From: Candidatus Saccharimonadota bacterium | Lineage (GTDB): Bacteria > Patescibacteriota > Saccharimonadia > Saccharimonadales > Saccharimonadaceae | Length of the DNA: 64,000 nt | Assembly (NCBI GenBank): GCA_024699125.1 | Contig: JAILQE010000006.1 | Span: 1-64,000 of the forward strand | Reading direction: 5' to 3' | Part shown: positions 1 through 64,000 of the stretch, in pieces | Layout: the number at the start of each line of letters is the position of its first letter | How positions within the stretch are numbered: position 1 is the first letter of the stretch | The notes under the pieces: generated by a model | Seen by the model: the letters and a program-made list of their open reading frames with translations, nothing else | Told to the model about the DNA's origin: nothing | Databases searched by the model: none | Made by a program: the position numbers and the translations under genes

Positions 1-112
1 CAATCCCCGGATCAATTCTCGTTCTCAGATCCCCGAGGCTTATCGCAGAGTCCTACGGCCTTCATCGGTATTGATTGTCAAGGCATCCACTATCAGTGCC
101 CTTAATTACCTT
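1..112 (-). rRNA. 23S ribosomal RNA, 5' end (gene continues beyond the window)
   Basis: Read on the minus strand, the sequence starting near 110 gives the conserved 23S 5' end: GGTAATTAAGGGCAC, then GTGGATGCCTTG, then the CCGATGAAGG block. The gene runs out of the window at position 1. No 16S gene or spacer tRNA lies upstream; protein genes begin 280 bases away, so this 23S gene is not the second cistron of a usual 16S-23S-5S operon. The exact mature 5' end is estimated from the family. Confidence 0.93.
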
Positions 113-319
113 TTTATGCATTGACATAACTAGCAATCGAAGTTCGATTACTAAAATGTCGCCATTAAAAATCTTTTCATCGTTAATTTCAAATTGTTAA
201 TTTAGAAAGAGTCTTAAGAAACTACTCTTGAGGTGTTTAAAAGCGACCTCAAAAGATTTCCTCGCTTTTCTTTATCTTTTACAGAGGTCGCAAAGAGGCG
301 ACTTGATTAACTGTTGACT

Positions 320-348
320 ATTATAGCGCACATCGAAAAATAATGCAA
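320..348 (-). promoter_or_regulatory. Promoter of the 23S rRNA gene
   Basis: On the minus strand a TTGCAT -35 (343-348) and a perfect TATAAT -10 (320-325) are separated by exactly 17 bases. Predicted start is near 313, giving a leader of about 200 nt. That leader (113-313) holds AT-rich sequence and two possible stems (an AAAAGCGA/TCGCTTTT pair near 240-272 and an AAGAGT/ACTCTT pair near 205-230), plausible rRNA processing or antitermination elements. No tRNA or reading frame was seen in it. Confidence 0.8.
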
Positions 349-388
349 GGGTTTTTTTGAAGATTTTTGGAGATTTTTGCAAAAATCG

Positions 389-904
389 CTATTTTTGGGC
401 TGAAAAGTCGATTTTTCCCTGTAACCAGGCCGAAAAATCGTCGTAATTATTGTATTTTGGGGTGTCTTCATCTTTATCGGAACGCAAAAAGTCGGCAATT
501 TCGCCCTTCGAGATAATAATTACGGATGGCGAATACTTAACCTGATCGTGCAAAGGCGTGGTTTTAAGGGTGGCAAAATCCATATAATATATAGTAATGT
601 TGTTATTTGAGGCGAAATCAGAGGTAAGACTGAGAAGCTTAGCGGTGCAACCTGGGAGATAACTGATTATAATAAAGGATTTTTTGGCCTCTACGAGGGA
701 TTCGTAGGTGGTTTTGTCGAGGGATTTTACCTCAAAATTGTCGATATATTCGGGGTCAAGGACAACCTTTACAGGGGTTTCCTTACTAGAAAACCAGCCA
801 CTCGCAGCGCCCACAAAGAAGATGCTGCCACTAAAAACCGCCACAGCGGCGAGCGCTAGGAGCACAAGTTTGAATTTTGACGTCTTTTTAGGAGCTTTTT
901 TCAT
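389..904 (-). CDS. Membrane-anchored thioredoxin-fold protein without CXXC
   Basis: 171 residues: a lysine-rich N-terminus, one membrane segment (about residues 12-33), then an extracytoplasmic domain with a thioredoxin-like order: a strand FIIISY, a turn LPGCTAKL where CXXC would be, a helix, a strand ITIYYMD, and YSPSVIIIS resembling the cis-proline strand. Only one cysteine remains at the active-site position, so ordinary dithiol chemistry is unlikely. It follows the rhodanese-like gene with one base between them, so the two are probably co-expressed and may act together on extracytoplasmic thiols or sulfur. The fold is inferred from pattern only. Confidence 0.6.
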   Translation of the reverse strand: MKKAPKKTSKFKLVLLALAAVAVFSGSIFFVGAASGWFSSKETPVKVVLDPEYIDNFEVKSLDKTTYESLVEAKKSFIIISYLPGCTAKLLSLTSDFASNNNITIYYMDFATLKTTPLHDQVKYSPSVIIISKGEIADFLRSDKDEDTPKYNNYDDFSAWLQGKIDFSAQK

Positions 905-905
905 C

Positions 906-1592
906 TTATTTGGCGGTTAAATTGTCGAAGTTAATATCGTGATAAGGGACTTTGTAGAAGTCGTAGACTGTGGTGCCGTCGGCCTTGACGCGCTTAACTT
1001 CTACGTTGTTTTTGCCTTCGTAGAACCAGTAGCCACCAACATCGTAGATTTTATCGGCATCCCAGCCGTTAGCTACGAGCAAGTTTTTGGTCATGCCGGC
1101 ATAACCGCCACCACCACACATCAAGAAGATAACTTTATCTTTTGGAAAGAGGTTTTCGAGAATAGAGACAGATTCTTCGTAATTTGCGGTGTAAGTGCCA
1201 TCTTCACGAGCGGTAAAGAGGGTTTTACCCTGATAGGTGCTGCCTACGGCCTCTGGAAGGCCAGTAACATTCATAAGATATGGCAAAGGTACCACCTCGA
1301 AACCGGCCACAAAGCCAGAAAGATAGGAGTCGCCACCGATGGCTTCGTAGTTGCCTGGGTCCTTTAAGAGGCGCATATCGCGATAAACAGCGTCGCTGCG
1401 GCCAAGATAATCGTCAATGTTGGCCTCGTTGATGTTTTTATCGATGCCAAGCATGCCGCGCTCGCCTTCGGATACCTCTGGTTTTGGAAGGCCTTTTAGT
1501 CCAGTATTAGGAAGAACAAAGCGACCGAGCAAAAACGCCGCGATAATCAGCACGACTGCAGCGCTGATAATGCCGCCAAAATATTTTTTCAT
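906..1592 (-). CDS. Membrane-anchored rhodanese-like protein
   Basis: 228 residues with an N-terminal membrane anchor (about 5-27) and an exported domain. Near residue 158 a strand IFLM leads into CGGGGYAGM, a single cysteine in a glycine-rich loop followed by a helix, as in rhodanese active-site loops; the next strand IYDVGGYWFYEG matches the usual 'v..l.GG...W' rhodanese ending. The loop is glycine-richer than in known sulfurtransferases, so substrate is unknown. SD AAGGAG lies before the ATG, and a TATAAT (1617-1622) overlaps the stop codon of the upstream nuclease gene. Operon with the thioredoxin-fold gene downstream. Confidence 0.6.
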   Translation of the reverse strand: MKKYFGGIISAAVVLIIAAFLLGRFVLPNTGLKGLPKPEVSEGERGMLGIDKNINEANIDDYLGRSDAVYRDMRLLKDPGNYEAIGGDSYLSGFVAGFEVVPLPYLMNVTGLPEAVGSTYQGKTLFTAREDGTYTANYEESVSILENLFPKDKVIFLMCGGGGYAGMTKNLLVANGWDADKIYDVGGYWFYEGKNNVEVKRVKADGTTVYDFYKVPYHDINFDNLTAK

Positions 1593-1617
1593 AGTATTAA
1601 CTCCTTACTTATATATA

Positions 1618-2346
1618 TTATATACCAATTGCGGGCTCGTTCGGACATTTTTCGAGGATACGCAAAATAGCTTCTTTTTCGGCTTTAGTGACCCACAAAC
1701 TATATTTATATTTTACCGAAACCTGGCGCGCGACGTATTCACAGCGGAATTTCTTGTTTTTAGGTAGCCAGGTGGCGGCGTCGCCGTCGGATTTTTGTTG
1801 ATTGGCGCTAGAATCCACCGCAAGGAGGTTAAGCGGATCGGTGGCTATCTGATAGCGGACGTCTTTATCCATATATTGGGCGCCTTTTTGCCAAGCATCA
1901 GAGAGAGCGACCACGTGGTCAATCTGGACTTTGCTTGAAATTTCAGATTTTTCAGTAAAGACCACTGTTTTGCCAGTATATGGCTCGAGATATTCGCCAG
2001 AAATCACGGTACAGCCATCAAGCACGGCGGTGTCACCAAAATCGCGTTTGATAATTCTCTGCCTTAGATTGCAACCGTCTATGGTTGGCCAGCCGTTATA
2101 GAACTCTTCGCGACTGTAACCAGTTTTTGGAGCGCGGCCCTTGACGGCGAGTTTTTCTAAGATATCGATGGCTTTTGGGCCGGATTCGGTAGTTTCATCC
2201 GTTACTTCGGCCACGGCCGGCACAGCGACGTCGTCATCTGTAGTAGTTTCAGCCTCTTCATAGCTGGCCGGGTTCACAAAAAGCCAAACCAGTGTTCCCA
2301 CTAAGGCAAAACACGACAAAGCGATGCGCCGAAGTCGAAAATTCAT
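1618..2346 (-). CDS. Secreted HNH-family nuclease (DUF1524 type)
   Basis: 242 residues. An N-terminal signal or anchor (about 8-26) is followed by an acidic Thr/Glu linker and a nuclease domain. Visible motifs are IDHVVALSDAW (catalytic His after Asp), the NLLAVDSSANQQKSDGD stretch with conserved Asn and Asp, and a final CEYVARQVSVK helix; this order is that of the GmrSD C-terminal/DUF1524 HNH family, common as exported nucleases. Two more cysteines (NLRQ and LDGC regions) could form a disulfide. For a nucleotide-auxotrophic epibiont a secreted nuclease would free nucleotides or process incoming DNA; that role is inference. Leaderless-type start: TATAAT 2353-2358, six bases before ATG. Confidence 0.83.
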   Translation of the reverse strand: MNFRLRRIALSCFALVGTLVWLFVNPASYEEAETTTDDDVAVPAVAEVTDETTESGPKAIDILEKLAVKGRAPKTGYSREEFYNGWPTIDGCNLRQRIIKRDFGDTAVLDGCTVISGEYLEPYTGKTVVFTEKSEISSKVQIDHVVALSDAWQKGAQYMDKDVRYQIATDPLNLLAVDSSANQQKSDGDAATWLPKNKKFRCEYVARQVSVKYKYSLWVTKAEKEAILRILEKCPNEPAIGI

Positions 2347-2385
2347 ATTCTGATTATAGTATAGGGGGAAAATATCTCAACCAGG

Positions 2386-2880
2386 TTAAGCCTTTTTGGC
2401 GGCTTTTTTTGCGGCTTTTTTGAGCTTGCGGCGCTCGCGCATTTCGTGCACTGCGCAGGCTTTATCGGCCATGCTAATAAGAAGTCCTTCTCTTGAGGTT
2501 GGCGGCAAAAATGTGCACGGGAACATATGACGTTTGATCATGCGGAGCTCGCGCTTGGTCATATCAAACTCTTTTTTGGCGTTCTTAGCAGCCTCGTGCG
2601 GGTGGCGAAGACAGTGCCAATAGCATTTGAGGGGGCCACCGCAATTGTGCCAGTCATACAGATAGTAATCGTGCAAGAGCGCAGCGCGCACCATGGATTT
2701 TTCGTTCACCTTAAGGTGAAACTTTTCGGCATAACGGAGGCTACGTTCGGCCACCGAGACAATGTGATCGTAGGTGGTGTAGTTGCCGTGCTGCATGAAT
2801 TTTTTTTGCGAATTAAAAGTCTTGGACTTTAAAATGTCGCCGGCGTGCTGTTTGATTTTACTGTTCGGAATCTTCGTCAT
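2386..2880 (-). CDS. HD-domain phosphohydrolase
   Basis: 164 residues. His and HD residues of the HD superfamily are present: TTYDHIVSVAERS, then AALLHDYYLYDW, then a later His-rich helix CLRHPHEAA and a final Asp in ISMADKACA. The order H...HD...H...D matches small bacterial HD hydrolases of unknown nucleotide substrate. The C-terminus is a Lys/Ala tail that could bind nucleic acid. Its start lies 23 bases inside the 3' end of the upstream gene, so translation is probably coupled. Substrate cannot be assigned. Confidence 0.75.
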   Translation of the reverse strand: MTKIPNSKIKQHAGDILKSKTFNSQKKFMQHGNYTTYDHIVSVAERSLRYAEKFHLKVNEKSMVRAALLHDYYLYDWHNCGGPLKCYWHCLRHPHEAAKNAKKEFDMTKRELRMIKRHMFPCTFLPPTSREGLLISMADKACAVHEMRERRKLKKAAKKAAKKA

Positions 2881-3343
2881 CTTTGTGCCTCAAAACCTTA
2901 TGCAAATGTTTGGCGGTGCCAATATGATTATTCAAATTAAAGAGCGCATCGCCAACTTTGGTACTACGGAGCGCCTGGGTGCGGGCCTCGTAAGCCTGGT
3001 GGCGAAGTGGTGACATCGCCTCTTTTACGGCAAAGCGAGCGTCGTCTGCGGCCTCACGGCGGAGACGTTCTTCGTCGGAAATTTCATCTTTTGGCGCATC
3101 TTCTACCGGTTGCAATTTAGAGGTAGAGGTAGTGGCAACCTTGGTGAAAAGCCCGATGTACTCTTGATTGAGTGGCGAAGCAGCAAATTTAGCCTCAAAA
3201 TCGGCATAATCGCTGCAAGTTTTGCCAAATTCTTCGATGCGAGCAAAGAGGTCGTCGATAGATTTTAGCGTTTCTTCATCTTTAATATCGTAGGCAGCAA
3301 AGAAGGCGTCCTTGCGGCCCTTAATAGCAGTATTAATATCCAT
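2858..3343 (-). CDS. Conserved hypothetical helical protein
   Basis: 161 soluble residues, mostly charged helix, no recognised domain. I place the start at 3343 (MDINTAIKGRK), because TATAAT at 3351-3356 sits seven bases before this ATG, matching the leaderless pattern used by many genes here; an in-frame upstream ATG lies inside the promoter region. It is divergent from the NrdR-controlled gene at 3444 and shares its promoter region. It heads a two-gene unit with the HD protein. Confidence 0.6.
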   Translation of the reverse strand: MDINTAIKGRKDAFFAAYDIKDEETLKSIDDLFARIEEFGKTCSDYADFEAKFAASPLNQEYIGLFTKVATTSTSKLQPVEDAPKDEISDEERLRREAADDARFAVKEAMSPLRHQAYEARTQALRSTKVGDALFNLNNHIGTAKHLHKVLRHKDDEDSEQ

Positions 3344-3359
3344 GAAATCTATTATAGCA

Positions 3360-3408
3360 CACCCACATTTAGTGTATTTTATGTATTGACAAACGCTATA
3401 TATAGCGT
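3360..3408 (+). promoter_or_regulatory. Tandem NrdR boxes (one perfect palindrome, one half-degenerate)
   Basis: 3393-3408 reads ACGCTATATATAGCGT, a perfect 16-bp palindrome differing from the NrdR-box consensus (ACACTATATATAGTGT) only by the symmetric A-to-G/T-to-C change. It fills the spacer between the -35 and -10 of the promoter for 3444. A second element at 3360-3375 keeps the right half-site TTTAGTGT and lies 33 bp upstream (start to start), about three helical turns, the usual NrdR tandem spacing. NrdR represses ribonucleotide reductase genes when dATP/ATP is high; the regulator gene itself is not in the window. Confidence 0.72.
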
Positions 3409-3415
3409 ATATAAT
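3386..3415 (+). promoter_or_regulatory. Promoter for the glycyl-radical-domain gene
   Basis: Consensus TTGACA (3386-3391) and TATAAT (3410-3415) with an 18-bp spacer occupied by the NrdR palindrome. The start is expected near 3422, leaving a short leader with an AAAGGA Shine-Dalgarno before the ATG at 3444. Confidence 0.85.
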
Positions 3416-3443
3416 CATAAGCATAATCTAATAAAGGACAAAC

Positions 3444-3866
3444 ATGAGAAATATTATCTATTTTAGCCCAGATGATGCCACTAAATTCGACCTCGAGCGC
3501 TTTTCAAAATCGCTCGCGCGCTACGCAAAAGTGCCAAAAGAAGCCATCGAAGAGGCATTGAAACCACTCGCACAATATGAAAACTTGCATGTAAGCCGCT
3601 TGGTAGAAACCGGCGTTGGCTTAATCGAGAAATTCGGCAAAGATGAGGATGCTAAGAAGTATTATGATGAGTATTCTCACTATTTTGGCAGCAATTTTGA
3701 AAGACTCCGCCGCATCACTGGCTATTTGGTCGGTACTTTGGATCGCTGGAACGATGCCAAAAAAGCCGAGGAAAAGGCCCGCGTCAAACACTCTGTAAAT
3801 TCCTGCGTGGACGATCTCGTGCGTGCCGCCAAAATGCAAGACCAAATCTTGGCCCATAATGTATAA
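3444..3866 (+). CDS. Stand-alone NrdD-type glycyl radical domain protein
   Basis: 140 residues. Residues 87-118 (RLRRITGYLVGTLDRWNDAK, then AEEKARVKH) match the C-terminal glycyl-radical region of class III anaerobic ribonucleotide reductases: R-I-T-G-Y with the radical glycine equivalent to Gly93, then WN-x-x-K-x-x-E and RVKH. The four-cysteine zinc site that normally precedes this loop is missing, and the N-terminal 80 residues are helical without a known fold. No reductase barrel is present, so it cannot be a full reductase. By analogy with GrcA/YfiD, which replaces damaged pyruvate formate-lyase radical domains, it could be a spare radical domain for NrdD. The NrdR box in its promoter supports a ribonucleotide-reductase role. 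Function is inference. Confidence 0.68.
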   Translation: MRNIIYFSPDDATKFDLERFSKSLARYAKVPKEAIEEALKPLAQYENLHVSRLVETGVGLIEKFGKDEDAKKYYDEYSHYFGSNFERLRRITGYLVGTLDRWNDAKKAEEKARVKHSVNSCVDDLVRAAKMQDQILAHNV

Positions 3867-3874
3867 TTGGGTTA

Positions 3875-4468
3875 ATGGTTAAGCCTAAAAACGATTCTAA
3901 ATTATTACCTTATCAAAAAGTTGGCATCTTTTGCCTGGTCACCGTCGCAGCCGGCTTCATCGGCTGGATTTACGAAACGATTTTTTATTTCTTTAACGAC
4001 GATTTTAAGTGGTCATGGCAGGGTGGCAACTTTTTGCCGTGGATCAATATTTACGCCATCGGCGCTTTGCTCATCATCGCCACCACCTACAAATTGCGCA
4101 GTCGCCCGTGGCTGGTGTTTTTGGTTGGAACCCTGGTGACTGGGCTGACAGAGTTAATTGGCGGTTGGCTGGTTTACACTATCGGCAACGGCACGCGGTT
4201 TTGGGATTATAATGTGGAGATTTTGAATTTTGGCAACATTGGCGGGTTTATCTGCCTGCGTAGCGTGCTTTGCTTTGGAGTGTCGGCGCTACTTTTGATG
4301 TATGTGGTGCTGCCGCGCCTCGAGTGGATGGCTCGCAATATGTCTCGCCGTACGTTTTTAACGCTCTCCTTTTCCCTATTCACGGTTGTGATGGTAGACG
4401 AATTTTATAATATTTTTGCTAATTATCTCTTGAATTTACCAAGCGCTAGACAGATTTATTTGGGATGA
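3875..4468 (+). CDS. CmpB-like multi-pass membrane protein (putative ABC transporter type IV)
   Basis: 197 residues with five or six membrane segments. The sequence GWIYETIFYFF in the first segment, the GNFLPWINIYAIGALLI loop/segment, and the TELIGGWLVY...WDY stretch followed by GGFICLRSVLCFG are typical of the CmpB/DUF1113 membrane family of unknown transport role. TATAAT (3862-3867) lies inside the 3' end of the previous gene, seven bases before this ATG, so besides readthrough it can have its own leaderless transcript. A strong terminator follows. Confidence 0.72.
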   Translation: MVKPKNDSKLLPYQKVGIFCLVTVAAGFIGWIYETIFYFFNDDFKWSWQGGNFLPWINIYAIGALLIIATTYKLRSRPWLVFLVGTLVTGLTELIGGWLVYTIGNGTRFWDYNVEILNFGNIGGFICLRSVLCFGVSALLLMYVVLPRLEWMARNMSRRTFLTLSFSLFTVVMVDEFYNIFANYLLNLPSARQIYLG

Positions 4469-4472
4469 AAAA

Positions 4473-4500
4473 ACACCGCAATAGTGCTGCGGTGTCTTTT
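4473..4500. terminator. Bidirectional intrinsic terminator
   Basis: 8-bp perfect stem ACACCGCA (4473-4480) / TGCGGTGT (4488-4495) with a 7-base loop; TCTTTT follows on plus and an A-run precedes, giving Us on the minus strand. It separates the convergent genes ending at 4468 and 4515. Confidence 0.85.
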
Positions 4501-4514
4501 CGCTGGAATAGTTT

Positions 4515-5030
4515 TTAGATGTAGTCCTCCTTGCGGAGGCCCTCCGGGAAGTCAAACTTGGTTTTCCCATTGCGAAGCTCCCGAAGCGTCATACGCATAA
4601 AATCTTTAAACGCTTCTCTGGAAGACACACCGTGGCCGTTTCGAGCAAAGTCGAAAATTGCCAGGCTACCGACGTCGTCAGCAAAGTACTCCATCTCATC
4701 ATCAGAACCGATCAGAAAATGTTCCAAAATATATTTCACATTTTCCTCGTCTTTGATGACGAACGGGAGAAATTCGTAGAATTCCTTGCTACCCGGCTCA
4801 ATGGCCTGCATAGCCACCATGTCGTCCATGCAGAGGTCATCCGTCGCGACCAACTCTTTCATCAGGGACTCCGGGCAGTCATCTTCCGGCCAATGATATT
4901 GCTTGCACGGCCCACACGAGTCTCCGTAAACAGTTATGCCGACGTTATAGCATAGGCCTCTGACGAAGAACATCACGTCAAAGTTTTGGAAGTAAATCAC
5001 TGTCTTACCTTCTTTTTCTGCAGTAAACAT
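4515..5030 (-). CDS. Hypothetical acidic cytoplasmic protein with CGPC motif
   Basis: 171 residues, rich in Asp/Glu and Phe/Met, no signal peptide or membrane segment. Near residue 40 YGDSCGPCKQYHW resembles a thioredoxin CGPC active site, but the surrounding order does not look like a thioredoxin. The start is set at 5030 because GGAGG lies five bases before this ATG; the in-frame ATG four codons upstream overlaps the Shine-Dalgarno itself. It is a monocistronic unit with its own consensus promoter, structured leader and terminator, and a codon style richer in C-ending codons than its neighbours. Function unknown; an acquired gene is possible. Confidence 0.6.
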   Translation of the reverse strand: MFTAEKEGKTVIYFQNFDVMFFVRGLCYNVGITVYGDSCGPCKQYHWPEDDCPESLMKELVATDDLCMDDMVAMQAIEPGSKEFYEFLPFVIKDEENVKYILEHFLIGSDDEMEYFADDVGSLAIFDFARNGHGVSSREAFKDFMRMTLRELRNGKTKFDFPEGLRKEDYI

Positions 5031-5044
5031 AAAATCCTCCATAT

Positions 5045-5106
5045 CTTTCCATTTCCAGCGATGGAAAAGAACAAACTAAGACCGCCCTATTGCGGTCCCG
5101 TTTTTT
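5045..5106 (-). promoter_or_regulatory. Structured 5' leader of the gene at 5030 (two hairpins)
   Basis: On the transcript, the first hairpin is GACCGC/GCGGTC (5080-5097), almost at the predicted start; its complement is followed on plus by CCG and six Ts (5101-5106), so it could also terminate plus-strand readthrough. The second, CTTTTCCAT/ATGGAAAG (5045-5069), ends just before the Shine-Dalgarno. Together they could attenuate transcription or gate translation. Confidence 0.55.
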
Positions 5107-5107
5107 A

Positions 5108-5136
5108 ATTATAGCACAGATTAGGTGGTTTGTCAA
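5108..5136 (-). promoter_or_regulatory. Consensus promoter for the gene at 5030
   Basis: TTGACA (5131-5136) and TATAAT (5108-5113) with a 17-bp spacer and an extended TGC before the -10. The -35 overlaps the TGA stop codon of the NUDIX gene. Confidence 0.85.
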
Positions 5137-5564
5137 TCAGCAACAGAGGCGAGGCGAGCCAAAACTTTTTGCCAGACTTCCGAATAATATCTTTTGAGAT
5201 ACTTCGCGGCCTCTGGAATTGGCACCCATTCGGCTTTTTCGACTTCGCCCACTTGTGGAGTGACGTCACCGCCGATTGGCTCAGCAAGATACAATAATAT
5301 AGTTTTATAGGTGGAACAACTTTTAACTAAGTGGCCAGTAACGATTGGGTCGTCGTCGGTAATTTTAACATCTAGACCAACTTCTTCCTTAGTTTCGCGA
5401 AGCGCGGTTTCGATGTCGGATTCACCAGAGTCTTGATGCCCTTTTGGAAAAGCCCAGAATAGTTCGCCATCGTCATCTAGGGCGCCGATCAAAAGCACCC
5501 TACCATCATTAATGATGATGCAGCCACAGCATCTTTCTTGGGGTAAATTCGAATAACCTTCCAT
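5133..5564 (-). CDS. NUDIX hydrolase
   Basis: 143 residues. A complete Nudix box is present: GHQDSGE, then TALRETKEEVGL, fitting GX5EX7REUXEEXGU, preceded by FWAFPKG. The N-terminal strand GCIIINDGRVLLIGALDDDG is the usual first part of the fold. The order resembles small MutT/Ap4A-type pyrophosphohydrolases; the actual nucleotide is not readable. Leaderless-type start: TATAAT 5571-5576 ends six bases before the ATG. Confidence 0.9.
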   Translation of the reverse strand: MEGYSNLPQERCCGCIIINDGRVLLIGALDDDGELFWAFPKGHQDSGESDIETALRETKEEVGLDVKITDDDPIVTGHLVKSCSTYKTILLYLAEPIGGDVTPQVGEVEKAEWVPIPEAAKYLKRYYSEVWQKVLARLASVAD

Positions 5565-5601
5565 ACTGTTATTATACTAAAAATTCGATTATAATATTTA
5601 T

Positions 5602-6531
5602 ATGTTAACCCCGATTCTTTTAGCTTGCGCAGCGGCCACGTCTTTTGCGATTACAAATCACATCGACAAATATTTGATTTCGCGTGCCGTAAAAAATGCA
5701 GATCCACGCGCACTGATCGTGATTTCAACTTTGATTGCTGGTGCAATCATGTCTATTGTTTACATGTTCATTTGCAATTTTCAATTTACGTTTGATTTTT
5801 CTAGTATTGCTTTGCTCTTGTTTAATTCTGCACTCTATGTTGCGGCGCTGATATTTTATTTCAAAAGCCTAAGTCGCGACGACCCAACAATTATCGTTGT
5901 GATGTTCCAGCTGATCCCGGTTTTTATGCTGTTTCTTTCGCCGCTATTTTTGGAAAACCAAACTATCACGCCATGGCAACTTTTTGGAGGTATTCTTGTA
6001 ACGCTCGCAGCACTGTTTATCACCTATGAACCAAGCAAACGACGCTTCAGTAAAAAGCGTTTGGCAACGCTTGCGATGATGGCCTTTGTGTCGCTAGCTT
6101 ACGCGATTTGGTATATCGTCGAACGCTACGTTAACGAAACACATGATTTTAATCAAACAATCATGTGGTCCAATATCACGATGTTCATCATTGGTGTGTT
6201 CATTATGATTTTCTTAAAATCGTTCCGCAAATCATTTAACAAAATGATCAAAACCAACGGCGCAAAAGTCATGGGAATGAATTTTATAAACGAAGTTTTG
6301 AATTCGGCGGGCGGCATTTTGTCTACGCTCGCTGGCACGATGGCTTCGGTTGCGCTCGTGTCGTTCGTCTCGCAAAGCGTGCAACAATTTGCCGTGATGA
6401 TAATCGGCGTTTTGATTGCAAAACTATTTCCAAAAACTCACAAAAGTAAACTACCGCGCAGCGATTTTATCAAACGCATTATTGCAATTATCATTTGTAT
6501 AATCGGGCTTGGCTTTATTGAATTTGGATAA
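5602..6531 (+). CDS. EamA/DMT-family transporter
   Basis: 309 residues with about ten hydrophobic segments arranged as two five-helix halves, typical of EamA/drug-metabolite transporters. The N-terminal AATSFAITNHIDKYLISRA and the middle PWQLFGGILVTLAALFITYEP are family-like; the second half begins after the basic SKRRFSKKR loop. Substrate unknown; in an auxotrophic epibiont such carriers could exchange metabolites with the host. TATAAT 5590-5595 lies six bases before the ATG. The 3' end overlaps the following HD gene. Confidence 0.82.
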   Translation: MLTPILLACAAATSFAITNHIDKYLISRAVKNADPRALIVISTLIAGAIMSIVYMFICNFQFTFDFSSIALLLFNSALYVAALIFYFKSLSRDDPTIIVVMFQLIPVFMLFLSPLFLENQTITPWQLFGGILVTLAALFITYEPSKRRFSKKRLATLAMMAFVSLAYAIWYIVERYVNETHDFNQTIMWSNITMFIIGVFIMIFLKSFRKSFNKMIKTNGAKVMGMNFINEVLNSAGGILSTLAGTMASVALVSFVSQSVQQFAVMIIGVLIAKLFPKTHKSKLPRSDFIKRIIAIIICIIGLGFIEFG

Positions 6532-7546
6532 TACTGTGCAGCGAATAAACACTAACGAATATTTTAAATTACTTTGCCCGGATTATCCGGAGTGGTTGGA
6601 TGAATATATCAATACACCGAGAATGCAAAAGCAAGACGACATTAGTGTGTCTTCTGGCATGATCTATACGAATCTTTTTGTGAGTAAAGTTTTTTATTCG
6701 AGCTTGGAACATTCGATTGGTGTGGCGTTAATTATTTGGCATTTTACGCACGACAAAAAGCAAACGCTCGCCGGGCTTTTTCACGATATCGCAACGCCAG
6801 TTTTTAAACATTGTGTAGACGTGATGAATGGCGATGCACTGAAACAAGAATCAACCGAAAATCTTACTACGGAAATGATTAAAAACTCCGCTGAAATTAT
6901 GGCGCTCTTAAAACGCGACGGTATCAAACTTGAGGAAGTTGATAATTATCATTTGTATCCAATCGCGGATAACGATACGCCGCAACTTGCCGCGGACCGT
7001 TTGGAATATTCCCTTTCGAATCCGCTGTTTATTTTTAACCAGGCCACGTTTGATGATATTAAAGAATTCTATAATGACCTTGAAATCCAAAAGAATGAAT
7101 TTGGCGTGGACGAACTTGGTTTTAAAACTAAAACCATCGCGCGCAAATTCGCAAGGCTTTCTAATAAAATGTCCGTGATGTATCGGAACGACAGACGTCG
7201 TTTTACGATGCGAGTCCTGGCTGACATTTTGAAGCGCATGAAAGATGATGGTTTAATTACGGTTGAACAACTTTACGAAATGAAAGAAATTGAAATTGTT
7301 GAGCTGATTAAAAAATCGAAATACAAAGATATTTTTGAAATCCTGCAAAACGCCAATGATATTCGCGTTTCGAAAACCGCGCCAAAAGGGGTTTACTATG
7401 TGCACGAAAAACACAAAATTCGCTACGTCGACCCATTATATAATGGCCAGCGCATGTCTAGGGTTTGCAAGCTTGTGAAAAACGCGATCAACAAGAACTT
7501 AGCCTACGACATGGATAACTACTTGTATTTAGATTTTAAGTTTTAG
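6509..7546 (+). CDS. HD-domain protein
   Basis: Up to 345 residues. HD-type metal motifs are visible: SSLEHSIGVALIIWHF, then AGLFHDIATPVFKHCVD, with a later DRLEYS region, resembling dNTPase/HD phosphohydrolases. The start is uncertain: there is no ATG near the beginning; TTG codons at 6509, 6518 and 6524 and GTG at 6536 are possible, and any of the TTG starts overlaps the transporter gene, suggesting translational coupling. A substrate cannot be assigned. The C-terminal 150 residues are helical and charged, with no motif I recognise. Confidence 0.75.
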   Translation: MALLNLDNTVQRINTNEYFKLLCPDYPEWLDEYINTPRMQKQDDISVSSGMIYTNLFVSKVFYSSLEHSIGVALIIWHFTHDKKQTLAGLFHDIATPVFKHCVDVMNGDALKQESTENLTTEMIKNSAEIMALLKRDGIKLEEVDNYHLYPIADNDTPQLAADRLEYSLSNPLFIFNQATFDDIKEFYNDLEIQKNEFGVDELGFKTKTIARKFARLSNKMSVMYRNDRRRFTMRVLADILKRMKDDGLITVEQLYEMKEIEIVELIKKSKYKDIFEILQNANDIRVSKTAPKGVYYVHEKHKIRYVDPLYNGQRMSRVCKLVKNAINKNLAYDMDNYLYLDFKF

Positions 7547-7571
7547 CTTTTTTAGATGCTAAAATGTAATT

Positions 7572-8285
7572 ATGGAAACAGAATTCTTAAAACAATTAGC
7601 AAAAGAAGCGGAGCAGATTTCGCAAAAAAATTTTGATGTCTACCAAAAAGACGATAAAGGTGACCTGGTGACTACGCTCGATAAAGAGATTGAAAAGTAC
7701 TTAATCGAACAAATTATTCAAAACTATCCTGGTTTTGATATTGTTAGCGAAGAGTTCAACGCAGACGGCAAAGTCACAGACAACTGTTTTATCATTGACC
7801 CAATTGACGGCACAATTAATTTCGCCAATGGCATACCATTGTGGGGCATTCAAATTGCTTGCAGAAAAAACGGCGAGACAGTTGCAAGTGTTATCAATCT
7901 ACCAAAGCTTGGCGAGCTTTACTATGCTGATAAAACCGGCGCTTATTTAAATGGCCAAAAGATTTCCATTCGCGAAGTTCCAATAAAGAATGCCGTTTAT
8001 TGCGTAATTGGGCGCAATGCTTCTGGCGTTATTCCAAAAGTACGTGCGTATTCCAGAAACCATCGTAGCCTTGGCGCTTTGTGTGTGGCATTGGCGTTTG
8101 TAGCAAGCGGCAGACTTCACGGCGCCAACTTTAGGGTGAACACTCCATGGGACTATGAGCCGGGCCTTTTCCTTTGCAAAATGGCCGGTGCGGTCACCAA
8201 AAACATTGACGGCTTTCACGCCGCAGCCATGAATCAAGAGTTTTTGGATATTTTGGAAAAGGAGACCGCATTTTATGCACAGTAA
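7572..8285 (+). CDS. Inositol-monophosphatase-family phosphatase
   Basis: 237 residues. The two metal-binding signatures are intact: IVSEE and IIDPIDGTINFANG near residues 57 and 76, and the C-terminal WDYEPGLFLCKMAGA. Lithium-sensitive IMPase-fold enzymes hydrolyse inositol phosphate, histidinol phosphate, PAP or fructose-1,6-bisphosphate; motifs do not decide which. -10-like TAAAAT (7560-7565) ends six bases before the ATG. The next gene starts 11 bases before its stop, so the two are coupled. Confidence 0.88.
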   Translation: METEFLKQLAKEAEQISQKNFDVYQKDDKGDLVTTLDKEIEKYLIEQIIQNYPGFDIVSEEFNADGKVTDNCFIIDPIDGTINFANGIPLWGIQIACRKNGETVASVINLPKLGELYYADKTGAYLNGQKISIREVPIKNAVYCVIGRNASGVIPKVRAYSRNHRSLGALCVALAFVASGRLHGANFRVNTPWDYEPGLFLCKMAGAVTKNIDGFHAAAMNQEFLDILEKETAFYAQ

Positions 8286-9186
8286 TATCATAATTACTTC
8301 TGGGCGCAAATATATAGATATTGATGCCTATGCTAGCATGATCGCATATCGCGAATTACTAAAAGCCGAGGGCAATCCAAATGTTACGGCTTCTACCACG
8401 GCCAGGCTTAATCAAAGCGTGCCACCACTCATTTTAAACTTAAAATATACCTTTGATGACCCCGTTGTAGCCGATGATAGCAAATTTATTCTGCTTGATG
8501 TTTCGAATCCGGATTTCTTTGACGAGCGAATCAAAATTGAAAATGTAATTGAAATCATCGACCATCATTCTGGATTTGAAAAATATTGGACAGACTTTCC
8601 GAATATTAATACTGAGATCGAGTTTATTGGTTCGGTTTGTACGATTATCTATGAAAAAATCGTTCGCGAAAATCATACCGAAATTTTAGACACCGATCTT
8701 TGTAAACTTTTGATTGCTGGGATTTTGGATAATACATTGAATCTTAAATCTAGTATTACTACAGAACGCGACCGCGCTGCATATAACGAGCTTTTAAAAA
8801 TCGGCAACGTGCCTAGCGATTTTTATGCAGAATATTTTTCGGCCTGTGAGGCTGAAATATTGAAGGATTTTACTAAATCGATTAAGGACGATTTAAAAAT
8901 CGAGAAGGCCGGCGATTTACCAGAAGTTATCGGGCAAATGATTGCGCTGAATATAAATAGCTTTAATCTTGATGAAATGAAAAAAGTTTTTGCTGAGTAT
9001 TCAGAATGGATAATGAATGTGATTTCGCTTGAAGACGGCAAAAGCTACATTTACTTTGGCGGTGACGGTGTAAAGCAAAGACTGGAAAAAATCTTTGGCG
9101 TAGAAGCCACGCAAAGTGATTTGTTGATGCTTGATAATTTCCTACTGCGCAAACAAATTATGAAAATGGCGCGCGACGCTATTTGA
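8275..9186 (+). CDS. DHH-family phosphoesterase (family II pyrophosphatase-like)
   Basis: 303 residues. Motifs appear in DHH order: DIDAYASMIAYREL near the N-terminus (the D-x-D site), LLDVSNP, EIIDHHSGF (the DHH), GSVCTIIYE, and AGILDNTLNLKSSITTERD, which resembles the metal-binding segment of manganese-dependent inorganic pyrophosphatases. The usual His of the first motif (H-x-x-x-D-x-D) appears replaced, since the sequence reads TSGRKYIDID. The C-terminal DHHA2-like half is present but divergent. Could be a pyrophosphatase or an exopolyphosphatase relative. Coupled to the IMPase gene; it converges with the next gene with an 8-base overlap. Confidence 0.75.
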   Translation: MHSNIIITSGRKYIDIDAYASMIAYRELLKAEGNPNVTASTTARLNQSVPPLILNLKYTFDDPVVADDSKFILLDVSNPDFFDERIKIENVIEIIDHHSGFEKYWTDFPNINTEIEFIGSVCTIIYEKIVRENHTEILDTDLCKLLIAGILDNTLNLKSSITTERDRAAYNELLKIGNVPSDFYAEYFSACEAEILKDFTKSIKDDLKIEKAGDLPEVIGQMIALNINSFNLDEMKKVFAEYSEWIMNVISLEDGKSYIYFGGDGVKQRLEKIFGVEATQSDLLMLDNFLLRKQIMKMARDAI

Positions 9187-9862
9187 TTCTAGCTAAGATT
9201 GCGAAACGTTTATTTGTATTGCCATGCGAGTATGATGGGAGGTTATCACTAGCCACTGTGTTAATTTTTGGATCGATAATATTTTCTGCTAAAACGCCGG
9301 CAGCCAAGAATTGTTCTGTTGCGGCAGCAGACAAACTTTTGTCATCAAGTTTAAAAATCTTATAGTCTAGAGCGTATGGCGAAAAATAAATTTTAAGACC
9401 CTTTGGATTACTGCCAAATTCACTGGCAAAATAATCAACAAACTTTTGCGCACCGTTTTGTTCCAAATTTTGGCGACCAGCATGCAGTAAACCAAGCACG
9501 CCTAAATTTTCGTCGTAAACGACAGCGCCCAAGCAATCGGCGAGCGGTAGCAATAATCCTACGTCGGTGCATTTAGTAGCTAGGCCATCCGAAACTAAAA
9601 TGTGTTGTTCGGACACGCGAATAACGTAGCTCGATAAATTATCGTACGTGATTTCCTGGTAGTTAGTAAAAACGTTTCTGTCACCGTATACAGTTCTCAC
9701 GCGAGCGATTTGCTCGCCAGTTAGACCTACTTCCCTGCCTAGTTTTGATTGATTATTAATAATTTCCTCTTCGTTTTCGCTACCAAAAAATCGCATGTTG
9801 CCATCTCCAAGTTCAGAAATCACAACTTCAACTTTGCCGTTAAATAAAGAGCGTTTAATCAT
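9179..9862 (-). CDS. YfiH/LACC1-type purine nucleoside phosphorylase domain protein
   Basis: 227 residues of the DUF152 ('multicopper polyphenol oxidase'/LACC1) family, whose members act on purine nucleosides. Seen: LATKCTDVGLLLPLADCLG (conserved D-x-x-P-x-x-x-A-D-C) and GLLHAGRQN, where most relatives have HAGWRG. The His, Cys and final His zinc-type ligands can be placed. I choose the ATG at 9862, which overlaps the TGA of the upstream gene as ATGA; a longer in-frame start would overlap it by 25 bases. Purine salvage fits the auxotrophic lifestyle. Confidence 0.75.
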   Translation of the reverse strand: MIKRSLFNGKVEVVISELGDGNMRFFGSENEEEIINNQSKLGREVGLTGEQIARVRTVYGDRNVFTNYQEITYDNLSSYVIRVSEQHILVSDGLATKCTDVGLLLPLADCLGAVVYDENLGVLGLLHAGRQNLEQNGAQKFVDYFASEFGSNPKGLKIYFSPYALDYKIFKLDDKSLSAAATEQFLAAGVLAENIIDPKINTVASDNLPSYSHGNTNKRFAILARIK

Positions 9863-10122
9863 TTCTTGATTCTCTTTTCCCAAATCTTGCGCACGAATTT
9901 GAGCGAAAGCGTGGAGAGCGTAAAGCCAATCACTGGCACGAGCGATGACAAGAAAATGTTTGAAACTTTTTGAATTGTGAAGCTATAAATCACAACTACA
10001 AAATACGTGAGCACACAAATACAAAGCCGACGAGTCCATGATGTCTCCCATTTTTTGTCCAACTCAACGCGTGCGTTGCGGGCCTTAATTTTAGCAATTT
10101 CAGTTTCGAGTTTGTTATCCAT
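9859..10122 (-). CDS. Small two-helix membrane protein
   Basis: 87 residues: a charged N-terminal helix (LETEIAKIKARNARVELDK), WETSWTRR, then two membrane segments (about 33-52 and 57-74) and a basic tail. This layout recurs in small uncharacterised bacterial membrane proteins; function is unknown. Shine-Dalgarno AAAGGAG precedes the ATG. It is within a minus-strand run from the Fic gene down to the laccase-domain gene. Confidence 0.65.
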   Translation of the reverse strand: MDNKLETEIAKIKARNARVELDKKWETSWTRRLCICVLTYFVVVIYSFTIQKVSNIFLSSLVPVIGFTLSTLSLKFVRKIWEKRIKK

Positions 10123-10132
10123 TTTTTCTCCT

Positions 10133-10546
10133 TTACTTAATTATACTTAAATCACCATGCACAAAGGTTGGGCCAAAGCCCATGATTTCGTCGTACATTG
10201 GCCCAGAAAAGACATCGTTTTCGATAAAAATTTTTTTGTAATTGCGGTGCGCGATGTAGAGTTCGATTAGCGCCGCACCACCAACGTATCCTGAGATTCC
10301 ATGCTTGTCGTAATTTAACAAATAAAATGCATCACACCATTTGCCAACTCGTTCTTCACTGTCTTCGAACAATTTTCGAATCAATTTGACGTGCGCTTCG
10401 TCACTTTCCTGCCAAGTTTTTTCTTCCAAATCTGGATCGTCAACAGTAGATGGCAACATTACTTCGTGGCCGAGCGCTTCGAGTTTTGCTTTTACTTCTG
10501 GCAATTTATTCCAGAAACTACTTGATGCGGCAAGAAAAATTTTCAT
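10133..10546 (-). CDS. Nucleoside 2-deoxyribosyltransferase-like protein
   Basis: 137 residues. The start KIFLAASSSFWN with an early glycine-poor strand, a helix ending in LEALGHEVMLP, a later WCDAFYLLNYDKHG and GISGYVGGAALIELYIAHRNYKKIF follow the order of the nucleoside deoxyribosyltransferase/MazG-neighbour Rossmann-like fold that binds nucleotides or nucleosides. The catalytic Glu may be in GAALIELYIA, as in that family. Assignment is by pattern. Its ATG overlaps the TGA of the 20-codon microgene upstream (ATGA). Confidence 0.55.
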   Translation of the reverse strand: MKIFLAASSSFWNKLPEVKAKLEALGHEVMLPSTVDDPDLEEKTWQESDEAHVKLIRKLFEDSEERVGKWCDAFYLLNYDKHGISGYVGGAALIELYIAHRNYKKIFIENDVFSGPMYDEIMGFGPTFVHGDLSIIK

Positions 10547-10605
10547 ATACCTCCTTTTTGAGCTCGTTCCATGTTGCGATCCATCATTCTATCAAATAGC
10601 GACAT
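10543..10605 (-). CDS. Twenty-residue microprotein or leader peptide
   Basis: ATG at 10605, preceded by an AAAGGA Shine-Dalgarno, then 20 codons giving MSLFDRMMDRNMERAQKGGI and a TGA that overlaps the next start codon as ATGA. The GGAGG used by the next gene lies inside its last codons, so translation of this peptide should control the downstream gene. Amphipathic, rich in Met and Arg. It could be a genuine small protein or only a coupling peptide. Confidence 0.5.
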   Translation of the reverse strand: MSLFDRMMDRNMERAQKGGI

Positions 10606-10617
10606 ATTATCCTTTCT

Positions 10618-10995
10618 TTAATTATTGCCAAAATAATTTGTAGCTTCGTTTCTATCGATAATGTTGTGTGCAATTTTCATTTCTTCCGGCGTGTTGATGT
10701 AGGTGATTTTGAATTTGCCAGAAGTCGTCATGTTGGCGTAATCGTGATTGATTTCCGTAATTTGAATTAGGCCCCAATAGACCCACTTGCCGTTGATATT
10801 TTCAACAAGAAAGTTTCGTACTGGCGGCACACGATAAATTCTGATGCCCGGCTTGTTTTTGAATTCAAAAACCATGTCCTTAAAATCTTCGGCTTTGTAC
10901 AGATTTTTGAAATGTTCTTCTAATTTCAATTGTGCCGGAAAACCTTGCTCTTTCGTGATTTGCAATGTATCGTTTAGTTCGATTTGAAAACCCAT
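10618..10995 (-). CDS. Conserved hypothetical protein
   Basis: 125 soluble residues of mixed alpha/beta character, no signal or membrane segment. The core IRIYRVPPVRNFLVENING and VYWGLIQITEINHDY suggests a beta-rich nucleic-acid or small-molecule binding fold (perhaps ASCH/EVE-like), but I cannot assign it. AGGAG precedes the ATG by six bases. It lies between the Fic gene (14 bases upstream) and the microgene, so it belongs to the same unit. Confidence 0.55.
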   Translation of the reverse strand: MGFQIELNDTLQITKEQGFPAQLKLEEHFKNLYKAEDFKDMVFEFKNKPGIRIYRVPPVRNFLVENINGKWVYWGLIQITEINHDYANMTTSGKFKITYINTPEEMKIAHNIIDRNEATNYFGNN

Positions 10996-11009
10996 GGTGT
11001 CTCCTTATT

Positions 11010-12203
11010 TTATTTATTCATCGCCCAATCAGCGACGTTTTTCCCGTCAGGGAGTTTTTTGTCTTCAACGAAGAAACTAATAATCGTTTCACACTGCCGT
11101 CTTTTAATATCCTCATACATTTCGATCGTCTTTTTATAGTCATCCGAGGTCCATCCTGCAAACGTTTTTTTCACTTCACGAACCACGTTATCACTGCTAT
11201 CATAATCAAAATTAACTCTGATTGGTAAACGGTTTTCATCCTTTAGACTTCTTTCGATAACTGCTTTGGCTGAGCCTTTTTGCGATAAGACAGCTGCTAT
11301 CGTCAAGCCTGCAAGTGTCGAGTTTCTTACTCCGCCACCGCCATCAGACATCGCATAGTTTAGACATTTTATCTCTTCTTCGCTCAATCCTTCCTTATTT
11401 TTATCTGACATCATAACTGACACTATTTTTCCTCTCTCTCTAACTGAATAAATATAGATTTTCTTATCGGCAAGTTCCTCACTCAATAGCCCATCCTTCA
11501 CCATTTGCTCCTGCAGAAACATATTGGCAACATCGTTAATTTCTTCAACTGGTATTATACCGTTTTCAGTGATAAAATTCTCTCTACCAGAACCATCATC
11601 GCTATCCATGTCTTCGTCAAGTCTAATCTTAATATTGTCGTTATGTGCTACGACGTCGTTAGCATTAGACACGTTCCCATTTTTGATTAGCAAGTAAACC
11701 GCCCGGGACGTCCTACCGTTGCCATCTGAAAATAGGTGTAAATTATTAATTGCGTAATAGGCCAGAAGTGCCTTTTTCTCTTTATCATCTATCTTTTTAA
11801 TTGCTTCAAAATATTCATTAAATAATTCCTTTTGCAATTCTGGTTCTGGAGCAATAAGGTTTTTTGTACCGCCTAAGGTCTCGGAACCGACCATCATTCT
11901 ATGGGTTTTATCACCATATATTTCGCTCTTTTTTGAAACTTTTTCATTGCGTAATTGGCTATTTATATGTTGCAAAAAATCTAACGCCGTTGCCGAGTCC
12001 ATCTCGTTCAGCGCCTCATCAACGCTTTTTTCTTTTCCGTCTTCGCCGCCGCGCGCTTTTGCCAGCTCAACAAAACGCTGGACTCTTTCTCCTCTTGTTC
12101 GCTTCATGTGTGTATCAAAGTTTGGTTCCAAAGAAGGGCTCTGTTCGGTTTCTACTTGCTCTTGTCCGCCTGGGTTACTGTTTATTATTTCGGAATTGCT
12201 CAT
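11010..12203 (-). CDS. Fic-family AMP-transferase
   Basis: 397 residues. Residues near 174-185 contain HLFSDGNGRTSR, the catalytic Fic motif (HxFx[D/E]GNGRxxR) with the essential His, the phosphate-binding GNGR and final Arg. A charged N-terminal 60 residues is probably disordered; the C-terminal half after the Fic core is helical and unassigned. Fic enzymes transfer AMP or other phosphate groups onto protein hydroxyls; targets may be own proteins (toxin-type) or, if exported, host proteins. No signal peptide is seen. TATAAT with a later AAGGAG makes this a leadered transcript, divergent from ychF. Confidence 0.85.
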   Translation of the reverse strand: MSNSEIINSNPGGQEQVETEQSPSLEPNFDTHMKRTRGERVQRFVELAKARGGEDGKEKSVDEALNEMDSATALDFLQHINSQLRNEKVSKKSEIYGDKTHRMMVGSETLGGTKNLIAPEPELQKELFNEYFEAIKKIDDKEKKALLAYYAINNLHLFSDGNGRTSRAVYLLIKNGNVSNANDVVAHNDNIKIRLDEDMDSDDGSGRENFITENGIIPVEEINDVANMFLQEQMVKDGLLSEELADKKIYIYSVRERGKIVSVMMSDKNKEGLSEEEIKCLNYAMSDGGGGVRNSTLAGLTIAAVLSQKGSAKAVIERSLKDENRLPIRVNFDYDSSDNVVREVKKTFAGWTSDDYKKTIEMYEDIKRRQCETIISFFVEDKKLPDGKNVADWAMNK

Positions 12204-12298
12204 CTAATCTCCTTATTTACCTATATTATACACTAATCATTGTGCTAGATTTAGCGATGCCCAACCATATACCGCAAAAATATGGTATAATAACAGAT

Positions 12299-13288
12299 AT
12301 GAATTTAAAGATTGGAATTGTTGGGTTGCCGAATGTGGGCAAGTCGACATTGTTTAACGCGTTAACAAACGCCGGGGCACTCGCGGCGAATTATCCTTTT
12401 GCGACCATCGAGCCAAACGTTGGCATCGTGCCGGTGCCAGACGAGCGCTTGGATGTGCTAGCTAAAATGTATGAAACCGACAAAGTTGTGCCGGCCACAG
12501 TTGAGTTTGTTGATATCGCAGGTCTCGTTGCCGGCGCAAGCAAAGGCGAGGGCCTAGGCAATAAATTCCTCGCGCACATTCGCGAATGCCAAGCAATTTG
12601 CCATGTGGTGCGCGCGTTTGTGAATAACGACATTGTGCGTGCCGATAATAAAATCGAGGAAGACATCGTAGCACAAGCCAAAGACGATATTGATATTATT
12701 AATCTTGAACTTCAACTCGCTGACGATGAAACCAAAGAAAAAATTGCCGCGAAGCGCAAAAAAGATCCGCAGGACGAAAACATTCCGTTCCTCACCGAAA
12801 AGCCTGTGATTTATATGTTTAATGTGGACGAGTCCGGCCTTACCGATCCAGATCTGCAGAGCAAGTTGCGCGCACTCGTAGCGCCAGCTGAAGCGATTTT
12901 TGTAAATGCCAAACTCGAAGAAGAAATGGCCGGGATGAATCGCGACGAGCGCAAAGAATTTCTTGAAAGCTATGGCGTCAAAGACGACGCGCTCGGCGAA
13001 CTCATTAAAGCCGCTTACAAAACTCTTGGTTTGCAATCCTTCCTTACCGCTGGCAAAAAAGAGTGTCGCTCTTGGACTATCAAGCAAGGCGCCACTGCCC
13101 CAGAGGCTGCCGGTACCATCCACACTGATTTTGAACGCGGATTTATTGCCGCATCAATTTGCAATTTTGACGATCTCAAAACTCTCGGCTCGGAACAAGC
13201 GGTGAAAGCTGCCGGCAAGCTTCGCACCGAAGGCAAAACCTATATCATGCAAGACGGCGATGTGGTTGAATTCAAATTCAACGTCTAA
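12299..13288 (+). CDS. ychF: Ribosome-associated GTPase/ATPase YchF
   Basis: 329 residues. G1 GLPNVGKST, switch II DIAGLVAGASKGEG, the YchF-specific NVDE in place of NKxD, and a C-terminal TGS domain (WTIKQGATAPEAAGTIHTDFERGF) are all clear. Family members are usually about 363 residues; the shortfall is in the coiled-coil insert. The start is the ATG seven bases after TATAAT (12286-12291); the frame is open further upstream but lies on the promoter. YchF prefers ATP in many bacteria and acts in stress and translation control. Confidence 0.95.
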   Translation: MNLKIGIVGLPNVGKSTLFNALTNAGALAANYPFATIEPNVGIVPVPDERLDVLAKMYETDKVVPATVEFVDIAGLVAGASKGEGLGNKFLAHIRECQAICHVVRAFVNNDIVRADNKIEEDIVAQAKDDIDIINLELQLADDETKEKIAAKRKKDPQDENIPFLTEKPVIYMFNVDESGLTDPDLQSKLRALVAPAEAIFVNAKLEEEMAGMNRDERKEFLESYGVKDDALGELIKAAYKTLGLQSFLTAGKKECRSWTIKQGATAPEAAGTIHTDFERGFIAASICNFDDLKTLGSEQAVKAAGKLRTEGKTYIMQDGDVVEFKFNV

Positions 13289-13294
13289 CAAAAA

Positions 13295-13322
13295 AGAGCC
13301 GGCTAAGACCGGCTCTTTTTTT
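13295..13322. terminator. Bidirectional terminator after ychF
   Basis: AGAGCCGG (13295-13302) / CCGGCTCT (13309-13316) with six-base loop, A-run before and T-run after. The T-run touches the stop codon of the convergent surface-protein gene. Confidence 0.88.
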
Positions 13323-16300
13323 ATTCTAGTACGGCGTTCTTGAAGGCAGTGATGAGGGCTTCGTCGGCAGCTTGGTCTGTGCTGCCAGCCATGAACCATT
13401 CATAGATTTGTTCTTTGGTGCTGAGATACGTCATCATGTGGGTGAACTTGTTGGTGTCGTTTCCCTTTTTCTCGTAGTAACGAGTACGATCTGAGCGGCC
13501 GGAGAGTGAGGTGAGTTCATAGTCTTCATAACGAGTTTCATCATCTACACCAAGCAAACCTTCAAGCAAATATGCAACGGTACCCGCACGGTCTGAGCCG
13601 GCACTACAGTGGAAGTAGATGTTCTTAGGATTTTCCGTATCGGCGATATCCGTCATGATATCTTTTACGGCCTTACGAGTCTTGCTGTAATCGCTGCTAT
13701 CGTTTAGCTCGTCGCCTTCGTGGTATGAGAACTCATAGTGAATCACTTGGTCGTGAGTAAAGAGTTGCAATCTTGAAGCAGGTGGGTTGATAGCGTTCTG
13801 TTCACGCAAATCATATTCTTTATTGAAGCCAAGGTTCGTGAGGTCGGTAACCGTAGCGGAAATACCATTAAAATGTTCACCCCGCATCAGACGGCCATAC
13901 TTAATGGTTCTGCCATCCGTAGTTGGGATGCCGCCAAGATCGCGAATGTTGCGGGTTGGACCAGCAGTAATAAAGCGGCGATTATTGGTGGACTTTGCTT
14001 TAACGTAGCCGTAGACACTGCTGTCATCGGATTTTTCCCAACGATAGGTTTGGCCCGGGATCAAGTTATATAATAGACCAGAATCTGATTTTGTATACGA
14101 AACTTCTTCGATCACGTTTCTGGTAGATTCGTCTACCAGGAACACTCTCATGGCATCAGTGAGACCAGTGTCGTATGGGACTGAGCCATCGCACGCTACC
14201 GTACCGCTGGCGCCATATTTATACTCGAAGTTATTGTCAACATTTGGGTTATTGGTCGTTATGCTACATTCGTTGTTGTCAAAGTTTTGCTTGAGTGCCG
14301 TTAGTAATGCATTTTTATCAGTGTTCCAGGTCTGAACATTTGCAAGATAGTTTTCGGCAGCTGGGCTGGAAACTGTATGTTCTACGATTTCGTCGCTGGA
14401 TTCATATGTATTGTATACGGTGGAGAGGTCGAGCAAGCTGACTGGGACTTCGATAACTGGGCGGATGGCAGAAAGCTTATTGGCGGATACAGCGATGTTG
14501 CCGATATAGCGGCTTTGGGCATCGACCCTAAAGACGTTTTTGTTGCTACTGACTGGAGTCTCAGCCCAGTAGTTGCTTCTTAAGCCCGTAGTTTCAAAGT
14601 TCGTGTTTTCGAACAAGAATGCGCAGCGGTTTGGAATTTCACCAGCGGTTGCGCTGGTGCTGGCTTGTACGTCACAGGCCCTGTACAAATCCTGTGCGGT
14701 AACTAAGCGAGCAGCTTTGCCCTCATAACCGAATGCGGAAGTTGGTAAACCATTTGCAATCGGCATGCCACTTTGGCTGACAATTACGTGTGGAATTGAG
14801 TACAAATCAAGGTTGGTCCAGGATGATGAAGCTGGCAAGTATTCCACCGCCGTAGTTGGGCCTTCTTGGTTGTTGCTACCATAATTATGGTTGGTTGTAT
14901 TGTCTACATGATCGGTCTCGTAGTTGTTGGAGTAGATGAGCGCGGCGTAATTATCATAGGTAGTGAGATAGTAGAATCTATCAGTGTAGTTGCCGTCACC
15001 GTTAAGATCGCAGTCGAAGGCGTCGCCAGCGGTGAGCACATTGTCTGATACACCGCCACGAACTTGGCCATAAGTAATGATGTTGTTGGCGCCAGTGTAT
15101 CCAGCGGCTTTACAACCTTTACCGTCCTCGCTAGCACAAGTCGCTGTATGGATAGTGGAAGCTGTGGCGCGTTTACAAGTGAAGCTATCTCTTACTCTCT
15201 TGTAGTAGGTAACGTCTCCGGAGATTATGGTACTAGACTTCAATGCTGTGCCACCAACTTTTTGCGTAAACCAACCGGTGAAACCAGTGTCTTCTGCGGT
15301 TGGGATATTTTCAACCGTACCGCCGTGGGTGACTGTGCGAGTAGTGATAGTTGATTCATTGTTGTCCTTGAAGGATACTGTGTAAGTATCTGCTGGGTGA
15401 ACCGTGATGCCCACAGTCTTGGTAGTTTCAGAAAGCGCACCCGTGATTGTAATAGTAGTGGTACCTTCGGCGACTGCAGTAACTAGGCCATTTTCATCAA
15501 CCGTTGCGATCGATTCATCCTCCGAAGCAAAGGCATGTGGTTCGTAGTCGTTGACGTTTGTGATATTAATTTGCTCGGTTTCGACTGACTCAAGACGTAA
15601 TTCAATATTTGAATTGGTAACGTCGGCTGAAGAAATATTTTTAACCCAGTGCGCAGTGTAAGAAATATCGGCAGTAGGAGTGATCTCGCCAGCAAATGGA
15701 CCATCATCACCAATGTACCAACCGGTAAATGAATAGTTATTGCGGGTTGGGGTTGGCAAGGTCATCGATTCGCCAATTACAATCAAGTAGGCGCTTGGGG
15801 CAATTGTTGTTCCATTGCCAAGTAGGTTTACTTGATAGTGAGATTCGCGATCATCACCAAGCCTAATTTGCATATTGCTGAGCGTGCCTTTTAGTGCACG
15901 TTTGTAACCACGATCTAGTACGGCTTGATATGGCTCGTCTGGTTTTGCCGGAGTGGCACCAAACCAAGTGGTGATATCAAATGCGTCGTCATTTGAATCT
16001 TCCAAGGTCTGTATAAGGGCCAGGGTGCCGCCGTTAAGGCTGTACCAAATCTTGTCGTTTTTACGAACAATTCTAACCGTGGTGCCGCTAGCCGTTGCAC
16101 CGTCAAACTTTGGAATTGGATTTTGTTGGCCATCGTTTTTACGGTAGTTGATTTCGATATCACTACCGCTACGGCGCACAATCAAACCAGCTCTTTTGTT
16201 TTCGGTGTCTTTGGCACTCACAAATGTTTGCTGTTTGTTTTCGTCGTCATAAAGTGGGTCAGGTTGTTGTGCGGACGCACTGTAGTCGTCGATTGTGAAG

Positions 16301-18123
16301 AGAATTTCGTAATTTTTATCAATATTGGCCGCATTGTAAAGTGAAACGCCAGTATCAATATATGGCTCACTTACATAGCTGGTGTCGCCTTGGCGACATT
16401 CGTCACCGGCAATAATGCCATTGTAAGCATCAAACACACATGGACCGTTCACCGAGAAGACGATCGGATATTGCCTATCATACCAGTGCGCATAGACCGT
16501 AACCTCGCCGGCTGGCATACGATATGAACCGTCGATTTTTACGGTTTCATCTGTATCGGGAACTGTAGTGAACCAGCCCATAAAGTCCCAACCATCGCCG
16601 CGATTTGGTGTTGGTAAGGTGCTTTCATCGATTTCTTTATCATATTCAAATTCTTGGTCACTAATTGCCGGAGCGTTTTCGTAGTTGGCAATAAAATGCA
16701 TTGCGTATTTGTTTGCACTCCAGTGCGCATAGTAAACTTTGTCTTCCACGATTACGGTGTCGGCAGTAACTTGATCGCCGCCTTCTTGGGCGGTAAACCA
16801 ACCAACAAAGCTAAAGCCAGTGCGTTCATCTACTGCAGATGGCAGTTCACTGCCAATTGTGTCACCGTAGAGTTTGGTGCTAACCGTGATTTCATCTTGA
16901 CCATTAATAGTGCCGCCGTTGGCGTTAAACTTAATGGTTTGCACTCTACCTTCAAAGTGGGCAGTGTATTCGCGGGCGCCGGTGCTGCCTTTGGCGATGG
17001 TAACAACCATATTATTATCGCCAGTAAGACCAGTACCGCTCCAGCCGGTAAAGTTGTAGTGTTCTTTGGTTGGACTTCCTAAAGTGATTTGATCGCTTTC
17101 GATATTGTATGACGTAGTTGGGTCTTCAAATTCAGCACCTTCGAGGCCATAATAGCTAATTTCATAATTAATGGTTTTCCATTTTGCGTATAGTTCAACA
17201 TCAGCACCATCTACGGTCGTGAGGTTGCTTTGAGCTTCGCTTGCGTTGTAGTATGAACCGGTACCATCAGCGTTGGTGGTCCAGCCATCAAAGTCGTAGC
17301 CATTTCTTGTGAAGCTACTTGCGAGGTTGAGTGACTGATCGTACTCAGCGTCAAGTATTTCCATGTTGCCTTCGCCGCCGTTAGCGCGGAAAATTACGCG
17401 ATAACGGATTGGGCTAAAGTGCGCATAAATAGTAACGTCGCCAGAGGCTTTGTTGTGCTCATTGTATGGAGAATCATCTTCGTTGAACCAACCTTCAAAA
17501 CGGTAGCCGGTCTTGGTGAGTTGTGGCAAAGCACCGATTTCTTCGCCATCGGCTTTATAAAATTCGGTTTCTTCGACGCCTTCGCCGCCGTTTAGATCAA
17601 GTTTAATAGAATGCCAAATTGGTTCTGGCTGCGGTTCTGGCTCTGGATCTGGTTCCGGCTCAGGTTCTGGTTCTGGTTCAGGTTCTGGCTGTGGCTCAGG
17701 TTCTGGTTCTGGCTGTGGCGTCGGCTCAGGTTGTGGCTGTGGAGTCGGGGTAGGTGTAGGAGTTGGGGTTGGGGTTGGGGTTGGGGTTGAGGTTGGCTCC
17801 GGTTCCGGCTCAGGCTCTGGTTGTGGCGTCGGCTCAGGAGTTTTATTCACACATTTACCATCTTTTAGGATCTGGTTTTCTTTACAAGTTGGGGTTTCCG
17901 GCTCTTTCTCTGGTACTTTTTCACAGATATGCGTCAAAATTAAAAGCGGCGCCGCGATTAAAGTGATAATCAGCGCAATAATCCAAGCGCTAATTTTGCC
18001 AGCTTTGGCTTTTTTAATAATTAAAACGATGACTATAATAATAAGAATTATTAAAATTAGCCAACGCAAAATACCGATAAAATTATCGGCAGATACCAGA
18101 GATAATATATTACATTTTTGCAT
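13321..18123 (-). CDS. Giant surface protein: InlB repeats, Ig-like domain and C-terminal tyrosine phosphatase
   Basis: About 1600 residues. Two membrane segments near the N-terminus (about 15-35 and 45-65), a [14 protein letters not shown] module, then a Pro-Glu/Pro-Thr stalk (about 98-168). Next come several Listeria-Bacteroides (InlB B) repeats with YRFEGWF, YDFDGWT, YNFTGWS, FSFVGWF and WDFMGWF signatures (about 175-560), a lectin/LamG-like region (about 560-765), another InlB repeat, a Big_2-like Ig domain (about 835-910), and a region ending [12 protein letters not shown]. The last 220 residues are a Y_phosphatase3-type domain: [15 protein letters not shown], and the P-loop [10 protein letters not shown] near residue 1504. 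Start at 18123 because a promoter overlaps the upstream extension. Probably an adhesin presenting a phosphatase to the host cell (inference). Confidence 0.85.
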
Positions 18124-18145
18124 TTTTGTATGAGCCTTTTCAGGA

Positions 18146-18174
18146 ATTGTAGCACCTTTATCTAAAAAGCGCAA
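18146..18174 (-). promoter_or_regulatory. Promoter of the giant surface-protein gene
   Basis: TTGCGC (18169-18174) and TACAAT (18146-18151) separated by 17 bases, minus strand; start near 18139 and a roughly 16-nt leader before the ATG at 18123. This excludes the longer TTG-initiated reading that begins within the -35. Confidence 0.65.
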
Positions 18175-18182
18175 GCATTATA

Positions 18183-19112
18183 CTAAATTTCAAACCAGTC
18201 CGCTAGTTTGTAGCCAGCGCCAATAACGCTCGCCGCAGCAAGGTGCGGGTTGAAATTCTTGAATTGTGGATGAGTGTGCAAAAACGCTTCGGCGGCAAAA
18301 TGCATTTTTTCAAGTTTTTTTGCGGTAATCGCTTCGAACGGCTGGCCGTGAGTGGCGGATTTGCGGTATTTTACTTCGGTAAAATAAATGTCGTTTTTAA
18401 TAATCGAAATTACATCGATTTCGTAATATTTGGTTTTGAAGTTGCGCGTTAAAATTTGGTGGCCTTGGTCCTCTAAGTAATCTGCCACAATTCCCTCGGC
18501 TTTGCAGCCGATTTTAGTGGTATTTTTGGCTGGAACTTTTTTAACTGGGCCAAACGAAAAACGGTGTTCTGGGCAAGGGCCAAACTTGGCGAGTGCTGCT
18601 TGATGTGCAGCAGTGCCGTAGCCTACGTGCTTTTCGAATCCGTATTCTGGGTATTCGTTGGCGAGCTCATACATGTAGTGATCACGCGCAACCTTAGCGA
18701 TAATTGAGGCGGCAGAGACTTCCTTTACGAGAAAATCGGCCTTAGGAAGAATCGAAACGTAGGGTGCAAGTTTGGTGCCGACTAGAAAATTATTGGTACC
18801 ATCGATAATAATTTCGGTGAACAGCACGTGCTGAGTCTGCACGGCGATAACGGCGCGACGCGTGGCGAGTTTTAGAGCATTCGATAAGCCAATCTCGTCT
18901 AGCTCACGGCTAGAAACCCAGCCAAGGCCGGTGGCGGCGGCTTCTTTTAAAATAATTTCGTTCAAGGCTTCGCGTTTTTTTGCGGTGAGTTTTTTGGAAT
19001 CGGTGAGTTCATCTACCCAGGATGGTTTTTGATCCGGCAAAATTACTGCGCCAATCACGAGCGGGCCCGCCCACGGACCGCGACCAACTTCATCTATCCC
19101 AAGAATTGCCAT
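18183..19112 (-). CDS. rnhB: RNase HII fused to a YraN/UPF0102 endonuclease-like domain
   Basis: 309 residues in two domains. Residues 1-195 are RNase HII: GIDEVGRGPWAGP (Asp7, Glu8), IIIDGTN (Asp104), an Asp at 126 and SAASIIAKVARD, so the DEDD metal site is complete. Residues 200-309 are UPF0102/YraN: GCKAEGIVADYLEDQG, then YYEIDVI and FTEVKYR giving a D...E-x-K restriction-endonuclease-like core (Asp233, Glu246, Lys248). rnhB and yraN are neighbours in many genomes; here they are one polypeptide, which could couple ribonucleotide removal to a second nicking activity. Leaderless-like GATAAT lies eight bases before the ATG. Confidence 0.93.
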   Translation of the reverse strand: MAILGIDEVGRGPWAGPLVIGAVILPDQKPSWVDELTDSKKLTAKKREALNEIILKEAAATGLGWVSSRELDEIGLSNALKLATRRAVIAVQTQHVLFTEIIIDGTNNFLVGTKLAPYVSILPKADFLVKEVSAASIIAKVARDHYMYELANEYPEYGFEKHVGYGTAAHQAALAKFGPCPEHRFSFGPVKKVPAKNTTKIGCKAEGIVADYLEDQGHQILTRNFKTKYYEIDVISIIKNDIYFTEVKYRKSATHGQPFEAITAKKLEKMHFAAEAFLHTHPQFKNFNPHLAAASVIGAGYKLADWFEI

Positions 19113-19136
19113 AGTTTTAGATTATCACAGGGACAC

Positions 19137-19162
19137 AAAAATACCAACCTTGCGGTTGGTAT
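19137..19162 (-). terminator. Terminator after rplS
   Basis: ATACCAACC (19141-19149) / GGTTGGTAT (19154-19162), 4-base loop; the A-run at 19137-19140 becomes the U-tract on the minus strand. Confidence 0.85.
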
Positions 19163-19178
19163 TTTAAAGGCGAATTAA

Positions 19179-19670
19179 TTATTCAGCGGCTGGAGTTTCT
19201 TCGACTGGAGCTTCAGCTTCAGCTTTAACTTCTTCAGCTGGAGCAGCTTCTTCTGCTTTGACTTCTTCAGCTGGAGCTTCTTCTTCGGCTACGGAGATGT
19301 CGTTAGCGGCAGCGCGGTCGAAATCTTTGCCAGCGAGGCGGGCAGATTTACCAGAGCGAGCGCGGAGGTAGCCCAAGTTGTTGCGGCGAACCTTAGAGCG
19401 CTTGGTGATTTCGATTTTCTCTACGAGTGGGCTGTGAAGAAGGAAGGATTTCTCAACGCCAACACCAGAGGTAACCTTGCGGACTACGATGCGAGCGGTG
19501 TGAGATTCTTTGCGATCAACACGGATAACAACACCTTCAAAAACCTGCAAACGGAATTTTTCACCTTCTTTAATTTTTTGGGTGACTTTAACGGTATCAC
19601 CAGAACGGACGTCAACAACAGCTTTCTTCTTTTGGGCGTCACCGATTTGTTTTAAAATTGAAAAACTCAT
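19179..19670 (-). CDS. rplS: Ribosomal protein bL19 with acidic tail
   Basis: 163 residues. The first 115 match L19: FRSGDTVKV-like start (VRSGDTVKVTQKIKEG), FEGVVIR, GVGVEKSFLLHSP, IEITKRSKVRRNNLGYLR. An additional tail of about 45 residues is almost only Ala, Glu, Pro and Val (EEAPAEEVKAEE repeats). L19 sits at the 30S-50S interface. The tail is unusual for the family and resembles that on bL25 in this window. The gene stands alone between its terminator and ruvA. Confidence 0.95.
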   Translation of the reverse strand: MSFSILKQIGDAQKKKAVVDVRSGDTVKVTQKIKEGEKFRLQVFEGVVIRVDRKESHTARIVVRKVTSGVGVEKSFLLHSPLVEKIEITKRSKVRRNNLGYLRARSGKSARLAGKDFDRAAANDISVAEEEAPAEEVKAEEAAPAEEVKAEAEAPVEETPAAE

Positions 19671-19720
19671 AATTTAACCTTTAATATTAGACAATTACCC
19701 GTTATTTTAACACAGTTGAA

Positions 19721-20290
19721 TTATTTTTTCAAGGCTAATTTGATTCTTTCTTCGGTAGAAATTGCCTTGTCGATGCCATCAAGCGCCGCGGTGGCCTCTT
19801 TGAGTGGGAATCCGAGGGCGATGAGGGCGTCTAATGCCTCGTCATCGGCCGTATTAACAGGGGTGGTGACGGTGGTGCCGTAGTGGGATGGAATACCAAC
19901 CTTGTCGCGGAGGTCTACAATCACGCGTTCAGCGGATTTTTTTCCTACACCGCTGGCTTTGGCCACAAATGCGGCATCGGCATTAGCGATGGCGTTGCGA
20001 ACTTCTTCTGGGGCGGCGAGGCTAAGGATCGCCATGGCGGCCTTCGGACCAATTCCCTGCACAGAAATTAGGAGCTCGAAGAGTTTTTTGGCGGCTAAAC
20101 TAGAGAAGCCGTAGAGTTCTTCGGAGTTTTCGCGGATAGAATGATAGGTGTAGAATTTGATTTCGTCACCGAGGTTGATGTTTTCAAAATCGAGCGCGGT
20201 GAGGGCGATTTCGTAACCCACGCCGTGGACGTCGACAATCACGGAGTTTAAGAATTTTTCGGCCACTTGGCCCTTGATGTGAGCAATCAT
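19721..20290 (-). CDS. ruvA: Holliday junction DNA helicase subunit RuvA
   Basis: 189 residues. The N-terminal OB fold (MIAHIKGQVAEKF, VHGVGYEIAL), the two helix-hairpin-helix elements (ISVQGIGPKAAMAILS and KASGVGKKSAERVIVDL), and the flexible linker plus C-terminal domain III (DEALDALIALGF) are present. RuvA holds four-way junctions for RuvB. The start is the ATG at 20290, six bases after TATAAT (20297-20302), so the mRNA is likely leaderless. ruvC lies 1.9 kb upstream on the same strand, separated by two surface-type genes; ruvB is not in the window. Confidence 0.95.
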   Translation of the reverse strand: MIAHIKGQVAEKFLNSVIVDVHGVGYEIALTALDFENINLGDEIKFYTYHSIRENSEELYGFSSLAAKKLFELLISVQGIGPKAAMAILSLAAPEEVRNAIANADAAFVAKASGVGKKSAERVIVDLRDKVGIPSHYGTTVTTPVNTADDEALDALIALGFPLKEATAALDGIDKAISTEERIKLALKK

Positions 20291-20306
20291 ATATATATTA
20301 TACATC

Positions 20307-20331
20307 AAAAAACCTCCTCTTTTTGAGGAGG
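20307..20331 (-). terminator. Terminator upstream of ruvA
   Basis: CCTCCTC (20313-20319) / GAGGAGG (20325-20331) with a 5-base loop; A-run 20307-20312 forms the U-tract on the minus strand. It ends the gene at 20344 and shows that ruvA needs its own promoter. Confidence 0.85.
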
Positions 20332-20343
20332 CTTTTTGGCGAA

Positions 20344-21423
20344 TTATTCGCAGGTAACTACGTTCATGAATTCAACACAGTCATGGCTGTCCGAATTGTA
20401 GTTTCTTTCGTTTGCGTTCTTGATTGCATCGTATAGCTTACTAAATGCAGATGACATAGCATCACCAGTTGGGACTTCAAGCGGATAAATAACTATTGAA
20501 CTTGGCAAACTTTCTTTTACATATTTTCCAAATTCATTATCCTTATAATTTGTATAGTCTTGGTAAACTGTTTCATGATCATCGGTATTGTGACACACGT
20601 ACCCGCCAGCTTTCGTAGCAAGATAGGAAGCCTGACCTTTATCTCTCAGTGTTTTAGCCATAGTAACCCACGTCTCGCCGAACGATGCTAAGGTTTCATT
20701 TTTGGACTCTACTAGTGGTGCTGCTAGTGCTTCGATTTGATCGTCTGAGCTAATTGGGCTATCGCAGCCAAGACATCCACAGAAGAATGTAAAACCTTTT
20801 GCCCCGCCCTTGGTGTTGACCAAGAAGGCATGAAGCTCTTGATAAACGGCTAGTTTCTCATCGAGCCCTTCGCCAAAGGCTACTGTTTTGTCATATTCTT
20901 TTTTGAAGGCATCGTACTTTTCTTTGATATCTTTATCCTTAGTTACACCATCGGTTTCACCAAGAGCAGTGATAGATGAGCCAATAGTATCATCAACTTC
21001 GGTTTTGCATCCTTTGACATACTTATCGTACTCTTCTTTCGATACGCTGTTATATGACTCCGCATACTTAACCACCTTTTGGCAGTTAGTTTTGTCTGAA
21101 ACTTCTTCTACGAGTTCTTTGACGTCTTTAGCTTTACGATAGGCGGATGTGTAATCAATCTTGTTAAGCATTGGGATAAGGAATGCTGCAGTGACACCGC
21201 CAGCGATGGCGATGAGCAAGATTACGATTACAATCACGAGGCCTGCTTTGGATTTTTTCTGAGCTGGTTCAGCGGCTGGTGCGGCAGCTGGGGCAGCTAC
21301 TGGAGCTGGCTCGGTTACCGGGGCGGCTGGAGCTGCTGGTGCTGGCTCGGCCGGAGCCGGCGCAGGGGCTGGGGCTGCTGGAGCAACTGGCTCAGCTGGG
21401 GTAATTGGGTTTTGTTCGTCCAT
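20344..21423 (-). CDS. Ala/Pro-rich single-pass membrane protein with cysteine-containing exported domain
   Basis: 359 residues. The first 55 are an Ala-Pro-rich cytoplasmic segment, followed by one membrane helix (about 60-84, GLVIVIVILLIAIAGG) and an exported helical domain of about 270 residues with an NCQKVVKYAESY segment, a FFCGCLGCDS cysteine cluster and a final DCVEFMNVVTCE. No family recognised. AAGGAG precedes the ATG; the stop of the upstream DUF5684-type gene is 11 bases away, so both are in one operon. The shared low-complexity Ala-Pro region may mediate contact between the two proteins. Confidence 0.6.
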   Translation of the reverse strand: MDEQNPITPAEPVAPAAPAPAPAPAEPAPAAPAAPVTEPAPVAAPAAAPAAEPAQKKSKAGLVIVIVILLIAIAGGVTAAFLIPMLNKIDYTSAYRKAKDVKELVEEVSDKTNCQKVVKYAESYNSVSKEEYDKYVKGCKTEVDDTIGSSITALGETDGVTKDKDIKEKYDAFKKEYDKTVAFGEGLDEKLAVYQELHAFLVNTKGGAKGFTFFCGCLGCDSPISSDDQIEALAAPLVESKNETLASFGETWVTMAKTLRDKGQASYLATKAGGYVCHNTDDHETVYQDYTNYKDNEFGKYVKESLPSSIVIYPLEVPTGDAMSSAFSKLYDAIKNANERNYNSDSHDCVEFMNVVTCE

Positions 21424-21434
21424 TTATTATCTCC

Positions 21435-22169
21435 TTATTGTGCTGGGGTAGCTGGACCAGCTGGATTAATTGGGTTAATTGGTGCGGTTGGCTCGGCTGG
21501 AGCGGCAGGAGCGGCTGGTTGAATTGGGGCAGCTGGAGCAGCTGGAGCAGGTGCCGGGGCTACCGGTGCTGGTGCAGGAGCTGGTGCAGCAGGAGCCGCA
21601 GGTGCGACTGGGGCTGGAGCAGCGGCTGGGGCAGCTGGTTGGGCTGGAGCTACTGGTGCAGCTGGCTGAGCAGGAGCTACAGGTGCAGCTGGCTGGGCTG
21701 GAGCGGCTGGGTTAGCAGCAATGTTTTGCATGGCTTCGGCAACCATGGCGTCTTCATCTTGGAAAACACGTTTTTTGTCGAAGGCAAGGATTGGGTAGCC
21801 TACGACCGGAAGGAGGAAAAGAAGAATCCAGAAGCCGTCGTCTGAGCCGAATTTTTCAGCGAGACCACGCGCAACTTTGTAGAGTACAAAGAGGTTGGCG
21901 ATTGGGAGGAAGAACAAGGCGACATACCAGGTTGGTAGTTCCACAATTTCCATCATAACAATCAAGTTGTAGATTGGGACGATAGCCTCCCAACCATTTT
22001 TACCGGCTTTTTTATAGATGATCCACATGCACGCTATGAGAAAAGCGGCAACGGCAAGGCTAAATAGCATCGTTGGTAAGATAGCTGTCCAAACTGTTTC
22101 AGCGACAGCAGCCCCTAAGACAGCATCGACTGCCTTGTCATAATCATAATATGAATATGCGGCGAACAT
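21435..22169 (-). CDS. DUF5684-like membrane protein with Ala/Pro-rich tail
   Basis: 244 residues. Four hydrophobic segments in the first 130 residues: AILPTMLFSLAVAAFLIACMW, then GKNGWEAIVPIYNLIVMMEIV, YVALFFLPIANLFVLYKVA and WILLFLLPVVGYPILAF; the 'GW.AIVPIYN' and 'YPILAF' signatures are those of DUF5684. The last 110 residues are nearly all Ala, Pro and Gln in short repeats (PAQPAAPVA units), likely an extended cytoplasmic or surface stalk. TATAAT near 22205 and an AAAGGA Shine-Dalgarno give a leadered transcript. Function unknown. Confidence 0.7.
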   Translation of the reverse strand: MFAAYSYYDYDKAVDAVLGAAVAETVWTAILPTMLFSLAVAAFLIACMWIIYKKAGKNGWEAIVPIYNLIVMMEIVELPTWYVALFFLPIANLFVLYKVARGLAEKFGSDDGFWILLFLLPVVGYPILAFDKKRVFQDEDAMVAEAMQNIAANPAAPAQPAAPVAPAQPAAPVAPAQPAAPAAAPAPVAPAAPAAPAPAPAPVAPAPAPAAPAAPIQPAAPAAPAEPTAPINPINPAGPATPAQ

Positions 22170-22224
22170 TTTTTCCTTTCATTAAAAATAATTAATATAG
22201 TTTGATTATAGCATAAGCTGTTTA

Positions 22225-22698
22225 TTATTCTGCAAGATTTACGCGCATCATTAGAGAGTGCGTGATGGCGGCAGCGAGGGCGTCGGCAGCGTCGTCTGGT
22301 TTTGGACGGGTGCCGAGATTTAGATGGAGCTTGACCATGTCTTGGACCTGACCTTTTTTGGCGGAGCCGTAGCCGGTTAAAGTCTTTTTGATTTCGTTTG
22401 GCGTGTATTCAAAAACTGGCACGTTGTGCTGCTCGGCCACGAGCAAAACGATGCCGCGAGCTTCGGCCACGGAAATGCCGGTGGTGATATTTTTGCTAAA
22501 GAAGAGCTTTTCAACAGAGATTACGTCTGGCTTGGAGGTCTCCACGATTTCGGTAAGGCCTTCGTAGAGTTCTTTGAGGCGGGCCGGGAGCGGTGCGCCA
22601 ATCACCGTGGTGACGACACCAAAATCTAGAGCTTGGTCGTTTTCGACGAGGCCAAAACCGCAGATGCCGATACCTGGATCGATGCCGAGAATTTTCAT
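22225..22698 (-). CDS. ruvC: Crossover junction endodeoxyribonuclease RuvC
   Basis: 157 residues. GIDPGIGICGFG carries the first catalytic Asp (Asp7), SVEKLFF the Glu near 66, and PDDAADALAAAITH the two final Asps, completing the RNase-H-like active site. RuvC resolves Holliday junctions together with RuvAB. The ATG overlaps the radA stop by four bases, so radA and ruvC are translationally coupled, putting two recombination proteins in one unit. Confidence 0.96.
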   Translation of the reverse strand: MKILGIDPGIGICGFGLVENDQALDFGVVTTVIGAPLPARLKELYEGLTEIVETSKPDVISVEKLFFSKNITTGISVAEARGIVLLVAEQHNVPVFEYTPNEIKKTLTGYGSAKKGQVQDMVKLHLNLGTRPKPDDAADALAAAITHSLMMRVNLAE

Positions 22699-24038
22699 TT
22701 GACGTATTTGATTAGGGTTTCGCGGAGGTCTTTGACTGGAATAACGAATGAGTCTTTGGCTTTGCTTGGAGCGATGGCGTGAGTGAAGCCGAGCTTTTTG
22801 GCTTCGGCGATGCGCTGGTCGGCGCGGAAGGCGGAGCGGATTTCACCACCGAGGCCAACTTCGCCAAACACTACATAATTATCATCGAGTTTGCGGCCGG
22901 CCACAGCGCTCGCGATGGCAAGACACACAGCGAGGTCGGCGGCGGAATCATTGATTTTGAGGCCACCAACCACGTTGATAAAGATGTCTTTATCGCTGAG
23001 TTTGAGCTTGGTGCGGCGTTCGATCACAGCAATTAAAAGATTTAGACGATTCAAATCAAAACCAGACGCGGTGCGTTTTGGATAGCCGAAATTGCTTGGT
23101 GTAGCAAGAGCTTGAATCTCGACTAAAATTGGACGATTCCCCTCCATGGTGGCGAGAATAATCGAACCGTCGGTGTTCTGGCGCTCAGCGAGGAGCGCGG
23201 CGGAAGGGTTTTCGACTTCTTTCAAGCCTTTTTCATTCATTTCAAAAATTGCGACTTCGTTGGTGCCACCGAAACGGTTTTTGACGGCGCGCACAGTCTT
23301 GAAGCCGCCGTAGCGATCACCTTCAAAATTCAAAACTACATCCACTAGATGCTCGAGAGTTTTTGGCCCGGCTAACGTGCCTTCCTTAGTGACATGACCC
23401 ACAATCACCACGGCGGTATCAGTGAGTTTGGCGGCGCGAATTAGCAAATTGCCGCAGTTGGTAACCTGTGAAACGGTGCCCGGCGCGGAAGAAATTTCGT
23501 TCATGGTGAGGGTCTGGATGGAATCGACGATTACGAAATCGAATTCGCCGGACTCGATAGTTTTGGCAATATCATTACCACTGGTGCTGCTCGCAAAGTT
23601 GAGATTATCGGAGCTAGCGCCCAGGCGCTCGGCGCGGAGTTTAATTTGGCCGGCCGATTCCTCGCCCGAAACGTAGAGGACCTTTTTCTTTTTGGCGATT
23701 TCGGCACAGATTTGCATGAGGAGCGTAGACTTACCAATGCCCGGCTGGCCAGCAAGTAGATTCACGGAGCCCTGCAAAAAGCCACCACCAAGCACGGTGT
23801 TTAGATCTTTAAAATTGGTCTTTAGGCGCTCTTTGGCGTCGGACGGAGTGACAGAATTTAGCTTTACGTAGTCGAGTTTTTTGCCGGAAACCTGGCCTTT
23901 ACTGATGGCGGCCTTAGCCTCGGGCTCAATTACCTGCTCCACCAAAGAATTCCAAGACTCGCAATTAGAACATTGGCCGACCCACTTGGCATAAGTGGCG
24001 CCACATTGTTGACAGACAAAGTTGGTAGTCTTTTTCAT
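22695..24038 (-). CDS. radA: DNA repair protein RadA
   Basis: 447 residues. N-terminal four-cysteine zinc finger (CQQCGATY...CSNCESW), Walker A GQPGIGKST, Walker B-type VIVDSIQTL, the RadA-specific KNRFG motif, and a C-terminal Lon-like domain with GGLKINDSAADLAVCLAIAS. RadA promotes branch migration in recombination. It is full length. A GAGGT Shine-Dalgarno precedes the ATG. The upstream terminator at 24069 isolates it from the gene at 24106. Confidence 0.96.
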   Translation of the reverse strand: MKKTTNFVCQQCGATYAKWVGQCSNCESWNSLVEQVIEPEAKAAISKGQVSGKKLDYVKLNSVTPSDAKERLKTNFKDLNTVLGGGFLQGSVNLLAGQPGIGKSTLLMQICAEIAKKKKVLYVSGEESAGQIKLRAERLGASSDNLNFASSTSGNDIAKTIESGEFDFVIVDSIQTLTMNEISSAPGTVSQVTNCGNLLIRAAKLTDTAVVIVGHVTKEGTLAGPKTLEHLVDVVLNFEGDRYGGFKTVRAVKNRFGGTNEVAIFEMNEKGLKEVENPSAALLAERQNTDGSIILATMEGNRPILVEIQALATPSNFGYPKRTASGFDLNRLNLLIAVIERRTKLKLSDKDIFINVVGGLKINDSAADLAVCLAIASAVAGRKLDDNYVVFGEVGLGGEIRSAFRADQRIAEAKKLGFTHAIAPSKAKDSFVIPVKDLRETLIKYVK

Positions 24039-24061
24039 ACCTCTATTTTTATCTTTATTGC

Positions 24062-24092
24062 AAAAAAATGCAACCCCTTTGACGAGGTTGCA
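24062..24092 (-). terminator. Terminator after the gene at 24106
   Basis: TGCAACC (24069-24075) / GGTTGCA (24086-24092) with a 10-base loop; the seven As at 24062-24068 are the U-tract on the minus strand. Confidence 0.82.
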
Positions 24093-24105
24093 CTAGGCTT
24101 TTTAA

Positions 24106-24483
24106 TTATTGGCGAATGTAGACGGTGTCTGAGCCGAAGCTGTCGACTACGATAAGTTTTTTGCCGTCATCTTCGAGGCGATAGTTGAGAGTCATGCTAG
24201 AAGTGACGCCTTCGTATTGAATGGTAATGGAATCGCCGTTATCGGTGTAGGTGAATGGTTGATCCGGAATGTCAAAGGCATCGGTGCCATAGCCACCTTC
24301 GGTTTCGCTGGTGAAGTTGTAGTACCAGCTACCATATTCAGATTTCCATTTACCAACGAGCTTGCCTTTGTTGCCGCCAAGGATAAAGATGAGGGCAACG
24401 ACGACGCCGATTACTACGACTGCAGCAGCGGCGATGATGGCAATCAAACCACCATTTGATTTCTTTTCTTTTGCTTTTTCCAC
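24106..24483 (-). CDS. Membrane-anchored small beta-rich protein (lipocalin/DUF5640-like)
   Basis: 125 residues: a lysine-rich start, one membrane helix (about 12-36), then GKLVGKWKSEYGSWYYNF and a run of short beta strands ending LIVVDSFGSDTVYIRQ. The 'G.W' followed by beta strands pattern is that of lipocalin-like DUF5640 domains often found on exported proteins. The initiator is GTG, chosen because AAAGGAG lies eight bases before it and TATAAT (24507-24512) further up. Function unknown. Confidence 0.6.
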   Translation of the reverse strand: MEKAKEKKSNGGLIAIIAAAAVVVIGVVVALIFILGGNKGKLVGKWKSEYGSWYYNFTSETEGGYGTDAFDIPDQPFTYTDNGDSITIQYEGVTSSMTLNYRLEDDGKKLIVVDSFGSDTVYIRQ

Positions 24484-24521
24484 TTTATTTCTCCTTTATT
24501 ATTAATATTATATCACTTATG

Positions 24522-24854
24522 CTATTTTTTCGGGGCGGTAATGTTAGCCGGGCGGCCGTAGTCTGGCAAAATGATTTTGACTTGCTCGCCGTGATGGTTT
24601 CTTAGCGGAATGTTTAGCTCGGACGCGAGCGTGTTTACCACGGCAGCGCCGATGCGAAGGCCGGTAAACGAGCCTGGGCCAGACATAAAGGTAATTTCGG
24701 TTAAATCTTGCCATGTGGCGCCGTTTTCGGCGAGTTTGTCGCGGATGAAACCGTGCAACTGCTCGGCTAGATCGCGACCGGATTCCCATTCATAGGTTTT
24801 GTCATCGAGTTTCAAAATCGTGACCGGGCTTGAAGTGTCTAGATACATTTTCAT
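24522..24854 (-). CDS. tsaB: Minimal TsaB (tRNA t6A synthesis), N-terminal lobe only
   Basis: 110 residues, half the usual length. The N-terminal actin-like lobe is present: MYLDTSSPVTILKLDD, LTEITFMSGPGSFTGLRIGAAVVNTLA and IPLRNH. The C-terminal lobe is missing and the frame stops cleanly after a PAN..APKK tail, with no sign of a downstream remnant. TsaB scaffolds TsaD for N6-threonylcarbamoyl-adenosine formation; the retained lobe carries the dimer surface. It overlaps tsaE by four bases, a usual pairing. Confidence 0.85.
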   Translation of the reverse strand: MKMYLDTSSPVTILKLDDKTYEWESGRDLAEQLHGFIRDKLAENGATWQDLTEITFMSGPGSFTGLRIGAAVVNTLASELNIPLRNHHGEQVKIILPDYGRPANITAPKK

Positions 24855-25252
24855 AGGGTAACCTCGCGGGTGCCGTCGTCGTTATATTTAATTACAATCT
24901 TTTTCGTGCTGACTGGCAAAATGTTTTCAACGGAATTGGCCCATTCTACAAGCACAATGGCGTGCGGGTCACTGATGGCTTCGTCTAAATCTTCGGCCAT
25001 GAGGCCTGGGTCTGGCAAGCGGTAAAAATCATAGTGCACGAGGCGGCCACCTTCATAGGCGTATTCTTTAGAAATCGTGAAGCTTGGGCTAGTGACTGGC
25101 GTTTTGATGCCGAGGCCTTCGGCCAAACCGCGCACAAAAGTAGTTTTGCCGGCGCCGACGTCGCCAATTAATTCGATCACTTGCGGGGCTTTGACGGTTT
25201 TTGCGAACTCGCGGCCGCAGTTAATCATTTCCTCTTCAGATGAGATTTTCAT
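24851..25252 (-). CDS. tsaE: tRNA t6A biosynthesis ATPase TsaE
   Basis: 133 residues. Walker A is IGDVGAGKTTF, followed by RGLAEGLG and the family signature SPSFTISKEYAY with YDFYRL. TsaE is the small ATPase cycling the TsaB-TsaD complex. The start is set at 25252, six bases after TATAAT (25259-25264); the frame is open further upstream but would run into the divergent murC. Coupled to tsaB. Confidence 0.93.
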   Translation of the reverse strand: MKISSEEEMINCGREFAKTVKAPQVIELIGDVGAGKTTFVRGLAEGLGIKTPVTSPSFTISKEYAYEGGRLVHYDFYRLPDPGLMAEDLDEAISDPHAIVLVEWANSVENILPVSTKKIVIKYNDDGTREVTL

Positions 25253-25266
25253 GGTAAAATTATAGC
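25253..25266. promoter_or_regulatory. Overlapping divergent leaderless promoters for tsaE and murC
   Basis: Only 14 bases separate the two start codons. Minus -10 TATAAT covers 25259-25264, plus -10 TAAAAT covers 25255-25260; each ends six bases before its own ATG. Any -35 contacts must lie inside the opposite gene. Confidence 0.72.
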
Positions 25267-26520
25267 ATGAAAATCTACATTTCAGGTATCTCTGGTACAG
25301 GGATGGGGCCACTAGCTTTGATGGCGAAAAACGCCGGTTTTGAAGTAGTTGGCTCGGACCTCGCTGCCGGAGCAATTTATGATGAATTAATTGAGAATAA
25401 TATTGAGGTTAAAATCGGCCCGCAAGACGGCGAGTTTTTAAAAAGCCAAATCGACGGCGTCGATTGGTTTGTGCACACTTCTGCCCTGCCAGCTGATCAC
25501 CCAGAACTGGTGCTGGCGCGCGAAGCCGGTATCAAGGTCACTAAGCGCGATGATTTTACCGCATTTTTGGTTGAAAAACTCGGCCTCAAAATGGTGGCGG
25601 TGGCCGGCACGCATGGCAAAACTACCACTACGTCGATGATTGTGTGGGGAGCACTTAAATCCAAGTTGCCAGTTGCCTACATTGTTGGCACCACGCTGGG
25701 TTTTGCCCCGAGCGGCGCTTATCACCCGGGCGACAAATATTTTGTTTACGAAGCCGATGAATACGATCGCAATTTCTTGAAATATCATCCATGGCTTTCC
25801 GTGATTCCATTTGTGAGCTACGACCATCCAGATATTTACCCAACTAAGGAAGATTACTTAGCTGCATTTGAACAGTTTGAAAAACAGAGTGAAACCGTGG
25901 TTAAAAAGTCTGAGATGTTCACGCCGGATCAGTTCACTTTGGCCGGCGAAGCACGCCGCATTGACGCTAGCCTTGCAACCGAAGCGGTGCATAGAATGAC
26001 GATGCAGGAGTTCGAGGATAAACACATTCTCGTTAATTACACTCCGGCTCCCCTTATTAGTGCTATGAATGAATTCCCTGGCGTGGGCCGCCGTTTTGAA
26101 CGCATTGCCGATGGCGCTTACAGCGATTACGCACACCATCCTGAGGAAATCGCTGCCACGATTGAAGTGGCGAAAGAAGAGGCAAAGCTCCGCGGCCTTA
26201 AGGGCGTAGTGGTGGCTTACCAGCCACATCAAAACACTCGCCAGCACGAAGTTTGGCCTGGTTACAAGGACGCATTTATTGGCGCCGACAAGGTCTTTTG
26301 GCTGCCTACTTATCTCACGCGCGAGAATCCTGATCTCGAAGTTTTGACGCCAGAAAAATTGATTTCCGGGCTCTCGAATGCCGAGATTGCCGAACCAGCC
26401 GAGGCCGATGATGTTTTGGCCGAGAAACTCAAAAAATACCAGGCTGATGGCTACCTGGTTTTGCTTCTCACTGCCGGCCCGGCCGACACGTGGTTTAGAA
26501 AAACTTTTAATTTGTTATAA
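25267..26520 (+). CDS. murC: UDP-N-acetylmuramate-alanine ligase-type Mur ligase
   Basis: 417 residues. N-terminal Rossmann-type nucleotide-sugar domain (ISGISGTGMGPLA, GSDLAAGAI), central ATPase motif VAGTHGKTTTTSMI, substrate-domain EADEYDRNF and SYDHPDIYP, and C-terminal YSDYAHHPEEIAATI with YQPHQNTR. These fit MurC or the closely related recycling ligase Mpl; MurC is favoured for a small genome that also has murB here. Length is slightly shorter than typical (450-490). Leaderless start after TAAAAT. Acts in the first peptide addition of peptidoglycan synthesis. Confidence 0.87.
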   Translation: MKIYISGISGTGMGPLALMAKNAGFEVVGSDLAAGAIYDELIENNIEVKIGPQDGEFLKSQIDGVDWFVHTSALPADHPELVLAREAGIKVTKRDDFTAFLVEKLGLKMVAVAGTHGKTTTTSMIVWGALKSKLPVAYIVGTTLGFAPSGAYHPGDKYFVYEADEYDRNFLKYHPWLSVIPFVSYDHPDIYPTKEDYLAAFEQFEKQSETVVKKSEMFTPDQFTLAGEARRIDASLATEAVHRMTMQEFEDKHILVNYTPAPLISAMNEFPGVGRRFERIADGAYSDYAHHPEEIAATIEVAKEEAKLRGLKGVVVAYQPHQNTRQHEVWPGYKDAFIGADKVFWLPTYLTRENPDLEVLTPEKLISGLSNAEIAEPAEADDVLAEKLKKYQADGYLVLLLTAGPADTWFRKTFNLL

Positions 26521-26527
26521 TAGATTT

Positions 26528-27046
26528 ATGAAGAAAAAAGCCCTATCTTTCTATTGTATCACACTTATGTTTTTTTGTCAAATTCTTCTCTGTTGTGGTG
26601 CTGTCAGAGCTCTTAGCGAAAACGGTGCAAACTATATTGTAGATAACTGCGAACAGATTAAGACCAAACTTCGCAACGTGCAGCACAACGATTCGCGCGC
26701 CCGCGTTTATATTGGCGGTTATTACGAAAAATTTATTAGCAAATACATCACGCCGCTCAACGTGCGGTTAACTCGTAACAATATCACTGATGCTCCAGCA
26801 CCGGAGTTGATGAGCAACCAAGCGGCATTTGCCACGGCGCAGACTAATTTTAAGGATGATTTCATCGATTACCAAAAGGCGCTCGAAGATTTGATTAATG
26901 CCGACTGCGGCAATTCGCAGGATTTTTACAATCAGCTGGTGACGGTGCGCGAAAAGCGCCAAACTATGGTGTTTGATATTAACAAAGTTTCCGAACTGAT
27001 TAATAAACATCTTGAGCTGGTGCGCCAGCTAAGGGGGCGCCTATGA
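26528..27046 (+). CDS. Secreted hypothetical helical protein
   Basis: 172 residues. A signal peptide (KKKALSFYCITLMFFCQILL, cleavage perhaps after VRA) precedes a mostly helical mature region with heptad-like spacing and one mature-region Cys pair (NCEQIK, ADCGNS). The start at 26528 lies six bases after TATAAT (26516-26521), which overlaps the end of murC. Upstream in-frame codons are within murC. The next gene overlaps it by four bases. No family recognised; an exported coiled-coil partner of the single-pass protein downstream is possible. Confidence 0.6.
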   Translation: MKKKALSFYCITLMFFCQILLCCGAVRALSENGANYIVDNCEQIKTKLRNVQHNDSRARVYIGGYYEKFISKYITPLNVRLTRNNITDAPAPELMSNQAAFATAQTNFKDDFIDYQKALEDLINADCGNSQDFYNQLVTVREKRQTMVFDINKVSELINKHLELVRQLRGRL

Positions 27047-27387
27047 GCATGCCAAAGGGTAGCCGCAACATTTTGATTTTGGGTGTGCTAACGGTGGCGA
27101 TTTCGGTGGTGCTCGCTTCGGTTTCACTGACGATTTATCACCAATCTGGCGACGTGTATCTCGATCGCTCGCGCCCGGGCTTTTTGCCAGACGAAGAAGA
27201 AATCGAGGACGATAGCAAGATTGAAAAATCCGATTTTGAGTTTTCGGATTCTGGTAATATCACGGCCGAGACGATTGATGAATATCTCGAAAACTTGTTA
27301 AAAGAAATCGAGCAATTAAACAGGTTTGAAAACCCGTTTGATGCGAAGGCATTGACGGACGAAACGCTGGGGGTTCCAACAGAATAA
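27043..27387 (+). CDS. Single-pass membrane hypothetical protein
   Basis: 114 residues: short basic N-terminus, one membrane helix (about 10-30), then an acidic exported tail (EEEIEDDSKIEKSDFEF) and a helix EYLENLLKEIEQLNRF. ATGA overlap with the upstream secreted protein implies co-translation. Two-gene unit closed by the terminator at 27386. Function unknown. Confidence 0.58.
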   Translation: MSMPKGSRNILILGVLTVAISVVLASVSLTIYHQSGDVYLDRSRPGFLPDEEEIEDDSKIEKSDFEFSDSGNITAETIDEYLENLLKEIEQLNRFENPFDAKALTDETLGVPTE

Positions 27388-27415
27388 AAATAGCCGCTTC
27401 GGGGCGGCTATTTTT
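27386..27415. terminator. Bidirectional terminator between converging genes
   Basis: AAAAATAGCCGC (27386-27397) / GCGGCTATTTTT (27404-27415), 12-bp stem with a UUCGGG loop. It serves both the plus gene ending at 27387 and lepA ending at 27414. Confidence 0.9.
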
Positions 27416-29213
27416 AATTTCTTTTGAGCATTACAGTGAAGGCTTCGGACGGGATGTCGATTTTGCCGAAGCGTTTCATGCGGGCTTTGCCGCGCTTCTG
27501 TTTTTCGAGCAACTTGGCTTTGCGATCACGGTCGCCGGTGTGAATTTTCACGGTCACGTCTTTACGGTAGGCGCCAATAGTTTCGCGGGAGATGATGCGG
27601 GCGCCGATGGCGGCCTGCAGTGCCACCTCGAAGTTTTGACGCGGAATGACTTCTTTGAGCTTTTTAGTGACGTCGCGCCCGATGGCATCCGCTTCGCTGC
27701 GGTGGCACATCACGGAGAGCGCGTCCATTTTGCTACCCGCCACGAGAAAATCCACACGCACCAAGTCTTCGGCGCGGTAGCCGCAGAGCTCGTAGTTAAA
27801 GCTGGCATAGCCAGAGGTGGCGGACTTTAATTGGTCGTAAAAATCAGTAAGGAGGTTCGCCATCGGCGCCTCAAAGTCGATCACGGCGCGGTCTTCAATG
27901 TAGCTCAAATTGGTTTGGTGGCCACGTTTTTCGTTAATCAAATTCAACACGTTTCCGATCATGCTGCTTGGCACGATGATTTCGCCCTTCACCCACGGCT
28001 CGCGAATTTCCTTGACCACAGAAATATCTGGCAAATCGGCAGCGGATTTAATTTCTAGCTCCTCGCCGTTTTGCAAAGTCACTTCGTAGTTCGTGGATGG
28101 ATTCGTGATAATAAGATCAAGATTAAATTCGCGTTCCAAACGCTCCTTGATGATGTCCATATGAAGAAGGCCAAGGAAGCCGATGCGAAGACCAAAGCCA
28201 AGGACCGGCGAATTTTCTGGCTCAAATACCAGGGCGGAATCCGAAAGAGCGAGCTTTTCGAGAGCCTCTTTCAAATCTTTGTATTGGTCGTTTGAAACTG
28301 GGAAAAAACCAGCATAAACGAATGGCAAAACGTGCTTGTAGCCTGGGAGCGGAGTCGAGGCTGGGTTTTTAGCCAAAGTCACAGTATCACCGACTTTTGC
28401 TTCGCGCGTGGTTTTGAGGTTGGTCACGATGTAGCCAATATTTCCCTCTTCGAGCGCGTCTTTTGGTGACATTTTTGGCGTCAAAATACCGACTTCGAGC
28501 GCCAAACCGTTGGTGCCGGCAGCCATCATGCGAATTTCGGAATTTTTTGGAATGCGGCCGTTGAAGGTGCGCACGTAGAGCACCACACCGCGGTAATCAT
28601 CGAAGTAAGAATCAAAAATCAAAGCGCGAGTTGGAGTTTCGGCGGCAGCGCTAGTAGTTTGCTCGACCACGCGTGGTGCCGGGCCGCGTTCGATAATCGC
28701 GTCCAGCACCTGCTCAACATTAAGGCCGGTTTTAGCGGAAACGCCAATAATATCTTCCTTTTTGCAGCCGAGCAAATTGACGATTTCGGCGGAGACTTTT
28801 TCAACGTCTGCCGCCGGCAGGTCAATTTTGTTAATCACTGGCAAAATCTCAAGGTCTTGCTCGAGCGCCAAGTAAACGTTCGACAAGGTTTGGGCCTGAA
28901 TACCCTGAGTGGCGTCCACCACCAGCACCGCCGTCTCGACGGCCTGGAGCGAACGCGACACCTCGTAGCTAAAATCCACGTGGCCCGGGGTATCAATTAG
29001 GTTTAAGGTGTACCCCTTCCACCGCATCGTCACCGGCGTCAACTTAATCGTGATGCCCTTTTCGCGCTCCAGCTCCATCGAATCCAGCAGCTGCGCCTTC
29101 ATTTCGCGCTTTTCTACCGTATCCGTGAGCTCCATCATGCGATCGGCCAGGGTCGATTTGCCGTGGTCGATGTGCGCGATGATGCAAAAGTTGCGGATTT
29201 TATCTGTATTCAT
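27414..29213 (-). CDS. lepA: Elongation factor 4 (LepA)
   Basis: 599 residues, the standard length. G1 AHIDHGKSTLADR, switch-II DTPGHVDFSYEV, G4 NKIDLP, and the LepA-specific C-terminal domain ending RMKRFGKIDIPSEAF are all visible. LepA back-translocates stalled ribosomes. It begins three bases after the pnp stop, so lepA is the second gene of the pnp operon. Confidence 0.97.
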   Translation of the reverse strand: MNTDKIRNFCIIAHIDHGKSTLADRMMELTDTVEKREMKAQLLDSMELEREKGITIKLTPVTMRWKGYTLNLIDTPGHVDFSYEVSRSLQAVETAVLVVDATQGIQAQTLSNVYLALEQDLEILPVINKIDLPAADVEKVSAEIVNLLGCKKEDIIGVSAKTGLNVEQVLDAIIERGPAPRVVEQTTSAAAETPTRALIFDSYFDDYRGVVLYVRTFNGRIPKNSEIRMMAAGTNGLALEVGILTPKMSPKDALEEGNIGYIVTNLKTTREAKVGDTVTLAKNPASTPLPGYKHVLPFVYAGFFPVSNDQYKDLKEALEKLALSDSALVFEPENSPVLGFGLRIGFLGLLHMDIIKERLEREFNLDLIITNPSTNYEVTLQNGEELEIKSAADLPDISVVKEIREPWVKGEIIVPSSMIGNVLNLINEKRGHQTNLSYIEDRAVIDFEAPMANLLTDFYDQLKSATSGYASFNYELCGYRAEDLVRVDFLVAGSKMDALSVMCHRSEADAIGRDVTKKLKEVIPRQNFEVALQAAIGARIISRETIGAYRKDVTVKIHTGDRDRKAKLLEKQKRGKARMKRFGKIDIPSEAFTVMLKRN

Positions 29214-29216
29214 AAT

Positions 29217-31394
29217 CTAGTCTAGGTTTCGCATAGTAAGCGAGAGGCGGCCCTTGTCGTCGATAGCGACGAGGCGGACGCGGATTTTGTCGCCTTCGTG
29301 AAGGGCGTCGGTCACCTTGGCAAGGCGCTTGTCGGAAATTTGCGAAATATGAAGCATGCCGTCGATGCCTGGCATGATGTTCACAAATGCACCAAAGTCT
29401 TTGATGGTAACCACGGTACCTTCGTAAATTTTGCCAACTTCTGGCTCTTCGGTGAGCGAACGAACCCAATCGAGGGCTTTCTTGATGGCTTCTGGATCTT
29501 TGCCGGAAACGGTCACAAGACCAGAATCCTCGATATCGACTTCGGCGCCAGTTTCAGAGGTAATTTTGTTGATGGTTTCGCCACCTTTACCAATTACAGC
29601 ACCAATTTTGTCTGGGTTAATCATCAATTTTTCGATGCGTGGAGCATACTTTGAAATCTCAGCGCGTGGTTTGTCGATCACAGAAAGGATGTGGTCGAGG
29701 ATGAACATGCGGCCATCGTGAGATTGTTTCAAAGCTTTTTCCATGATTTCAACAGGGAGACCGTGGACTTTCATATCCATTTGAAGAGCGGTGATACCCT
29801 CAGTCGTACCGGTAACTTTGAAGTCCATATCGCCAGCAAAGTCTTCGGCATCCATCAAATCGGTGAGGACATAAGCTTTGTCGACATCAGCGGCGGTGAT
29901 TTCCTGGCCTTTTGGCACATCAACCATGAGGCCCATGGCCACGCCAGAGACTGGGCGCTTCAAAGGCACGCCGGCATCCATCAAAGCCATACAGGAAGAA
30001 CAGGTAGCGGCCATAGAAGTGGAACCGTTTTGAGACATAATCTCGGTGACGCTACGGATAGCGTATGGGAATTCTTCTTCGGTTGGAAGCACTGGCATAA
30101 GAGCGCGCTCGGCGAGGTAGCCGTGACCAACTTCGCGGCGTCCTGGAGAACCAAGGCGACCACATTCGCCAACCGTGTAGGAAGGCGCATTGTAGTGGTG
30201 CATGTAGCGGCGTTTGCCATCGGTAACTTCCATCGTATCAACATCTTGTGAGTAAGAAAGTGGCGCGAGGGTAACGATGTTCATAGCTTGGGTAAGACCA
30301 CGAGTAAAGAGAGATGAACCGTGGGTGCGTGGCAAAATGCCAACCTGGGATGAAAGTGGACGCACTTCGGTAAGTTTGCGGCCATCTGGGCGGACGCCGT
30401 CTTCGATGATGGCGCGGCGCACTTCGTGGTTACGGGCGAGTTCGAATGCACCAGAGTAATCGGCTTTGTAGTTGGCTTCGTAATCGGCGATTTTTTCTTC
30501 TTCGGTTTCACCAGCGCCGAGTTCTTTGGCGAATTCTTCGTGCATTTTGGCTTCGTATTCTTGCAAAATTTCGTTGCGCTCGAGCACGTTGCCGCGGGCT
30601 TTCTGGCCGAGACCTTCTCTGGCCCAGAATTCATCAACTTTGGCTTGGATGGCTTCATCTGGCAAGATCAATTCGTAATCTTGTTTGGCGGCGTTAACTT
30701 TTTCAGCTAATTCGCGTTGCAGATCGAGAGCTGGCTTGACGTTGTCAACAGCCCAGTGCATGGCTTCGATCACGGTTGCTTCTGGAACTTCTTTGGCACC
30801 AGCTTCAACCATCATGATTTTGCCATCTTTACAGGCAACCACGAGATCGAGTGGAGAGGCTTCGCGCTCTTCTGGAGTTAAGAAGGCCTTGAATTCACCA
30901 CCGAGGCGGCCGATGCGAAGACCGGCGACTGGGCCATCAAATGGCACGCCAGCGTTCATAAGGGCGGCGGAGGCAGCGAGCATCGCTACGCAGTCTGGGC
31001 GGAAGTTTGGGTCCATCGAGAGCACGGTGGTAACCACTTGCACCTCTTGGCGATAACCCTTTGGAAAGAGTGGGCGAATTGGGCGGTCGATCAAGCGACC
31101 AACCAAAATTGCCTCGTCGGCCGGTTTGCCTTCGCGTTTGATAAATTTGCTACCGCTGATTTTACCGGCGGCGTAGAACTTTTCTTCGTAGTCGATTGAG
31201 AGCGGGAAGAAGTCCTGCATGACTGGTTTTTGACCCACAACTACAGAGGCCAAGATGACGGTGTCGCCGTAGGTGGCGAGCACCGATGAGGTGGTGCGGA
31301 AACCAACACGGTTGACCTCGAGGGTGAGCTTGCGGCCGAGCCACTCAGTCGAAACCTGCATGGTTTGCTTGCCGCTAGGATTAATGATATCCAT
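29217..31394 (-). CDS. pnp: Polyribonucleotide nucleotidyltransferase (PNPase)
   Basis: 725 residues. Two RNase-PH-like cores (GDTVILASVV...DFFPLSIDYEEKFYAAGKISGS; RDGRKLTEVRPLSS-like stretch at VRPDGRKLTEVRPL), KH domain (INPDKIGAVIGKGGETINKI) and S1 domain (GTVVTIKDFGAFVNIMPG) in order. The start at 31394 gives the usual MDIINPSGKQ; an in-frame ATG nine codons upstream lies within the leader hairpin arm and is less likely. AGAAAGGA lies before it. PNPase degrades RNA with the window's RNase Y as endonucleolytic partner. Confidence 0.96.
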   Translation of the reverse strand: MDIINPSGKQTMQVSTEWLGRKLTLEVNRVGFRTTSSVLATYGDTVILASVVVGQKPVMQDFFPLSIDYEEKFYAAGKISGSKFIKREGKPADEAILVGRLIDRPIRPLFPKGYRQEVQVVTTVLSMDPNFRPDCVAMLAASAALMNAGVPFDGPVAGLRIGRLGGEFKAFLTPEEREASPLDLVVACKDGKIMMVEAGAKEVPEATVIEAMHWAVDNVKPALDLQRELAEKVNAAKQDYELILPDEAIQAKVDEFWAREGLGQKARGNVLERNEILQEYEAKMHEEFAKELGAGETEEEKIADYEANYKADYSGAFELARNHEVRRAIIEDGVRPDGRKLTEVRPLSSQVGILPRTHGSSLFTRGLTQAMNIVTLAPLSYSQDVDTMEVTDGKRRYMHHYNAPSYTVGECGRLGSPGRREVGHGYLAERALMPVLPTEEEFPYAIRSVTEIMSQNGSTSMAATCSSCMALMDAGVPLKRPVSGVAMGLMVDVPKGQEITAADVDKAYVLTDLMDAEDFAGDMDFKVTGTTEGITALQMDMKVHGLPVEIMEKALKQSHDGRMFILDHILSVIDKPRAEISKYAPRIEKLMINPDKIGAVIGKGGETINKITSETGAEVDIEDSGLVTVSGKDPEAIKKALDWVRSLTEEPEVGKIYEGTVVTIKDFGAFVNIMPGIDGMLHISQISDKRLAKVTDALHEGDKIRVRLVAIDDKGRLSLTMRNLD

Positions 31395-31411
31395 GAAAAA
31401 ATTTCCTTTCT

Positions 31412-31493
31412 GGGAAAACATCAGATATAGAGGTAGGGCCTCTGCCGCTGTATCTGCCGTCTTCCCAAATGTTAATATTCTGTCTCTATTATA
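31412..31493 (-). promoter_or_regulatory. pnp promoter -10 and long leader hairpin
   Basis: TATAAT (31488-31493, preceded by TGC) starts a roughly 90-nt leader. In it GGGAAgACggCAGATA (31451-31466 complement) pairs with TATCTGatGTtTTCCC (31412-31427 complement), capped by an inner AGAGG/CCTCT hairpin. This position and shape recall the RNase III-cut, autoregulatory pnp leader of enterobacteria; here it lies only about 18 nt upstream of the start codon. Confidence 0.6.
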
Positions 31494-31563
31494 GCATGAA
31501 ACTCCCAGATTTTTAAGGGGTGAAACGAGCTTTTCCCCACCCCTGTTGAAACCGCTCATGCTC

Positions 31564-31636
31564 TTTACAAAAAAGCAAAAGTGTGCTATAATAGTAAAGA
31601 TTGGGGTAAATTTACCTACCCCTGTTGTTTTTCTCT
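31564..31636 (+). promoter_or_regulatory. Promoter and leader attenuator of the alarmone synthetase gene
   Basis: -35 TTTACA (31564-31569), 17-bp spacer, TGC-extended TATAAT (31587-31592). The transcript begins near 31600 and at once forms GGGGTA (31603-31608) / TACCCC (31617-31622), followed by a U-rich stretch (TGTTGTTTTTCTCTT). That is a terminator-shaped element between promoter and gene. Confidence 0.7.
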
Positions 31637-31637
31637 T

Positions 31638-32444
31638 ATGCGTCAAATATATGAAAGGGGTGGTGCTTCTTTGACGATAAAGGAATATTATGAGACTAAG
31701 TGCTCCGATTATCAGAAAGGTGCCGAGAAGGTTCGTCAGGCCATCGATTGGCTCAAGAGCGACGACGATAAGCTCAATGAAAAGAAAAAGTTCTGGATTG
31801 GGCAAATCGAGCACCGAATAAAGACGTTCGATTCCTTCTGCAAGAAGTGTCTTAAGAAGGGGCTCATCAAGTCGATTGATGACAAGAATGTTGATACTGA
31901 TAAAATTGAATCGGAGATCCGTGACATCGCGGGCGTGCGCGTAATCTGCGTTTATATTGATTTGCTTGAGGATGTCATGGAAGCTATACGGCGGGTTCCC
32001 GGTGTAGAGGTTAAGAGGACTAAAAACTATATCGAAAGCCCGGAGCTCAAGCCAAATGGCTACCGAGCTATCCACCTTGAGCTGAGCGTACAGGTCCCGG
32101 ATATCATCAGAGGAACTATTAGTGTTCTTGTTGAGGTCCAAATCCGTACATACCTTCAACACGTATGGTCTGTCGCAGAACATGCGATTCTTTATAAGCC
32201 GGGCTCTGAAATGCCCGAGGTTATAAAGCTCGTTCTGGGCGACTTCTTCGTTGAGCTTGGAAAGAAATTTGTCCGCATAGACGCCTCTATGGTTGTCGCG
32301 CGAGAACGCGCAGCGACAAATAGAAAGGATTTCGATCCGTTTGCTTATCTTACCAAGAAGCTAACGAAGAAAGTCCCCGAACTCAAGACCTTAGCAAAGG
32401 AGGAACTCGACGACATCACGAGTGTCCTACGGCTCGCGGCATAG
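31638..32444 (+). CDS. Small alarmone synthetase-like RelA/SpoT-domain protein
   Basis: 268 residues from the ATG at 31638; a TTG at 31671, nine bases after AAAGGGG, is an equally good start (257 residues). The RelA/SpoT synthetase core is clear: DIAGVRVICVYIDLLEDV, KRTKNYIESPELKPNGYRAIHL, and VEVQIRTYLQHVWSVAEH. No hydrolase or ACT domain, so this is a RelP/RelQ-like (p)ppGpp synthetase. A long charged N-terminal helix and a C-terminal extension with FDPFAYLTKKLTKK are extra. It sits opposite to and between rpsO and pnp with its own promoter, attenuator and terminator. Confidence 0.88.
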   Translation: MRQIYERGGASLTIKEYYETKCSDYQKGAEKVRQAIDWLKSDDDKLNEKKKFWIGQIEHRIKTFDSFCKKCLKKGLIKSIDDKNVDTDKIESEIRDIAGVRVICVYIDLLEDVMEAIRRVPGVEVKRTKNYIESPELKPNGYRAIHLELSVQVPDIIRGTISVLVEVQIRTYLQHVWSVAEHAILYKPGSEMPEVIKLVLGDFFVELGKKFVRIDASMVVARERAATNRKDFDPFAYLTKKLTKKVPELKTLAKEELDDITSVLRLAA

Positions 32445-32457
32445 TCTCTCGAACATT

Positions 32458-32485
32458 AATAAAGGCCCCCTCCGGGGCCTTTATT
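32458..32485 (+). terminator. Terminator after the alarmone synthetase gene
   Basis: AATAAAGGCCCC (32458-32469) / GGGGCCTTTATT (32474-32485), 12-bp stem with a 4-base loop; U-rich on both sides. Confidence 0.9.
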
Positions 32486-32495
32486 ATTTGGCATC

Positions 32496-32519
32496 AAAAA
32501 AGCCCCCGAAGGGGCTTTT
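32496..32519 (-). terminator. Terminator after rpsO
   Basis: AAAGCCCC (32499-32506) / GGGGCTTT (32511-32518) with a CGAA loop, U-tract on minus from the As at 32496-32501. Two back-to-back terminators lie between the convergent genes. Confidence 0.85.
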
Positions 32520-32520
32520 C

Positions 32521-32787
32521 TTATTTTCTTAAACCAAGCTTTGCGACGGTCTTCTTGTAGAGTTCGAAATCGGTCGTCTCGAGGTATTTGAGCAATTTTT
32601 TGCGTTTGCCCACCATTTGCATTAAACCTCTTTTAGCCATAAAGTCATGTTTATTATTCTTCACGTGCTCGGTAACTTCTTTGATACGAGCGGTGAGAAT
32701 AGCAACTTGAACTTCAGGAGAACCGACGTCGTTCTTGTTACGAGCGACACTGGCAATAGCTTTGTCTTTATTCTCTTTTGTTATCAT
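32521..32787 (-). CDS. rpsO: Ribosomal protein uS15
   Basis: 88 residues, standard length, with VGSPEVQVAILTARI, HVKNNKHDFMAKRGL and GKRKKLLKYL. S15 binds the central domain of 16S rRNA. rpsO normally precedes pnp in one operon; here the alarmone synthetase gene interrupts the pair. Promoter: TTGACC (32818-32823), 17-bp spacer, TATAAT (32795-32800), then only seven bases to the ATG, a leaderless arrangement with a full -35. Confidence 0.97.
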   Translation of the reverse strand: MITKENKDKAIASVARNKNDVGSPEVQVAILTARIKEVTEHVKNNKHDFMAKRGLMQMVGKRKKLLKYLETTDFELYKKTVAKLGLRK

Positions 32788-32794
32788 AGGGGTG

Positions 32795-32823
32795 ATTATA
32801 GCACACTATTTTCAAGAGGTCAA
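32795..32823 (-). promoter_or_regulatory. rpsO leaderless promoter
   Basis: TTGACC (32818-32823) - 17 bp - TGC-extended TATAAT (32795-32800), seven bases before ATG. Best case in the window where a leaderless start also has a consensus-like -35. Confidence 0.82.
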
Positions 32824-32867
32824 CCCCCGGGTGGACTTTTTATTTTTGGCGTGTTAGAGTGGCGTTA

Positions 32868-33263
32868 ATGACAGATTTTATTGAAAAACTTAGAGCGTGG
32901 TTTAAGGTAAAACTTAGGCTCAAAACAAATCAGGTTTATCGAAGCGTCAACGAGGGTGAGGTTTGGTGGTGCCATGTCGGCGAAAACGTCGGTATAGAGA
33001 TCAACGGAAAAAATGAAGACTTCACTAGACCAGTATTGATCTTAAACAAACTGAGTAATCTAGGGTTCTTGGGCGTCCCTTTAACTTCACAAAAACATTT
33101 CGGCAGTTGGTATGTCCCGTTCGTTTTTAAAGACAAGCAACAGTGTGCTGTTTTATCACAAATCAAGGTTTTTAGCGTGTATCGACTACAAAAGAAAATG
33201 GGGGAAATTTCGGAGACCGATTTCGTTTTTATTAAAGACGGATTTAGAAGGTTATATTTTTAG
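32868..33263 (+). CDS. MazF/PemK-family endoribonuclease toxin-like protein
   Basis: 131 residues. After a 25-residue basic helix, GEVWWCHVGENVGIEINGK, FTRPVLILNKL, GVPLTSQKHFGSWYVPF and SQIKVFSVYRLQKKMG follow the SH3-like MazF/PemK fold; the PLT and Ser/Arg segments correspond to the ribonuclease site. No antitoxin-like gene is adjacent, so it is an orphan toxin or uses a remote partner. ATG at 32868 is preferred over a GTG three codons upstream; no clear Shine-Dalgarno is seen for either. Confidence 0.78.
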   Translation: MTDFIEKLRAWFKVKLRLKTNQVYRSVNEGEVWWCHVGENVGIEINGKNEDFTRPVLILNKLSNLGFLGVPLTSQKHFGSWYVPFVFKDKQQCAVLSQIKVFSVYRLQKKMGEISETDFVFIKDGFRRLYF

Positions 33264-33388
33264 AAAAAATAACCCCTGACCTTGCGGTTAGGGTGGGCGG
33301 GTATCCCCGAATATGCTTCTATTCTAGCACACACGGCCCAAAAAGTCAACCCCTGTAAAAAGGCGGCAAAAAGTGTTATAATAGGAGA

Positions 33389-34393
33389 ATGAAAATCAGA
33401 GAAAATGTGCCACTTAAAGAGCTCACAACCATGAGGCTTGGGGGCCCGGCGCGGTTTGTAATTGAGATTGAAGAGCCAGACGACATCGTCGAGGCGTTTG
33501 ATTTTGTGCATGACAAGAATTTGCCGTTCTTTATCCTCGGCGGCGGGGCGAATACGCTCGGCCACGACGAGGGCTTCCCTGGCGTTGTCATCATTAATAA
33601 GATGCGCGGCGTGCGCGTGGACGGCGACAAGGTCAACGTGATGGGCGGCGAAGAGTGGGACAATGTGGTGGAAAAGGCCTGCGAGGCCAATCTCACCGGC
33701 ATCGAAGCTCTGAGCAAAATCCCGGGCACGGCTGGGGCGGCGCCGGTGCAAAATATTGGGGCGTATGGCCAGGATATTTCGCAAGTTTTGGAGAGCGTCG
33801 AGGTATATGACACTCTGATTGACGAATTCAAGACCTTAAAGGCCGAGGATTTGAAGTTTTCTTATCGCAAAAGCATTCTAAATTCCGAAGAGGCCGGCCG
33901 CTATTTTGTGGTGGCGCTCACTTTGAAGCTCAAGGAGGGCCAGATGGAGCGTCCGTTTTATAATTCCCTCGAACGCTATATCGAGGCCAATAATGAAACT
34001 GATTTTTCGCCAAAGGCGATTCGCCGCATGGTGTCCGCGATTCGCGCCGACAAGTTGCCAGATCCAAAAGAGCACGCTTCGGCTGGGTCGTTTTTCAAAA
34101 ATGTCTATCTAAATGACGATGAAGCCAAAGAGGCCGAGGCCAAGGGTTTGCCGGTTTATCACGGCAAAGATGGCAACAAGATCAACTCGGGCTGGCTGAT
34201 TGAACACGCCGGTTTGCTCGGCAAAACTTTGCATGGCATGCGCGTAAACGAAAAGGCTGCGCTCGTGCTCATCAACGATTCCGCCAAAAGTTATGCCGAC
34301 CTCGCGGCCGCGCGCCAAGAGATTATCGACGCAGTTTACGAAAAATTTGGTTACAAGCTCGAGCAAGAGCCAGTGGAGATTACCGCAGCATGA
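33389..34393 (+). CDS. murB: UDP-N-acetylenolpyruvoylglucosamine reductase
   Basis: 334 residues. FAD-binding MRLGGPARFVIEIEE and ILGGGANTLGHDEGF, IPGTAGAAPVQNIGAYGQ, the FSYRKS signature, and the C-terminal HASAGSFFKN carrying the catalytic Ser. This is the full-length, type I-like MurB that makes UDP-MurNAc for MurC. TATAAT (33377-33382) ends six bases before the ATG; the six bases AGGAGA could also act as a weak Shine-Dalgarno. The 3' end overlaps folD (ATGA). Confidence 0.96.
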   Translation: MKIRENVPLKELTTMRLGGPARFVIEIEEPDDIVEAFDFVHDKNLPFFILGGGANTLGHDEGFPGVVIINKMRGVRVDGDKVNVMGGEEWDNVVEKACEANLTGIEALSKIPGTAGAAPVQNIGAYGQDISQVLESVEVYDTLIDEFKTLKAEDLKFSYRKSILNSEEAGRYFVVALTLKLKEGQMERPFYNSLERYIEANNETDFSPKAIRRMVSAIRADKLPDPKEHASAGSFFKNVYLNDDEAKEAEAKGLPVYHGKDGNKINSGWLIEHAGLLGKTLHGMRVNEKAALVLINDSAKSYADLAAARQEIIDAVYEKFGYKLEQEPVEITAA

Positions 34394-35166
34394 AGATTTT
34401 AAATGGTAGCGAACTTGCCGGGTTTATTAAGGAGCGCCAGTTTCAGGTGGTGCGCGGCATGAGCAAAAAGCCGTGCCTCGCGATTATCCGCGACAGCGAT
34501 AATCCGGTGATTATGAAGTACGTGCAACTCAAACAACAATACGGCGAAGATATCGGCGTAGAGGTTCGCGATGTGTTGGCGCACGGCGTGGATGGTATCA
34601 GGACTGCTATCGAGCAAGCCAACAATGACCGCGACGTAAATGGTATTATTTTGCAACTCCCGATTTTAGACCGCGACGCTACCGATGGGCTCACGAATTT
34701 GATTGCGCCAGAAAAAGATGTGGACGGTTTGTCCACGAATGGCAACTTCGATTCCGCCACGGCTACGGCCATTAACTGGTTGCTCGGCGGCTACAATATC
34801 GACCTCGCCGGCAAGAAAATCGCGCTCGTGGGCCACGGCAAATTGGTTGGTGCGCCGCTTGAAAGAATGTGGACCAATTCTGGATTTGACGTGACCGTTT
34901 TCCAAAAGGGTGACGATTTAAGTACGCTTAGCAATTATGACATTATCGTGACCGCCACTGGCGTACCACATTTAATAAAAAATGAATTTGTGCGCGGCGG
35001 AGCTGTAGTGGTGGACGCCGGCACGGCCAGCGAAGACGGCGTGCTCGTGGGCGATCTCGACGAAGCTGTGCGCGAACGCCAAGACCTCGCCGCCATCACC
35101 CCACGCACCGGCGGTGTCGGGCCACTTACGGTAGGCTGCTTATTCGAACACGTGATTAACGCCTAG
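34390..35166 (+). CDS. folD: Bifunctional methylene-THF dehydrogenase/cyclohydrolase FolD
   Basis: 258 residues (E. coli 288). Catalytic region SDNPVIMKYVQLKQQYGEDIG with the Tyr and Lys, GIILQLPI, APEKDVDGLS, the NAD(P) loop LVGHGKLVGAPLERM and ITPRTGGVGPLTVGCLFEHV. It interconverts methylene- and formyl-tetrahydrofolate. Coupled to murB by a four-base overlap, an unusual pairing of folate and wall metabolism probably caused by genome compaction. Confidence 0.93.
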   Translation: MKILNGSELAGFIKERQFQVVRGMSKKPCLAIIRDSDNPVIMKYVQLKQQYGEDIGVEVRDVLAHGVDGIRTAIEQANNDRDVNGIILQLPILDRDATDGLTNLIAPEKDVDGLSTNGNFDSATATAINWLLGGYNIDLAGKKIALVGHGKLVGAPLERMWTNSGFDVTVFQKGDDLSTLSNYDIIVTATGVPHLIKNEFVRGGAVVVDAGTASEDGVLVGDLDEAVRERQDLAAITPRTGGVGPLTVGCLFEHVINA

Positions 35167-35170
35167 AACA

Positions 35171-35203
35171 AAAAAAGAATCCGCGTAACACGGATTCTTT
35201 TTT
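35171..35203. terminator. Bidirectional terminator after folD
   Basis: AAAGAATCCG (35174-35183) / CGGATTCTTT (35191-35200), 10-bp stem, 7-base loop, flanked by A-run and T-run; separates convergent folD and the VirB6-like gene. Confidence 0.88.
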
Positions 35204-35208
35204 CTTTT

Positions 35209-38200
35209 TTAGAGATTAAGGTATTGACGCACTCTCTCATCTCTAAGGTTGTGCGAGATTCTAGGGTCAGAACGTGCCCTAGTGAGTGAATCACTGATTG
35301 TGGCCGTAAATGCAGTCAAAGCGACCGGGTTTGGTTTTGTTGGGTCATTAGGGTCTTCACCAACAATTGCTATCAAAGTCGTTAAGTCTAACTTGGCAAT
35401 TTCGGCTGGGCCAAGATTTAGCTGGTTGTAGAAATCCACAGCAGAGTGGCCAGGCCCAATAGTAGATGTAAAATCGGTCTTTTTTAGAGCAATCATCTCG
35501 TTTGCATATCTGAGCTCATCGCCAGTCTTGCCAATAGCACCCTTTTTAAGTTCTCCGACATCAAGTTTGCTAATAGTCCTGGACCCATCAGGAACAGCTG
35601 GGGTTCGTCTATCTTCCCTGTTGGTTTGAGAAATAATGAACTTCATCTCATTTTTACTCATCTTATCAACGACGTCACCACCCTGATAGTTGTTGTCAAC
35701 AAAGGCTTCAAAGCTGTTGTATTGAAGATCATCGTTTGCCGTGAGAGCAGCGTTGCCAGTGGCACCACCTCTTATCCATTCTTCATATGACACAGCGTTG
35801 GCTTGATTGCCAGCCGCAGTCATTTTTGCCAGATATTTCGCAAAACCCTTGCCAGAGATGGAGCCGGTTTTGCCCATGATTTCGATGTACGAATCCAGCT
35901 TCGTTTGATTGTTGCGAATCTCTTCCCAGTTAGCCGTACTGAAGTTGGCGCTACCAATCGCTGCACCAAGTACTTCTTGCACATCATCAGAAGCCCCCAT
36001 TTTAACCATGACGTCAGCGAGTGCTCGGACGTCGTCCATATTCGTATCCCCAGTTCCGGTACCTTGTTGACTAATAAGCCGCGTAAGTTCCGCTTTCTGT
36101 TGGGCAGGGGTCAAAGAGCTAAACTGATCAAAGTATGCCTGGTAAGACTCACTTCGGCGTTTTGAGGAGACACGGCTTCTTGCAGTAGCAAGGCTTACGG
36201 CTGCAGCCGGGTTCTCGGCTTGAGCAATCTTGGTGTTAAATTCTGATTCAACGCCTGGTGCCAAGGAATTAGTCATAACTTCTTCGTAGTCTATACCATT
36301 CGCAGCTCCATAATCTTGTCTTGCATTATATTCAAGCCTATTTCTCTCCCTAGAGATCCGCTCGTCTTGCTGATGCATTCTAGCTGCATTGGTCGCCTCT
36401 TCAAGGCTCACTCTGTCTAGACCGGTAGTGGCCCTTGCTTGGCCCAGCCGCTTATTAAACTCAGAGTCCGTATTAATATTCTGCTGCCTACGCATGGTTG
36501 CAATATATAGGTCACGGGCAGCATCGTTGTCGCCACCTTTAAGAGCATACTCTCGCTCTTGTTTTTCCAGTGATAATTGAGTGTCCTCAACTCTTGTTCT
36601 GGCCTGGTGGCGGGCCATTTCGATTGTGATTTCAGGTGAGAGGTTTTCGGCATCGCCCATCTTAACGTTGAAGGCATTTTGCGCAGCGCGACCCTGGGCG
36701 GCGTCCATTGTTGCGACGTAGTCGCCTTGGTATCCGGCGCGAGCGGCAGTTTCCTGAGCCTCTTTTTGTTTGTTGAGGTAATTGTCTTCGTATTTTTGGA
36801 TATCTTTTGCTCGGCCGAGCGTTCTGTTGGCGGCCGCAAGTTCCCTTCTGGCTCTTCGTCTATCGGCGATAGAGGAATTTGGATCGCTAAGCGTATTAAT
36901 AGCGGCTCTTCTTTGGGCTTCGGCATCAGCAACCTGCGTTGCGTCTACGCCGTTCCTTCTGCGATGGCGTTGTTCGATAGCTTCCCTCGTGGTGCCACGA
37001 CGAAGCGCTTCAGCGTCTTTACGGCGATCTTGAGCCTCTTTGTAGTGCTCGGTATTCTTGATGCCATCGGTGGCTCTCTTGCGGATACCACGGCCAAGTT
37101 GAGACATCCTTTCACCAAGCGAGGTGACGGCGCTAACGGCCTTAGCGACAAGCGACGGGATAAAGAAGTATGGGAACACGAGGATGGCGGCGATCACGAC
37201 AGCACCAATAAAGCTACTGCTAGCATCGGACATCATCCTAGCGATAAGTCTAGACATACCTTGTACCAAGCCACACATTGGGTAGACCAGCATCAATGCT
37301 TTAAACCCATTGAGCCACTTGTCGAAATACTTCTTGGTGTTCGGCAGCGCGTAACACACTATCGCCAGAGGCGAAATCGCGATCAAAGTAATGACAGCCG
37401 CTTTGCGGATACCGAGTTGTACGAAGAAGAAGAGGATTGCGATCAAGACCACCAATAAGATAATCAATGCGCCAAATAGGAATGAAAGTAGGTTGTGGTC
37501 TAGAACCTTGAACGTGACGCCAATGCCAACGGCACCAAGGCCAGCGACTGCCAAAAGGTTGCCAATGAAGTTGACGATGCCGCCATCGCCTGGGCTTTCA
37601 TAAAGAGAACTACTTCCTACTTCAATATTGTCTAGGAACCCTTCAATGTTGACGCCGATAATATTCGTGACGTCCACTACAATCTGACAAATGATAAACG
37701 AAAGGTTGATGAGGATTGCAACCATAATGAGTTTAGGCAAAACGCGTTTGATGCCGTAGTTATCGATGCCATAGCCGGTGAGTTGCGAGAAGATTACGAA
37801 TAGGAACAAGATTACCAAAATAATGTTTGCGATATTCACGAAGGATTGCCATACGGTGTATGTACCGGATTCTTGGCTGGTCTCTTTTCTATCCATCGCG
37901 ATCCAGGTTTCCGAAATGCTGTCATAAATTTTACTGGCCGCATCGGTCATAAACCTTGCAGCCTGACAAATTACCCAGCCCATCACAACTTGGCCTTCGC
38001 AGGTCTCGGTCGTGTCAATGTTTAATGTAGCACTTGGGTCAAGATTTCTAACCTCATCGAGTTCTACTAGCGAACCGGATGCCGCCCTATTTTCAAGTTT
38101 GGTATTATCACCGGTTACTTCTGCCCAATCTTTAGGTAAATGGCTTTCAATATATTCTGCTGAACCGCACCCGGTTATAATATTTTCTTTATTGTTTTCT

Positions 38201-40113
38201 TCAAAATGTTCGATACCAATAAGAATTTCTTTTAGGGCATTTCTTTCTTTTGTAACTTTAGGCTGCGCGCCCTCTGGAAGTTGGTGGTCATATCCCGGGA
38301 GGGAGAGTTTTCCGGCGCTACTTTTCACCGTATCTACGCTAATAAGGTCATCAAGAGCTTTGTTCACATACTCTATCTTCTTGTCGTAGTATCTTTCTTG
38401 CCTTGTAACATTTTCTTCTGCGAGATCAATTTCTTCAATTGGCCCAAATATAGTTTGAGCTTTAACGACTGCGTTATATATTTCTATGTTTTCGTTCCTA
38501 GCTGCCTCGTTGCTAGTAAACATATCCTTGTTACATTTATATCTGTTATAGCCGTATGGATCAGTATCTGGGCGTTCTTCATACATGTGAAAACAGTTAG
38601 CGTAGTCGCCGCCGCGTGCAGCTGATTCGACTTTCTCAAATGCAAGAGAGTTTTCTTCAATCTCTTCCTTATGGTCCTCAAGATATTTATCTCTATATTT
38701 TAGATTACAATAATAATTGCCGTACGCGCCATTATTATTCATAGTATAGCTATATAAACAGTTATAGACATACCCCCCATCATCACCGTTAAATTTTAAG
38801 TTGGTCTGAACGCTTTTTCTGATTTTTCCGATTTCGTCAAACTTCGTGGTCTTAATGCTGTCTACGACCTTTCTCTTTTGAGCAAGCTGGGTTTCGTAGT
38901 CGACGGCACAAACATCTTTATACTCTCTTTTAGCATTTTCCTTCAATGTTGACATGGCATATAACCAGACCTTGTCAGGAGCATCAGCGCGGCATGAAAG
39001 CTTATCTGTTTTTAGCTCGTATTTATTAGAGCCATCGAAGGCTATAAAGTTAGCATTGGCAAAATCACTCTCCGTTATTCTGCTAGGAACAAAAAATTCT
39101 GTACGCACTAGGCGCGGATAATTATCTGCCCCTTTGGTTACTACTGGATAATAGTACGTATTGCCGTATTCGCTTTTTTCTCCGTTATACTTTGAGCACC
39201 TATTTTTGTATGCTTCGGCGTATTGATAATACTGTTCATATTTCGTCAGGGCGAGGTTGTTAACGTAATCTTGAGTATTGTTGTATTCCCTTAATAAATC
39301 TTTTACCTTGCTAAGGCATCCGTCAAATGTTCCACATGTTGTGTTCAGGTGTATGTCGTTTCCACCTTTACCAATATCATCATTGGCGATAGCTATTCTT
39401 TCATAGCATTCTTTATTTTTGTATTCACTTTTTTCATAATACATATAATCCGTATCAACTTCATTACCAGGCTCCAGACCTAGCGCACAGAGAATTCTAC
39501 CTTTTTCATAGATCGCAGTACTCCCTAGGTTTCCTAATCCTTCCCACGTTAAATCATTTTTTACGACACTCGACGACTTGTTCCTTATCGCCACAAAGCT
39601 CTCTATCGTTGCAGCAATAAGGCCTTTATTGCCGCTACTACCAAATATAGTACTATTACAATAGCTATGTGTGCCCAGGAGCGAATCCGTTTTCAATGTG
39701 CCTTGTTTTGTCCAATCATATCGATCCCATACCGTCTGCACTTTGGCATTGTTATCCCTCGTATCACCCTCAATTACGCCTTTGAGCGCGCTGCTTAATG
39801 TAAGCGCGTCGTCCTTATCCGTTGTGCGTGTATCAAAACTATCGTGACTATCGTCACGGTTCATTTTGTATAGACACGATGCTAAAAGTGATGCATAATA
39901 CTTCGCTTCCCACGTTTCTTTCGGGGATATGACTTTTTCTGTTGATGTACCGCCATTGTTCGTCGGGTCGGCTAGCACCGTGCTGCCCACGGAGCCAACA
40001 ATTGTCAAAGCAAAGGCTAGAAAAACTATGGCCCCGAGGCGGATTTTCTTAAACAAAAAACCGTGTCTGCGAGACTTAGCACCATCAGAATTAGTATGAC
40101 CAGAAGTGCTCAT
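35209..40113 (-). CDS. Giant VirB6/TrbL-like secretion membrane protein
   Basis: About 1634 residues. N-terminal signal/anchor (GAIVFLAFALTIVGSVGS), then about 700 exported residues rich in Tyr, Asn and paired cysteines, a block of six or more membrane segments (about 750-985) including TGYGIDNYGIKRVLPKLI, LLSFLFGALIILLVVLIAIL and RKAAVITLIAISPLAIVCYALP, and a 640-residue charged helical C-terminal part with many Ala/Arg/Gln segments (about 990-1634). The membrane block follows the VirB6/TrbL order of type IV secretion channels. The start at 40113 is six bases after TATAAT (40120-40125). Such enlarged VirB6 proteins may reach across the envelope; partners VirB4-like are at 60.6-63.4 kb. Confidence 0.78.
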   Translation of the reverse strand: MSTSGHTNSDGAKSRRHGFLFKKIRLGAIVFLAFALTIVGSVGSTVLADPTNNGGTSTEKVISPKETWEAKYYASLLASCLYKMNRDDSHDSFDTRTTDKDDALTLSSALKGVIEGDTRDNNAKVQTVWDRYDWTKQGTLKTDSLLGTHSYCNSTIFGSSGNKGLIAATIESFVAIRNKSSSVVKNDLTWEGLGNLGSTAIYEKGRILCALGLEPGNEVDTDYMYYEKSEYKNKECYERIAIANDDIGKGGNDIHLNTTCGTFDGCLSKVKDLLREYNNTQDYVNNLALTKYEQYYQYAEAYKNRCSKYNGEKSEYGNTYYYPVVTKGADNYPRLVRTEFFVPSRITESDFANANFIAFDGSNKYELKTDKLSCRADAPDKVWLYAMSTLKENAKREYKDVCAVDYETQLAQKRKVVDSIKTTKFDEIGKIRKSVQTNLKFNGDDGGYVYNCLYSYTMNNNGAYGNYYCNLKYRDKYLEDHKEEIEENSLAFEKVESAARGGDYANCFHMYEERPDTDPYGYNRYKCNKDMFTSNEAARNENIEIYNAVVKAQTIFGPIEEIDLAEENVTRQERYYDKKIEYVNKALDDLISVDTVKSSAGKLSLPGYDHQLPEGAQPKVTKERNALKEILIGIEHFEENNKENIITGCGSAEYIESHLPKDWAEVTGDNTKLENRAASGSLVELDEVRNLDPSATLNIDTTETCEGQVVMGWVICQAARFMTDAASKIYDSISETWIAMDRKETSQESGTYTVWQSFVNIANIILVILFLFVIFSQLTGYGIDNYGIKRVLPKLIMVAILINLSFIICQIVVDVTNIIGVNIEGFLDNIEVGSSSLYESPGDGGIVNFIGNLLAVAGLGAVGIGVTFKVLDHNLLSFLFGALIILLVVLIAILFFFVQLGIRKAAVITLIAISPLAIVCYALPNTKKYFDKWLNGFKALMLVYPMCGLVQGMSRLIARMMSDASSSFIGAVVIAAILVFPYFFIPSLVAKAVSAVTSLGERMSQLGRGIRKRATDGIKNTEHYKEAQDRRKDAEALRRGTTREAIEQRHRRRNGVDATQVADAEAQRRAAINTLSDPNSSIADRRRARRELAAANRTLGRAKDIQKYEDNYLNKQKEAQETAARAGYQGDYVATMDAAQGRAAQNAFNVKMGDAENLSPEITIEMARHQARTRVEDTQLSLEKQEREYALKGGDNDAARDLYIATMRRQQNINTDSEFNKRLGQARATTGLDRVSLEEATNAARMHQQDERISRERNRLEYNARQDYGAANGIDYEEVMTNSLAPGVESEFNTKIAQAENPAAAVSLATARSRVSSKRRSESYQAYFDQFSSLTPAQQKAELTRLISQQGTGTGDTNMDDVRALADVMVKMGASDDVQEVLGAAIGSANFSTANWEEIRNNQTKLDSYIEIMGKTGSISGKGFAKYLAKMTAAGNQANAVSYEEWIRGGATGNAALTANDDLQYNSFEAFVDNNYQGGDVVDKMSKNEMKFIISQTNREDRRTPAVPDGSRTISKLDVGELKKGAIGKTGDELRYANEMIALKKTDFTSTIGPGHSAVDFYNQLNLGPAEIAKLDLTTLIAIVGEDPNDPTKPNPVALTAFTATISDSLTRARSDPRISHNLRDERVRQYLNL

Positions 40114-40156
40114 GCTTAAATTATAGCACGCGGCATCCGATTTTTTGGAGCGGAGT

Positions 40157-41152
40157 TTATTCTTCATAGTCTAGGCCTTCATAATCATTGTCATAATCAT
40201 CTTCGTAATCAACTTTTACCTTGTCGCTGTCAACACTAAACAGAATCTGTTCCAAATCATCAAGATTAACAGCTTGGCTAACAGTATTAAGCAAAACTTT
40301 AATTAGCGATTCTTTAGCATTGCGGATATAAGACGAATCAAATTTCCCAGAAAAGGTGCCGTAGTATAGCTCGTCGTTTAAAGCGCAGTAGGCTTGATTG
40401 TAGTTTGAGATCGCCTCATCCACATCAAAGCCATCTACGGTGAGGCCGTCCATGTCGCTCGCGGTCACTTCGAATGTGCATGGCTTGGTGGCGGTATCCT
40501 CATTAAGACTCTCTTGCACTGGCGTGATAAAGGCATCGTAAAAGGCACGCAAAGTAGTGATGTTGGTTTTTATATTTTCGAGGCCTGGTTTGATATTGGC
40601 CACAACTTGGTTGGCGTCATCATTAATGGTTGCGCCAAGGATGTTGAAATCCGTGTCGGCAACTTTTTCAAAATCATCCTCCAGCGCGTCGCTCATGATT
40701 TCGAGCATGATCAAAGTAGCTTTTTTCACGATAAACAGTTTATTAGTGTCTTCTAGCTCGTATGCCATGTCTTCGACTGGCTCATAGCCGATTTCGCTAT
40801 AGTATTCGAGGAGGTCGCTGTAATCTTCGTAAAAATTCTCCAGAACAGTGAGTTTTTCTTTGCGGTCGGCAGCCTGGGCTTCGCTGGCGGCGCGGTTGCT
40901 GCTAGTGATAGCGACAATCGCCAAAATAAACAGCGTTACCACGGCAAGGCCGATGCCGGCTAGAATCAGGATGCGTTTTAAGCCAAGCTTTCCTCCTGGT
41001 TGGCTTGATGTCAAAACAATATCACCATGTGCGTTTGAATAAGAACCGCCAAATTGGATGGGGTCAGAAACCGGTGGCCAGGCGTTATTTTCTTGCCCAC
41101 CATTAGGAGTAGACGGCTGTGCGCCGTAAGGATTTGTGTATGACGAATCCAT
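40157..41152 (-). CDS. Single-pass membrane protein, hypothetical
   Basis: 331 residues: a 55-residue Pro/Gly/Asn-rich cytoplasmic start, one membrane helix (about 60-85, ILILAGIGLAVVTLFILAIV), then an exported acidic helical domain containing two cysteines and ending in an Asp/Glu/Tyr-rich tail (EDDYDNDYEGLDYEE). The layout parallels the protein at 20344. TATAAT (41162-41167) is nine bases from the ATG. It lies just upstream of the VirB6-like gene (44 bases), which keeps its own promoter; a role with that apparatus is only suggested by position. Confidence 0.6.
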   Translation of the reverse strand: MDSSYTNPYGAQPSTPNGGQENNAWPPVSDPIQFGGSYSNAHGDIVLTSSQPGGKLGLKRILILAGIGLAVVTLFILAIVAITSSNRAASEAQAADRKEKLTVLENFYEDYSDLLEYYSEIGYEPVEDMAYELEDTNKLFIVKKATLIMLEIMSDALEDDFEKVADTDFNILGATINDDANQVVANIKPGLENIKTNITTLRAFYDAFITPVQESLNEDTATKPCTFEVTASDMDGLTVDGFDVDEAISNYNQAYCALNDELYYGTFSGKFDSSYIRNAKESLIKVLLNTVSQAVNLDDLEQILFSVDSDKVKVDYEDDYDNDYEGLDYEE

Positions 41153-41206
41153 ATACCTAAAATTATAGCATAAGAATTTTGCAAATTCTACCAGAATTTT
41201 CCACCA

Positions 41207-41234
41207 AAAAACCCTCCAATAGGAGGGTTTTTGG
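41207..41234 (-). terminator. Terminator after the IPDTG surface-protein gene
   Basis: AAACCCTCC (41209-41217) / GGAGGGTTT (41222-41230), 4-base loop; runs of T/A on both sides. The 45 bases between it and the stop codon contain a smaller GGTC/GACC dyad. Confidence 0.82.
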
Positions 41235-41278
41235 TGTCGTCTAGGTCCACTAGACCAGAAGACGTGAAGCGGCCTAGA

Positions 41279-42625
41279 TTACATTAATTTTTTACGGCTA
41301 GCAATGTAGTAGCCGAGTGCGGTAACCATCGCACCAGCACCGAGAGCGGCAACAACGATGTTGCTGGCACCAGTATCAGGGATTTTCTTGCAACCTTCCA
41401 TTTCTGGGTTGGTTTCACAAGTTTTCTTTGGTTCTGGTTCTGGTTCTGGATCCGGTTCTGGATCCGGTTCAGGATCAGGGGTTGGACATTCGACGGGAAG
41501 TTGAACGTTAACAACGGTGTTGTCTTTTGCAGCAACTTTGCCGTTAACGGTGGAAGCAACCCAGTTTTCAAGTGAGTTGATAGCACCACAGTCTTTGAGA
41601 CTCTTGTTTACAACCTTACCAGAGAAGTAAACTTCACCGAAGTCTTTGGCTAAGTAGTTACCAATGTTAACACCGGTAGTAGTCAAAGTATCAGGAATTT
41701 TTACACCTTCTGGGTAAACAGCATTACCAAGGATGGTAGTGCCAGGGATGTATTCAATGTTGTCAGGAAGAGCGTCACGAAGCATGACGTCGTACACTGG
41801 AACACTGGAGTTGTTGGTGAAGACGATTTTGTACTCGACTTCTTGGCCAACTTTGGCAGCAACTACATCGTGCCAGGTTTTTTCACCTTTAACACGAACA
41901 GATTGCTTAATGGTGGTTGAAACAGCGCTACGGATAGTAACATCAATAGTCACCATACCTTCGTACTTGAAACAACCAGGAATGTTGCCATCAAGAGCAT
42001 CATAACCGATTTTTGCACCAGAGGTAATTACTTCGTCAGGAAGACTTGCAACACTACGAACAGACTCGCGTTGACCGTTACCACCAGGGATAAGATCACC
42101 CTCGTGATAGGTTTCATATTTAGCAGAGCCTTCAACATAGTCGATGTAGAAGTCTTCGTCAGAAACGAGTTCTACTTCATCCCAGTAACGGTCTGGAGTA
42201 GCGTTCGTAGAATCAATATAACCAACAATATTGTGAGATTTAGCGACGGTGTTAGGGATGGCAAAAGTGGTGGTCACATCCTTAGCAACAGCGTCGGTAC
42301 CTTCAGGGTTGTTGTTGTGGACGTAAAGACGAATAGTATAGGTCTTGCCGTCTTCAACTTTAAGGGTATCAGCACTCCATTTACCTTCAGTGCCAGTAAG
42401 ACGGGCACCTACGAAGTTCTTTTCGTTGCCGATAGTACCATTAGAGATAGAGTTAAAAGTGATTTTGTCACCAAGCACGTCATCATTGATTTGATCAAGT
42501 GTATATGATGGGCGGCCGCCTGGTTGGCTGTCGCCCCAAGCCATAACATTGGCAGGAGCAATGGCGCCGCTGATCATCGTAAGAGAAGCAGCAACACCAA
42601 GAATAGAATTAGAGAGTTTACTCAT
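41279..42625 (-). CDS. Secreted surface protein with DUF11-like domain and IPDTG sorting tail
   Basis: 448 residues. Sec signal peptide (SNSILGVAASLTMISGAIAPANVMA), beta-rich domain about 30-240, a DUF11-like domain (EVEYKIVFTNNSSVPVYDVML, LPDNIEYIPGT), a Pro-Asp-Glu stalk (PDPEPDPEP), then KKIPDTGASN followed by a hydrophobic helix and RKK. IPDTG with helix and basic end is a sortase substrate signal of the LPXTG class, so the protein is probably attached to the wall. AGAAAGGA precedes the ATG. High-quality leader with hairpin suggests strong or controlled expression; a likely major surface-layer or fibre protein (inference). Confidence 0.8.
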   Translation of the reverse strand: MSKLSNSILGVAASLTMISGAIAPANVMAWGDSQPGGRPSYTLDQINDDVLGDKITFNSISNGTIGNEKNFVGARLTGTEGKWSADTLKVEDGKTYTIRLYVHNNNPEGTDAVAKDVTTTFAIPNTVAKSHNIVGYIDSTNATPDRYWDEVELVSDEDFYIDYVEGSAKYETYHEGDLIPGGNGQRESVRSVASLPDEVITSGAKIGYDALDGNIPGCFKYEGMVTIDVTIRSAVSTTIKQSVRVKGEKTWHDVVAAKVGQEVEYKIVFTNNSSVPVYDVMLRDALPDNIEYIPGTTILGNAVYPEGVKIPDTLTTTGVNIGNYLAKDFGEVYFSGKVVNKSLKDCGAINSLENWVASTVNGKVAAKDNTVVNVQLPVECPTPDPEPDPEPDPEPEPEPKKTCETNPEMEGCKKIPDTGASNIVVAALGAGAMVTALGYYIASRKKLM

Positions 42626-42869
42626 ATTAAATCCTTTCTAATAAAATTTGATAGTTGGTTTGGCGTCTGGCCTTTTGGCCTCGCGCCGATTGGTTATATT
42701 AATTGGTTAGGCTTTGGCTTATTACAGCCTCTGCCTTGGTCTCTGGTTTCCGTCGAATTGTTAATTTTCGTCTTAACCATCAACCGAATCATCTCAGTCT
42801 CCATTGAACTTATTTCCGTGGTGGCGCATATAGCGCCACCACTGAATAAGGTACATATGAAACCGTGCG
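42626..42869. other. Intergenic region: leader hairpin, left inverted repeat and a perfect 10-bp stem
   Basis: No gene seen. 42662-42687 forms GGCG...GGCC-loop-GGCC...CGCC in the 5' leader of the IPDTG gene. 42818-42827/42833-42842 is a perfect GTGGTGGCGC/GCGCCACCAC hairpin without a T-run. 42781-42797 and 42859-42868 are the left copies of the inverted repeats that surround the next gene. Confidence 0.7.
42781..42868 (+). repeat. Left copy of inverted repeat pair
   Basis: CAACCGAATCATCTCAG (42781-42797) is the exact reverse complement of 45109-45125; GAAACCGTGC (42859-42868) is the reverse complement of 45075-45084. Outside and inside the 17-mer the similarity goes on (ACCAT before it, TC[T/C]CCATT after it). 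The left copy contains the extra 42818-42842 hairpin between the two blocks. Confidence 0.85.
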
Positions 42870-45002
42870 TTACAGGCCAAGGCCCTTCCAACCATTGTCC
42901 CGTTTAGTTTCATCTGTATTGTCTTTGTAAGGATTGCCGTCATAATCGACACCATCCGTCTTTTCAGTCGGATCATTAAGTGTGTCTGCATTACTGTCGA
43001 CGTTCCCTGGTTGGAGCTTCATCTCCCCTGGATTATCACAATCAGGCACGTAGGTGTCGATTGGATTCACAGGAGTCGTCGGCTCCGGTTGATTCCTTTT
43101 GACCTCATCGTCGTGTTTCTTGGCAGACCCGTCATTCATAGAATTATTCGGGTTCTGAACAGATGATGTAGGTTTCGGGCTAGGGGTCGGAGATGCCGTC
43201 GGCTTAGCCGTTGGTGTAGGCGTTGCAGTTGCCTTCGGCACTCCAGTATCCTTACCTGTGCCATTTCCATCGTTCGGGTTAGAACCCCCGATCTTTGAAT
43301 CTTCGGGGTTCTTCTTTGGCGTAGGTGTCGGGGTTGCGGTCGGGGTAGGGGTTGGCGTCACCGTTGCCGTCGGCGTCGGGGTCGACGTAGACGTCGGCGT
43401 TGCCGTAGGTGTCGGTGTCGGGGTCGACGTAGGAGTTGGGGTCGGGGTCGACGTAGGTGTCGGGGTAACCTTCTTAGTCGGTGTCGGGGTCGACGTAGGT
43501 GTCGGGGTAACCTTCTTCGTCGGTGTAGGCGTAGGGGTTACCTTTTTTGTCGGTATAGGCGTAGGGGTCGGCTTTTCTTTCCTTGGCAACAACGGCGCAA
43601 TATCGTAGATATCGTACCACAGGTACCAAACGCTACCATCTTTATTTTCGATGGTGAAGAAAATAGCGTCATCCCATTTCTTTGCCTCTTTGTATCCTTC
43701 CTCGATTACGAGATTCGGAAGATCCTCGTACAGGTCTCTATGCGATCTTACGACCGCCTCTGTCTCGATTTCTTCATCGTAACCTACCGTACCGGAGTGC
43801 AACTTCCAGAACGCTACAGCGTACTGAAAGTATGACTTATTGAGTGTTCCGTCGCTTTTCAGAAAGGAAGACAAGTTCTTTTCATCCTTCTGATACAGAG
43901 ACATGTACTCTTTTACCCAGTACGGGGTTTTGTCACCGAGCCTATACTCTGTCATCAGACAAATTGCGTAGCAAATGTCTGGGTTTAAAAGACGTTCCTG
44001 CCGAAATTCTTTCCCCATTGCCTCGGTAGATTTCCTGTCACGAAAGGGTGTCGCCACCGCATCGCCCAAGAGCCGGTCTTCCACACCGAAGTCTCGTGAA
44101 GACAACTCCGGTTTGGTTTTTCCAAGCTCCCAGCCGGCGAGATTCATAATATAATCAAATCTCGCATTAGCCATGTCGTAGACCTCTTCCATTTCCTTCC
44201 CGTTCTTATCGTCGTCATCCGAGACAACGACAGTCACGGTCGGGGTTGCGGTCGGGGTTGCAGTAACGCTAGGTGTTGTTGTTTCTGAAGTCGAGGTCGT
44301 AGACTTTTCAGGGGTCTTGTCTCTATTTGCATAAAGATAAGCCCTGTAGCCAAACAGCCACGCCAACAGTGCTGCTCCAATAATTGCAAACAGTACCAAC
44401 AATACCATCCACCACTGGTAGTTCTTTGCTTTTCTCTTAGACCGAGCTTTTTTGAAGTACTTTCTCCTACTATCGTAGAAGTGCACTCTCGCCCAGTTCA
44501 TGAGCAAATGCGTAAACCCAATGATGATCAGCGCCACTGGCAGGACAAAACACATGCTATAGAACCATCCCTGCTCAGCGACGTCTCGATATAACGCGGT
44601 CGCTTTACCGAGGATTCCAGCATAACCAACGATTACCAGTGCCAGCAAAAGGTGCTCCACGAACGTTGCACCTTCCTTATGGGCTTCTCTTGTAACGAGC
44701 ACAAGAGCAGCCACGGAAAGGACTATTACTACACCGTAGAGCCATAGCCGGCCTGAATCAACGAAGTGTGCAGCTAAGGCGGCAATTGCCGCGATAACTA
44801 CCCAAGCTACCGGAAACCTTCTGATTTTCGTGTTTTTCACAGATTTTCTTAAAGGGAGAAGATTTCCATACCCGTACATCTCCTTGCCGGTATTACCAGC
44901 GAGCCAGAGATACACGAGAGTAACGAATGCAATGATGATGGTTGAAGGCACAGGGCCAATCCAACCAATCAGATTTGATAATCCGTTCAAAATACCCTTC
45001 AT
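42870..45002 (-). CDS. Six-TM protein with exported domain and Thr-Pro repeat stalk
   Basis: 710 residues. Six membrane segments in the first 220 residues (for example [50 protein letters not shown]), a basic loop [12 protein letters not shown] before the last, a Ser/Thr linker, an independent domain of about 200 residues ([20 protein letters not shown], a peptidase- or lysozyme-like helix pattern, unassigned), a long TPTP repeat (about 475-590) and an acidic C-terminus. Start 45002 chosen because AAAGGAGG lies five bases before it. Enclosed by inverted repeats with the promoter outside the right one. No family recognised. Confidence 0.65.
43310..43580 (-). repeat. TPTP-coding tandem repeat
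   Basis: Short units of the type GGTGTCGGGGTCGACGTA recur and encode Thr-Pro dipeptides, some with inserted KKV ([12 protein letters not shown], three times). In-frame simple repeat likely to vary in length by slippage. Confidence 0.85.
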
Positions 45003-45074
45003 GGGGGCCTCCTTTGTCATAATGTTACAACGGGGGCTCACGCTCCCGAGGGGAAAGGGAACGATTTGTTTCAT

Positions 45075-45125
45075 GCACGGTTTCTCAGATCCATCAAAAA
45101 ATGGGGATCTGAGATGATTCGGTTG
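45075..45125 (-). repeat. Right copy of inverted repeat pair, inside the 5' leader
   Basis: GCACGGTTTC (45075-45084) and CTGAGATGATTCGGTTG (45109-45125). Between them CTCAGATCC (45084-45092) pairs with GGATCTGAG (45105-45113), a strong local hairpin. The whole block is transcribed as part of the leader of the gene at 45002. Confidence 0.85.
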
Positions 45126-45174
45126 TTAATGGTCGTCTAATTTAAGTTTCCACCTCTTAAACTTGACTACTTAC

Positions 45175-45203
45175 ATTTTATCACACTTTCGCTTTTTTGT
45201 CAA
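45175..45203 (-). promoter_or_regulatory. Promoter of the TM/TP-repeat protein gene, outside the inverted repeat
   Basis: TTGACA (45198-45203), 17-bp spacer, TAAAAT (45175-45180), minus strand. The start would be near 45168, giving a leader of about 165 nt that includes the right inverted repeat. Confidence 0.8.
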
Positions 45204-45272
45204 TGGTTTTAACACCTTTTTCGCTTATGTTAAATTTTGTATTAAAAGGGTTGTGTTTTCCCTGTTTTTTGA

Positions 45273-45346
45273 CACAAAAAATGCGCCTTTTTGGCGCCAA
45301 AATCCTTTTAAAATGGGAATGGGGTCGTGCGAATGGGCACGACCCC
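45273..45346 (-). terminator. Double terminator after the hendecad-repeat gene
   Basis: First GGGGTCGTGC (45321-45330) / GCACGACCCC (45337-45346), then GCGCC (45283-45287) / GGCGC (45293-45297) followed on minus by the U-tract from the As at 45273-45281. Confidence 0.82.
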
Positions 45347-45361
45347 TGTGTGTGCAGTTTT

Positions 45362-46189
45362 TTAACCTTCTTCCTCCTCTTCGTTAAGAATAGTGATGAT
45401 GTCTGCGATAGTGTTGACCGTAAAGTCGTCCGCCGTCTTGCGGGCCACAAACAACTTATCGCCGAGCTTGCGCACCGGCACCAGCTCAACAGACATACCA
45501 TACTTCTTAAACACCTCGAGGTCGGCTCGAGACTCGATGTTCTTGTCGTTAATTCTGGAGATCAGGTCAACCTTCGCCTGGCTGCCAGTCATATCGACCA
45601 GAACGAGGCCATTGTCGTCGACATATTTCCAGATCTTTCCGGCAGCAATCAGGTTCGTCGCGGTAGCCTTCGACTTCTTGGCGGGCTTATCGGGATCCTT
45701 AGTAGTATCCTTTGTTGCCTGAGCCTTGATCGTGTTAGCCTCGGCTTCTGCCTGAGACTTGATCGTTTTAGCCTCGGCTTCTGCCTGAGACTTGATGGTC
45801 TGAGCTTCCTGGGTTGCCTTGTCCTTGATGGTCTGAGCTTCCTCGGTTGCCTTGTCCTTGATCGTCTTGGCCTCGGCTTCTGCCTGAGACTTGATGGTCT
45901 GAGCTTCCTGGGTTGCCTTGTCCTTGATGGCCTGGACATTAGGCTGAGGTGCTGCTTTGGGAGTCACCTTCTTAATGGCAAGCTCCATCAGCTCCTTCGC
46001 CTGATCGGTCGAAGCATCATACACCTCATAGTCGGCATAGAGGCTGGCCGGGGTAACATTCCCAGCTTCGATTTCAGCCTTAAGTTCCGCAAAGGAGATA
46101 TACGTGCCACTTTCAGTGTTGAAGAAATCCTTCTTCTTGTTATTGGGGTTCTTCCCCTTATTGTTGTTATTATTCGTAGTCTGACTCAT
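45362..46189 (-). CDS. Hendecad-repeat coiled-coil protein
   Basis: 275 residues, no signal peptide. An Asn/Lys-rich start, a small domain (TYISFAELKAEIEAGNV), then six to seven tandem 11-residue repeats of the type TIKDKATQEAQ and TIKSQAEAEAK (about residues 92-162), a Lys/Asp linker, and a C-terminal alpha/beta domain ending in five Glu. Eleven-residue periodicity gives a right-handed or straight coiled coil as in LEA-like and some surface/filament proteins. Start at 46189 from AAGGAGG eight to nine bases upstream. Near-identical 33-bp DNA repeats at about 45700-45930 make copy-number change likely. Function unknown. Confidence 0.65.
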   Translation of the reverse strand: MSQTTNNNNNKGKNPNNKKKDFFNTESGTYISFAELKAEIEAGNVTPASLYADYEVYDASTDQAKELMELAIKKVTPKAAPQPNVQAIKDKATQEAQTIKSQAEAEAKTIKDKATEEAQTIKDKATQEAQTIKSQAEAEAKTIKSQAEAEANTIKAQATKDTTKDPDKPAKKSKATATNLIAAGKIWKYVDDNGLVLVDMTGSQAKVDLISRINDKNIESRADLEVFKKYGMSVELVPVRKLGDKLFVARKTADDFTVNTIADIITILNEEEEEG

Positions 46190-46257
46190 ATTTGAGTTCC
46201 TCCTTATATGTTTTATATTTTTGAAAAAGACTTGACTCTTGGTTGCTATATATAAAA

Positions 46258-46284
46258 CGGAGGGCAAATATTGAGCCCGACCGT
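46258..46284 (-). promoter_or_regulatory. Leader hairpin of the hendecad-repeat gene
   Basis: On the transcript CACGG-TC-GGGC pairs with GCCC-T-CCGT across a 9-base loop, 75-95 nt upstream of the start codon. Confidence 0.5.
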
Positions 46285-46336
46285 GTTTTAAAGTTCAGAG
46301 TTTTACGAGCTGCACACATCTCGCAAAACTGTTAAC

Positions 46337-46386
46337 ATTGTAGCACAAAAGTGCGAAAAAGTCAATAGTAATGACACAATTTTGTG
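46337..46386 (-). promoter_or_regulatory. Promoter of the hendecad-repeat gene with two dyad operators
   Basis: TTGACT (46360-46365), 17-bp spacer, TACAAT (46337-46342). The spacer holds the palindrome GCACAAAAGTGC (46343-46354); a second dyad CACAATTTTGTG (46375-46386) lies just upstream of the -35, between the two divergent promoters. Confidence 0.65.
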
Positions 46387-46421
46387 CTTATGGTTAGGTT
46401 CTTTCCCTGTTTCAAATTTAC

Positions 46422-46450
46422 TTGACTATTTGTTTATAGTATGTTATTAT
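46422..46450 (+). promoter_or_regulatory. Promoter of the gene at 46509
   Basis: TTGACT (46422-46427), 17-bp spacer, TATTAT (46445-46450); about 50-nt leader ending in a strong Shine-Dalgarno. Confidence 0.78.
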
Positions 46451-46508
46451 TGCATGCACGCATCAACATAGTATTTATTTGCGACCTATGAGGGGAAAGG
46501 AGGCAAAT

Positions 46509-46835
46509 ATGAACATTTCAGAAGGTTTTGAACGTAATGTGCTTTATGATGTTTTAAGTTACCCAACCATTCAGGACCTGACAAAAGCATTCGAGTATTA
46601 TAGAACCAATCTCGACGCCAGGATCGTCAGAATGAGTTGCGTACACCGGACTACGAAAGTTGCCCACGTGGCAAATGTCGAAATTACAGTTCGCAGTTTG
46701 GCGTACGGCCATGATAACCCCGCTTATGTTTCGTTTAGCGGTGACATCGTGCATGGTAAGATTGAGGGTGGACGCGGGGCCTATACTGCGATTATTCAAA
46801 CAGAAAATGGGACCGGATCATTTACTTTCGAATAA
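46509..46835 (+). CDS. Small hypothetical protein
   Basis: 108 residues from the ATG five bases after AAAGGAGG (an upstream in-frame ATG lacks one). A helix LYDVLSYPTIQDLTKAFEYY is followed by a beta-rich half (VAHVANVEITVRSLAY, AYVSFSGDIVHGKIEGG, YTAIIQTENGTGSFTF). No signal, no membrane segment, no known family. Divergent from the hendecad-repeat gene with shared dyads, so probably co-regulated. Confidence 0.6.
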   Translation: MNISEGFERNVLYDVLSYPTIQDLTKAFEYYRTNLDARIVRMSCVHRTTKVAHVANVEITVRSLAYGHDNPAYVSFSGDIVHGKIEGGRGAYTAIIQTENGTGSFTFE

Positions 46836-46850
46836 CACCTTCTAACAGGG

Positions 46851-46875
46851 GCCCGGGCGGAAGCTCGGGCTTTTT
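46851..46875 (+). terminator. Terminator after the gene at 46509
   Basis: GCCCGGGC (46851-46858) / GCTCGGGC (46863-46870) with GGAA loop and five Ts. Confidence 0.85.
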
Positions 46876-46914
46876 GGTGGGCTTAAGAGGAGGGAGGACG
46901 CTCGCTGAAGGAGG

Positions 46915-46965
46915 CTGGGTGCTTCGCACCCAGAATCTCGCTTCGCTCGATGCGAACCCTATAGG
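46915..46965 (-). repeat. Hairpin plus tRNA-T-arm-like repeat unit
   Basis: Perfect hairpin CTGGGTGC/GCACCCAG (46915-46933), then ATCTCGCTTCGCTCGATGCG and AACC (from 46935). The second part is related to 47119-47145, which interrupts a tRNA fragment. On minus it reads GGTTCG-CATCGAGCGAAGCG, like a tRNA T-loop running into a repeat. Confidence 0.5.
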
Positions 46966-46978
46966 CCAACCCCCATAC

Positions 46979-47017
46979 CAGAGAAAAAAACAGGGCCTAA
47001 AGGCCTGCTTTTTTCTC
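46979..47017 (-). terminator. Terminator after tRNA-Gly
   Basis: AGAGAAAAAA...CAGGGCC / GGCCTG...TTTTTTCTCT, an almost continuous stem directly after the encoded CCA end of tRNA-Gly, with a U-rich right arm on minus. Confidence 0.82.
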
Positions 47018-47092
47018 TGGTGCGAGTGGAGGGGGTCGAACCCTCATCCCAAGTTTGGAAAACTTGTATACTAACCGCTGTACTACACTCGC
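47018..47092 (-). tRNA. tRNA-Gly (anticodon TCC), CCA encoded
   Basis: Minus strand: acceptor GCGAGTG/CACTCGC, D-arm with GGTTAGTA, anticodon stem CAAGT/ACTTG with loop TTTCCAA (TCC), T-loop GGTTCGACC, discriminator A at 47021, CCA at 47018-47020. 75 nt. Confidence 0.95.
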
Positions 47093-47174
47093 GTGTGGGG
47101 CGGGAAACAGGAAACGGATCTCGCGCTACGCGCTCGATTCGAACCTGTGACCTTCTCTGCCACACAGTTCTATC
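47093..47174 (-). pseudogene. Interrupted duplicate of the tRNA-His 3' half
   Basis: 47094-47113 repeats exactly the 20 bases at 47175-47194 that cover the tRNA-His CCA and acceptor end. Beyond it a 23-base insert (47114-47136) interrupts the T-arm, after which TTCGAACCTGTGACCTTCT resumes the tRNA-His order back to the anticodon arm. No acceptor or D-arm 5' half exists, so it is not a functional tRNA. Confidence 0.78.
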
Positions 47175-47176
47175 TG

Positions 47177-47254
47177 TGGGGCGGGAAACAGGAATCGAAC
47201 CTGCGACCTTCTGGACCACAATCAGACGCTCTAACCAACTGAGCTATTCCCGCC
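47177..47254 (-). tRNA. tRNA-His (anticodon GTG), CCA encoded
   Basis: Minus strand: extra 5' G (G-1) opposite C73, the histidine identity pair; acceptor GCGGGAA/TTCCCGC; D-loop AGTTGGTTAGA; anticodon loop TTGTGGT with GTG; T-loop GGTTCGATTCC; CCA at 47177-47179. 78 nt. The last base pair of the anticodon stem (A31-C39) is mismatched. Confidence 0.93.
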
Positions 47255-47276
47255 ATCCTTCGCTATTATATCATAT

Positions 47277-47600
47277 TTAGCGGTGAATGCCAGGGTTAAT
47301 GCCGGGATTTTTTGGCATTAACGGGCGCGAAGGCATCGGACGCGTGGTAAGAGGTTGGCTAGAGACAGGGGCAGCTGGGGTGTAGGTTTTGGCGCGCATT
47401 TGGCCGGTGGCGGAGCCGAGTTGGGAGTCACCGTATCTCTTAATAAATTGGCGATTTTGATCTATAGCACGGCGCGCGGCGAAGGTTTCGCTAGAGGCGG
47501 CGCCAATTTGGCCGCCATTTTGCGAGCGCGCAAAGGCAGATGAGTGAAAAACCTCGTCTTTATCGGGGTGGCTAATGTATTTTAGGAGTGGATTATTCAT
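47277..47600 (-). CDS. Conserved hypothetical protein
   Basis: 107 residues. N-terminal half is charged and Gln/Ser-rich (HSSAFARSQNGGQIGAASSE), the C-terminal 35 residues are Pro/Met-rich (RPMPSRPLMPKNPGINPG). No signal or membrane helix. Directly follows the tail-anchored protein gene (one base apart), in the tpiA operon. Function unknown; disordered character suggests a structural or adaptor role. Confidence 0.55.
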   Translation of the reverse strand: MNNPLLKYISHPDKDEVFHSSAFARSQNGGQIGAASSETFAARRAIDQNRQFIKRYGDSQLGSATGQMRAKTYTPAAPVSSQPLTTRPMPSRPLMPKNPGINPGIHR

Positions 47601-47601
47601 A

Positions 47602-48357
47602 TTATTTCTTTGGTAATAAGAGGAAGGCTACGGTGCCTACGGCGGCGCCAAGGATAATCGTCAGGATGATGGCGATAATTGGGCCGATGTGGGAGTCTTT
47701 CTCTGGTTTATCGATGATTTGGACTGGGCCAGTCGGGGCTTCAACAGCGGTAGGCTCTGGTTTTTCGTAGACATTCTTTGAAAGTGGGCGTTTTTCGACC
47801 TGCACTGATTTTACAAATGGGGTATCTGGGGTCTTTAGGGCCTGAAATTCTGGTTCTTTGGCGGCTGGTGCCTCTATTACTGGGGCTTTTTCCTCTTTGG
47901 CTTTTTTGACGCTTGAACCAAAGAGTGAGCTACGGACTTTTTTGGATTTGGCCTCGGTGAGCTCGGCAGATGGGCGTGGAGCAGAAAGTGGGCGTTTTTC
48001 GACCTTGGCTGCGGTGAAAAATGGCTCGTAATCTTCGATCACACCATAAGATAATTCTCTGGTAGTAGTAAAAGTCTTGGCTTTTGGCTCAAAAGTTTCT
48101 GGTTTTGGAGCTGGGGTTGGAGCTGGAGTAGGTTTAACAGGGGTGACTGGCTTTGGAGCCGGCTTCATAGCTGGTTTTGGTGCTACTGGGCGGACAGGTT
48201 GGACTGGTTTGACCTCTTTAACTACAGTTCTGCGCACAAAAACAGCGGTAACTGGCTGAACAGGGGCCGGTTTTGGGGCCGGTGCAGGCACAGTTTTAGC
48301 TGGCGCCGCGGTAGGGCGCTTTTTTGCGGGGGCAAAATCTATGTAGCGTTTCGTCAT
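47602..48357 (-). CDS. Proline-rich tail-anchored membrane protein
   Basis: 251 residues. About 210 cytoplasmic residues rich in Pro, Lys and Ala, with the motif VEKRPLS occurring twice (about residues 118 and 194) and AKSKKVRSSLFGSS between; then one C-terminal membrane helix (HIGPIIAIILTIILGAAVGTVAFLLL) and PKK. This orientation (large cytoplasmic, tail anchor) is uncommon in bacteria. It starts next to the tpiA stop. No family recognised. Confidence 0.6.
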   Translation of the reverse strand: MTKRYIDFAPAKKRPTAAPAKTVPAPAPKPAPVQPVTAVFVRRTVVKEVKPVQPVRPVAPKPAMKPAPKPVTPVKPTPAPTPAPKPETFEPKAKTFTTTRELSYGVIEDYEPFFTAAKVEKRPLSAPRPSAELTEAKSKKVRSSLFGSSVKKAKEEKAPVIEAPAAKEPEFQALKTPDTPFVKSVQVEKRPLSKNVYEKPEPTAVEAPTGPVQIIDKPEKDSHIGPIIAIILTIILGAAVGTVAFLLLPKK

Positions 48358-49127
48358 TGAGTTACTCTTTTAGCTACTTCGATTATATCAGTGAACTCGT
48401 TTAAAATCAAGCTGGAGCCGCTCATGAGAAGGCCATTTACCCCTGGAACGGTGAGGTAGGCACCGGCATTAGATGGGTTGATACTGCCGCCAAATAGAAT
48501 AGGGGTGGCGGCGGCGATTTCCTTGCCATAGGTTTCTTCGAGCGTAGCGCGGAGCATTTTCACGGCTTCGGACACTTCATCAGGGGTGGCAAGGCGAGCA
48601 GCGCTGTTACTTGAGATGGCCCAAACTGGGTCGTAGATAAAGATTACTTTGCTGACGTCCTCTGTAGAAACATCATTTAAGGCGCCAAGCATTTGGTCGC
48701 GTAAAACATCGGCGGTTTCATTGAAGGCACGTTCGGATTCGGTTTCACCGAGGCAAACAATCGGGGTAATTTTGTTGCGGAGGGCAGCCGCAACCTTCTT
48801 TTGAATATCCTTGTCGTCTTCGTGGAAAATATGGCGGCGTTCGGCGTGACCAATAATACAATAATCGGCAATGCCACGCAGCTGGGTAAAGGATGTTTCC
48901 CCTGTAAAGGCACCAAAATCACGATAAAACGCGTTTTGGGCGGCAAGCTTAAGTTTGTGGCGGTCTACCTGTAAAGACAGAGGCTGCAAAGCCAAAGTTG
49001 GCGGCGCAACGATGATTTCGAGATTGCGATACACCGGTAACGCCTTTAAAAGTTTATGAAGATAGATGGAAGATTCACCAACGGTAAAATTTAACTTCCA
49101 GTTGCCCACGATATAAGTTTTTGCCAT
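48354..49127 (-). CDS. tpiA: Triosephosphate isomerase homologue with Glu-to-Asp catalytic base
   Basis: 257 residues with the full TIM order: GNWKLN (Asn9, Lys11), IIGHAERR (His94), PILFGGSINPSNA and LLMSGSSL. The catalytic Glu of YEPVWAIGTG is Asp166 here (YDPVWAISSN), the following loop-6 tip is changed, and the Ser of GHSERR is Ala95. In model TIMs Glu-to-Asp at this place costs about three orders of magnitude in rate, and changes at the neighbouring Ser can partly rescue it. It may be a slow or repurposed isomerase. TATAAT (49134-49139) is six bases before the ATG. The PfkB-aldolase fusion is divergent. Confidence 0.88.
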   Translation of the reverse strand: MAKTYIVGNWKLNFTVGESSIYLHKLLKALPVYRNLEIIVAPPTLALQPLSLQVDRHKLKLAAQNAFYRDFGAFTGETSFTQLRGIADYCIIGHAERRHIFHEDDKDIQKKVAAALRNKITPIVCLGETESERAFNETADVLRDQMLGALNDVSTEDVSKVIFIYDPVWAISSNSAARLATPDEVSEAVKMLRATLEETYGKEIAAATPILFGGSINPSNAGAYLTVPGVNGLLMSGSSLILNEFTDIIEVAKRVTQ

Positions 49128-49178
49128 ATATAAATTATAGCATAAGCTTTTTTAAAATCCCTATGTTATAATTTGTTT

Positions 49179-50564
49179 ATGAGTAGAATCTTAGTGATGG
49201 GCAATATTTTGAAGGACGTTTATCTGAATCTTGATGAGCGCACCGCAAAATTTGAGACCGATCGCGAGGGGACCAAATGGCTAAATCTGAGCTTTGATGC
49301 CAGTGATTATCACTTTTACCGCCGCAATAGTAGCTATGGCGGCGCCGCCGTGTCGCTTGAGGTGCTAAAAAAGCTTGGCCACGAGGTCAAAATTATGGGT
49401 TCTGACCTTGATCTTAACAACGATGGGCTATTTTCTAGGCAAGCGCCGAGCGTTTACCGCTATATTTTGGTGGCGGACGATTCCCAAATCGCCTACTTTA
49501 CCCCTAGTCTGGTTTCGACTACCAATTTTATCGCCCCAACTGAGCCAACCGATTACCTTTATATCGACCGCTCAGTTGAACTAACAGAGAGCGTTGCCAA
49601 AGAAATTGAGAGCTTTTTGATTAGCACGCCAACCGTAAAACTAGTGATTTACCTCAAGAAAACCGAGCATTTCCACGAAAGGCGCCTGCTTTCGCGTGCT
49701 GAATTGGTGTTTGCGGAAGAAAAAACCGATTTGGTATCTGATGACAAGCTGGTTCTCATTAACGAAAAGTTTTTGCGTTATCGTGATTTATCTGAGCCAA
49801 TCACTTTAATGCGCCCCGATCTTGCTACCCATCTTTCCTTGTATTCTACCGCGTCGGCTACGATTTTTGGCGCCTTTGCCCTAGGTAAACCAATGGCCGA
49901 GGCTCTGAAACTGGCGCACGCGAACGTTGAAAATTCCCAACTTGATAAAACTTTGGATCTCGCCCAGATGGAAGAATTAGCCGCAAATTACGGGGGTGGT
50001 GGTGCCGATCTAGAACTCATAGCTAAAAGCTTGCTGATTGGTAGCAAAGGCATCTTTGACCTATCTGAGGCGGCGACCGAGCAAAAAGATCATTTTGTGC
50101 TGAATGGCATCGCTGATAACTTTATCAATCGCCAAGATTACTACAGCAATTTACTCATGTCTACTCCACTTAGTGAAAAATACAACGGCGCTGCGCTTAC
50201 TGAGGAGGCAGCTAGCCAATTTACCGATGATGGCCGCAATTTTCTTGATTTTCTCACCGATAACCGTGTGATGCCTGGCATCGTAATTGTAGGCGAAGTA
50301 AACGAAGATGAATGCAAAAAATTTGTTAGTATGTTCCGCCAGTGGAAACAAATGGGCGTGGGCTTTTTGAAATGGAATCTGCCAGCTGAAGGCGACCGCA
50401 CGGAATTAATCAAAAACGCTACTAAATTTGCGCGTTGTGCCCTGACCGCCGGTTTGGTACCGGTAATCGACACTACAAAACGTCCGGAAAACCATCTAGA
50501 CCACAAAGTAATTGATAGTTTGGCCGAAAACGACCTTAACTTAAAAGCTTGTATCGTGCTTTAA
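49179..50564 (+). CDS. Degenerate PfkB-like kinase fused to truncated class I aldolase-like domain
   Basis: 461 residues. Residues 1-265 follow the ribokinase/PfkB fold: SYGGAAVSLEVLKKLGHEV is the first signature, but the DTxGAGD loop is STASATIF (223-230), so the catalytic Asp is gone. Residues 280-461 match class I fructose-bisphosphate aldolase: GSKGIFDLSEA (for GKGILAADES), NRQDYYSNLL, TDDGRNFLDFL, MPGIVIVGEV (Lys of GIKVD lost), VGFLKW (Lys398 kept), NATKFAR and GLVPVID; the chain ends before the Schiff-base Lys. Both active sites look dead. Start 49179 is six bases after TATAAT; a TTG two codons upstream is inside that spacing. Perhaps a regulatory scaffold. Confidence 0.7.
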   Translation: MSRILVMGNILKDVYLNLDERTAKFETDREGTKWLNLSFDASDYHFYRRNSSYGGAAVSLEVLKKLGHEVKIMGSDLDLNNDGLFSRQAPSVYRYILVADDSQIAYFTPSLVSTTNFIAPTEPTDYLYIDRSVELTESVAKEIESFLISTPTVKLVIYLKKTEHFHERRLLSRAELVFAEEKTDLVSDDKLVLINEKFLRYRDLSEPITLMRPDLATHLSLYSTASATIFGAFALGKPMAEALKLAHANVENSQLDKTLDLAQMEELAANYGGGGADLELIAKSLLIGSKGIFDLSEAATEQKDHFVLNGIADNFINRQDYYSNLLMSTPLSEKYNGAALTEEAASQFTDDGRNFLDFLTDNRVMPGIVIVGEVNEDECKKFVSMFRQWKQMGVGFLKWNLPAEGDRTELIKNATKFARCALTAGLVPVIDTTKRPENHLDHKVIDSLAENDLNLKACIVL

Positions 50565-50565
50565 C

Positions 50566-50595
50566 AAAAAACCGGCCTTTTAGGCCGGCTTTTTT
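50566..50595. terminator. Terminator between converging genes
   Basis: CCGGCC (50572-50577) / GGCCGG (50583-50588), A-run before, T-run after (50590-50595), between the fusion gene and rplY. Confidence 0.85.
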
Positions 50596-50606
50596 GACTG
50601 TTTTTA

Positions 50607-51296
50607 TTATTCAGCAGGAGTTTCAGAAGCTTCTTCTTCTGGTTTTTGACCGTTGTCAGAAGGAACATCAGCAGCGTCCACAGTTTCTTCAGCGGCAGCG
50701 GCTTCTTCGGCTTCACGAGCGGCAGCTTCGGCAGCTGGGTCGTAAACAGAGATCACAACTTGTTCTTTGTCGAGCTCTTTGTTGGCAAATTCTACGCCAG
50801 CAGGAAGCACGATGTCGGCAACGGTAAGTTTGTCATCGGCAGAAACGAGCTTAGAGGCATCGAGTTCGATTTCAGATGGAAGATCAGATGGTTTAGCTTT
50901 GATGTCGATTTCTTCCATAGCTTTGTTGTACATGAAGTGATAAAGTTTGGAAGCATCGGATTCACCAAAGCCTTTGATAACGATTGGGGTGGTTGCTTCA
51001 ACCACTTCGTTGGCGGAAATAGCTTGGAATTCGATGTTGATGATGCGGCGAGAAACGGCATCAAGATTAACGTCTTTTACGATGGCAAGTTGTCTTTTGC
51101 CGTCAATAGTTAGATCGATTGGTGAGTGGTAACCGGCTTTTTCAAGCACCTTTTCGGTGGCTACGTATTCAGAGCTAGCGAGAATTGGGGTTTTGCCGCC
51201 ATAAATAACAGATGGGATCAAACCTTTTTCACGCAAAGTTTTAGCTTTTTTACCGGTGAGTTCGCGTTTTTCAAGCGCTAATTTATATTCAGACAT
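50607..51296 (-). CDS. rplY: Ribosomal protein bL25 (CTC/TL5 type) with acidic tail
   Basis: 229 residues. N-terminal L25 beta-barrel (KLALEKRELTGKKAKTLREKGLIPSVIYG), QLAIVKDVNLDAVSRRIINIEFQAI, and the TL5 C-terminal domain (DLPSEIELDASKL, LTVADIVLP). The last 45 residues are Ala/Glu-rich, as in rplS of this window. L25 binds 5S rRNA. Shine-Dalgarno TAAGGAG precedes the ATG. Confidence 0.95.
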   Translation of the reverse strand: MSEYKLALEKRELTGKKAKTLREKGLIPSVIYGGKTPILASSEYVATEKVLEKAGYHSPIDLTIDGKRQLAIVKDVNLDAVSRRIINIEFQAISANEVVEATTPIVIKGFGESDASKLYHFMYNKAMEEIDIKAKPSDLPSEIELDASKLVSADDKLTVADIVLPAGVEFANKELDKEQVVISVYDPAAEAAAREAEEAAAAEETVDAADVPSDNGQKPEEEASETPAE

Positions 51297-51342
51297 TCTG
51301 TAACTCCTTAAAATTTGTTAATTATTATACATTATTTTGCCA

Positions 51343-51774
51343 TTATTGTAAATGTCGTACCTTGACCATGGCTGGGCGCAGGACCTCGTTTTCGTAATAA
51401 TAGCCAGGACGTAAGGTTTCGGCGACGACTTCTTTTTCCCCTTCGCCGTCTTCTACCGTGATGGCATCGTGCAGGTTTGGATTAAACTCGGCGCCAGGGG
51501 CGGAATTGATTTTTTGTAAATGTAGTTCGTCTAGAGTTTTTTGCAAAGATTTTTGTAAGGGGGCTAGTTCTGGGTAAGTGATAATGGCGCGGTCTAGATC
51601 GTCGAGCAAAGGTAATACTTTATACACGGTGGCGAGTTTTGTGGTACCGGCCAGGGCTTGCTTTTGAGCTTCTACCTGTTTGCGGTAGTTTTCGAAGTCG
51701 GCGCGGGTGCGTTGCAAATCGTTGATTAGCTCGGCGACTTTGGCTTCGGCCTCGGTTTTGTCTTTTTTGATCAT
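51343..51774 (-). CDS. grpE: Nucleotide exchange factor GrpE
   Basis: 143 residues. The long N-terminal helix is shortened, but DFENYRKQVEAQK, VLPLLDDLDRAI, INSAPGAEFNPNLHDAI and the beta-wing GYYYENEVLRPAMVKV are typical GrpE. It exchanges ADP on DnaK. Overlaps hrcA by four bases; GGAGG lies just upstream of the ATG. Confidence 0.94.
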   Translation of the reverse strand: MIKKDKTEAEAKVAELINDLQRTRADFENYRKQVEAQKQALAGTTKLATVYKVLPLLDDLDRAIITYPELAPLQKSLQKTLDELHLQKINSAPGAEFNPNLHDAITVEDGEGEKEVVAETLRPGYYYENEVLRPAMVKVRHLQ

Positions 51775-52487
51775 AATGTTTCCTCCAACATATTACCGGC
51801 TCGGCGCACAAGCGACATCACGCGTAGATAGTTTTGGCGGGTTGGACCCAGCACGCCGATATAACTTTTATCTGAAAATGGTGAACGGAATTTAGAAATG
51901 ATGAGCGACACTTCGGAGTTTTTGCCGATTGGGTTTTCATGACCAATAAAGATATTGAGTGGCTCGCCCGGAGCGGCTTCGCGAAGCCATGGTTCTAAGT
52001 TATCGAGAAGTTTAGCTACAGCCTGCACGCGAGTGGTGTCTAGAAATTCTGGTTGAGTAAAGAGGCGTGAAATACCAGAAAGATAAAGTTGGTCGCCAAT
52101 GGTAGCAAGGCCAAGGTTGCCAGTGAGCTCGGCGAGTGAATCCACGGCGCCGCGGATGGCGGCATCGGCACGAGATTGAGAATTGACGCGGACTTCGAGC
52201 ACGTGAGCGCTGCGGTTAAAGGATGGTTCTTCTTCTATGGACTGCTCACGGTGCTCCAAATTATTGACATAAAAACGGTAGCCCGCATCGGTTGGTACAC
52301 GGCCGGCCGAGGTGTGTGGTTGAGCGATAAAGCCTAGGGCTTCGAGCTTAGCCATTTCGGCGCGAATCGTCGCGGACGAAACATTAAAAAGTTTAGCCAG
52401 AGTGACGCTACCAACCGGCGAAGCGGTTTCGGCGTACTCTTCAATAATTGAACAAAGAATTTCTTGTTGGCGAGGAGTGATTTCCAT
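51771..52487 (-). CDS. hrcA: Heat-shock repressor HrcA
   Basis: 238 residues (usually about 340). N-terminal winged helix ITPRQQEILCSIIEEYAETASPVGS and SSATIRAEMAKLEALGFI, then the HTSAGRVPTDAGYRFYV hallmark, and C-terminal GPTRQNYLRVMSLV. The middle dimerisation domain is shortened. HrcA represses through CIRCE; an operator lies over its own promoter. Start 52487, six bases after TATAAT (52494-52499); the frame upstream crosses the promoter and operator. Confidence 0.93.
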   Translation of the reverse strand: MEITPRQQEILCSIIEEYAETASPVGSVTLAKLFNVSSATIRAEMAKLEALGFIAQPHTSAGRVPTDAGYRFYVNNLEHREQSIEEEPSFNRSAHVLEVRVNSQSRADAAIRGAVDSLAELTGNLGLATIGDQLYLSGISRLFTQPEFLDTTRVQAVAKLLDNLEPWLREAAPGEPLNIFIGHENPIGKNSEVSLIISKFRSPFSDKSYIGVLGPTRQNYLRVMSLVRRAGNMLEETL

Positions 52488-52504
52488 GCTTATATTATAT
52501 AAAA

Positions 52505-52531
52505 TTAGCAGTAAAAAGGCAAGAGTGCTAA
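52505..52531. promoter_or_regulatory. CIRCE operator upstream of hrcA
   Basis: TTAGCAGTA, nine bases, GAGTGCTAA: right arm perfect, left arm with two changes from TTAGCACTC. Covers the -35 region of the hrcA promoter and could also influence the divergent kinase gene at 52568. Confidence 0.85.
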
Positions 52532-52567
52532 TCCCCTGCTTCATGGGGTTTGTGTTATAATTTTAGT

Positions 52568-53179
52568 ATGGAAGAAAAACTGATAAAAATTAGAGATTGG
52601 CTCGGTACTGGGTCTATTAATATTTTTGGTTTACCAATGTCTGGCAAAGATACGCAGGGCGTGCGCCTCGCTGAGGCCCTTGGGGCAAAATTCTTGTCAT
52701 CTGGTTTAATTATTCGCGCCATGGAAGCTGAAACCCGCAAAAATCTTTCGGGTAGTGGCGAATTGATCCCAACTGATACCTTCTTTGAATGGGTTTTGCC
52801 ATACTTTAGCCGCACCGATCTTAAAGGCTATCCTTTGGTGCTTTCCTCAATTGGCCGCTGGTATGGCGAAGAGAACGCCGTGATGAATGCCGCCGCCGAT
52901 GGTGATCACCCAATCAAGGCCGTGGTAATTCTAAACATTTCCGAAGCTGATGTGATGAATCGTTTTGAAGAATCCAAGATTTTGAATGACCGTGGCATGC
53001 GCCGCGACGATGCCAACGAAAACATTTTTGAAAAGCGCCTATTAGAGTTTCGCCAAAAAACTTTGCCAGTTCTAAAACATTACAGAGATCTTGGCATGCT
53101 CGTTGAGGTTAACGGCGATCAAAGCCGTGACGAGGTATTTGCCGAACTCGTTGAAAAACTTTCCCAAAAAGCTTCTTAA
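52568..53179 (+). CDS. Adenylate-kinase-like nucleoside monophosphate kinase
   Basis: 203 residues. P-loop IFGLPMSGKDTQG (for GGPGSGKGTQ), the NMP-binding SSGLIIRAMEAE, and a C-terminal RRDDANENIFEKRLLEFRQK with TLPVLKHYRDLG are in adenylate kinase order. The LID domain is short and lacks zinc cysteines. Likely an AMP/dNMP kinase; the Asp replacing Gly in the P-loop is unusual. Leaderless start: TATAAT 52556-52561. Its 3' end overlaps the convergent surface-protein gene by 71 bases. Confidence 0.75.
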   Translation: MEEKLIKIRDWLGTGSINIFGLPMSGKDTQGVRLAEALGAKFLSSGLIIRAMEAETRKNLSGSGELIPTDTFFEWVLPYFSRTDLKGYPLVLSSIGRWYGEENAVMNAAADGDHPIKAVVILNISEADVMNRFEESKILNDRGMRRDDANENIFEKRLLEFRQKTLPVLKHYRDLGMLVEVNGDQSRDEVFAELVEKLSQKAS

Positions 53180-54512
53180 TTTCGAATCTAAATTCAAAGA
53201 TAATGAGCCCTAACGCCAGGGCGATGATGCCCAGCACTGCGTAAAGCGCGGTAAAATTAGTGGTTTTTGGTTCGTCATCCGACAGTGATAGCGCCGTGGG
53301 ATACTCGGCTCCGGTGTTGTTCTCAATGATTTTACAGCGCCCAGTGAGCGGGTTGAGATATTTCCCTTCTGGGCAGGTCTTGGTTGCCGCGGCCGTTGTT
53401 TTAGTGGTAGTTTCTTTAACGCAATTGCCGGTTTTTTCATTGATTACTTTTCCTTCCTCGCAGTTGCGATATTTTTGATAAATGTTGGCCGCGCCCGGCG
53501 TGATGTTGTATGTGGTCTGATATTCTTCGCCAATTCTAGCATACGAGGTCGCCTTCTTTTGTCCGGTTGGGTACGTGAGACTAGCCGCCACTGAGCCATC
53601 TTCATCAATTACCTCGATTAGATTAGAACGAATCGGGTTTTTGGTGAGTGCAAAATCCAAAAGTTCACGCACAAAATATCCTTCTGGCGCAACTGTGCCA
53701 ACAAGTGGATAAAACTTGTTTTTATATTTGATCTCACAACCATCTAAAACTATCGATTCCTTGGTTGGGTTATAAAACTCAATGAATTGTTCCGATTGGT
53801 CTGATTCGTAATAGGTATATATTTCAGAAAACTCTAGCCCGCCGCAATGCGGCGCCGGCGCCGGCTCGGGCTCGCTTTTTGGTATTAACTCAAAATCGGC
53901 CGGTTCGGGTTCTGGAGTGGTTTCGGGTTCCGGATCTAGCAAATCTATTTGGTAATTCCCCAGCCCATACACTGGTTCGTATGTTTCTAAGTGCAAGAAC
54001 CCATTAGTCTCAGCATCGCGCACTAATGTTGTAGGATTTGAAGACTTGAACTCGGCTAAACAATTTTCCTTACTATTCCAACAGACACTATCAATAATTG
54101 TTTCGCCACTAGTTAGCATGAGCGGGCCGGCTTTAAGGGCCAGGGTTTTGGAGTAGGTTAGATTAGCTAGCTCGCTGCCGGACGAGCTAGCCAAACGAAG
54201 GAGTATGCTCTCGCCGGTCATCCAACTGCCTTCTGGAAACTCATACAAAATGACGGAGTTCCCGCTGGAGTTAGTGTAGCTGAGGACAAAGCCAGCGAGC
54301 GAAAGTGAAGGGCTGTCGGGAGATTTGCCAAGTTCGATAAACTCTCCCACATTTGCTTCGCCATCAATCGTGTAGCCTGGGTTGATGGCTTTAATATAAA
54401 CTTCCGGTAACAAAAATGGCTCAGTGGATTCTTCAAATGCCATTGTTTGGTGTAAGAATCCGGCCGAGCCAAGCGCGATTACAACTACTGAAATTATAAA
54501 AAACTTTTTCAT
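53109..54512 (-). CDS. Surface protein with two lamin-tail-like domains
   Basis: 467 residues. Signal peptide (KKFFIISVVVIALGSAGF), a first lamin-tail-like domain (about 30-190: NVGEFIELGKSPD, SLAGFVLSYTNSSG), a Pro/Glu linker, a second such domain (about 215-340: EQFIEFYNPTKESIVLDGCEIKY is its hallmark region), two cysteine modules (CEEGKVINEKTGNC and CPEGKYLNPLTGRC), one membrane helix near 425-445 and a basic tail. Topology: exported domains with C-terminal anchor. The cysteine module is also seen at the base of the 1600-residue protein. Likely adhesive or structural. Confidence 0.72.
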   Translation of the reverse strand: MKKFFIISVVVIALGSAGFLHQTMAFEESTEPFLLPEVYIKAINPGYTIDGEANVGEFIELGKSPDSPSLSLAGFVLSYTNSSGNSVILYEFPEGSWMTGESILLRLASSSGSELANLTYSKTLALKAGPLMLTSGETIIDSVCWNSKENCLAEFKSSNPTTLVRDAETNGFLHLETYEPVYGLGNYQIDLLDPEPETTPEPEPADFELIPKSEPEPAPAPHCGGLEFSEIYTYYESDQSEQFIEFYNPTKESIVLDGCEIKYKNKFYPLVGTVAPEGYFVRELLDFALTKNPIRSNLIEVIDEDGSVAASLTYPTGQKKATSYARIGEEYQTTYNITPGAANIYQKYRNCEEGKVINEKTGNCVKETTTKTTAAATKTCPEGKYLNPLTGRCKIIENNTGAEYPTALSLSDDEPKTTNFTALYAVLGIIALALGLIIFEFRFEIKKLFGKVFQRVRQIPRHGFDRR

Positions 54513-54571
54513 GCCCTCAAGCTAACAGAACCACCCTGGAAATACAACCCCCTCCATGCTATAATTTAAGT

Positions 54572-55246
54572 ATGAGCGTCTTCACCTCTTTGGGAATTTT
54601 GTTAATGGTTGCGCTTATTCAGGGTACCCTGCAACTCGCGCCGGGTGTTTTTGCGTATTTTTATCATTACGCTATTGGTAAACATTCGTTTAAAAAAGCA
54701 CATCTGCTTAGCCCGTTTTTCATTCTTGGTATCATTTTCACTAATGCTCTAATTTTTGTAACTGTCGCTTCACTTATCACCGACTCCGAAATCCTGCGCG
54801 CCGTGATGGCAGGGATTTTTGTAGCCCTCGCCGTGGTGGGTGGCGTATTTTATTATCGCCAAGGTTCCGGTTCAAGACTTTACACTCCACGCAAGCTCGC
54901 TAGTGCTTTGCTAAGTGGCGCCAGAAATGCGAGTAGTGCGCATGAAGCGTTCCTACTTGGCATCGTGACTGGTTTTTCAGAAGTTTTATTTACTGTACCA
55001 CTTGCCATTATGGTAGTTCTTCAGGTACGCACTTTTGAATCGCCGATTATTCAAGTTGGTTTAATTTCACTCGATGTTTTTCTAACCATTGTGCCGTTTA
55101 TTGTAATCGCTATTATGTTTCGCACTGGCGGTAACCTCGCCGACATCGAACGCATGCGCGTTCGTAACAAAGGTTTTTATCGTTTGATGCTTTGTTTCTT
55201 GTTTCTTCTGCTTGCCGCCGGACTTTATAACTTTGGAATTATTTAA
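54572..55246 (+). CDS. Six-TM membrane protein (LysE/DsbD-like topology)
   Basis: 224 residues with six hydrophobic segments: ALIQGTLQLAPGVFAYFY, AHLLSPFFILGIIFTNALIFV, AVMAGIFVALAVVGGVF, then after a basic loop FLLGIVTGFSEVLFTVPLAIMVV, VGLISLDVFLTIVPFIVIAIMF and LMLCFLFLLLAAGLYNF. Two similar three-helix halves suggest a transporter of the LysE/cadmium-resistance class, but signature prolines are weak. Leaderless start after TATAAT (54560-54565). Directly followed by the next gene without a gap. Confidence 0.6.
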   Translation: MSVFTSLGILLMVALIQGTLQLAPGVFAYFYHYAIGKHSFKKAHLLSPFFILGIIFTNALIFVTVASLITDSEILRAVMAGIFVALAVVGGVFYYRQGSGSRLYTPRKLASALLSGARNASSAHEAFLLGIVTGFSEVLFTVPLAIMVVLQVRTFESPIIQVGLISLDVFLTIVPFIVIAIMFRTGGNLADIERMRVRNKGFYRLMLCFLFLLLAAGLYNFGII

Positions 55247-55486
55247 ATGAAAACTTTTAATGAAAAAGCACTCAAAAAAGATTTACTAATCAACGCGAAA
55301 GCGCTCGGTATTCCAAGCGGTGCAGCCAGAACATTTGCCGACAAGATCGTAAAAAATGTTAGTAAAACTTTGAAGAATAAAAAAATCATAACAGAAAGCG
55401 ATTTAAATCGCGCCGTTTTAAAGGAGCTCAACGTCTATAATGCTGATTTAGCTTATGTTTATGAAAACCGTGATAAAATAATATAA
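55247..55486 (+). CDS. Small conserved hypothetical protein
   Basis: 79 residues, helical and basic, no membrane segment. The ITESDLNRAVLKELNVYNAD region with AYVYENRDKII loosely recalls an ATP-cone ending, which is too weak to assign. Starts on the base after the transporter stop, 20 bases before the flavoprotein gene, so it belongs to the operon. Confidence 0.55.
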   Translation: MKTFNEKALKKDLLINAKALGIPSGAARTFADKIVKNVSKTLKNKKIITESDLNRAVLKELNVYNADLAYVYENRDKII

Positions 55487-55506
55487 GATAGTGGGAATAC
55501 AAATAT

Positions 55507-56883
55507 ATGGGAAAAAAATTAGATTTTGAATATATTGTAATCGGTAGCGGCCCAGCCGGTAGCGCGGTAGCTTTGACTTTGGCCAAGGCCCGCAAAAAAG
55601 TTGGCCTTATTGAGGGCAATAACTTTGGCGGCTCAAGCATCAACAATAGGAACGTACCATATATTGCAAGTCATAATCTTTCCCGCACTTATTTCAATTC
55701 CCAAAATGGTGCAAAGTTTGGTTTTTCAGATCTCGATTCTCACTTTAATTTCCTCTCAGCAAATTCTTGGCGCGACAAAATCCTAGCTAAGATTAGCGAC
55801 GAAACCAAAAAAGAATTTGAAGATGCAGGCATTACTTGTATTAAAGGCTATGCCAACTTACTCGATAGTAACACGGTGGCCGTAGGCGACAAGCAGTATG
55901 CCGCCGCACGCATTGTGCTTGCCACTGGCTCCCGCCCAATCGATGGCGGTATTACCGGCGCTGATAATGTTGACGTGTTGTACCCAGAAACCGCGCTTAA
56001 ACTCAAGCGCTTCCCTAAGGCTGTGGCTGTGGTGGGCGCTGGTACGAGCGGCTGTGAAATTGCTGAATACTTTAGCGAAATTGGTACCAAAGTTTTGTTG
56101 TTTGAAATGGCAGACAGAATTTTGCCACACGAAGACCAAGACGTTGGCAATTCTTTGGCTGAGTATTTCAAAAACGAACTCAAAATGATGGTTCTTACTG
56201 ATTCCCGTGTGGTGGCAGTCGAACAAGATAGCTTGAGCAAACGTGTGATCTTTATGAATAACGGTCGCGAGCGTATGGTGCGTGTTGACACTATTGTGCT
56301 CGCCGTTGGCTCAAAACCAACCCTAGACTTTGGTCTCGAAAACGCTGGTGTCAAATACAAGAACAGCGGCGTTATTGTAAATCGTGCTTTGCAAACTTCC
56401 GCTAAAAACATTTTTGCCGTTGGTGATATCTTGGGTGGCGAATCCTCAACTGAGCGCGCTAACTACCAAGGTATGTTCCTAGTTAAGAATTTAATCTCTC
56501 GCAACAAAAACATCCTGAGTTACAGCGGTTTTCCTCGCATTATTAGAACTTATCCAGAAGTCGTGGTAGTTGGTATGACTGAAGACGACATGGCAAAGCG
56601 CGACAAAAAATGCCGCAAAGCCGTGGTAAAACTTGCTGACGTGGTGTCTGGCAAAATCGAGAATGATAATTATGGTTTTGTAAAACTGCTTGCCGATAGC
56701 AATGACAAGATCATCGGTGCCACTATCGTTGCACCAAACGCTGAGTTGATGGCCGGCGAGCTTACTTTGGCCGTGCGTTATCATCTTTCTGCACTCGAAC
56801 TTGCTAGTGCCCCACATGTCATGGAAGCACCAAACATCGCAATTAAGCTTGCAGCGAAGCAATTAATTAGGAAAAAGAAATAG
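55507..56883 (+). CDS. Lipoamide-dehydrogenase-family flavoprotein lacking the redox disulfide
   Basis: 458 residues. FAD site IGSGPAGSAVALTLAKA, NAD site VVGAGTSGCEIAEYF, second FAD site FAVGDILGG and a C-terminal interface domain are all present. The active-site CXXXXC of GGTCLNVGC is GGSSINNRN here, so both cysteines (positions 44 and 49) are Ser and Asn; the C-terminal His-x-x-x-x-Glu dyad is also changed (APHVMEAP). It cannot act as a disulfide reductase. It may be an NAD(P)H oxidase, quinone reductase or diaphorase, or have a structural role. Third gene of the 54572 operon; length is normal, so it is not simply decaying. Confidence 0.8.
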   Translation: MGKKLDFEYIVIGSGPAGSAVALTLAKARKKVGLIEGNNFGGSSINNRNVPYIASHNLSRTYFNSQNGAKFGFSDLDSHFNFLSANSWRDKILAKISDETKKEFEDAGITCIKGYANLLDSNTVAVGDKQYAAARIVLATGSRPIDGGITGADNVDVLYPETALKLKRFPKAVAVVGAGTSGCEIAEYFSEIGTKVLLFEMADRILPHEDQDVGNSLAEYFKNELKMMVLTDSRVVAVEQDSLSKRVIFMNNGRERMVRVDTIVLAVGSKPTLDFGLENAGVKYKNSGVIVNRALQTSAKNIFAVGDILGGESSTERANYQGMFLVKNLISRNKNILSYSGFPRIIRTYPEVVVVGMTEDDMAKRDKKCRKAVVKLADVVSGKIENDNYGFVKLLADSNDKIIGATIVAPNAELMAGELTLAVRYHLSALELASAPHVMEAPNIAIKLAAKQLIRKKK

Positions 56884-56891
56884 TCCTAAAA

Positions 56892-56940
56892 CCAAAATTA
56901 GCGCTAATATTGGGGGGGCAATATTTAGCGCTAATTTTGG
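56892..56940 (-). terminator. 21-bp hairpin terminator at the tRNA-fMet 3' end
   Basis: Arms 56892-56912 and 56919-56940 around CCAAAATTAGCGCTAA and TATTG pair with one bulge; a six-G (minus: C) loop and, on minus, TTTTAGG after the stem. The right arm includes the encoded CCA of the tRNA. It also ends the plus-strand operon. Confidence 0.75.
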
Positions 56941-57014
56941 TTGCGGGGGTTCGATTTGAACGAACGACCTTTTGGTTATGAGCCAAACGAGCTACCAGGC
57001 TGCTCTACCCCGCG
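56938..57014 (-). tRNA. Initiator tRNA-fMet (anticodon CAT), CCA encoded
   Basis: Minus strand, 77 nt: CGCGGGG acceptor with the unpaired C1-A72 that marks initiators, D-arm AGCAGCCTGGTAGCT, anticodon loop CTCATAA, T-stem GTTCG/CGAAC, ACCA end. The anticodon stem is TTTGG/CCAAA, so only two of the three conserved G-C pairs next to the loop remain. Confidence 0.96.
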
Positions 57015-57042
57015 ACGTGTGATTATTATATCGCACTCTCGG

Positions 57043-57768
57043 TTATTCGTCAAGAGGCTTAGCGTCGTCCTTCTTGCCTTTCATTTTGGCAATAATTTGT
57101 TCGCGTTTCCAAACAAAAATTGCGAGAACTAGCACTGCGATTCCCGTCACAATAGCCACCGGGACCAAATTGTCTTGGCTGATGCCCATACCAACGTAGT
57201 TTGTGATGATTATAGTTGGCAAGCGCCCAAGTGTAACTAACACTAGGAGTTTTTTAAGCGGGATATTGGTAAGACCAGCCATGTAGCCAATCATATCGTC
57301 TGGAAAACCAGGCAGTAAGAAAATTAAGAAAAAGATAATTGCGGCGCGATCACCCAAAGCAAAATCAAATTTATCGATAGCTTTTTTTTTGAAAATCTTT
57401 TCAAGAAGCGGACGGCCAAACTTGCGAGCAAGGCAGATTACGATAATGTAGCCAATGGTACCACCAATCAAACTCCAAAGTATTCCCCACCAGCCGAAGA
57501 TAAAGCCACCGATGCCACCAACCACTTGACCTGGGATTGGTGCAATCACGGTTTGCACAATGGTTAGCAAAATAAATAATAATGGCGCCGCAGGCCCTAG
57601 GATTTCGAGTTTGCCCGTGACCCATTCGCGGTTGCCGAAGCGGCTAAAAATTGGGCCGCTCGTTGCGAGGTCCCAGAATATGTAGCCACATAACAAAAGA
57701 ACACCAAGCGTGATGAGGATAAGTTTTACCCACGTCGATGGCTTGATGTTCTTTTTAATGATTTGCAT
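57043..57768 (-). CDS. TVP38/TMEM64 (DedA-superfamily) membrane protein
   Basis: 241 residues. Hydrophobic segments with the family core GGIGGFIFGWWGILWSLIG, then FLIFLLPGFPDDMIGYMAGL containing the re-entrant-loop motif PGFPDD, and RLPTIIITNYVGMG. VTT-domain proteins move lipids or undecaprenyl-phosphate between leaflets. The basic C-terminus (KREQIIAKMKGKKDD) is cytoplasmic. It starts three bases after the rny stop, forming an operon. Confidence 0.85.
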   Translation of the reverse strand: MQIIKKNIKPSTWVKLILITLGVLLLCGYIFWDLATSGPIFSRFGNREWVTGKLEILGPAAPLLFILLTIVQTVIAPIPGQVVGGIGGFIFGWWGILWSLIGGTIGYIIVICLARKFGRPLLEKIFKKKAIDKFDFALGDRAAIIFFLIFLLPGFPDDMIGYMAGLTNIPLKKLLVLVTLGRLPTIIITNYVGMGISQDNLVPVAIVTGIAVLVLAIFVWKREQIIAKMKGKKDDAKPLDE

Positions 57769-57770
57769 GA

Positions 57771-59288
57771 TTATTTGGCGTATTCAACAGCGCGAGTTTC
57801 GCGGATTACGTTGACTTTAATAACGCCAGGATAGCTCATGGTAGCTTCAATCTTGTCGGCAATATCACGAGCAAGCTTCAGTGCAGAAAGATCGTCGATT
57901 GACTTTGGCTCGACAATAACGCGAATTTCGCGACCAGCAGAAATGGCATAGGCTTTGTCGATACCTTGGAATGAGGTTGCGATGTTTTCGAGATCTTTCA
58001 TACGTTCGGCAAAGTTCTCAGCAGAAATGTTGCGAGCGCCTGGGCGAGCGGCAGAAATTGCATCCATGATTTTAACGATGATAGCTTCTGGAGTGGTTGG
58101 CTCGATATCATCGTGGTGAGCGGCGATAGCATGAACTACTTCGTCTGGCATACCATACTTCTTGGCGAGCTCAGCACCGATCTCGGCGTGTTTGCCTTCG
58201 ATTTTGTGAGTTACGGCTTTGCCGATGTCGTGAAGCAGGGTTGCAGTTTTGGCGATGCGTTTATCAGCACCGATTTCTTCTGCGATCATGCCAGCCATGT
58301 GGGCCATTTCGATGGAATGAAGAAGAACATTTTGACCATAGCTGGTGCGGAACTTGAGTTCACCAAGAAGGTGCAAGATTTCGCGTGGGATACCAACGAC
58401 GCCAACTTCGCGAGCGGCATCTTCGCCAGCGCGAACAACTTCTTTTTCGATTTCTTTTTCGGCTTTAGCCACGGATTCTTCGATCGAAGCTGGGTTGATA
58501 CGACCGTCTTTCATCAAGCGCTCCATAGCGTAGCGAGCAACTTGGCGGCGGATTGGATCGAAGGAGCTTAGAACCACCATGCCTGGAGTATCATCAACTA
58601 AGATATCAACACCAGTGGCACGTTGCAAAGCTTGAATGTTGCGGCCTTCCTTACCAATGATGCGACCCTTCATATCGTCATCAGGAAGTTTGAGAGCGGT
58701 AATAGTGCGGTCTGCCGTAACTTCAGAAGACATGCGTTCCATGGCAGTAAGAAGAATGGCTTGCGCGGTTTCTTCGACGTCGTGTTTGATTTCCTTTTGC
58801 TCTTTGTTAATGAGGCCGACGAGATCTTGTTTGATGTCGTTTTCGGTCATTTGCATGAGTTTTTCGCGAGCATCAGCTTTTGAAAGGCCAGCGATTTTCT
58901 CGAGTTTCTCATGCTGCTTGGTGCGAATGTCACGCACTTCGTTTTTAAGATCTTCGAGCTCTTTTTCTTCTTTTGAGAGCTTCTCAGATTTTTTCTCGAG
59001 TTGGTCGAGCTTGTTGTCGAGAGTGGTTTCGCGCTCGGCGAGACGGTTCTCGGTTTTCTTCCATTCTTTGCGGCGGTCGTTTTCTTCGGCTTGATTTTTT
59101 TCGGTCAAAGCCGCAGCTTCTTTTTTGGCGTTTAAAACGATTTCGCTGGCTTCGTTTTTGGCTTTGCGAATCAGATCGTCGGCTTTATTTTTGCCACCGT
59201 TCTCTTTTTTCTTGTTGTAGGCAAAAATACCACCGGCACCAGCGGCCAAACCGGCCACAGCGGTAAGTATTGGAATTAAACTTTCCAT
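57771..59288 (-). CDS. rny: Ribonuclease Y
   Basis: 505 residues. One N-terminal membrane helix (ILTAVAGLAAGAGGIFAY), a long coiled coil (about 25-190), a KH domain (GRIIGKEGRNIQALQRATGVDI), and an HD domain (ATLLHDIGKAVTH, HAIAAHHDDI). RNase Y starts mRNA decay at the membrane; PNPase (29217) completes it. Shine-Dalgarno AAAGGGA before the ATG; leader about 80 nt with a perfect GCTGATAT/ATATCAGC hairpin (59313-59336) and TGC-extended TATAAT at 59378-59383. Confidence 0.96.
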   Translation of the reverse strand: MESLIPILTAVAGLAAGAGGIFAYNKKKENGGKNKADDLIRKAKNEASEIVLNAKKEAAALTEKNQAEENDRRKEWKKTENRLAERETTLDNKLDQLEKKSEKLSKEEKELEDLKNEVRDIRTKQHEKLEKIAGLSKADAREKLMQMTENDIKQDLVGLINKEQKEIKHDVEETAQAILLTAMERMSSEVTADRTITALKLPDDDMKGRIIGKEGRNIQALQRATGVDILVDDTPGMVVLSSFDPIRRQVARYAMERLMKDGRINPASIEESVAKAEKEIEKEVVRAGEDAAREVGVVGIPREILHLLGELKFRTSYGQNVLLHSIEMAHMAGMIAEEIGADKRIAKTATLLHDIGKAVTHKIEGKHAEIGAELAKKYGMPDEVVHAIAAHHDDIEPTTPEAIIVKIMDAISAARPGARNISAENFAERMKDLENIATSFQGIDKAYAISAGREIRVIVEPKSIDDLSALKLARDIADKIEATMSYPGVIKVNVIRETRAVEYAK

Positions 59289-59312
59289 ATTTCCCTTTCT
59301 AATTGTTTTTGT

Positions 59313-59383
59313 GCTGATATTTTTCTCTATATCAGCGGGTTAACAAATAAATATAAATTAATAAGTTTCCACTTCTTATTATA
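59313..59383 (-). promoter_or_regulatory. rny promoter -10 and leader hairpin
   Basis: TATAAT 59378-59383 preceded by TGC; leader contains an 8-bp perfect stem (59313-59320/59329-59336) just upstream of the Shine-Dalgarno. A further ACGCCAAA/TTTGGCGT stem (59389-59407) lies between this promoter and the small gene's stop. Confidence 0.65.
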
Positions 59384-59411
59384 GCACGGACGCCAAATTT
59401 TTGGCGTAAAT

Positions 59412-59630
59412 TTAGGCTGCTTTAAAGCGTGCGTCTACACAATGTGTAGAAGTATTAACAGCGATATAATCTACGCCATTGGCGGCTCTCTCAACGCGAT
59501 GCGTGATGCGACCATTTTTTACTACTACTAACGTATTGGAAAGGAGGCTCCCTTCAATGTGGGAAACCGTTCCATCCGAGTCCCGATAAATGAGACCGTT
59601 ACGTAGTAACATTTCTTCTAAAACACCCAT
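59412..59630 (-). CDS. Small hypothetical protein
   Basis: 72 residues from the ATG at 59630. Mainly beta pattern: GLIYRDSDGTVSHIEG, NTLVVVKNGRITHRVE, VDYIAVNTSTHCVD. No signal or membrane segment. Start chosen because TTGCAT (59663-59668) and TACACT (59640-59645) with a 17-bp spacer form a promoter overlapping the open frame upstream; the ATG follows nine bases after the -10. Function unknown. Confidence 0.5.
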   Translation of the reverse strand: MGVLEEMLLRNGLIYRDSDGTVSHIEGSLLSNTLVVVKNGRITHRVERAANGVDYIAVNTSTHCVDARFKAA

Positions 59631-59693
59631 TGCACTTTTAGTGTAGAACGCCAAAAATAAAAATGCAAGCATCAGCGTATTAAATTGTGAAAA

Positions 59694-60593
59694 TTATCCC
59701 CAGAACGAACGTTTCTTGTTGTTTTTGAATTCTTCGAGTAATTCTTTTTGTTTTTTGCTGAGGTTTTTTGGAGTTTCAACAATCACGGTAACGATGTGTG
59801 GACCGCGGTCACCATCGGCACGGAACTGCACGCCGTGGCCAGAAAGTTTGAATGGGGTGCCGGATTGGGTGCCAGCTGGGACTTTCATGGTAATGTTGCC
59901 ATCAACGGTTTCGACATTGATTTCGCAACCAAGCGCAGCGTCGACCATGTCGATTTTTTCTTCGGACAAAATAATGTTACCCTCACGAGTGAGGTGCTTG
60001 TGTGGTTTGACGCGGATGCGAACATAAAGATCGCCTGGCTCGCTGCCACCTTCTGGTGCTGGACCGCCCTTGCCACGCAAACGAATAGACATACCGTCGT
60101 CGATGCCGGCTGGAATTTTGACTTTGAATTTTTCGCCATTAATATCAAGTTCTTTAGTGGTGCCGAAAATGGCTTCTTCAAAGGTGAGCGTAACATTAGT
60201 TTGATAATCGTCACCACGGCGTGGGCGACGAGCGCCACCGCCAAAGCCAAAGATGTTACTAATAATGTCTTCAAAACCGCCAGCGCCACCAAAATCAAAG
60301 TTAAAGGATTGGCCGTTGAAGTTGCCAAACGGATTGCCACCACCAAATGGGTTGCCGCCACCGTTGCCACCCACACCGGCATGACCAAATTGGTCATAGC
60401 GGGCACGTTTTTGCTTGTCACTCAAAACGTCGTGAGCCTCGTTAATCTCTTTAAACTTCTCTTCGGCTTCTTTGTCGCCTGGGTTTTTGTCGGGATGATA
60501 TTTAATCGCAAGTTTGCGATAGGCTTTTTTAATCTCGTCATCAGATGCGCTTTTTGGAACGCCTAAAACTTCATAGTAATCTCGTTTTGCCAT
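59694..60593 (-). CDS. dnaJ: DnaJ-family co-chaperone without zinc fingers (CbpA type)
   Basis: 299 residues. J domain with HPD (33-35), Gly/Phe-rich linker ([16 protein letters not shown]), then directly the two beta C-terminal domains ([38 protein letters not shown]). The four CXXCXGXG repeats of type I DnaJ are missing. Together with grpE it serves DnaK. Leaderless start (TATAAT 60601-60606, seven bases) under a CIRCE operator, so HrcA controls it. Confidence 0.93.
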
Positions 60594-60611
60594 AATATGA
60601 ATTATAGTACT

Positions 60612-60638
60612 TTAGCACTCAAAATTCAAGAGTGCTAG
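60612..60638. promoter_or_regulatory. CIRCE operator upstream of dnaJ
   Basis: TTAGCACTC, nine bases, GAGTGCTAG: perfect left arm, one change in the last base of the right arm. It covers the dnaJ -35 region, and its right arm overlaps the TAG stop codon (60635-60637) of the VirB4-like ATPase gene. Confidence 0.93.
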
Positions 60639-62467
60639 TTTTGGCCAGGAGCTTTTTTGGCGCCTGGGTTGGTGGTAATCAAAGATTCCTCGGTAGAAGA
60701 GGCAATGATTTGCATATGAACGTGATTTTGGCCGGCAAAGAAGAGGCCTTGGCCGACTGGGAAGTTAGTGAGACGGCGTTTCTCTTCTTCGGTAAGTTTG
60801 AAGACATCGGCAAGCATATCAACGGCAGACGGAGATTGTTTCAAAAGCAGTTGCATAGATGAGTTTGCCACAATAGCACGGCCCATTTTGCTGCTGATGA
60901 AATCTTCCACGTCCTGCGTGATAGTAGTAAGACCAAGGTAGTATTTGCGGGCGCGCTTGGCGAGGCTAAAGAGGAAGTTAGCAGAATCTTCGTATTTCAT
61001 TAATTGCCAGGCCTCATCAACGATGAGCAGGCGTTTCTTTTGCTCGGCACGCACAATGTTCCAAATGTGTGAAAGCACGATATACATAGCAACCGGGCGA
61101 AGCTCATCTTCGAGATCGCGAATATTAAAGACGACCATTTGGTTATTGATATCAACGTTGGATTGTTGGCTAAAGATACCAGCGAAAGTACCGGTAGTGT
61201 ACTTGCGGAGACGTTGCGCGAGTTGTGGACCAGTGCCACCCATGTGGAGCAAAGTATCATAAAGATTTGCAATCGTTGGTGGGGTGGATTGGTGAGTCAA
61301 TGGGTCTGAAGTAATACCAGCACGAGCATAAGTATCGATCAAGGCTTGGTCGAGGTCGGCTTCTTCGTTGGCGTTCAAGGCCGGCACGGCTTGACCGCTG
61401 GCGTTGATTTGGGTGCCACCAAGCATCAAGCGGAAGAGGCCGTGAAGAGTAACCAAGTTGGCACGGAGGGCGTCGTTGGCATCTTCGGAGTCGACTACCT
61501 TTGGCAAATCGAATGGGTTAATACGCACATCAGAGTTGAGACTGAGACGAATATATGAACCGCCTACAGCATCACAGAGCTTTTGATACTCGTTTTCTGG
61601 GTCAATAATAATAATTTCGGAACCAATCATCATGGAGCGGAGCGCCTCGAGCTTCACAGTGAAGGATTTACCTGCACCAGACTTAGCGAAGACTACCATG
61701 TTGGCATTTTCAAGTGAAAAGCGGTCGAAAATCACGAGGCCGTTGTTGTGCATATTGATACCATACAAAATACCCTTATCTTGCGTGAGGTCGGCAGAAG
61801 TGAATGGGAAGCTGGTAGAAATTGCACCAGTGTTCATGTTGCGGCGAATTTGAAGCTGGTCGGTACATTGTGGCATGATGGAATTAATGCCCTGCTCTTG
61901 TTGTGAAGTAGCGACCTTAGAAAAGATCATTTGTTGGCCAAAAATGGTTTCAATCTTTTGTTGCACGAATTTAAGCTCATCCAAGGAATCAGCCCACAAA
62001 GTCACATAAAGGCCAAAACGGAAGAAACGCTCAGCGCCAACCTGGAGTTGGTCACGGAGTTCCTCGGCATCATTGATAGCGGCTTCGAGCTCTGGGTCGC
62101 GGACGCGACCTTTTTCAGCGTTCAAATTCATGGAAGCCTCAAGTTGGGTAACTTTGGTGCGGAGGTTTTTCATCACCACGGCAGATTCAACCGGGTAAAT
62201 ATACATTGAAACGTCGATCACTTCGTCGATATTAATAATTGGCGAAATCCAACCGGTATAAAGGCTGCGTGGATAACCATATATATATAGTGTGCGGCCA
62301 TATTTGGTGCCAAGGCGGAAATAATCGCCGTGAATTTCGATAGAAGAAGGCGAAATGAGGTCACGGAGAGTATTAGTACCCTGTTCAAAGGCCTGTTGGA
62401 TACGGGCATTTTCGGCAGCTTGCGCTTGGGCGGCAAGTTCGGCTTCTGTAGGTTTTTTTCTACCCAT
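60635..62467 (-). CDS. VirB4/TraC-like secretion ATPase (ATPase portion)
   Basis: 610 residues. Walker A AKSGAGKSFTVK, Walker B LLIVDEAWQLMK, then TITQDVEDF and VANSSMQLLLKQ, the motif order of conjugative VirB4/TraC ATPases. The N-terminal half (ADSLDELKFVQQKIETIFG) is the linking domain. It powers pilus or substrate movement in type IV secretion. It overlaps the upstream gene, which carries the missing N-terminal VirB4 domain, by eight bases; together they equal one TraC. No relaxase or coupling protein is visible nearby. Confidence 0.9.
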   Translation of the reverse strand: MGRKKPTEAELAAQAQAAENARIQQAFEQGTNTLRDLISPSSIEIHGDYFRLGTKYGRTLYIYGYPRSLYTGWISPIINIDEVIDVSMYIYPVESAVVMKNLRTKVTQLEASMNLNAEKGRVRDPELEAAINDAEELRDQLQVGAERFFRFGLYVTLWADSLDELKFVQQKIETIFGQQMIFSKVATSQQEQGINSIMPQCTDQLQIRRNMNTGAISTSFPFTSADLTQDKGILYGINMHNNGLVIFDRFSLENANMVVFAKSGAGKSFTVKLEALRSMMIGSEIIIIDPENEYQKLCDAVGGSYIRLSLNSDVRINPFDLPKVVDSEDANDALRANLVTLHGLFRLMLGGTQINASGQAVPALNANEEADLDQALIDTYARAGITSDPLTHQSTPPTIANLYDTLLHMGGTGPQLAQRLRKYTTGTFAGIFSQQSNVDINNQMVVFNIRDLEDELRPVAMYIVLSHIWNIVRAEQKKRLLIVDEAWQLMKYEDSANFLFSLAKRARKYYLGLTTITQDVEDFISSKMGRAIVANSSMQLLLKQSPSAVDMLADVFKLTEEEKRRLTNFPVGQGLFFAGQNHVHMQIIASSTEESLITTNPGAKKAPGQN

Positions 62468-63374
62468 TTTGCTGTTCTCCTTTTCTTACATACATAGTAG
62501 CGACTTTGGTGAAATCAACTAACGGTTCACGCACGGCAGTATCTGGGTTGTTAAAGTTGTAGAACAACTCGCCGAGCTCTTTGGTTTTGAGGCGGGCAGA
62601 CTGAATACCAATTTGGTAGAGGCCGGCCATCACGCTATCAACGCGGTTATTAAGCTCGGTTACGGCCTTGTCATAAGTGACGCGATCAATCGTAGTGACT
62701 TCTGGCTGTTTGGCTTTGAGGAAGGATTTGAAGAAGTTCTTGGTTTGTTGAACGATTTTTTCAGCATCAACAGAAGAGTAATATGGGATCACAATAAAGA
62801 AGGATTTGTCCATAATGTTGGCTTCTTGCGAAAGCGCATCGATGAAGTCGATGTAATCATCCATCAAAACACCGAGCAACATGTTGTCGTTGTTGCGTCG
62901 AATCTCGCTGAGTTTTTCGATGTATGGACCAATATCAACGCGTTGTGAACGCATCAAAATTTGCGTGGTGAAATTAAGCGAGTTGAGGAAGTTTTGATAT
63001 GAATACTCGACACCTTCCCTTTCGATGTCGGACATAAGATCAAAGTTGATGGATTTACAGGCTACCACGGCGCGGAAGGAACCATCTTTCATAATTACCA
63101 TGTTGTCGCGAATCTCAGAAATGAGAAGCGTGGACTGGGTTGATGATGGGTTTTCTTGATTTGGTGAAACCGGTGCGGCCTTTTTGGCATTAATAGCAGC
63201 GGCACCAAGCGCAGCGGAATTGGCGTTTTGTTGAGGCATTGGTTGAGCCGGCAAAATCATTTGCGGGGTTATTTGGCCCTGGTAAGCTGGCTGCCCCATT
63301 GGCATTGGCTGGCCCATCGGCTGGGCTGGCATTTGACCTGGTTGCATGAATTGTTGTTGTTGCTGTGGATTCAT
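62460..63374 (-). CDS. VirB4/TraC N-terminal-domain protein
   Basis: 304 residues. A Gln/Pro/Met-rich first 60 residues (MNPQQQQQFMQPGQMPAQ) is followed by TLLISEIRDNMVIMKDGSFRAVV, INFDLMSDIEREGVEYSYQNF, LNSLNFTTQILMRSQRVDI and FFIVIPYYSS, the order of the VirB4/TraC N-terminal domain. The ATPase part is a separate downstream gene with an 8-base overlap. The start at 63374 (five bases after the upstream stop) is preferred to one 26 codons earlier, which would overlap it. The low-complexity N-terminus may bind the membrane complex. Confidence 0.8.
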   Translation of the reverse strand: MNPQQQQQFMQPGQMPAQPMGQPMPMGQPAYQGQITPQMILPAQPMPQQNANSAALGAAAINAKKAAPVSPNQENPSSTQSTLLISEIRDNMVIMKDGSFRAVVACKSINFDLMSDIEREGVEYSYQNFLNSLNFTTQILMRSQRVDIGPYIEKLSEIRRNNDNMLLGVLMDDYIDFIDALSQEANIMDKSFFIVIPYYSSVDAEKIVQQTKNFFKSFLKAKQPEVTTIDRVTYDKAVTELNNRVDSVMAGLYQIGIQSARLKTKELGELFYNFNNPDTAVREPLVDFTKVATMYVRKGEQQNG

Positions 63375-63378
63375 GTCA

Positions 63379-63996
63379 TTAATGTAGCGAAATGAAAACT
63401 TCGCCGTCGTCCTTTCCTTTAATGCGGTTGGCTTGTTCTGCGATAGTCGCAACTGATAAATCAGAAGTATTGGCTAGTTCTATTATACCTGGTTTTGGCG
63501 GAATAGTGCTAGTGTTTTTTTGCGGCTCTGGCTCCATTTCTGGGATCGGTTCTGGTTCTGGCTCTGGCTCCTGAGCTGGTTCTGGTTCTGGCGGTAAGCC
63601 TGGCTGCACGACGTTTGGTGAATTAAAGATTGCACTTTCTACCGGCAGGATAATTTCTGGCTGTGGTGGCAAGGTTGGAGCGATAGACCTAAAGTTTGGT
63701 TCTGGTAAAGACTCTTCGTTCTTAATCGCAAGTGAGTCTGGCGTGATTGGCGCATAGGTTGGGGCCGGAGCAGTTGGCGTTGGTTGCGCGATTGGCGCAG
63801 CCACTGGCAGTTCTGGCGCGGCAGCAGCGGCAAAGTTGCGCGTAATTTGCGGTTCAACCGGAGCGGTTTCCTGTTTGAGGTATCTATTATCCGATGAGAT
63901 TGCCTTGCGCATAGCATCAATAACCTTGGAATGGTGTTCTTCGGTGTCTTTTTCGATGGCCTCGTCTAGGCGTGAAGAGCGATAACTATCAAACAT
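63379..63996 (-). CDS. Proline-rich hypothetical protein of the secretion cluster
   Basis: 205 residues beginning four bases from the window edge, so an earlier start cannot be excluded. A charged helical start (YRSSRLDEAIEKDTEEHH), a long Pro/Ala then Pro/Glu stretch (about 45-160), and a conserved-looking end (IIELANTSDLSVATIAEQAN, DDGEVFISLH). No membrane segment. It precedes the VirB4 N-terminal gene by four bases, so it is an operon member, possibly a cytoplasmic adaptor of the secretion apparatus. Confidence 0.55.
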   Translation of the reverse strand: MFDSYRSSRLDEAIEKDTEEHHSKVIDAMRKAISSDNRYLKQETAPVEPQITRNFAAAAAPELPVAAPIAQPTPTAPAPTYAPITPDSLAIKNEESLPEPNFRSIAPTLPPQPEIILPVESAIFNSPNVVQPGLPPEPEPAQEPEPEPEPIPEMEPEPQKNTSTIPPKPGIIELANTSDLSVATIAEQANRIKGKDDGEVFISLH

Positions 63997-64000
63997 ATCT

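Follow-up and report, generated by a model that had tools for sequence, protein, structure and literature searches.

PtpB (MptpB) of M. tuberculosis, one of the atypical lipid phosphatases, acts as a secreted or extracytoplasmic enzyme, as the protein described here is predicted to do. Mutagenesis of the lipid-phosphatase signature HCXXGKDR has shown that its Lys matters for substrate binding and its Asp for catalysis (PMC3091653). The C. difficile PTP (8dhi/8dhj) stands alone, comprises some 240 residues and has a GKDR P-loop, and Pho16B, a PTP with phytase activity from a soil metagenome, joins a Y_phosphatase3 domain to a signal peptide (PMC6409689). B-type repeats are found in extracellular-type proteins such as Listeria InlB and the List_Bact_rpt (Flg_new) proteins.

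The protein that we analysed likewise carries B-type repeats in an extracellular-type protein; unlike InlB, however, it has no leucine-rich-repeat match in Pfam and bears an enzymatic head in its place. It also differs from the stand-alone C. difficile enzyme, from Pho16B, which is short and has no stalk, and from PtpB, in that its phosphatase domain terminates a very large anchored protein with many repeats. In the partial library that we searched, we found no description of enzymes so displayed on Patescibacteria and no relevant paper linking Saccharibacteria to such a phosphatase. We consider it probable (about 0.7) that the protein is a membrane-anchored, outward-facing ectophosphatase on an adhesin-type stalk, with a gut-related extracellular substrate.

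A giant protein ending in a phosphatase domain

The window, the whole 64,000-nucleotide stretch that was analysed, contains a single intact ORF at 13321-18123 on the minus strand, which starts with ATG and encodes 1600 amino acids with zero internal stops. Its features are as follows.

13321..18123 (-): whole gene, 1600 aa (translated ORF)
17938..18072 (-): N-terminal two-helix membrane hairpin, residues about 18-62 (hydropathy, charge count)
17614..17847 (-): PE/PT-rich stalk, residues 93-170 (sequence)
15202..17610 (-): region with Flg_new/InlB B repeats (Pfam)
17419-17610, 17182-17403, 16723-16938, 15652-15837, 15202-15384 (-): Flg_new stretches above threshold (Pfam)
15853..16461 (-): conserved module, formerly the "lectin-like" segment, residues about 555-757 (comparison with relatives)
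15400..15567 (-): Big_2 Ig-like domain, residues 853-908 (Pfam)
14419..15201 (-): Cys-containing module, residues 975-1235, common to Saccharibacteria and Bacilli relatives (L029, L070, L062, L065)
13969..14376 (-): helical and beta-strand domain directly N-terminal of the phosphatase, residues 1250-1385, with invariant Cys pair C1286/C1311 (AlphaFold2, alignment)
13393..13956 (-): Y_phosphatase3 (PF13350) catalytic domain, residues 1390-1577 (Pfam, AlphaFold2, structure matches)
13930..13950 (-): NIRDLGG motif, residues 1392-1398 (sequence, alignment)
13582..13611 (-): P-loop of 10 residues, 1505-1514, with predicted nucleophile C1506 (sequence, alignment)

Translation and Pfam confirmed the layout given in the preliminary description, namely an intact ORF with membrane segments, a PE/PT stalk, InlB B repeats, an Ig-like domain and a Y_phosphatase3 end. 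In the Pfam scan, Flg_new matched six times (1.2e-52; total score 176 bits, cut-off 27), Big_2 matched residues 853-894 (3e-8), and Y_phosphatase3 covered the C-terminal part (4.4e-27; score 96 bits, cut-off 22.2); TIGR02543 repeats scored 117 bits against a cut-off of 21. One element of that layout was given up: the segment that had been called lectin-like (residues about 555-757) had no better than chance-level matches in Pfam and, also when searched as a family profile, none among PDB sequences, although it is a conserved module that occurs, usually in two copies per relative, in nearly all Saccharibacteria relatives.

The AlphaFold2 model of the last 351 residues reached a pLDDT of 94.8 and a pTM of 0.93 with an input of 54 aligned domains including the window's own; with 15 sequences, the pLDDT was only 71. 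In the model, two helices and a set of beta-strands run straight into the phosphatase. Its top PDB structure matches were M. tuberculosis PtpB (1ywf, Z 16.9) and the C. difficile PTP (8dhj, Z 16.5), followed by a group with lower scores (Z 12-13). These two were also top by Foldseek and sequence profile, where the C. difficile PTP came closest (profile 4e-11). The window domain shares with PtpB the fold, the Cys-x5-Arg P-loop and Asp at position 6, at 19% identity in the structural alignment. An HCx5R P-loop in a predicted PTP fold places it in the cysteine-dependent PTP superfamily.

We found that the catalytic residues are conserved throughout the family. The P-loop H, C, G, D and R are invariant in 54 of 54 aligned domains (pattern HCxxGxDR; HCSAGSDR in the window), the D being the Asp at position 6; the Arg is followed by T (49 domains) or A (5) and then, in all 54, by G. 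In the NxRDLGG motif, N, R and GG are invariant, and the D is D in 52 domains and E in 2. Counting against the main reading, the Arg of a YDLR motif is lost in most genus-mates (YNVG). Substitution rates indicate purifying selection, as dN is much lower than dS in each of six close pairs (dN/dS about 0.03-0.1, worked out from dN and dS, with a high dS of 2.05 in one of the six and dS not computable for the window and L029). The invariance of the catalytic residues, together with dN far below dS, indicates that the observation is not due to chance. The loops described as intact-looking were thus conserved across the family. Together, these data strongly support the prediction that the phosphatase is catalytically active. 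That the domain is instead a catalytically dead, phosphate-binding adhesin appears very unlikely: other giant surface proteins of the genome do end in non-enzymatic-looking regions, and the window P-loop is non-consensus, but Cys, Asp and Arg are invariant in all 54 domains, under strong purifying selection.

The P-loop also sets the family apart from its described relatives. At position 5 the window has S and most domains have A, with A, S, T and V the residues seen across the 54; the Lys of HCxxGKDR is absent from every one. The window domain has the Asp at position 6 and the [TA]G after Arg of the MptpB/LipA group but not its P-loop HCXXGKDR[TA]G, and it cannot be counted among the atypical lipid phosphatases, of which this Lys, also present in Pho16B, is a defining feature. 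Its chemistry is nevertheless expected to be the same as theirs. For the same reason, the characterised activity of PtpB-type enzymes is not simply transferable to the window protein, and the likeness drawn earlier to secreted phosphatases that manipulate hosts (PtpB, Listeria LipA) is limited by the Lys missing in all aligned members.

Predicted topology and membrane anchoring

In the N-terminal hairpin of the window protein, the loop (KKAKAGK) has a charge of +4, the N-tail 0 and the segment after TM2 -2. A similar hairpin, with a loop of +4 to +6 and tails of 0 to -4, is present in L029, L106 and L111-L113 (the count covers the window protein and these five relatives with a correctly placed start; it leaves out L107, L108 and L110, which were read from a wrong ATG). 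Since the loop is positive and its flanks are neutral or negative, the positive-inside rule predicts that both ends lie outside (N-out/C-out). One Cys pair, C80 and C91, lies between the hairpin and the PE/PT stretch; a second, C1286/C1311, is kept in all 53 domains that cover that site, as would be expected of an exported domain. The window's genome, however, gave no VKOR match, so that a disulphide route is at most putative.

Other relatives differ in their N-termini. In one layout, an N-terminal signal-like helix is followed by stalk and phosphatase and then, mostly, by a C-terminal TM; in another, the signal-like helix precedes a domain of ~150 residues, two TMs, stalk and phosphatase. The membrane and signal-like helices of all these proteins were called from hydropathy alone. 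Each of the three arrangements can place the phosphatase outside. On the basis of the charge rule, the Cys pairs and the signal-like N-termini of relatives, the sequence evidence points strongly to a location of the phosphatase domain outside the membrane, and the surface display on an InlB-repeat stalk proposed at the outset is supported at the level of sequence. One might instead place the C-terminus in the cytoplasm and give the phosphatase an internal regulatory role, because the window copy lacks a signal peptide of the classical kind and a pair of N-terminal helices does not by itself determine orientation. We regard this as exceedingly improbable in view of the charge distribution, the conserved Cys pair, the adhesin-type repeats and the signal-like N-terminal helices of the homologues.

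A position of the phosphatase at the tip of the adhesin, as the preliminary description had it, is not a family trait, because in many genus-mates the domain adjoins the C-terminal TM, ending roughly 60-120 residues before it.

Two further observations concern these proteins. L062, L065, L033, L071, L109 and L114 begin with an N-terminal domain; in several of them, two TM helices joined by a basic loop come next, preceded by an NPxTGD-like sorting motif, an arrangement that resembles a sortase-type signal inside the protein. In addition, a membrane protein lies downstream of both signal-peptide-type phosphatase paralogues (L002 370-1329 (-), L003 350-1312 (-)); identification of the C11-paralogue neighbour as a WxL-interacting protein (WxLIP_PGBD) was rejected at 18.8 bits, below the cut-off of 27.3 (L002 scanned).

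Distribution in Saccharibacteria and rumen Bacilli

The genome is, as supposed, of an epibiont type, Saccharibacteria; it measures 765 kb, is 98.8% complete and encodes many giant Flg_new proteins, three of which carry the phosphatase. The others that were read by eye have different ends: L118 (both ORFs), L121 and L122 end Fib_succ_major-like, L119 has DUF285-like repeats near its end, and L120 ends otherwise. PF13350 matches occur in 13 of 60 genomes of the genus, 42 of 295 of the family and 7 of 380 of the phylum. A search for the same architecture in relatives found giant phosphatase proteins in two Saccharibacteria genera, g1 and g8, and nowhere else among the surveyed genomes of the phylum, where open frames were of 500 residues or fewer. 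The PF13350 proteins read outside g1 and g8 have 206-396 residues, and some are fused to a T4SS-pilin-like segment; two such pilin-joined phosphatases belong to g8.

These short Saccharibacteria proteins (L096, L097, L100-L104, L115, L116) combine Y_phosphatase3 with a T4SS-pilin-like two-helix segment in either order and have the P-loops HCxxGKDRTG or HCVIGRDRTG. The segment scored just under the PF18895 cut-off in Pfam scans of one protein of each order. Phosphatases go unmentioned in a paper on the T4SS of Patescibacteria.

We also found the phosphatase module, at about 35-46% identity to the window, in eight loci named Bacilli, Bacillales or Erysipelotrichaceae, in ORFs of 682 to 2691 residues, several of them cut by contig ends. 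L062, the Bacilli locus scanned with Pfam, has ten Flg_new stretches in addition to the phosphatase. L062 and L065 resemble Saccharibacteria relatives in their N-terminal domains (best E 4e-33 or lower, BLASTP among these sequences), and the module of residues 975-1235 is also common to proteins of both groups. Misbinning of the Bacilli contigs is unlikely, because the GC content of the eight loci is 26-30% as against 40-48% in the compared Saccharibacteria, and because the neighbours in L065 and L067 are Firmicutes-like (pfk, prfB, ftsE/X, yitT; tilS, ftsH, dus; translations read by eye). In the tree, the Saccharibacteria and Bacilli sequences form one clade (100/100), apart from an outgroup of Bacteroidales and other Firmicutes; seven Bacilli sequences group together (100/100), nearest to one g8 Saccharibacteria sequence (95/95), and the eighth stands apart. 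A mobile-element origin was rejected: plasmids gave weak partial matches and phages one such match. That Saccharibacteria and rumen Bacilli have this multi-module protein in common suggests gene exchange and, perhaps, a common ruminant-gut substrate.

The distribution bears directly on the proposal that the adhesin binds the epibiont's host bacterium, whose surface proteins or polymers the phosphatase would dephosphorylate. Cultivated Saccharibacteria live as epibionts, one of which has essential proteins with predicted glycan-binding domains (PMC10633639), so that the identity of the genome speaks for such a role. An internal substrate, moreover, is not obvious, since the window's genome gave no Hanks-type kinase, which fits an external substrate without proving it; a TIGR01007 (eps_fam) match there was rejected as a tyrosine kinase at 60.7 bits against a cut-off of 108. 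The same protein, however, occurs in Bacilli with Firmicutes-like surroundings. The carrier Bacilli are, by their taxonomy, presumably free-living or non-epibiotic. Given also that roughly one genome in five of the genus has a match, that matches are scarce in the phylum and that the tip position is not conserved, the idea that the enzyme faces the host bacterium is not supported, and we consider it unlikely. Occurrence in Bacilli and patchiness instead favour a function in the gut niche, and the sharing warns that Saccharibacteria surface proteins need not all target the bacterial host.

A candidate role in the ruminant gut, and neighbouring genes

Searching the named collection gave 66 loci, and the Saccharibacteria and Bacilli hits with animal titles come from sheep, goat, buffalo, yak and roe deer gut; the other record titles are run or isolate codes only, and the ruminant-only origin may partly mirror which MAGs the collection contains. 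As an outward-facing ectophosphatase, the protein would be held in the cytoplasmic membrane by its two-helix hairpin with both ends outside, and the flexible PE/PT stretch, the InlB-type repeats and the small domains would carry the PtpB-fold cysteine phosphatase outward. By analogy with PtpB, the P-loop Cys would act as nucleophile, the Arg would bind phosphate and the Asp at position 6 would serve as acid/base, together removing phosphate from an extracellular substrate. Candidates for this substrate, common with Bacilli, would be mucosal, protozoal, plant or microbial phospho-compounds of the ruminant gut, and the data lean slightly towards a gut-wide substrate of this kind over one specific to the epibiont's host cell. 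The invariant catalytic residues and the anchored adhesin-type stalk make this a concrete, testable activity.

Two narrower proposals concern the substrate. A nutritional phosphatase, releasing phosphate or sugars from phosphorylated compounds of plant feed such as inositol phosphates, would suit the herbivore-gut distribution and has a precedent in the hydrolysis of phytate by Pho16B, which has a signal peptide and a Y_phosphatase3 domain (PMC6409689). It is nonetheless doubtful: the Pho16B P-loop contains Lys, activity on poly-phosphorylated inositides correlates with the number of basic P-loop residues (PMC3091653), of which the window has the invariant Arg only, and a 1600-residue adhesin-type stalk would be costly for scavenging. 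A more specific version holds that an ectophosphatase passed horizontally between Saccharibacteria and Bacilli of the ruminant gut has eukaryotic targets, either phosphoproteins or lipids of the gut lining or of ciliates, and that related genera mount such heads on T4SS-pilin-like proteins. This is quite improbable as a whole; were the substrate eukaryotic, the epibionts would be direct players at the animal interface.

Three other genes of the window were noted. The ORF at 11010-12203 (-) encodes a protein of the Fic/DOC family (score 35 bits, cut-off 24) with HLFSDGNGRTSR, and it adjoins a gene for a GTPase that by eye resembles YchF. At 18183-19112 (-), Pfam identified RNase HII fused with a UPF0102 (YraN-like) nuclease domain, and 35209-40167 (-) encodes a TrbL/VirB6-like membrane protein of 1652 residues with a Pfam score below the cut-off.

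Follow-up and report, generated by a model that had tools for sequence, protein, structure and literature searches.

Why would a bacterium with a genome of 0.77 Mb keep a gene for a fusion protein in which neither half retains its canonical active site? The locus that raises this question lies in the 64,000-nucleotide stretch of DNA analysed here (the window), which comes from the genome (G000) of a tiny, gut-dwelling Saccharibacteria species in the genus of Candidatus Nanosyncoccus alces. The named relatives recovered by scanning with a profile of the N-terminal domain (N-domain) are Candidatus Saccharibacteria, chiefly ruminant-gut metagenome genomes, and the protein of Candidatus Nanosyncoccus alces itself (L111) is identical to that of G001 (L004), from the window's genus. 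The reading that we prefer, with a probability of roughly 0.58, is that the N-terminal half is a pseudo-PfkB domain whose role, in ligand sensing or protein binding, is non-catalytic and does not depend on the aldolase, and that here it carries a decaying aldolase tail.

The fusion gene, its neighbours and its two folds

The features of the locus are the following.

48354-49127, minus strand: tpiA (triosephosphate isomerase, TIM), divergent neighbour of the fusion gene
49179-50564, plus strand: fusion gene ORF, ATG start, TAA stop, 461 aa
49179..49994, plus strand: N-domain, residues 1-272, predicted degenerate PfkB/ribokinase-fold domain, catalytic Asp replaced by Ser223
49995..50561, plus strand: C-domain relic, residues 273-461, class I fructose-bisphosphate aldolase (FBA), ending at the Schiff-base Lys position
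50562..50564, plus strand: TAA stop; relatives run on for about 110 residues past this point
50572..50588, plus strand: terminator-like hairpin with T tail, between the fusion gene and the convergent L25-like gene
50607..51296, minus strand: ribosomal protein L25-like gene, convergent neighbour, named by eye

A TTG two codons upstream of the ATG is a second possible start. The hairpin is the richest in G-C pairs of six intrinsic-terminator-like sites in the region, where 3.6 are expected. Divergent transcription from tpiA, part of the original prediction, is borne out by the opposite strands of the two genes. The adjacency is found in many relatives, not all: tpiA lies elsewhere on the same contig in G027, G034, G094 and G134, and on a different contig in G005 and G158. 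The L25-like gene adjoins the N-domain gene in most aldolase-less loci read. An assembly artefact is ruled out, as the gene is interior to a 69.6-kb contig and a separate sister genome (G185) has the same two-part layout in a protein of 460 aa; chance resemblance is ruled out by fold and homology. Upstream, the minus strand carries genes for tRNA-Gly (47018-47092) and tRNA-His (47177-47253), which account for the small ORFs that overlap near 46.9-47.3 kb.

The predicted structure of the 461-aa protein (mean pLDDT 88.7) contains two consecutive folds in one chain, as had been proposed along with superposition on PfkB-type and aldolase structures as the check. Residues 1-272 superpose as a ribokinase-like fold on 3in1_A (VIA Z 19.8, rmsd 3.4, 252 aligned residues), with Foldseek returning 6ilr_B at E 7.3e-10, and residues 273-461 superpose on the aldolase 3mmt_B (VIA Z 18.8, rmsd 2.3, 186 aligned residues).

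The N-domain is strongly diverged. The Pfam PfkB family (PF00294) matches none of 70 family-alignment members at E 0.01, and the N-domain profile found no PDB sequences. Profile comparison links the domain to PfkB kinases of about 500 aa that carry GAGD (E 5e-17), and only weakly to stand-alone PfkB (probability 78). N-domain profile matches occur in 188 of 392 genomes of the class, many only weakly, and two weak cases from other genera of the family that were read (L204, 536-2032; L205, 1117-2661) are such ~500-aa kinases, with a normal PfkB domain, GAGD and, at the N-terminus, about 170 additional aa without a Pfam match. This kinase is the nearest active-looking relative of the N-domain that we found; the two have a GDIFTDAFI...W pattern in common, but the kinase differs in its GAGD, its Pfam PfkB match and its lack of an aldolase. 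Judged from sequence, the N-domain is thus a degenerate PfkB, too diverged for Pfam.

In the alignment, Ser223 of the window protein occupies the column of the GAGD Asp, which is Asp in the kinase L205, in agreement with the predicted loss of this residue. The column holds Ser in 90 of 92 intact genus fusions and in all 15 aldolase-less proteins, while 16 rows from other genera show Ser (6), Leu (6), Gln (2), Thr (1) and Ala (1). GAGD is found in no fusion read, several genera being covered, nor in the window N-domain, and beyond the Asp the whole GAG anion hole is missing. Highly conserved in the genus are D13, W34, G55, R94, D130, T217, S223, N249 and E251. All or nearly all members keep the N-terminal KD-motif Asp, the GG-motif Gly, D130, T217, S223, N249 and E251, residues which we take to lie on the sugar and nucleotide sides of the ribokinase cleft. 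What is presumably the substrate-binding Asn of the GGxxxN motif seems to be replaced by Val in the N-domain, which would mean that the sugar site is partly altered as well.

The C-terminal half shares the fold of class I FBA (PF00274; Bartonella 3mmt, rabbit muscle). PF00274, the one Pfam family that the window protein matches, covers residues 278-432 as a partial match with 38.8 bits (cut-off 22.2); the NCBIfam class I FBA model gives the window protein 35.7 bits against a cut-off of 250, which the intact relative L111 passes with 371 bits. In the predicted-structure alignment, model residues 271-461 overlie residues 8-229 of rabbit-type aldolase chains, and Lys229 of the usual aldolase numbering is presumably the Schiff-base residue. 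We take the catalytic positions, in rabbit-muscle numbering, to be Asp33, Lys107, Lys146, Arg148, Glu187, Glu189, Lys229 and Arg303. Alignment with intact relatives shows that in the window protein GILAADES has become GIFDLSEA (Asp33 to Ser), GIKVD has become GIVIV (Lys107 to Val), FAKWR has become FLKWN (Lys146 kept, Arg148 lost) and VEPEV has become VIDTT (both Glu gone), and that the chain ends ...LKACIVL where relatives read ...LKACILKxNM. Compared with class I FBA, the window copy therefore lacks Asp33, Lys107, Arg148, Glu187, Glu189, Lys229 and everything beyond. One of the eight positions is left, the Lys146 equivalent in FLKW, located by alignment with intact relatives; the profile alignment did not place it. 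The retained FLKW and the missing GILAADES Asp, GIKVD Lys and Schiff-base Lys segment had all been predicted correctly.

The fusion family and the loss of its aldolase half

In the genus, the N-domain is present in 163 of 174 genomes (107 of the 110 of good quality) and a PF00274 match in 149 (98 of the 110). A full or nearly full-length aldolase is found in 143, which is the 149 minus six relics or contig-end pieces (G000, G185, G070, G166, G158, G063). Intact fusions have about 590-700 aa, and 86 of the 92 unique sequences coded intact in the genus have all eight catalytic letters; the other six carry one or two substitutions (L020, L022, L028, L164, L169) or a frameshift (L097). In four further genera of the family, all 13 full fusions read (L191-L197, L201-L203, L208-L210) likewise carry the complete catalytic set. 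Every fusion read lacks the N-domain Asp, whereas most relatives have an intact aldolase, so the two halves lost their active sites at different times. The original description of both active sites as degraded holds for the canonical sites of the window protein, but it missed this difference in timing. In evolutionary terms, the comparison of relatives indicates that the dead kinase is ancestral and the dead aldolase lineage-specific, one of some eight losses that arose independently in the genus.

An open N-domain without a working aldolase occurs in 15 genus genomes. Eight encode the N-domain alone, with 261-269 aa (G160, G182, G151, G132, G139, G146, G005, G122), and seven retain an in-frame aldolase relic (G000, G185, G070, G166, G135, G162, G158). 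On a quick tree of 123 N-domains, built without bootstrap, the losses amount to 8 parsimony changes, 5 of them forced by well-supported branches; the tree includes all the aldolase-less loci read and a part of the intact ones. It excludes L204, L205 and rows at contig edges, and G011 (L016) was set aside for a run of N. At first 18 rows were coded as lost; the 15 rows and 8 changes are obtained without G336 and G464 (genus g53) and G354 (g32), in which the aldolase may never have joined. G073 (L097), with the frameshift in its aldolase, was coded intact, and omitting it leaves the loss count unchanged. The contig-end cases G004 and G063 were not counted as losses, the match of G015 is at a contig edge, and G064 and G144 have weak N-domain matches outside the examined loci.

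Two further arrangements were seen outside the genus. In g53, N-domain homologues of 315-331 aa (L198, L199) have no fused or nearby aldolase. In a genome of another family (G056, L100), class I FBA and PfkB genes are unfused (2894-3766 and 3880-4845), the separate FBA gene lying just upstream of an intact PfkB gene with GAGD.

Among the 14 good-quality genomes without a working aldolase (G004 is excluded because its gene runs off the contig end), 11 keep the N-domain and three have lost both domains (G085, G017, G172). The N-domain is thus not indispensable, both domains being absent from three of the 110 good genomes. TIM is also absent in two of these three: G085 and G172, which are 97-98% complete, have neither the fusion gene nor a TIM match and seem to have lost the whole FBP-triose node.

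Selection on the two halves and its explanation

Codon comparisons and site conservation show that the N-domain is under purifying selection without the aldolase. Intact fusions have 23 sites with conservation of 97% or more, and across these the 15 aldolase-less proteins retain 344 of 345 residues; at sites of 50-97% conservation the agreement falls from 0.73 to 0.65. N-domain dN/dS in aldolase-less pairs is 0.03-0.13 overall (G160/G182, 0.033; G151/G139, 0.080; G151/G132, 0.074; G135/G162, 0.076; G005/G122 (L030/L088), 0.064, YN00 value only). The window genome and its sister (G000/G185) give 0.134, a rough ratio because dS is near saturation, and at the same near-saturated dS their aldolase relic gives about 0.32, roughly 2.4 times the N-domain value of 0.13. 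The relic of G135/G162 (residues 275-385; dN/dS 0.113, 0.049-0.223) is still constrained; the Ser/Ala tail of this pair overlaps the convergent gene and was not used in the selection estimates.

Comparison with relatives shows that the gene derives from an Asp-less PfkB-family sugar-kinase domain fused to a working class I FBA. In the window lineage the aldolase half has decayed in frame and been truncated at the Schiff-base lysine position, and the species is left without a recognisable FBA of the families searched. The protein probably persists through a function specific to the pseudo-PfkB half and independent of kinase and aldolase chemistry alike, as selection and repeated retention suggest. 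In the weakest step of this account, the old cleft may well still bind a small ligand, either a sugar phosphate or a nucleotide, which the N-domain might signal to a partner protein as sensor or regulatory subunit. In intact relatives it would tether or tune the fused aldolase. A role of the window protein as regulator or scaffold is plausible, and this part of the original proposal gains from the retention of the N-domain without an aldolase, but its assignment to lower glycolysis is unsupported, tpiA not always being adjacent. Tentatively, and with odds somewhat below even, the pseudoenzyme half could be viewed as now indispensable: it would respond to a ligand, regulate Saccharibacteria carbon metabolism and have survived its enzyme in several lineages, with the window protein as an intermediate in which both enzymes are dead and the sensor lives on.

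Three other explanations have to be weighed against an independent non-catalytic role. The N-domain might be purely structural, a dimerisation or docking module such as a pseudo-subunit of the genome's separate active PfkB kinase. PfkB enzymes are commonly dimers, and 164 of 174 genus genomes have a separate PfkB; however, G005, G122 and G158 retain the N-domain although no PfkB was found in them, and we regard this explanation as unlikely. Nor do we favour a domain that is still a kinase, with another residue (e.g. the THL His or the conserved Ser) replacing the GAGD Asp. It would account for the retained ribokinase fold and for the near invariance in the genus of the residues of the former nucleotide side (T217, L219, S223, N249 and E251), but with the entire anion hole lost beyond the Asp and a motif that varies between genera (Ser 6/16, Leu 6/16, others 4/16) it is quite improbable. 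Plain gene decay, in which loss of the aldolase came first and the N-domain, a bystander, has yet to follow, would fit the different pieces of aldolase retained between lineages and the three good genomes without both domains, but is very unlikely given the low dN/dS, the near-complete retention of core residues and the open N-domain in 11 of 14 good genomes without a working aldolase.

Known fusions and the metabolic setting

Fusions of a PfkB-type kinase with an aldolase for phosphorylated sugars are known, namely IolC-DUF2090 (NF047869), reported as important for inositol use (PMC9007349), and KHG/KDPG aldolase-sugar kinase (NF041633). Their two halves are both considered active, with an aldolase of the LacD/DeoC type, whereas the family described here combines an Asp-less kinase with a PF00274 class I FBA. 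Neither model matches the window protein, L111 or the N-only proteins L160 and L170, and with both halves lacking catalytic residues the window protein is not a bifunctional kinase/aldolase of the IolC-DUF2090 type; both models weakly match the related kinases L204 and L206. Dead PfkB proteins are also known. Plant FLN1 and FLN2 are pfkB-type members of the plastid RNA polymerase complex; they are reported to have a role in transcription complexes (PMC3409070, PMC4036507), and no substrate was found for them (PMC3409070). They belong to the plant plastid and a transcription complex and have no aldolase, and we liken them to the N-domain by description, not by sequence.

The open-licence literature searched yielded no case of a dead PfkB joined to a PF00274 aldolase in which the dead half repeatedly outlives the live one, and the pairing of the two known themes seems new in that scope. 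The family offers an experiment of nature that has been repeated many times: a fusion loses its catalytic half and retains the non-catalytic one. This is strong evidence for a function of the pseudoenzyme domain itself. For some species of the genus, annotation of the fusion gene as class I FBA can mislead.

Class II FBA was found in none of the 36 genus genomes among 60 related genomes searched, and in 21 of the 24 from other families. TAL/FSA-family and DeoC-family matches were absent from all of 30 Saccharibacteria genomes (0/30 each, controls positive), and TIM was present in 27 of this panel. In the window genome, no class II FBA, transaldolase-family or DeoC-family match was obtained; our searches show, at the level of recognisable sequence families, that it has TIM and no working FBP aldolase of the families searched. 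As some Saccharibacteria thus have no recognisable FBA, transaldolase-family or DeoC-family enzyme, the link from hexose to triose phosphates becomes a testable question in them. In intact species, PfkB plus FBA with no transaldolase or DeoC would fit a sedoheptulose-bisphosphate bypass.

The group had been characterized as often lacking phosphofructokinase (PFK), and G1 and G6 Saccharibacteria are indeed described without PFK (PMC8386444). PfkA-type PFK occurs in one of the 60 related genomes, but a separate PfkB is present in 56 of them, near class II FBA in many of those from other families, and a PfkB beside FBA in Nanosynbacter lyticus has been predicted as PFK (PMC12815258). PfkB is missing in 3 of the 14 good aldolase-less genomes (Fisher p 0.044 versus the rest of 109, G004 left out), which is only suggestive of PfkB loss going with aldolase loss. 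The window genome itself encodes a separate PfkB with GSGD, whose gene adjoins genes read by eye as rpiB and rpe.
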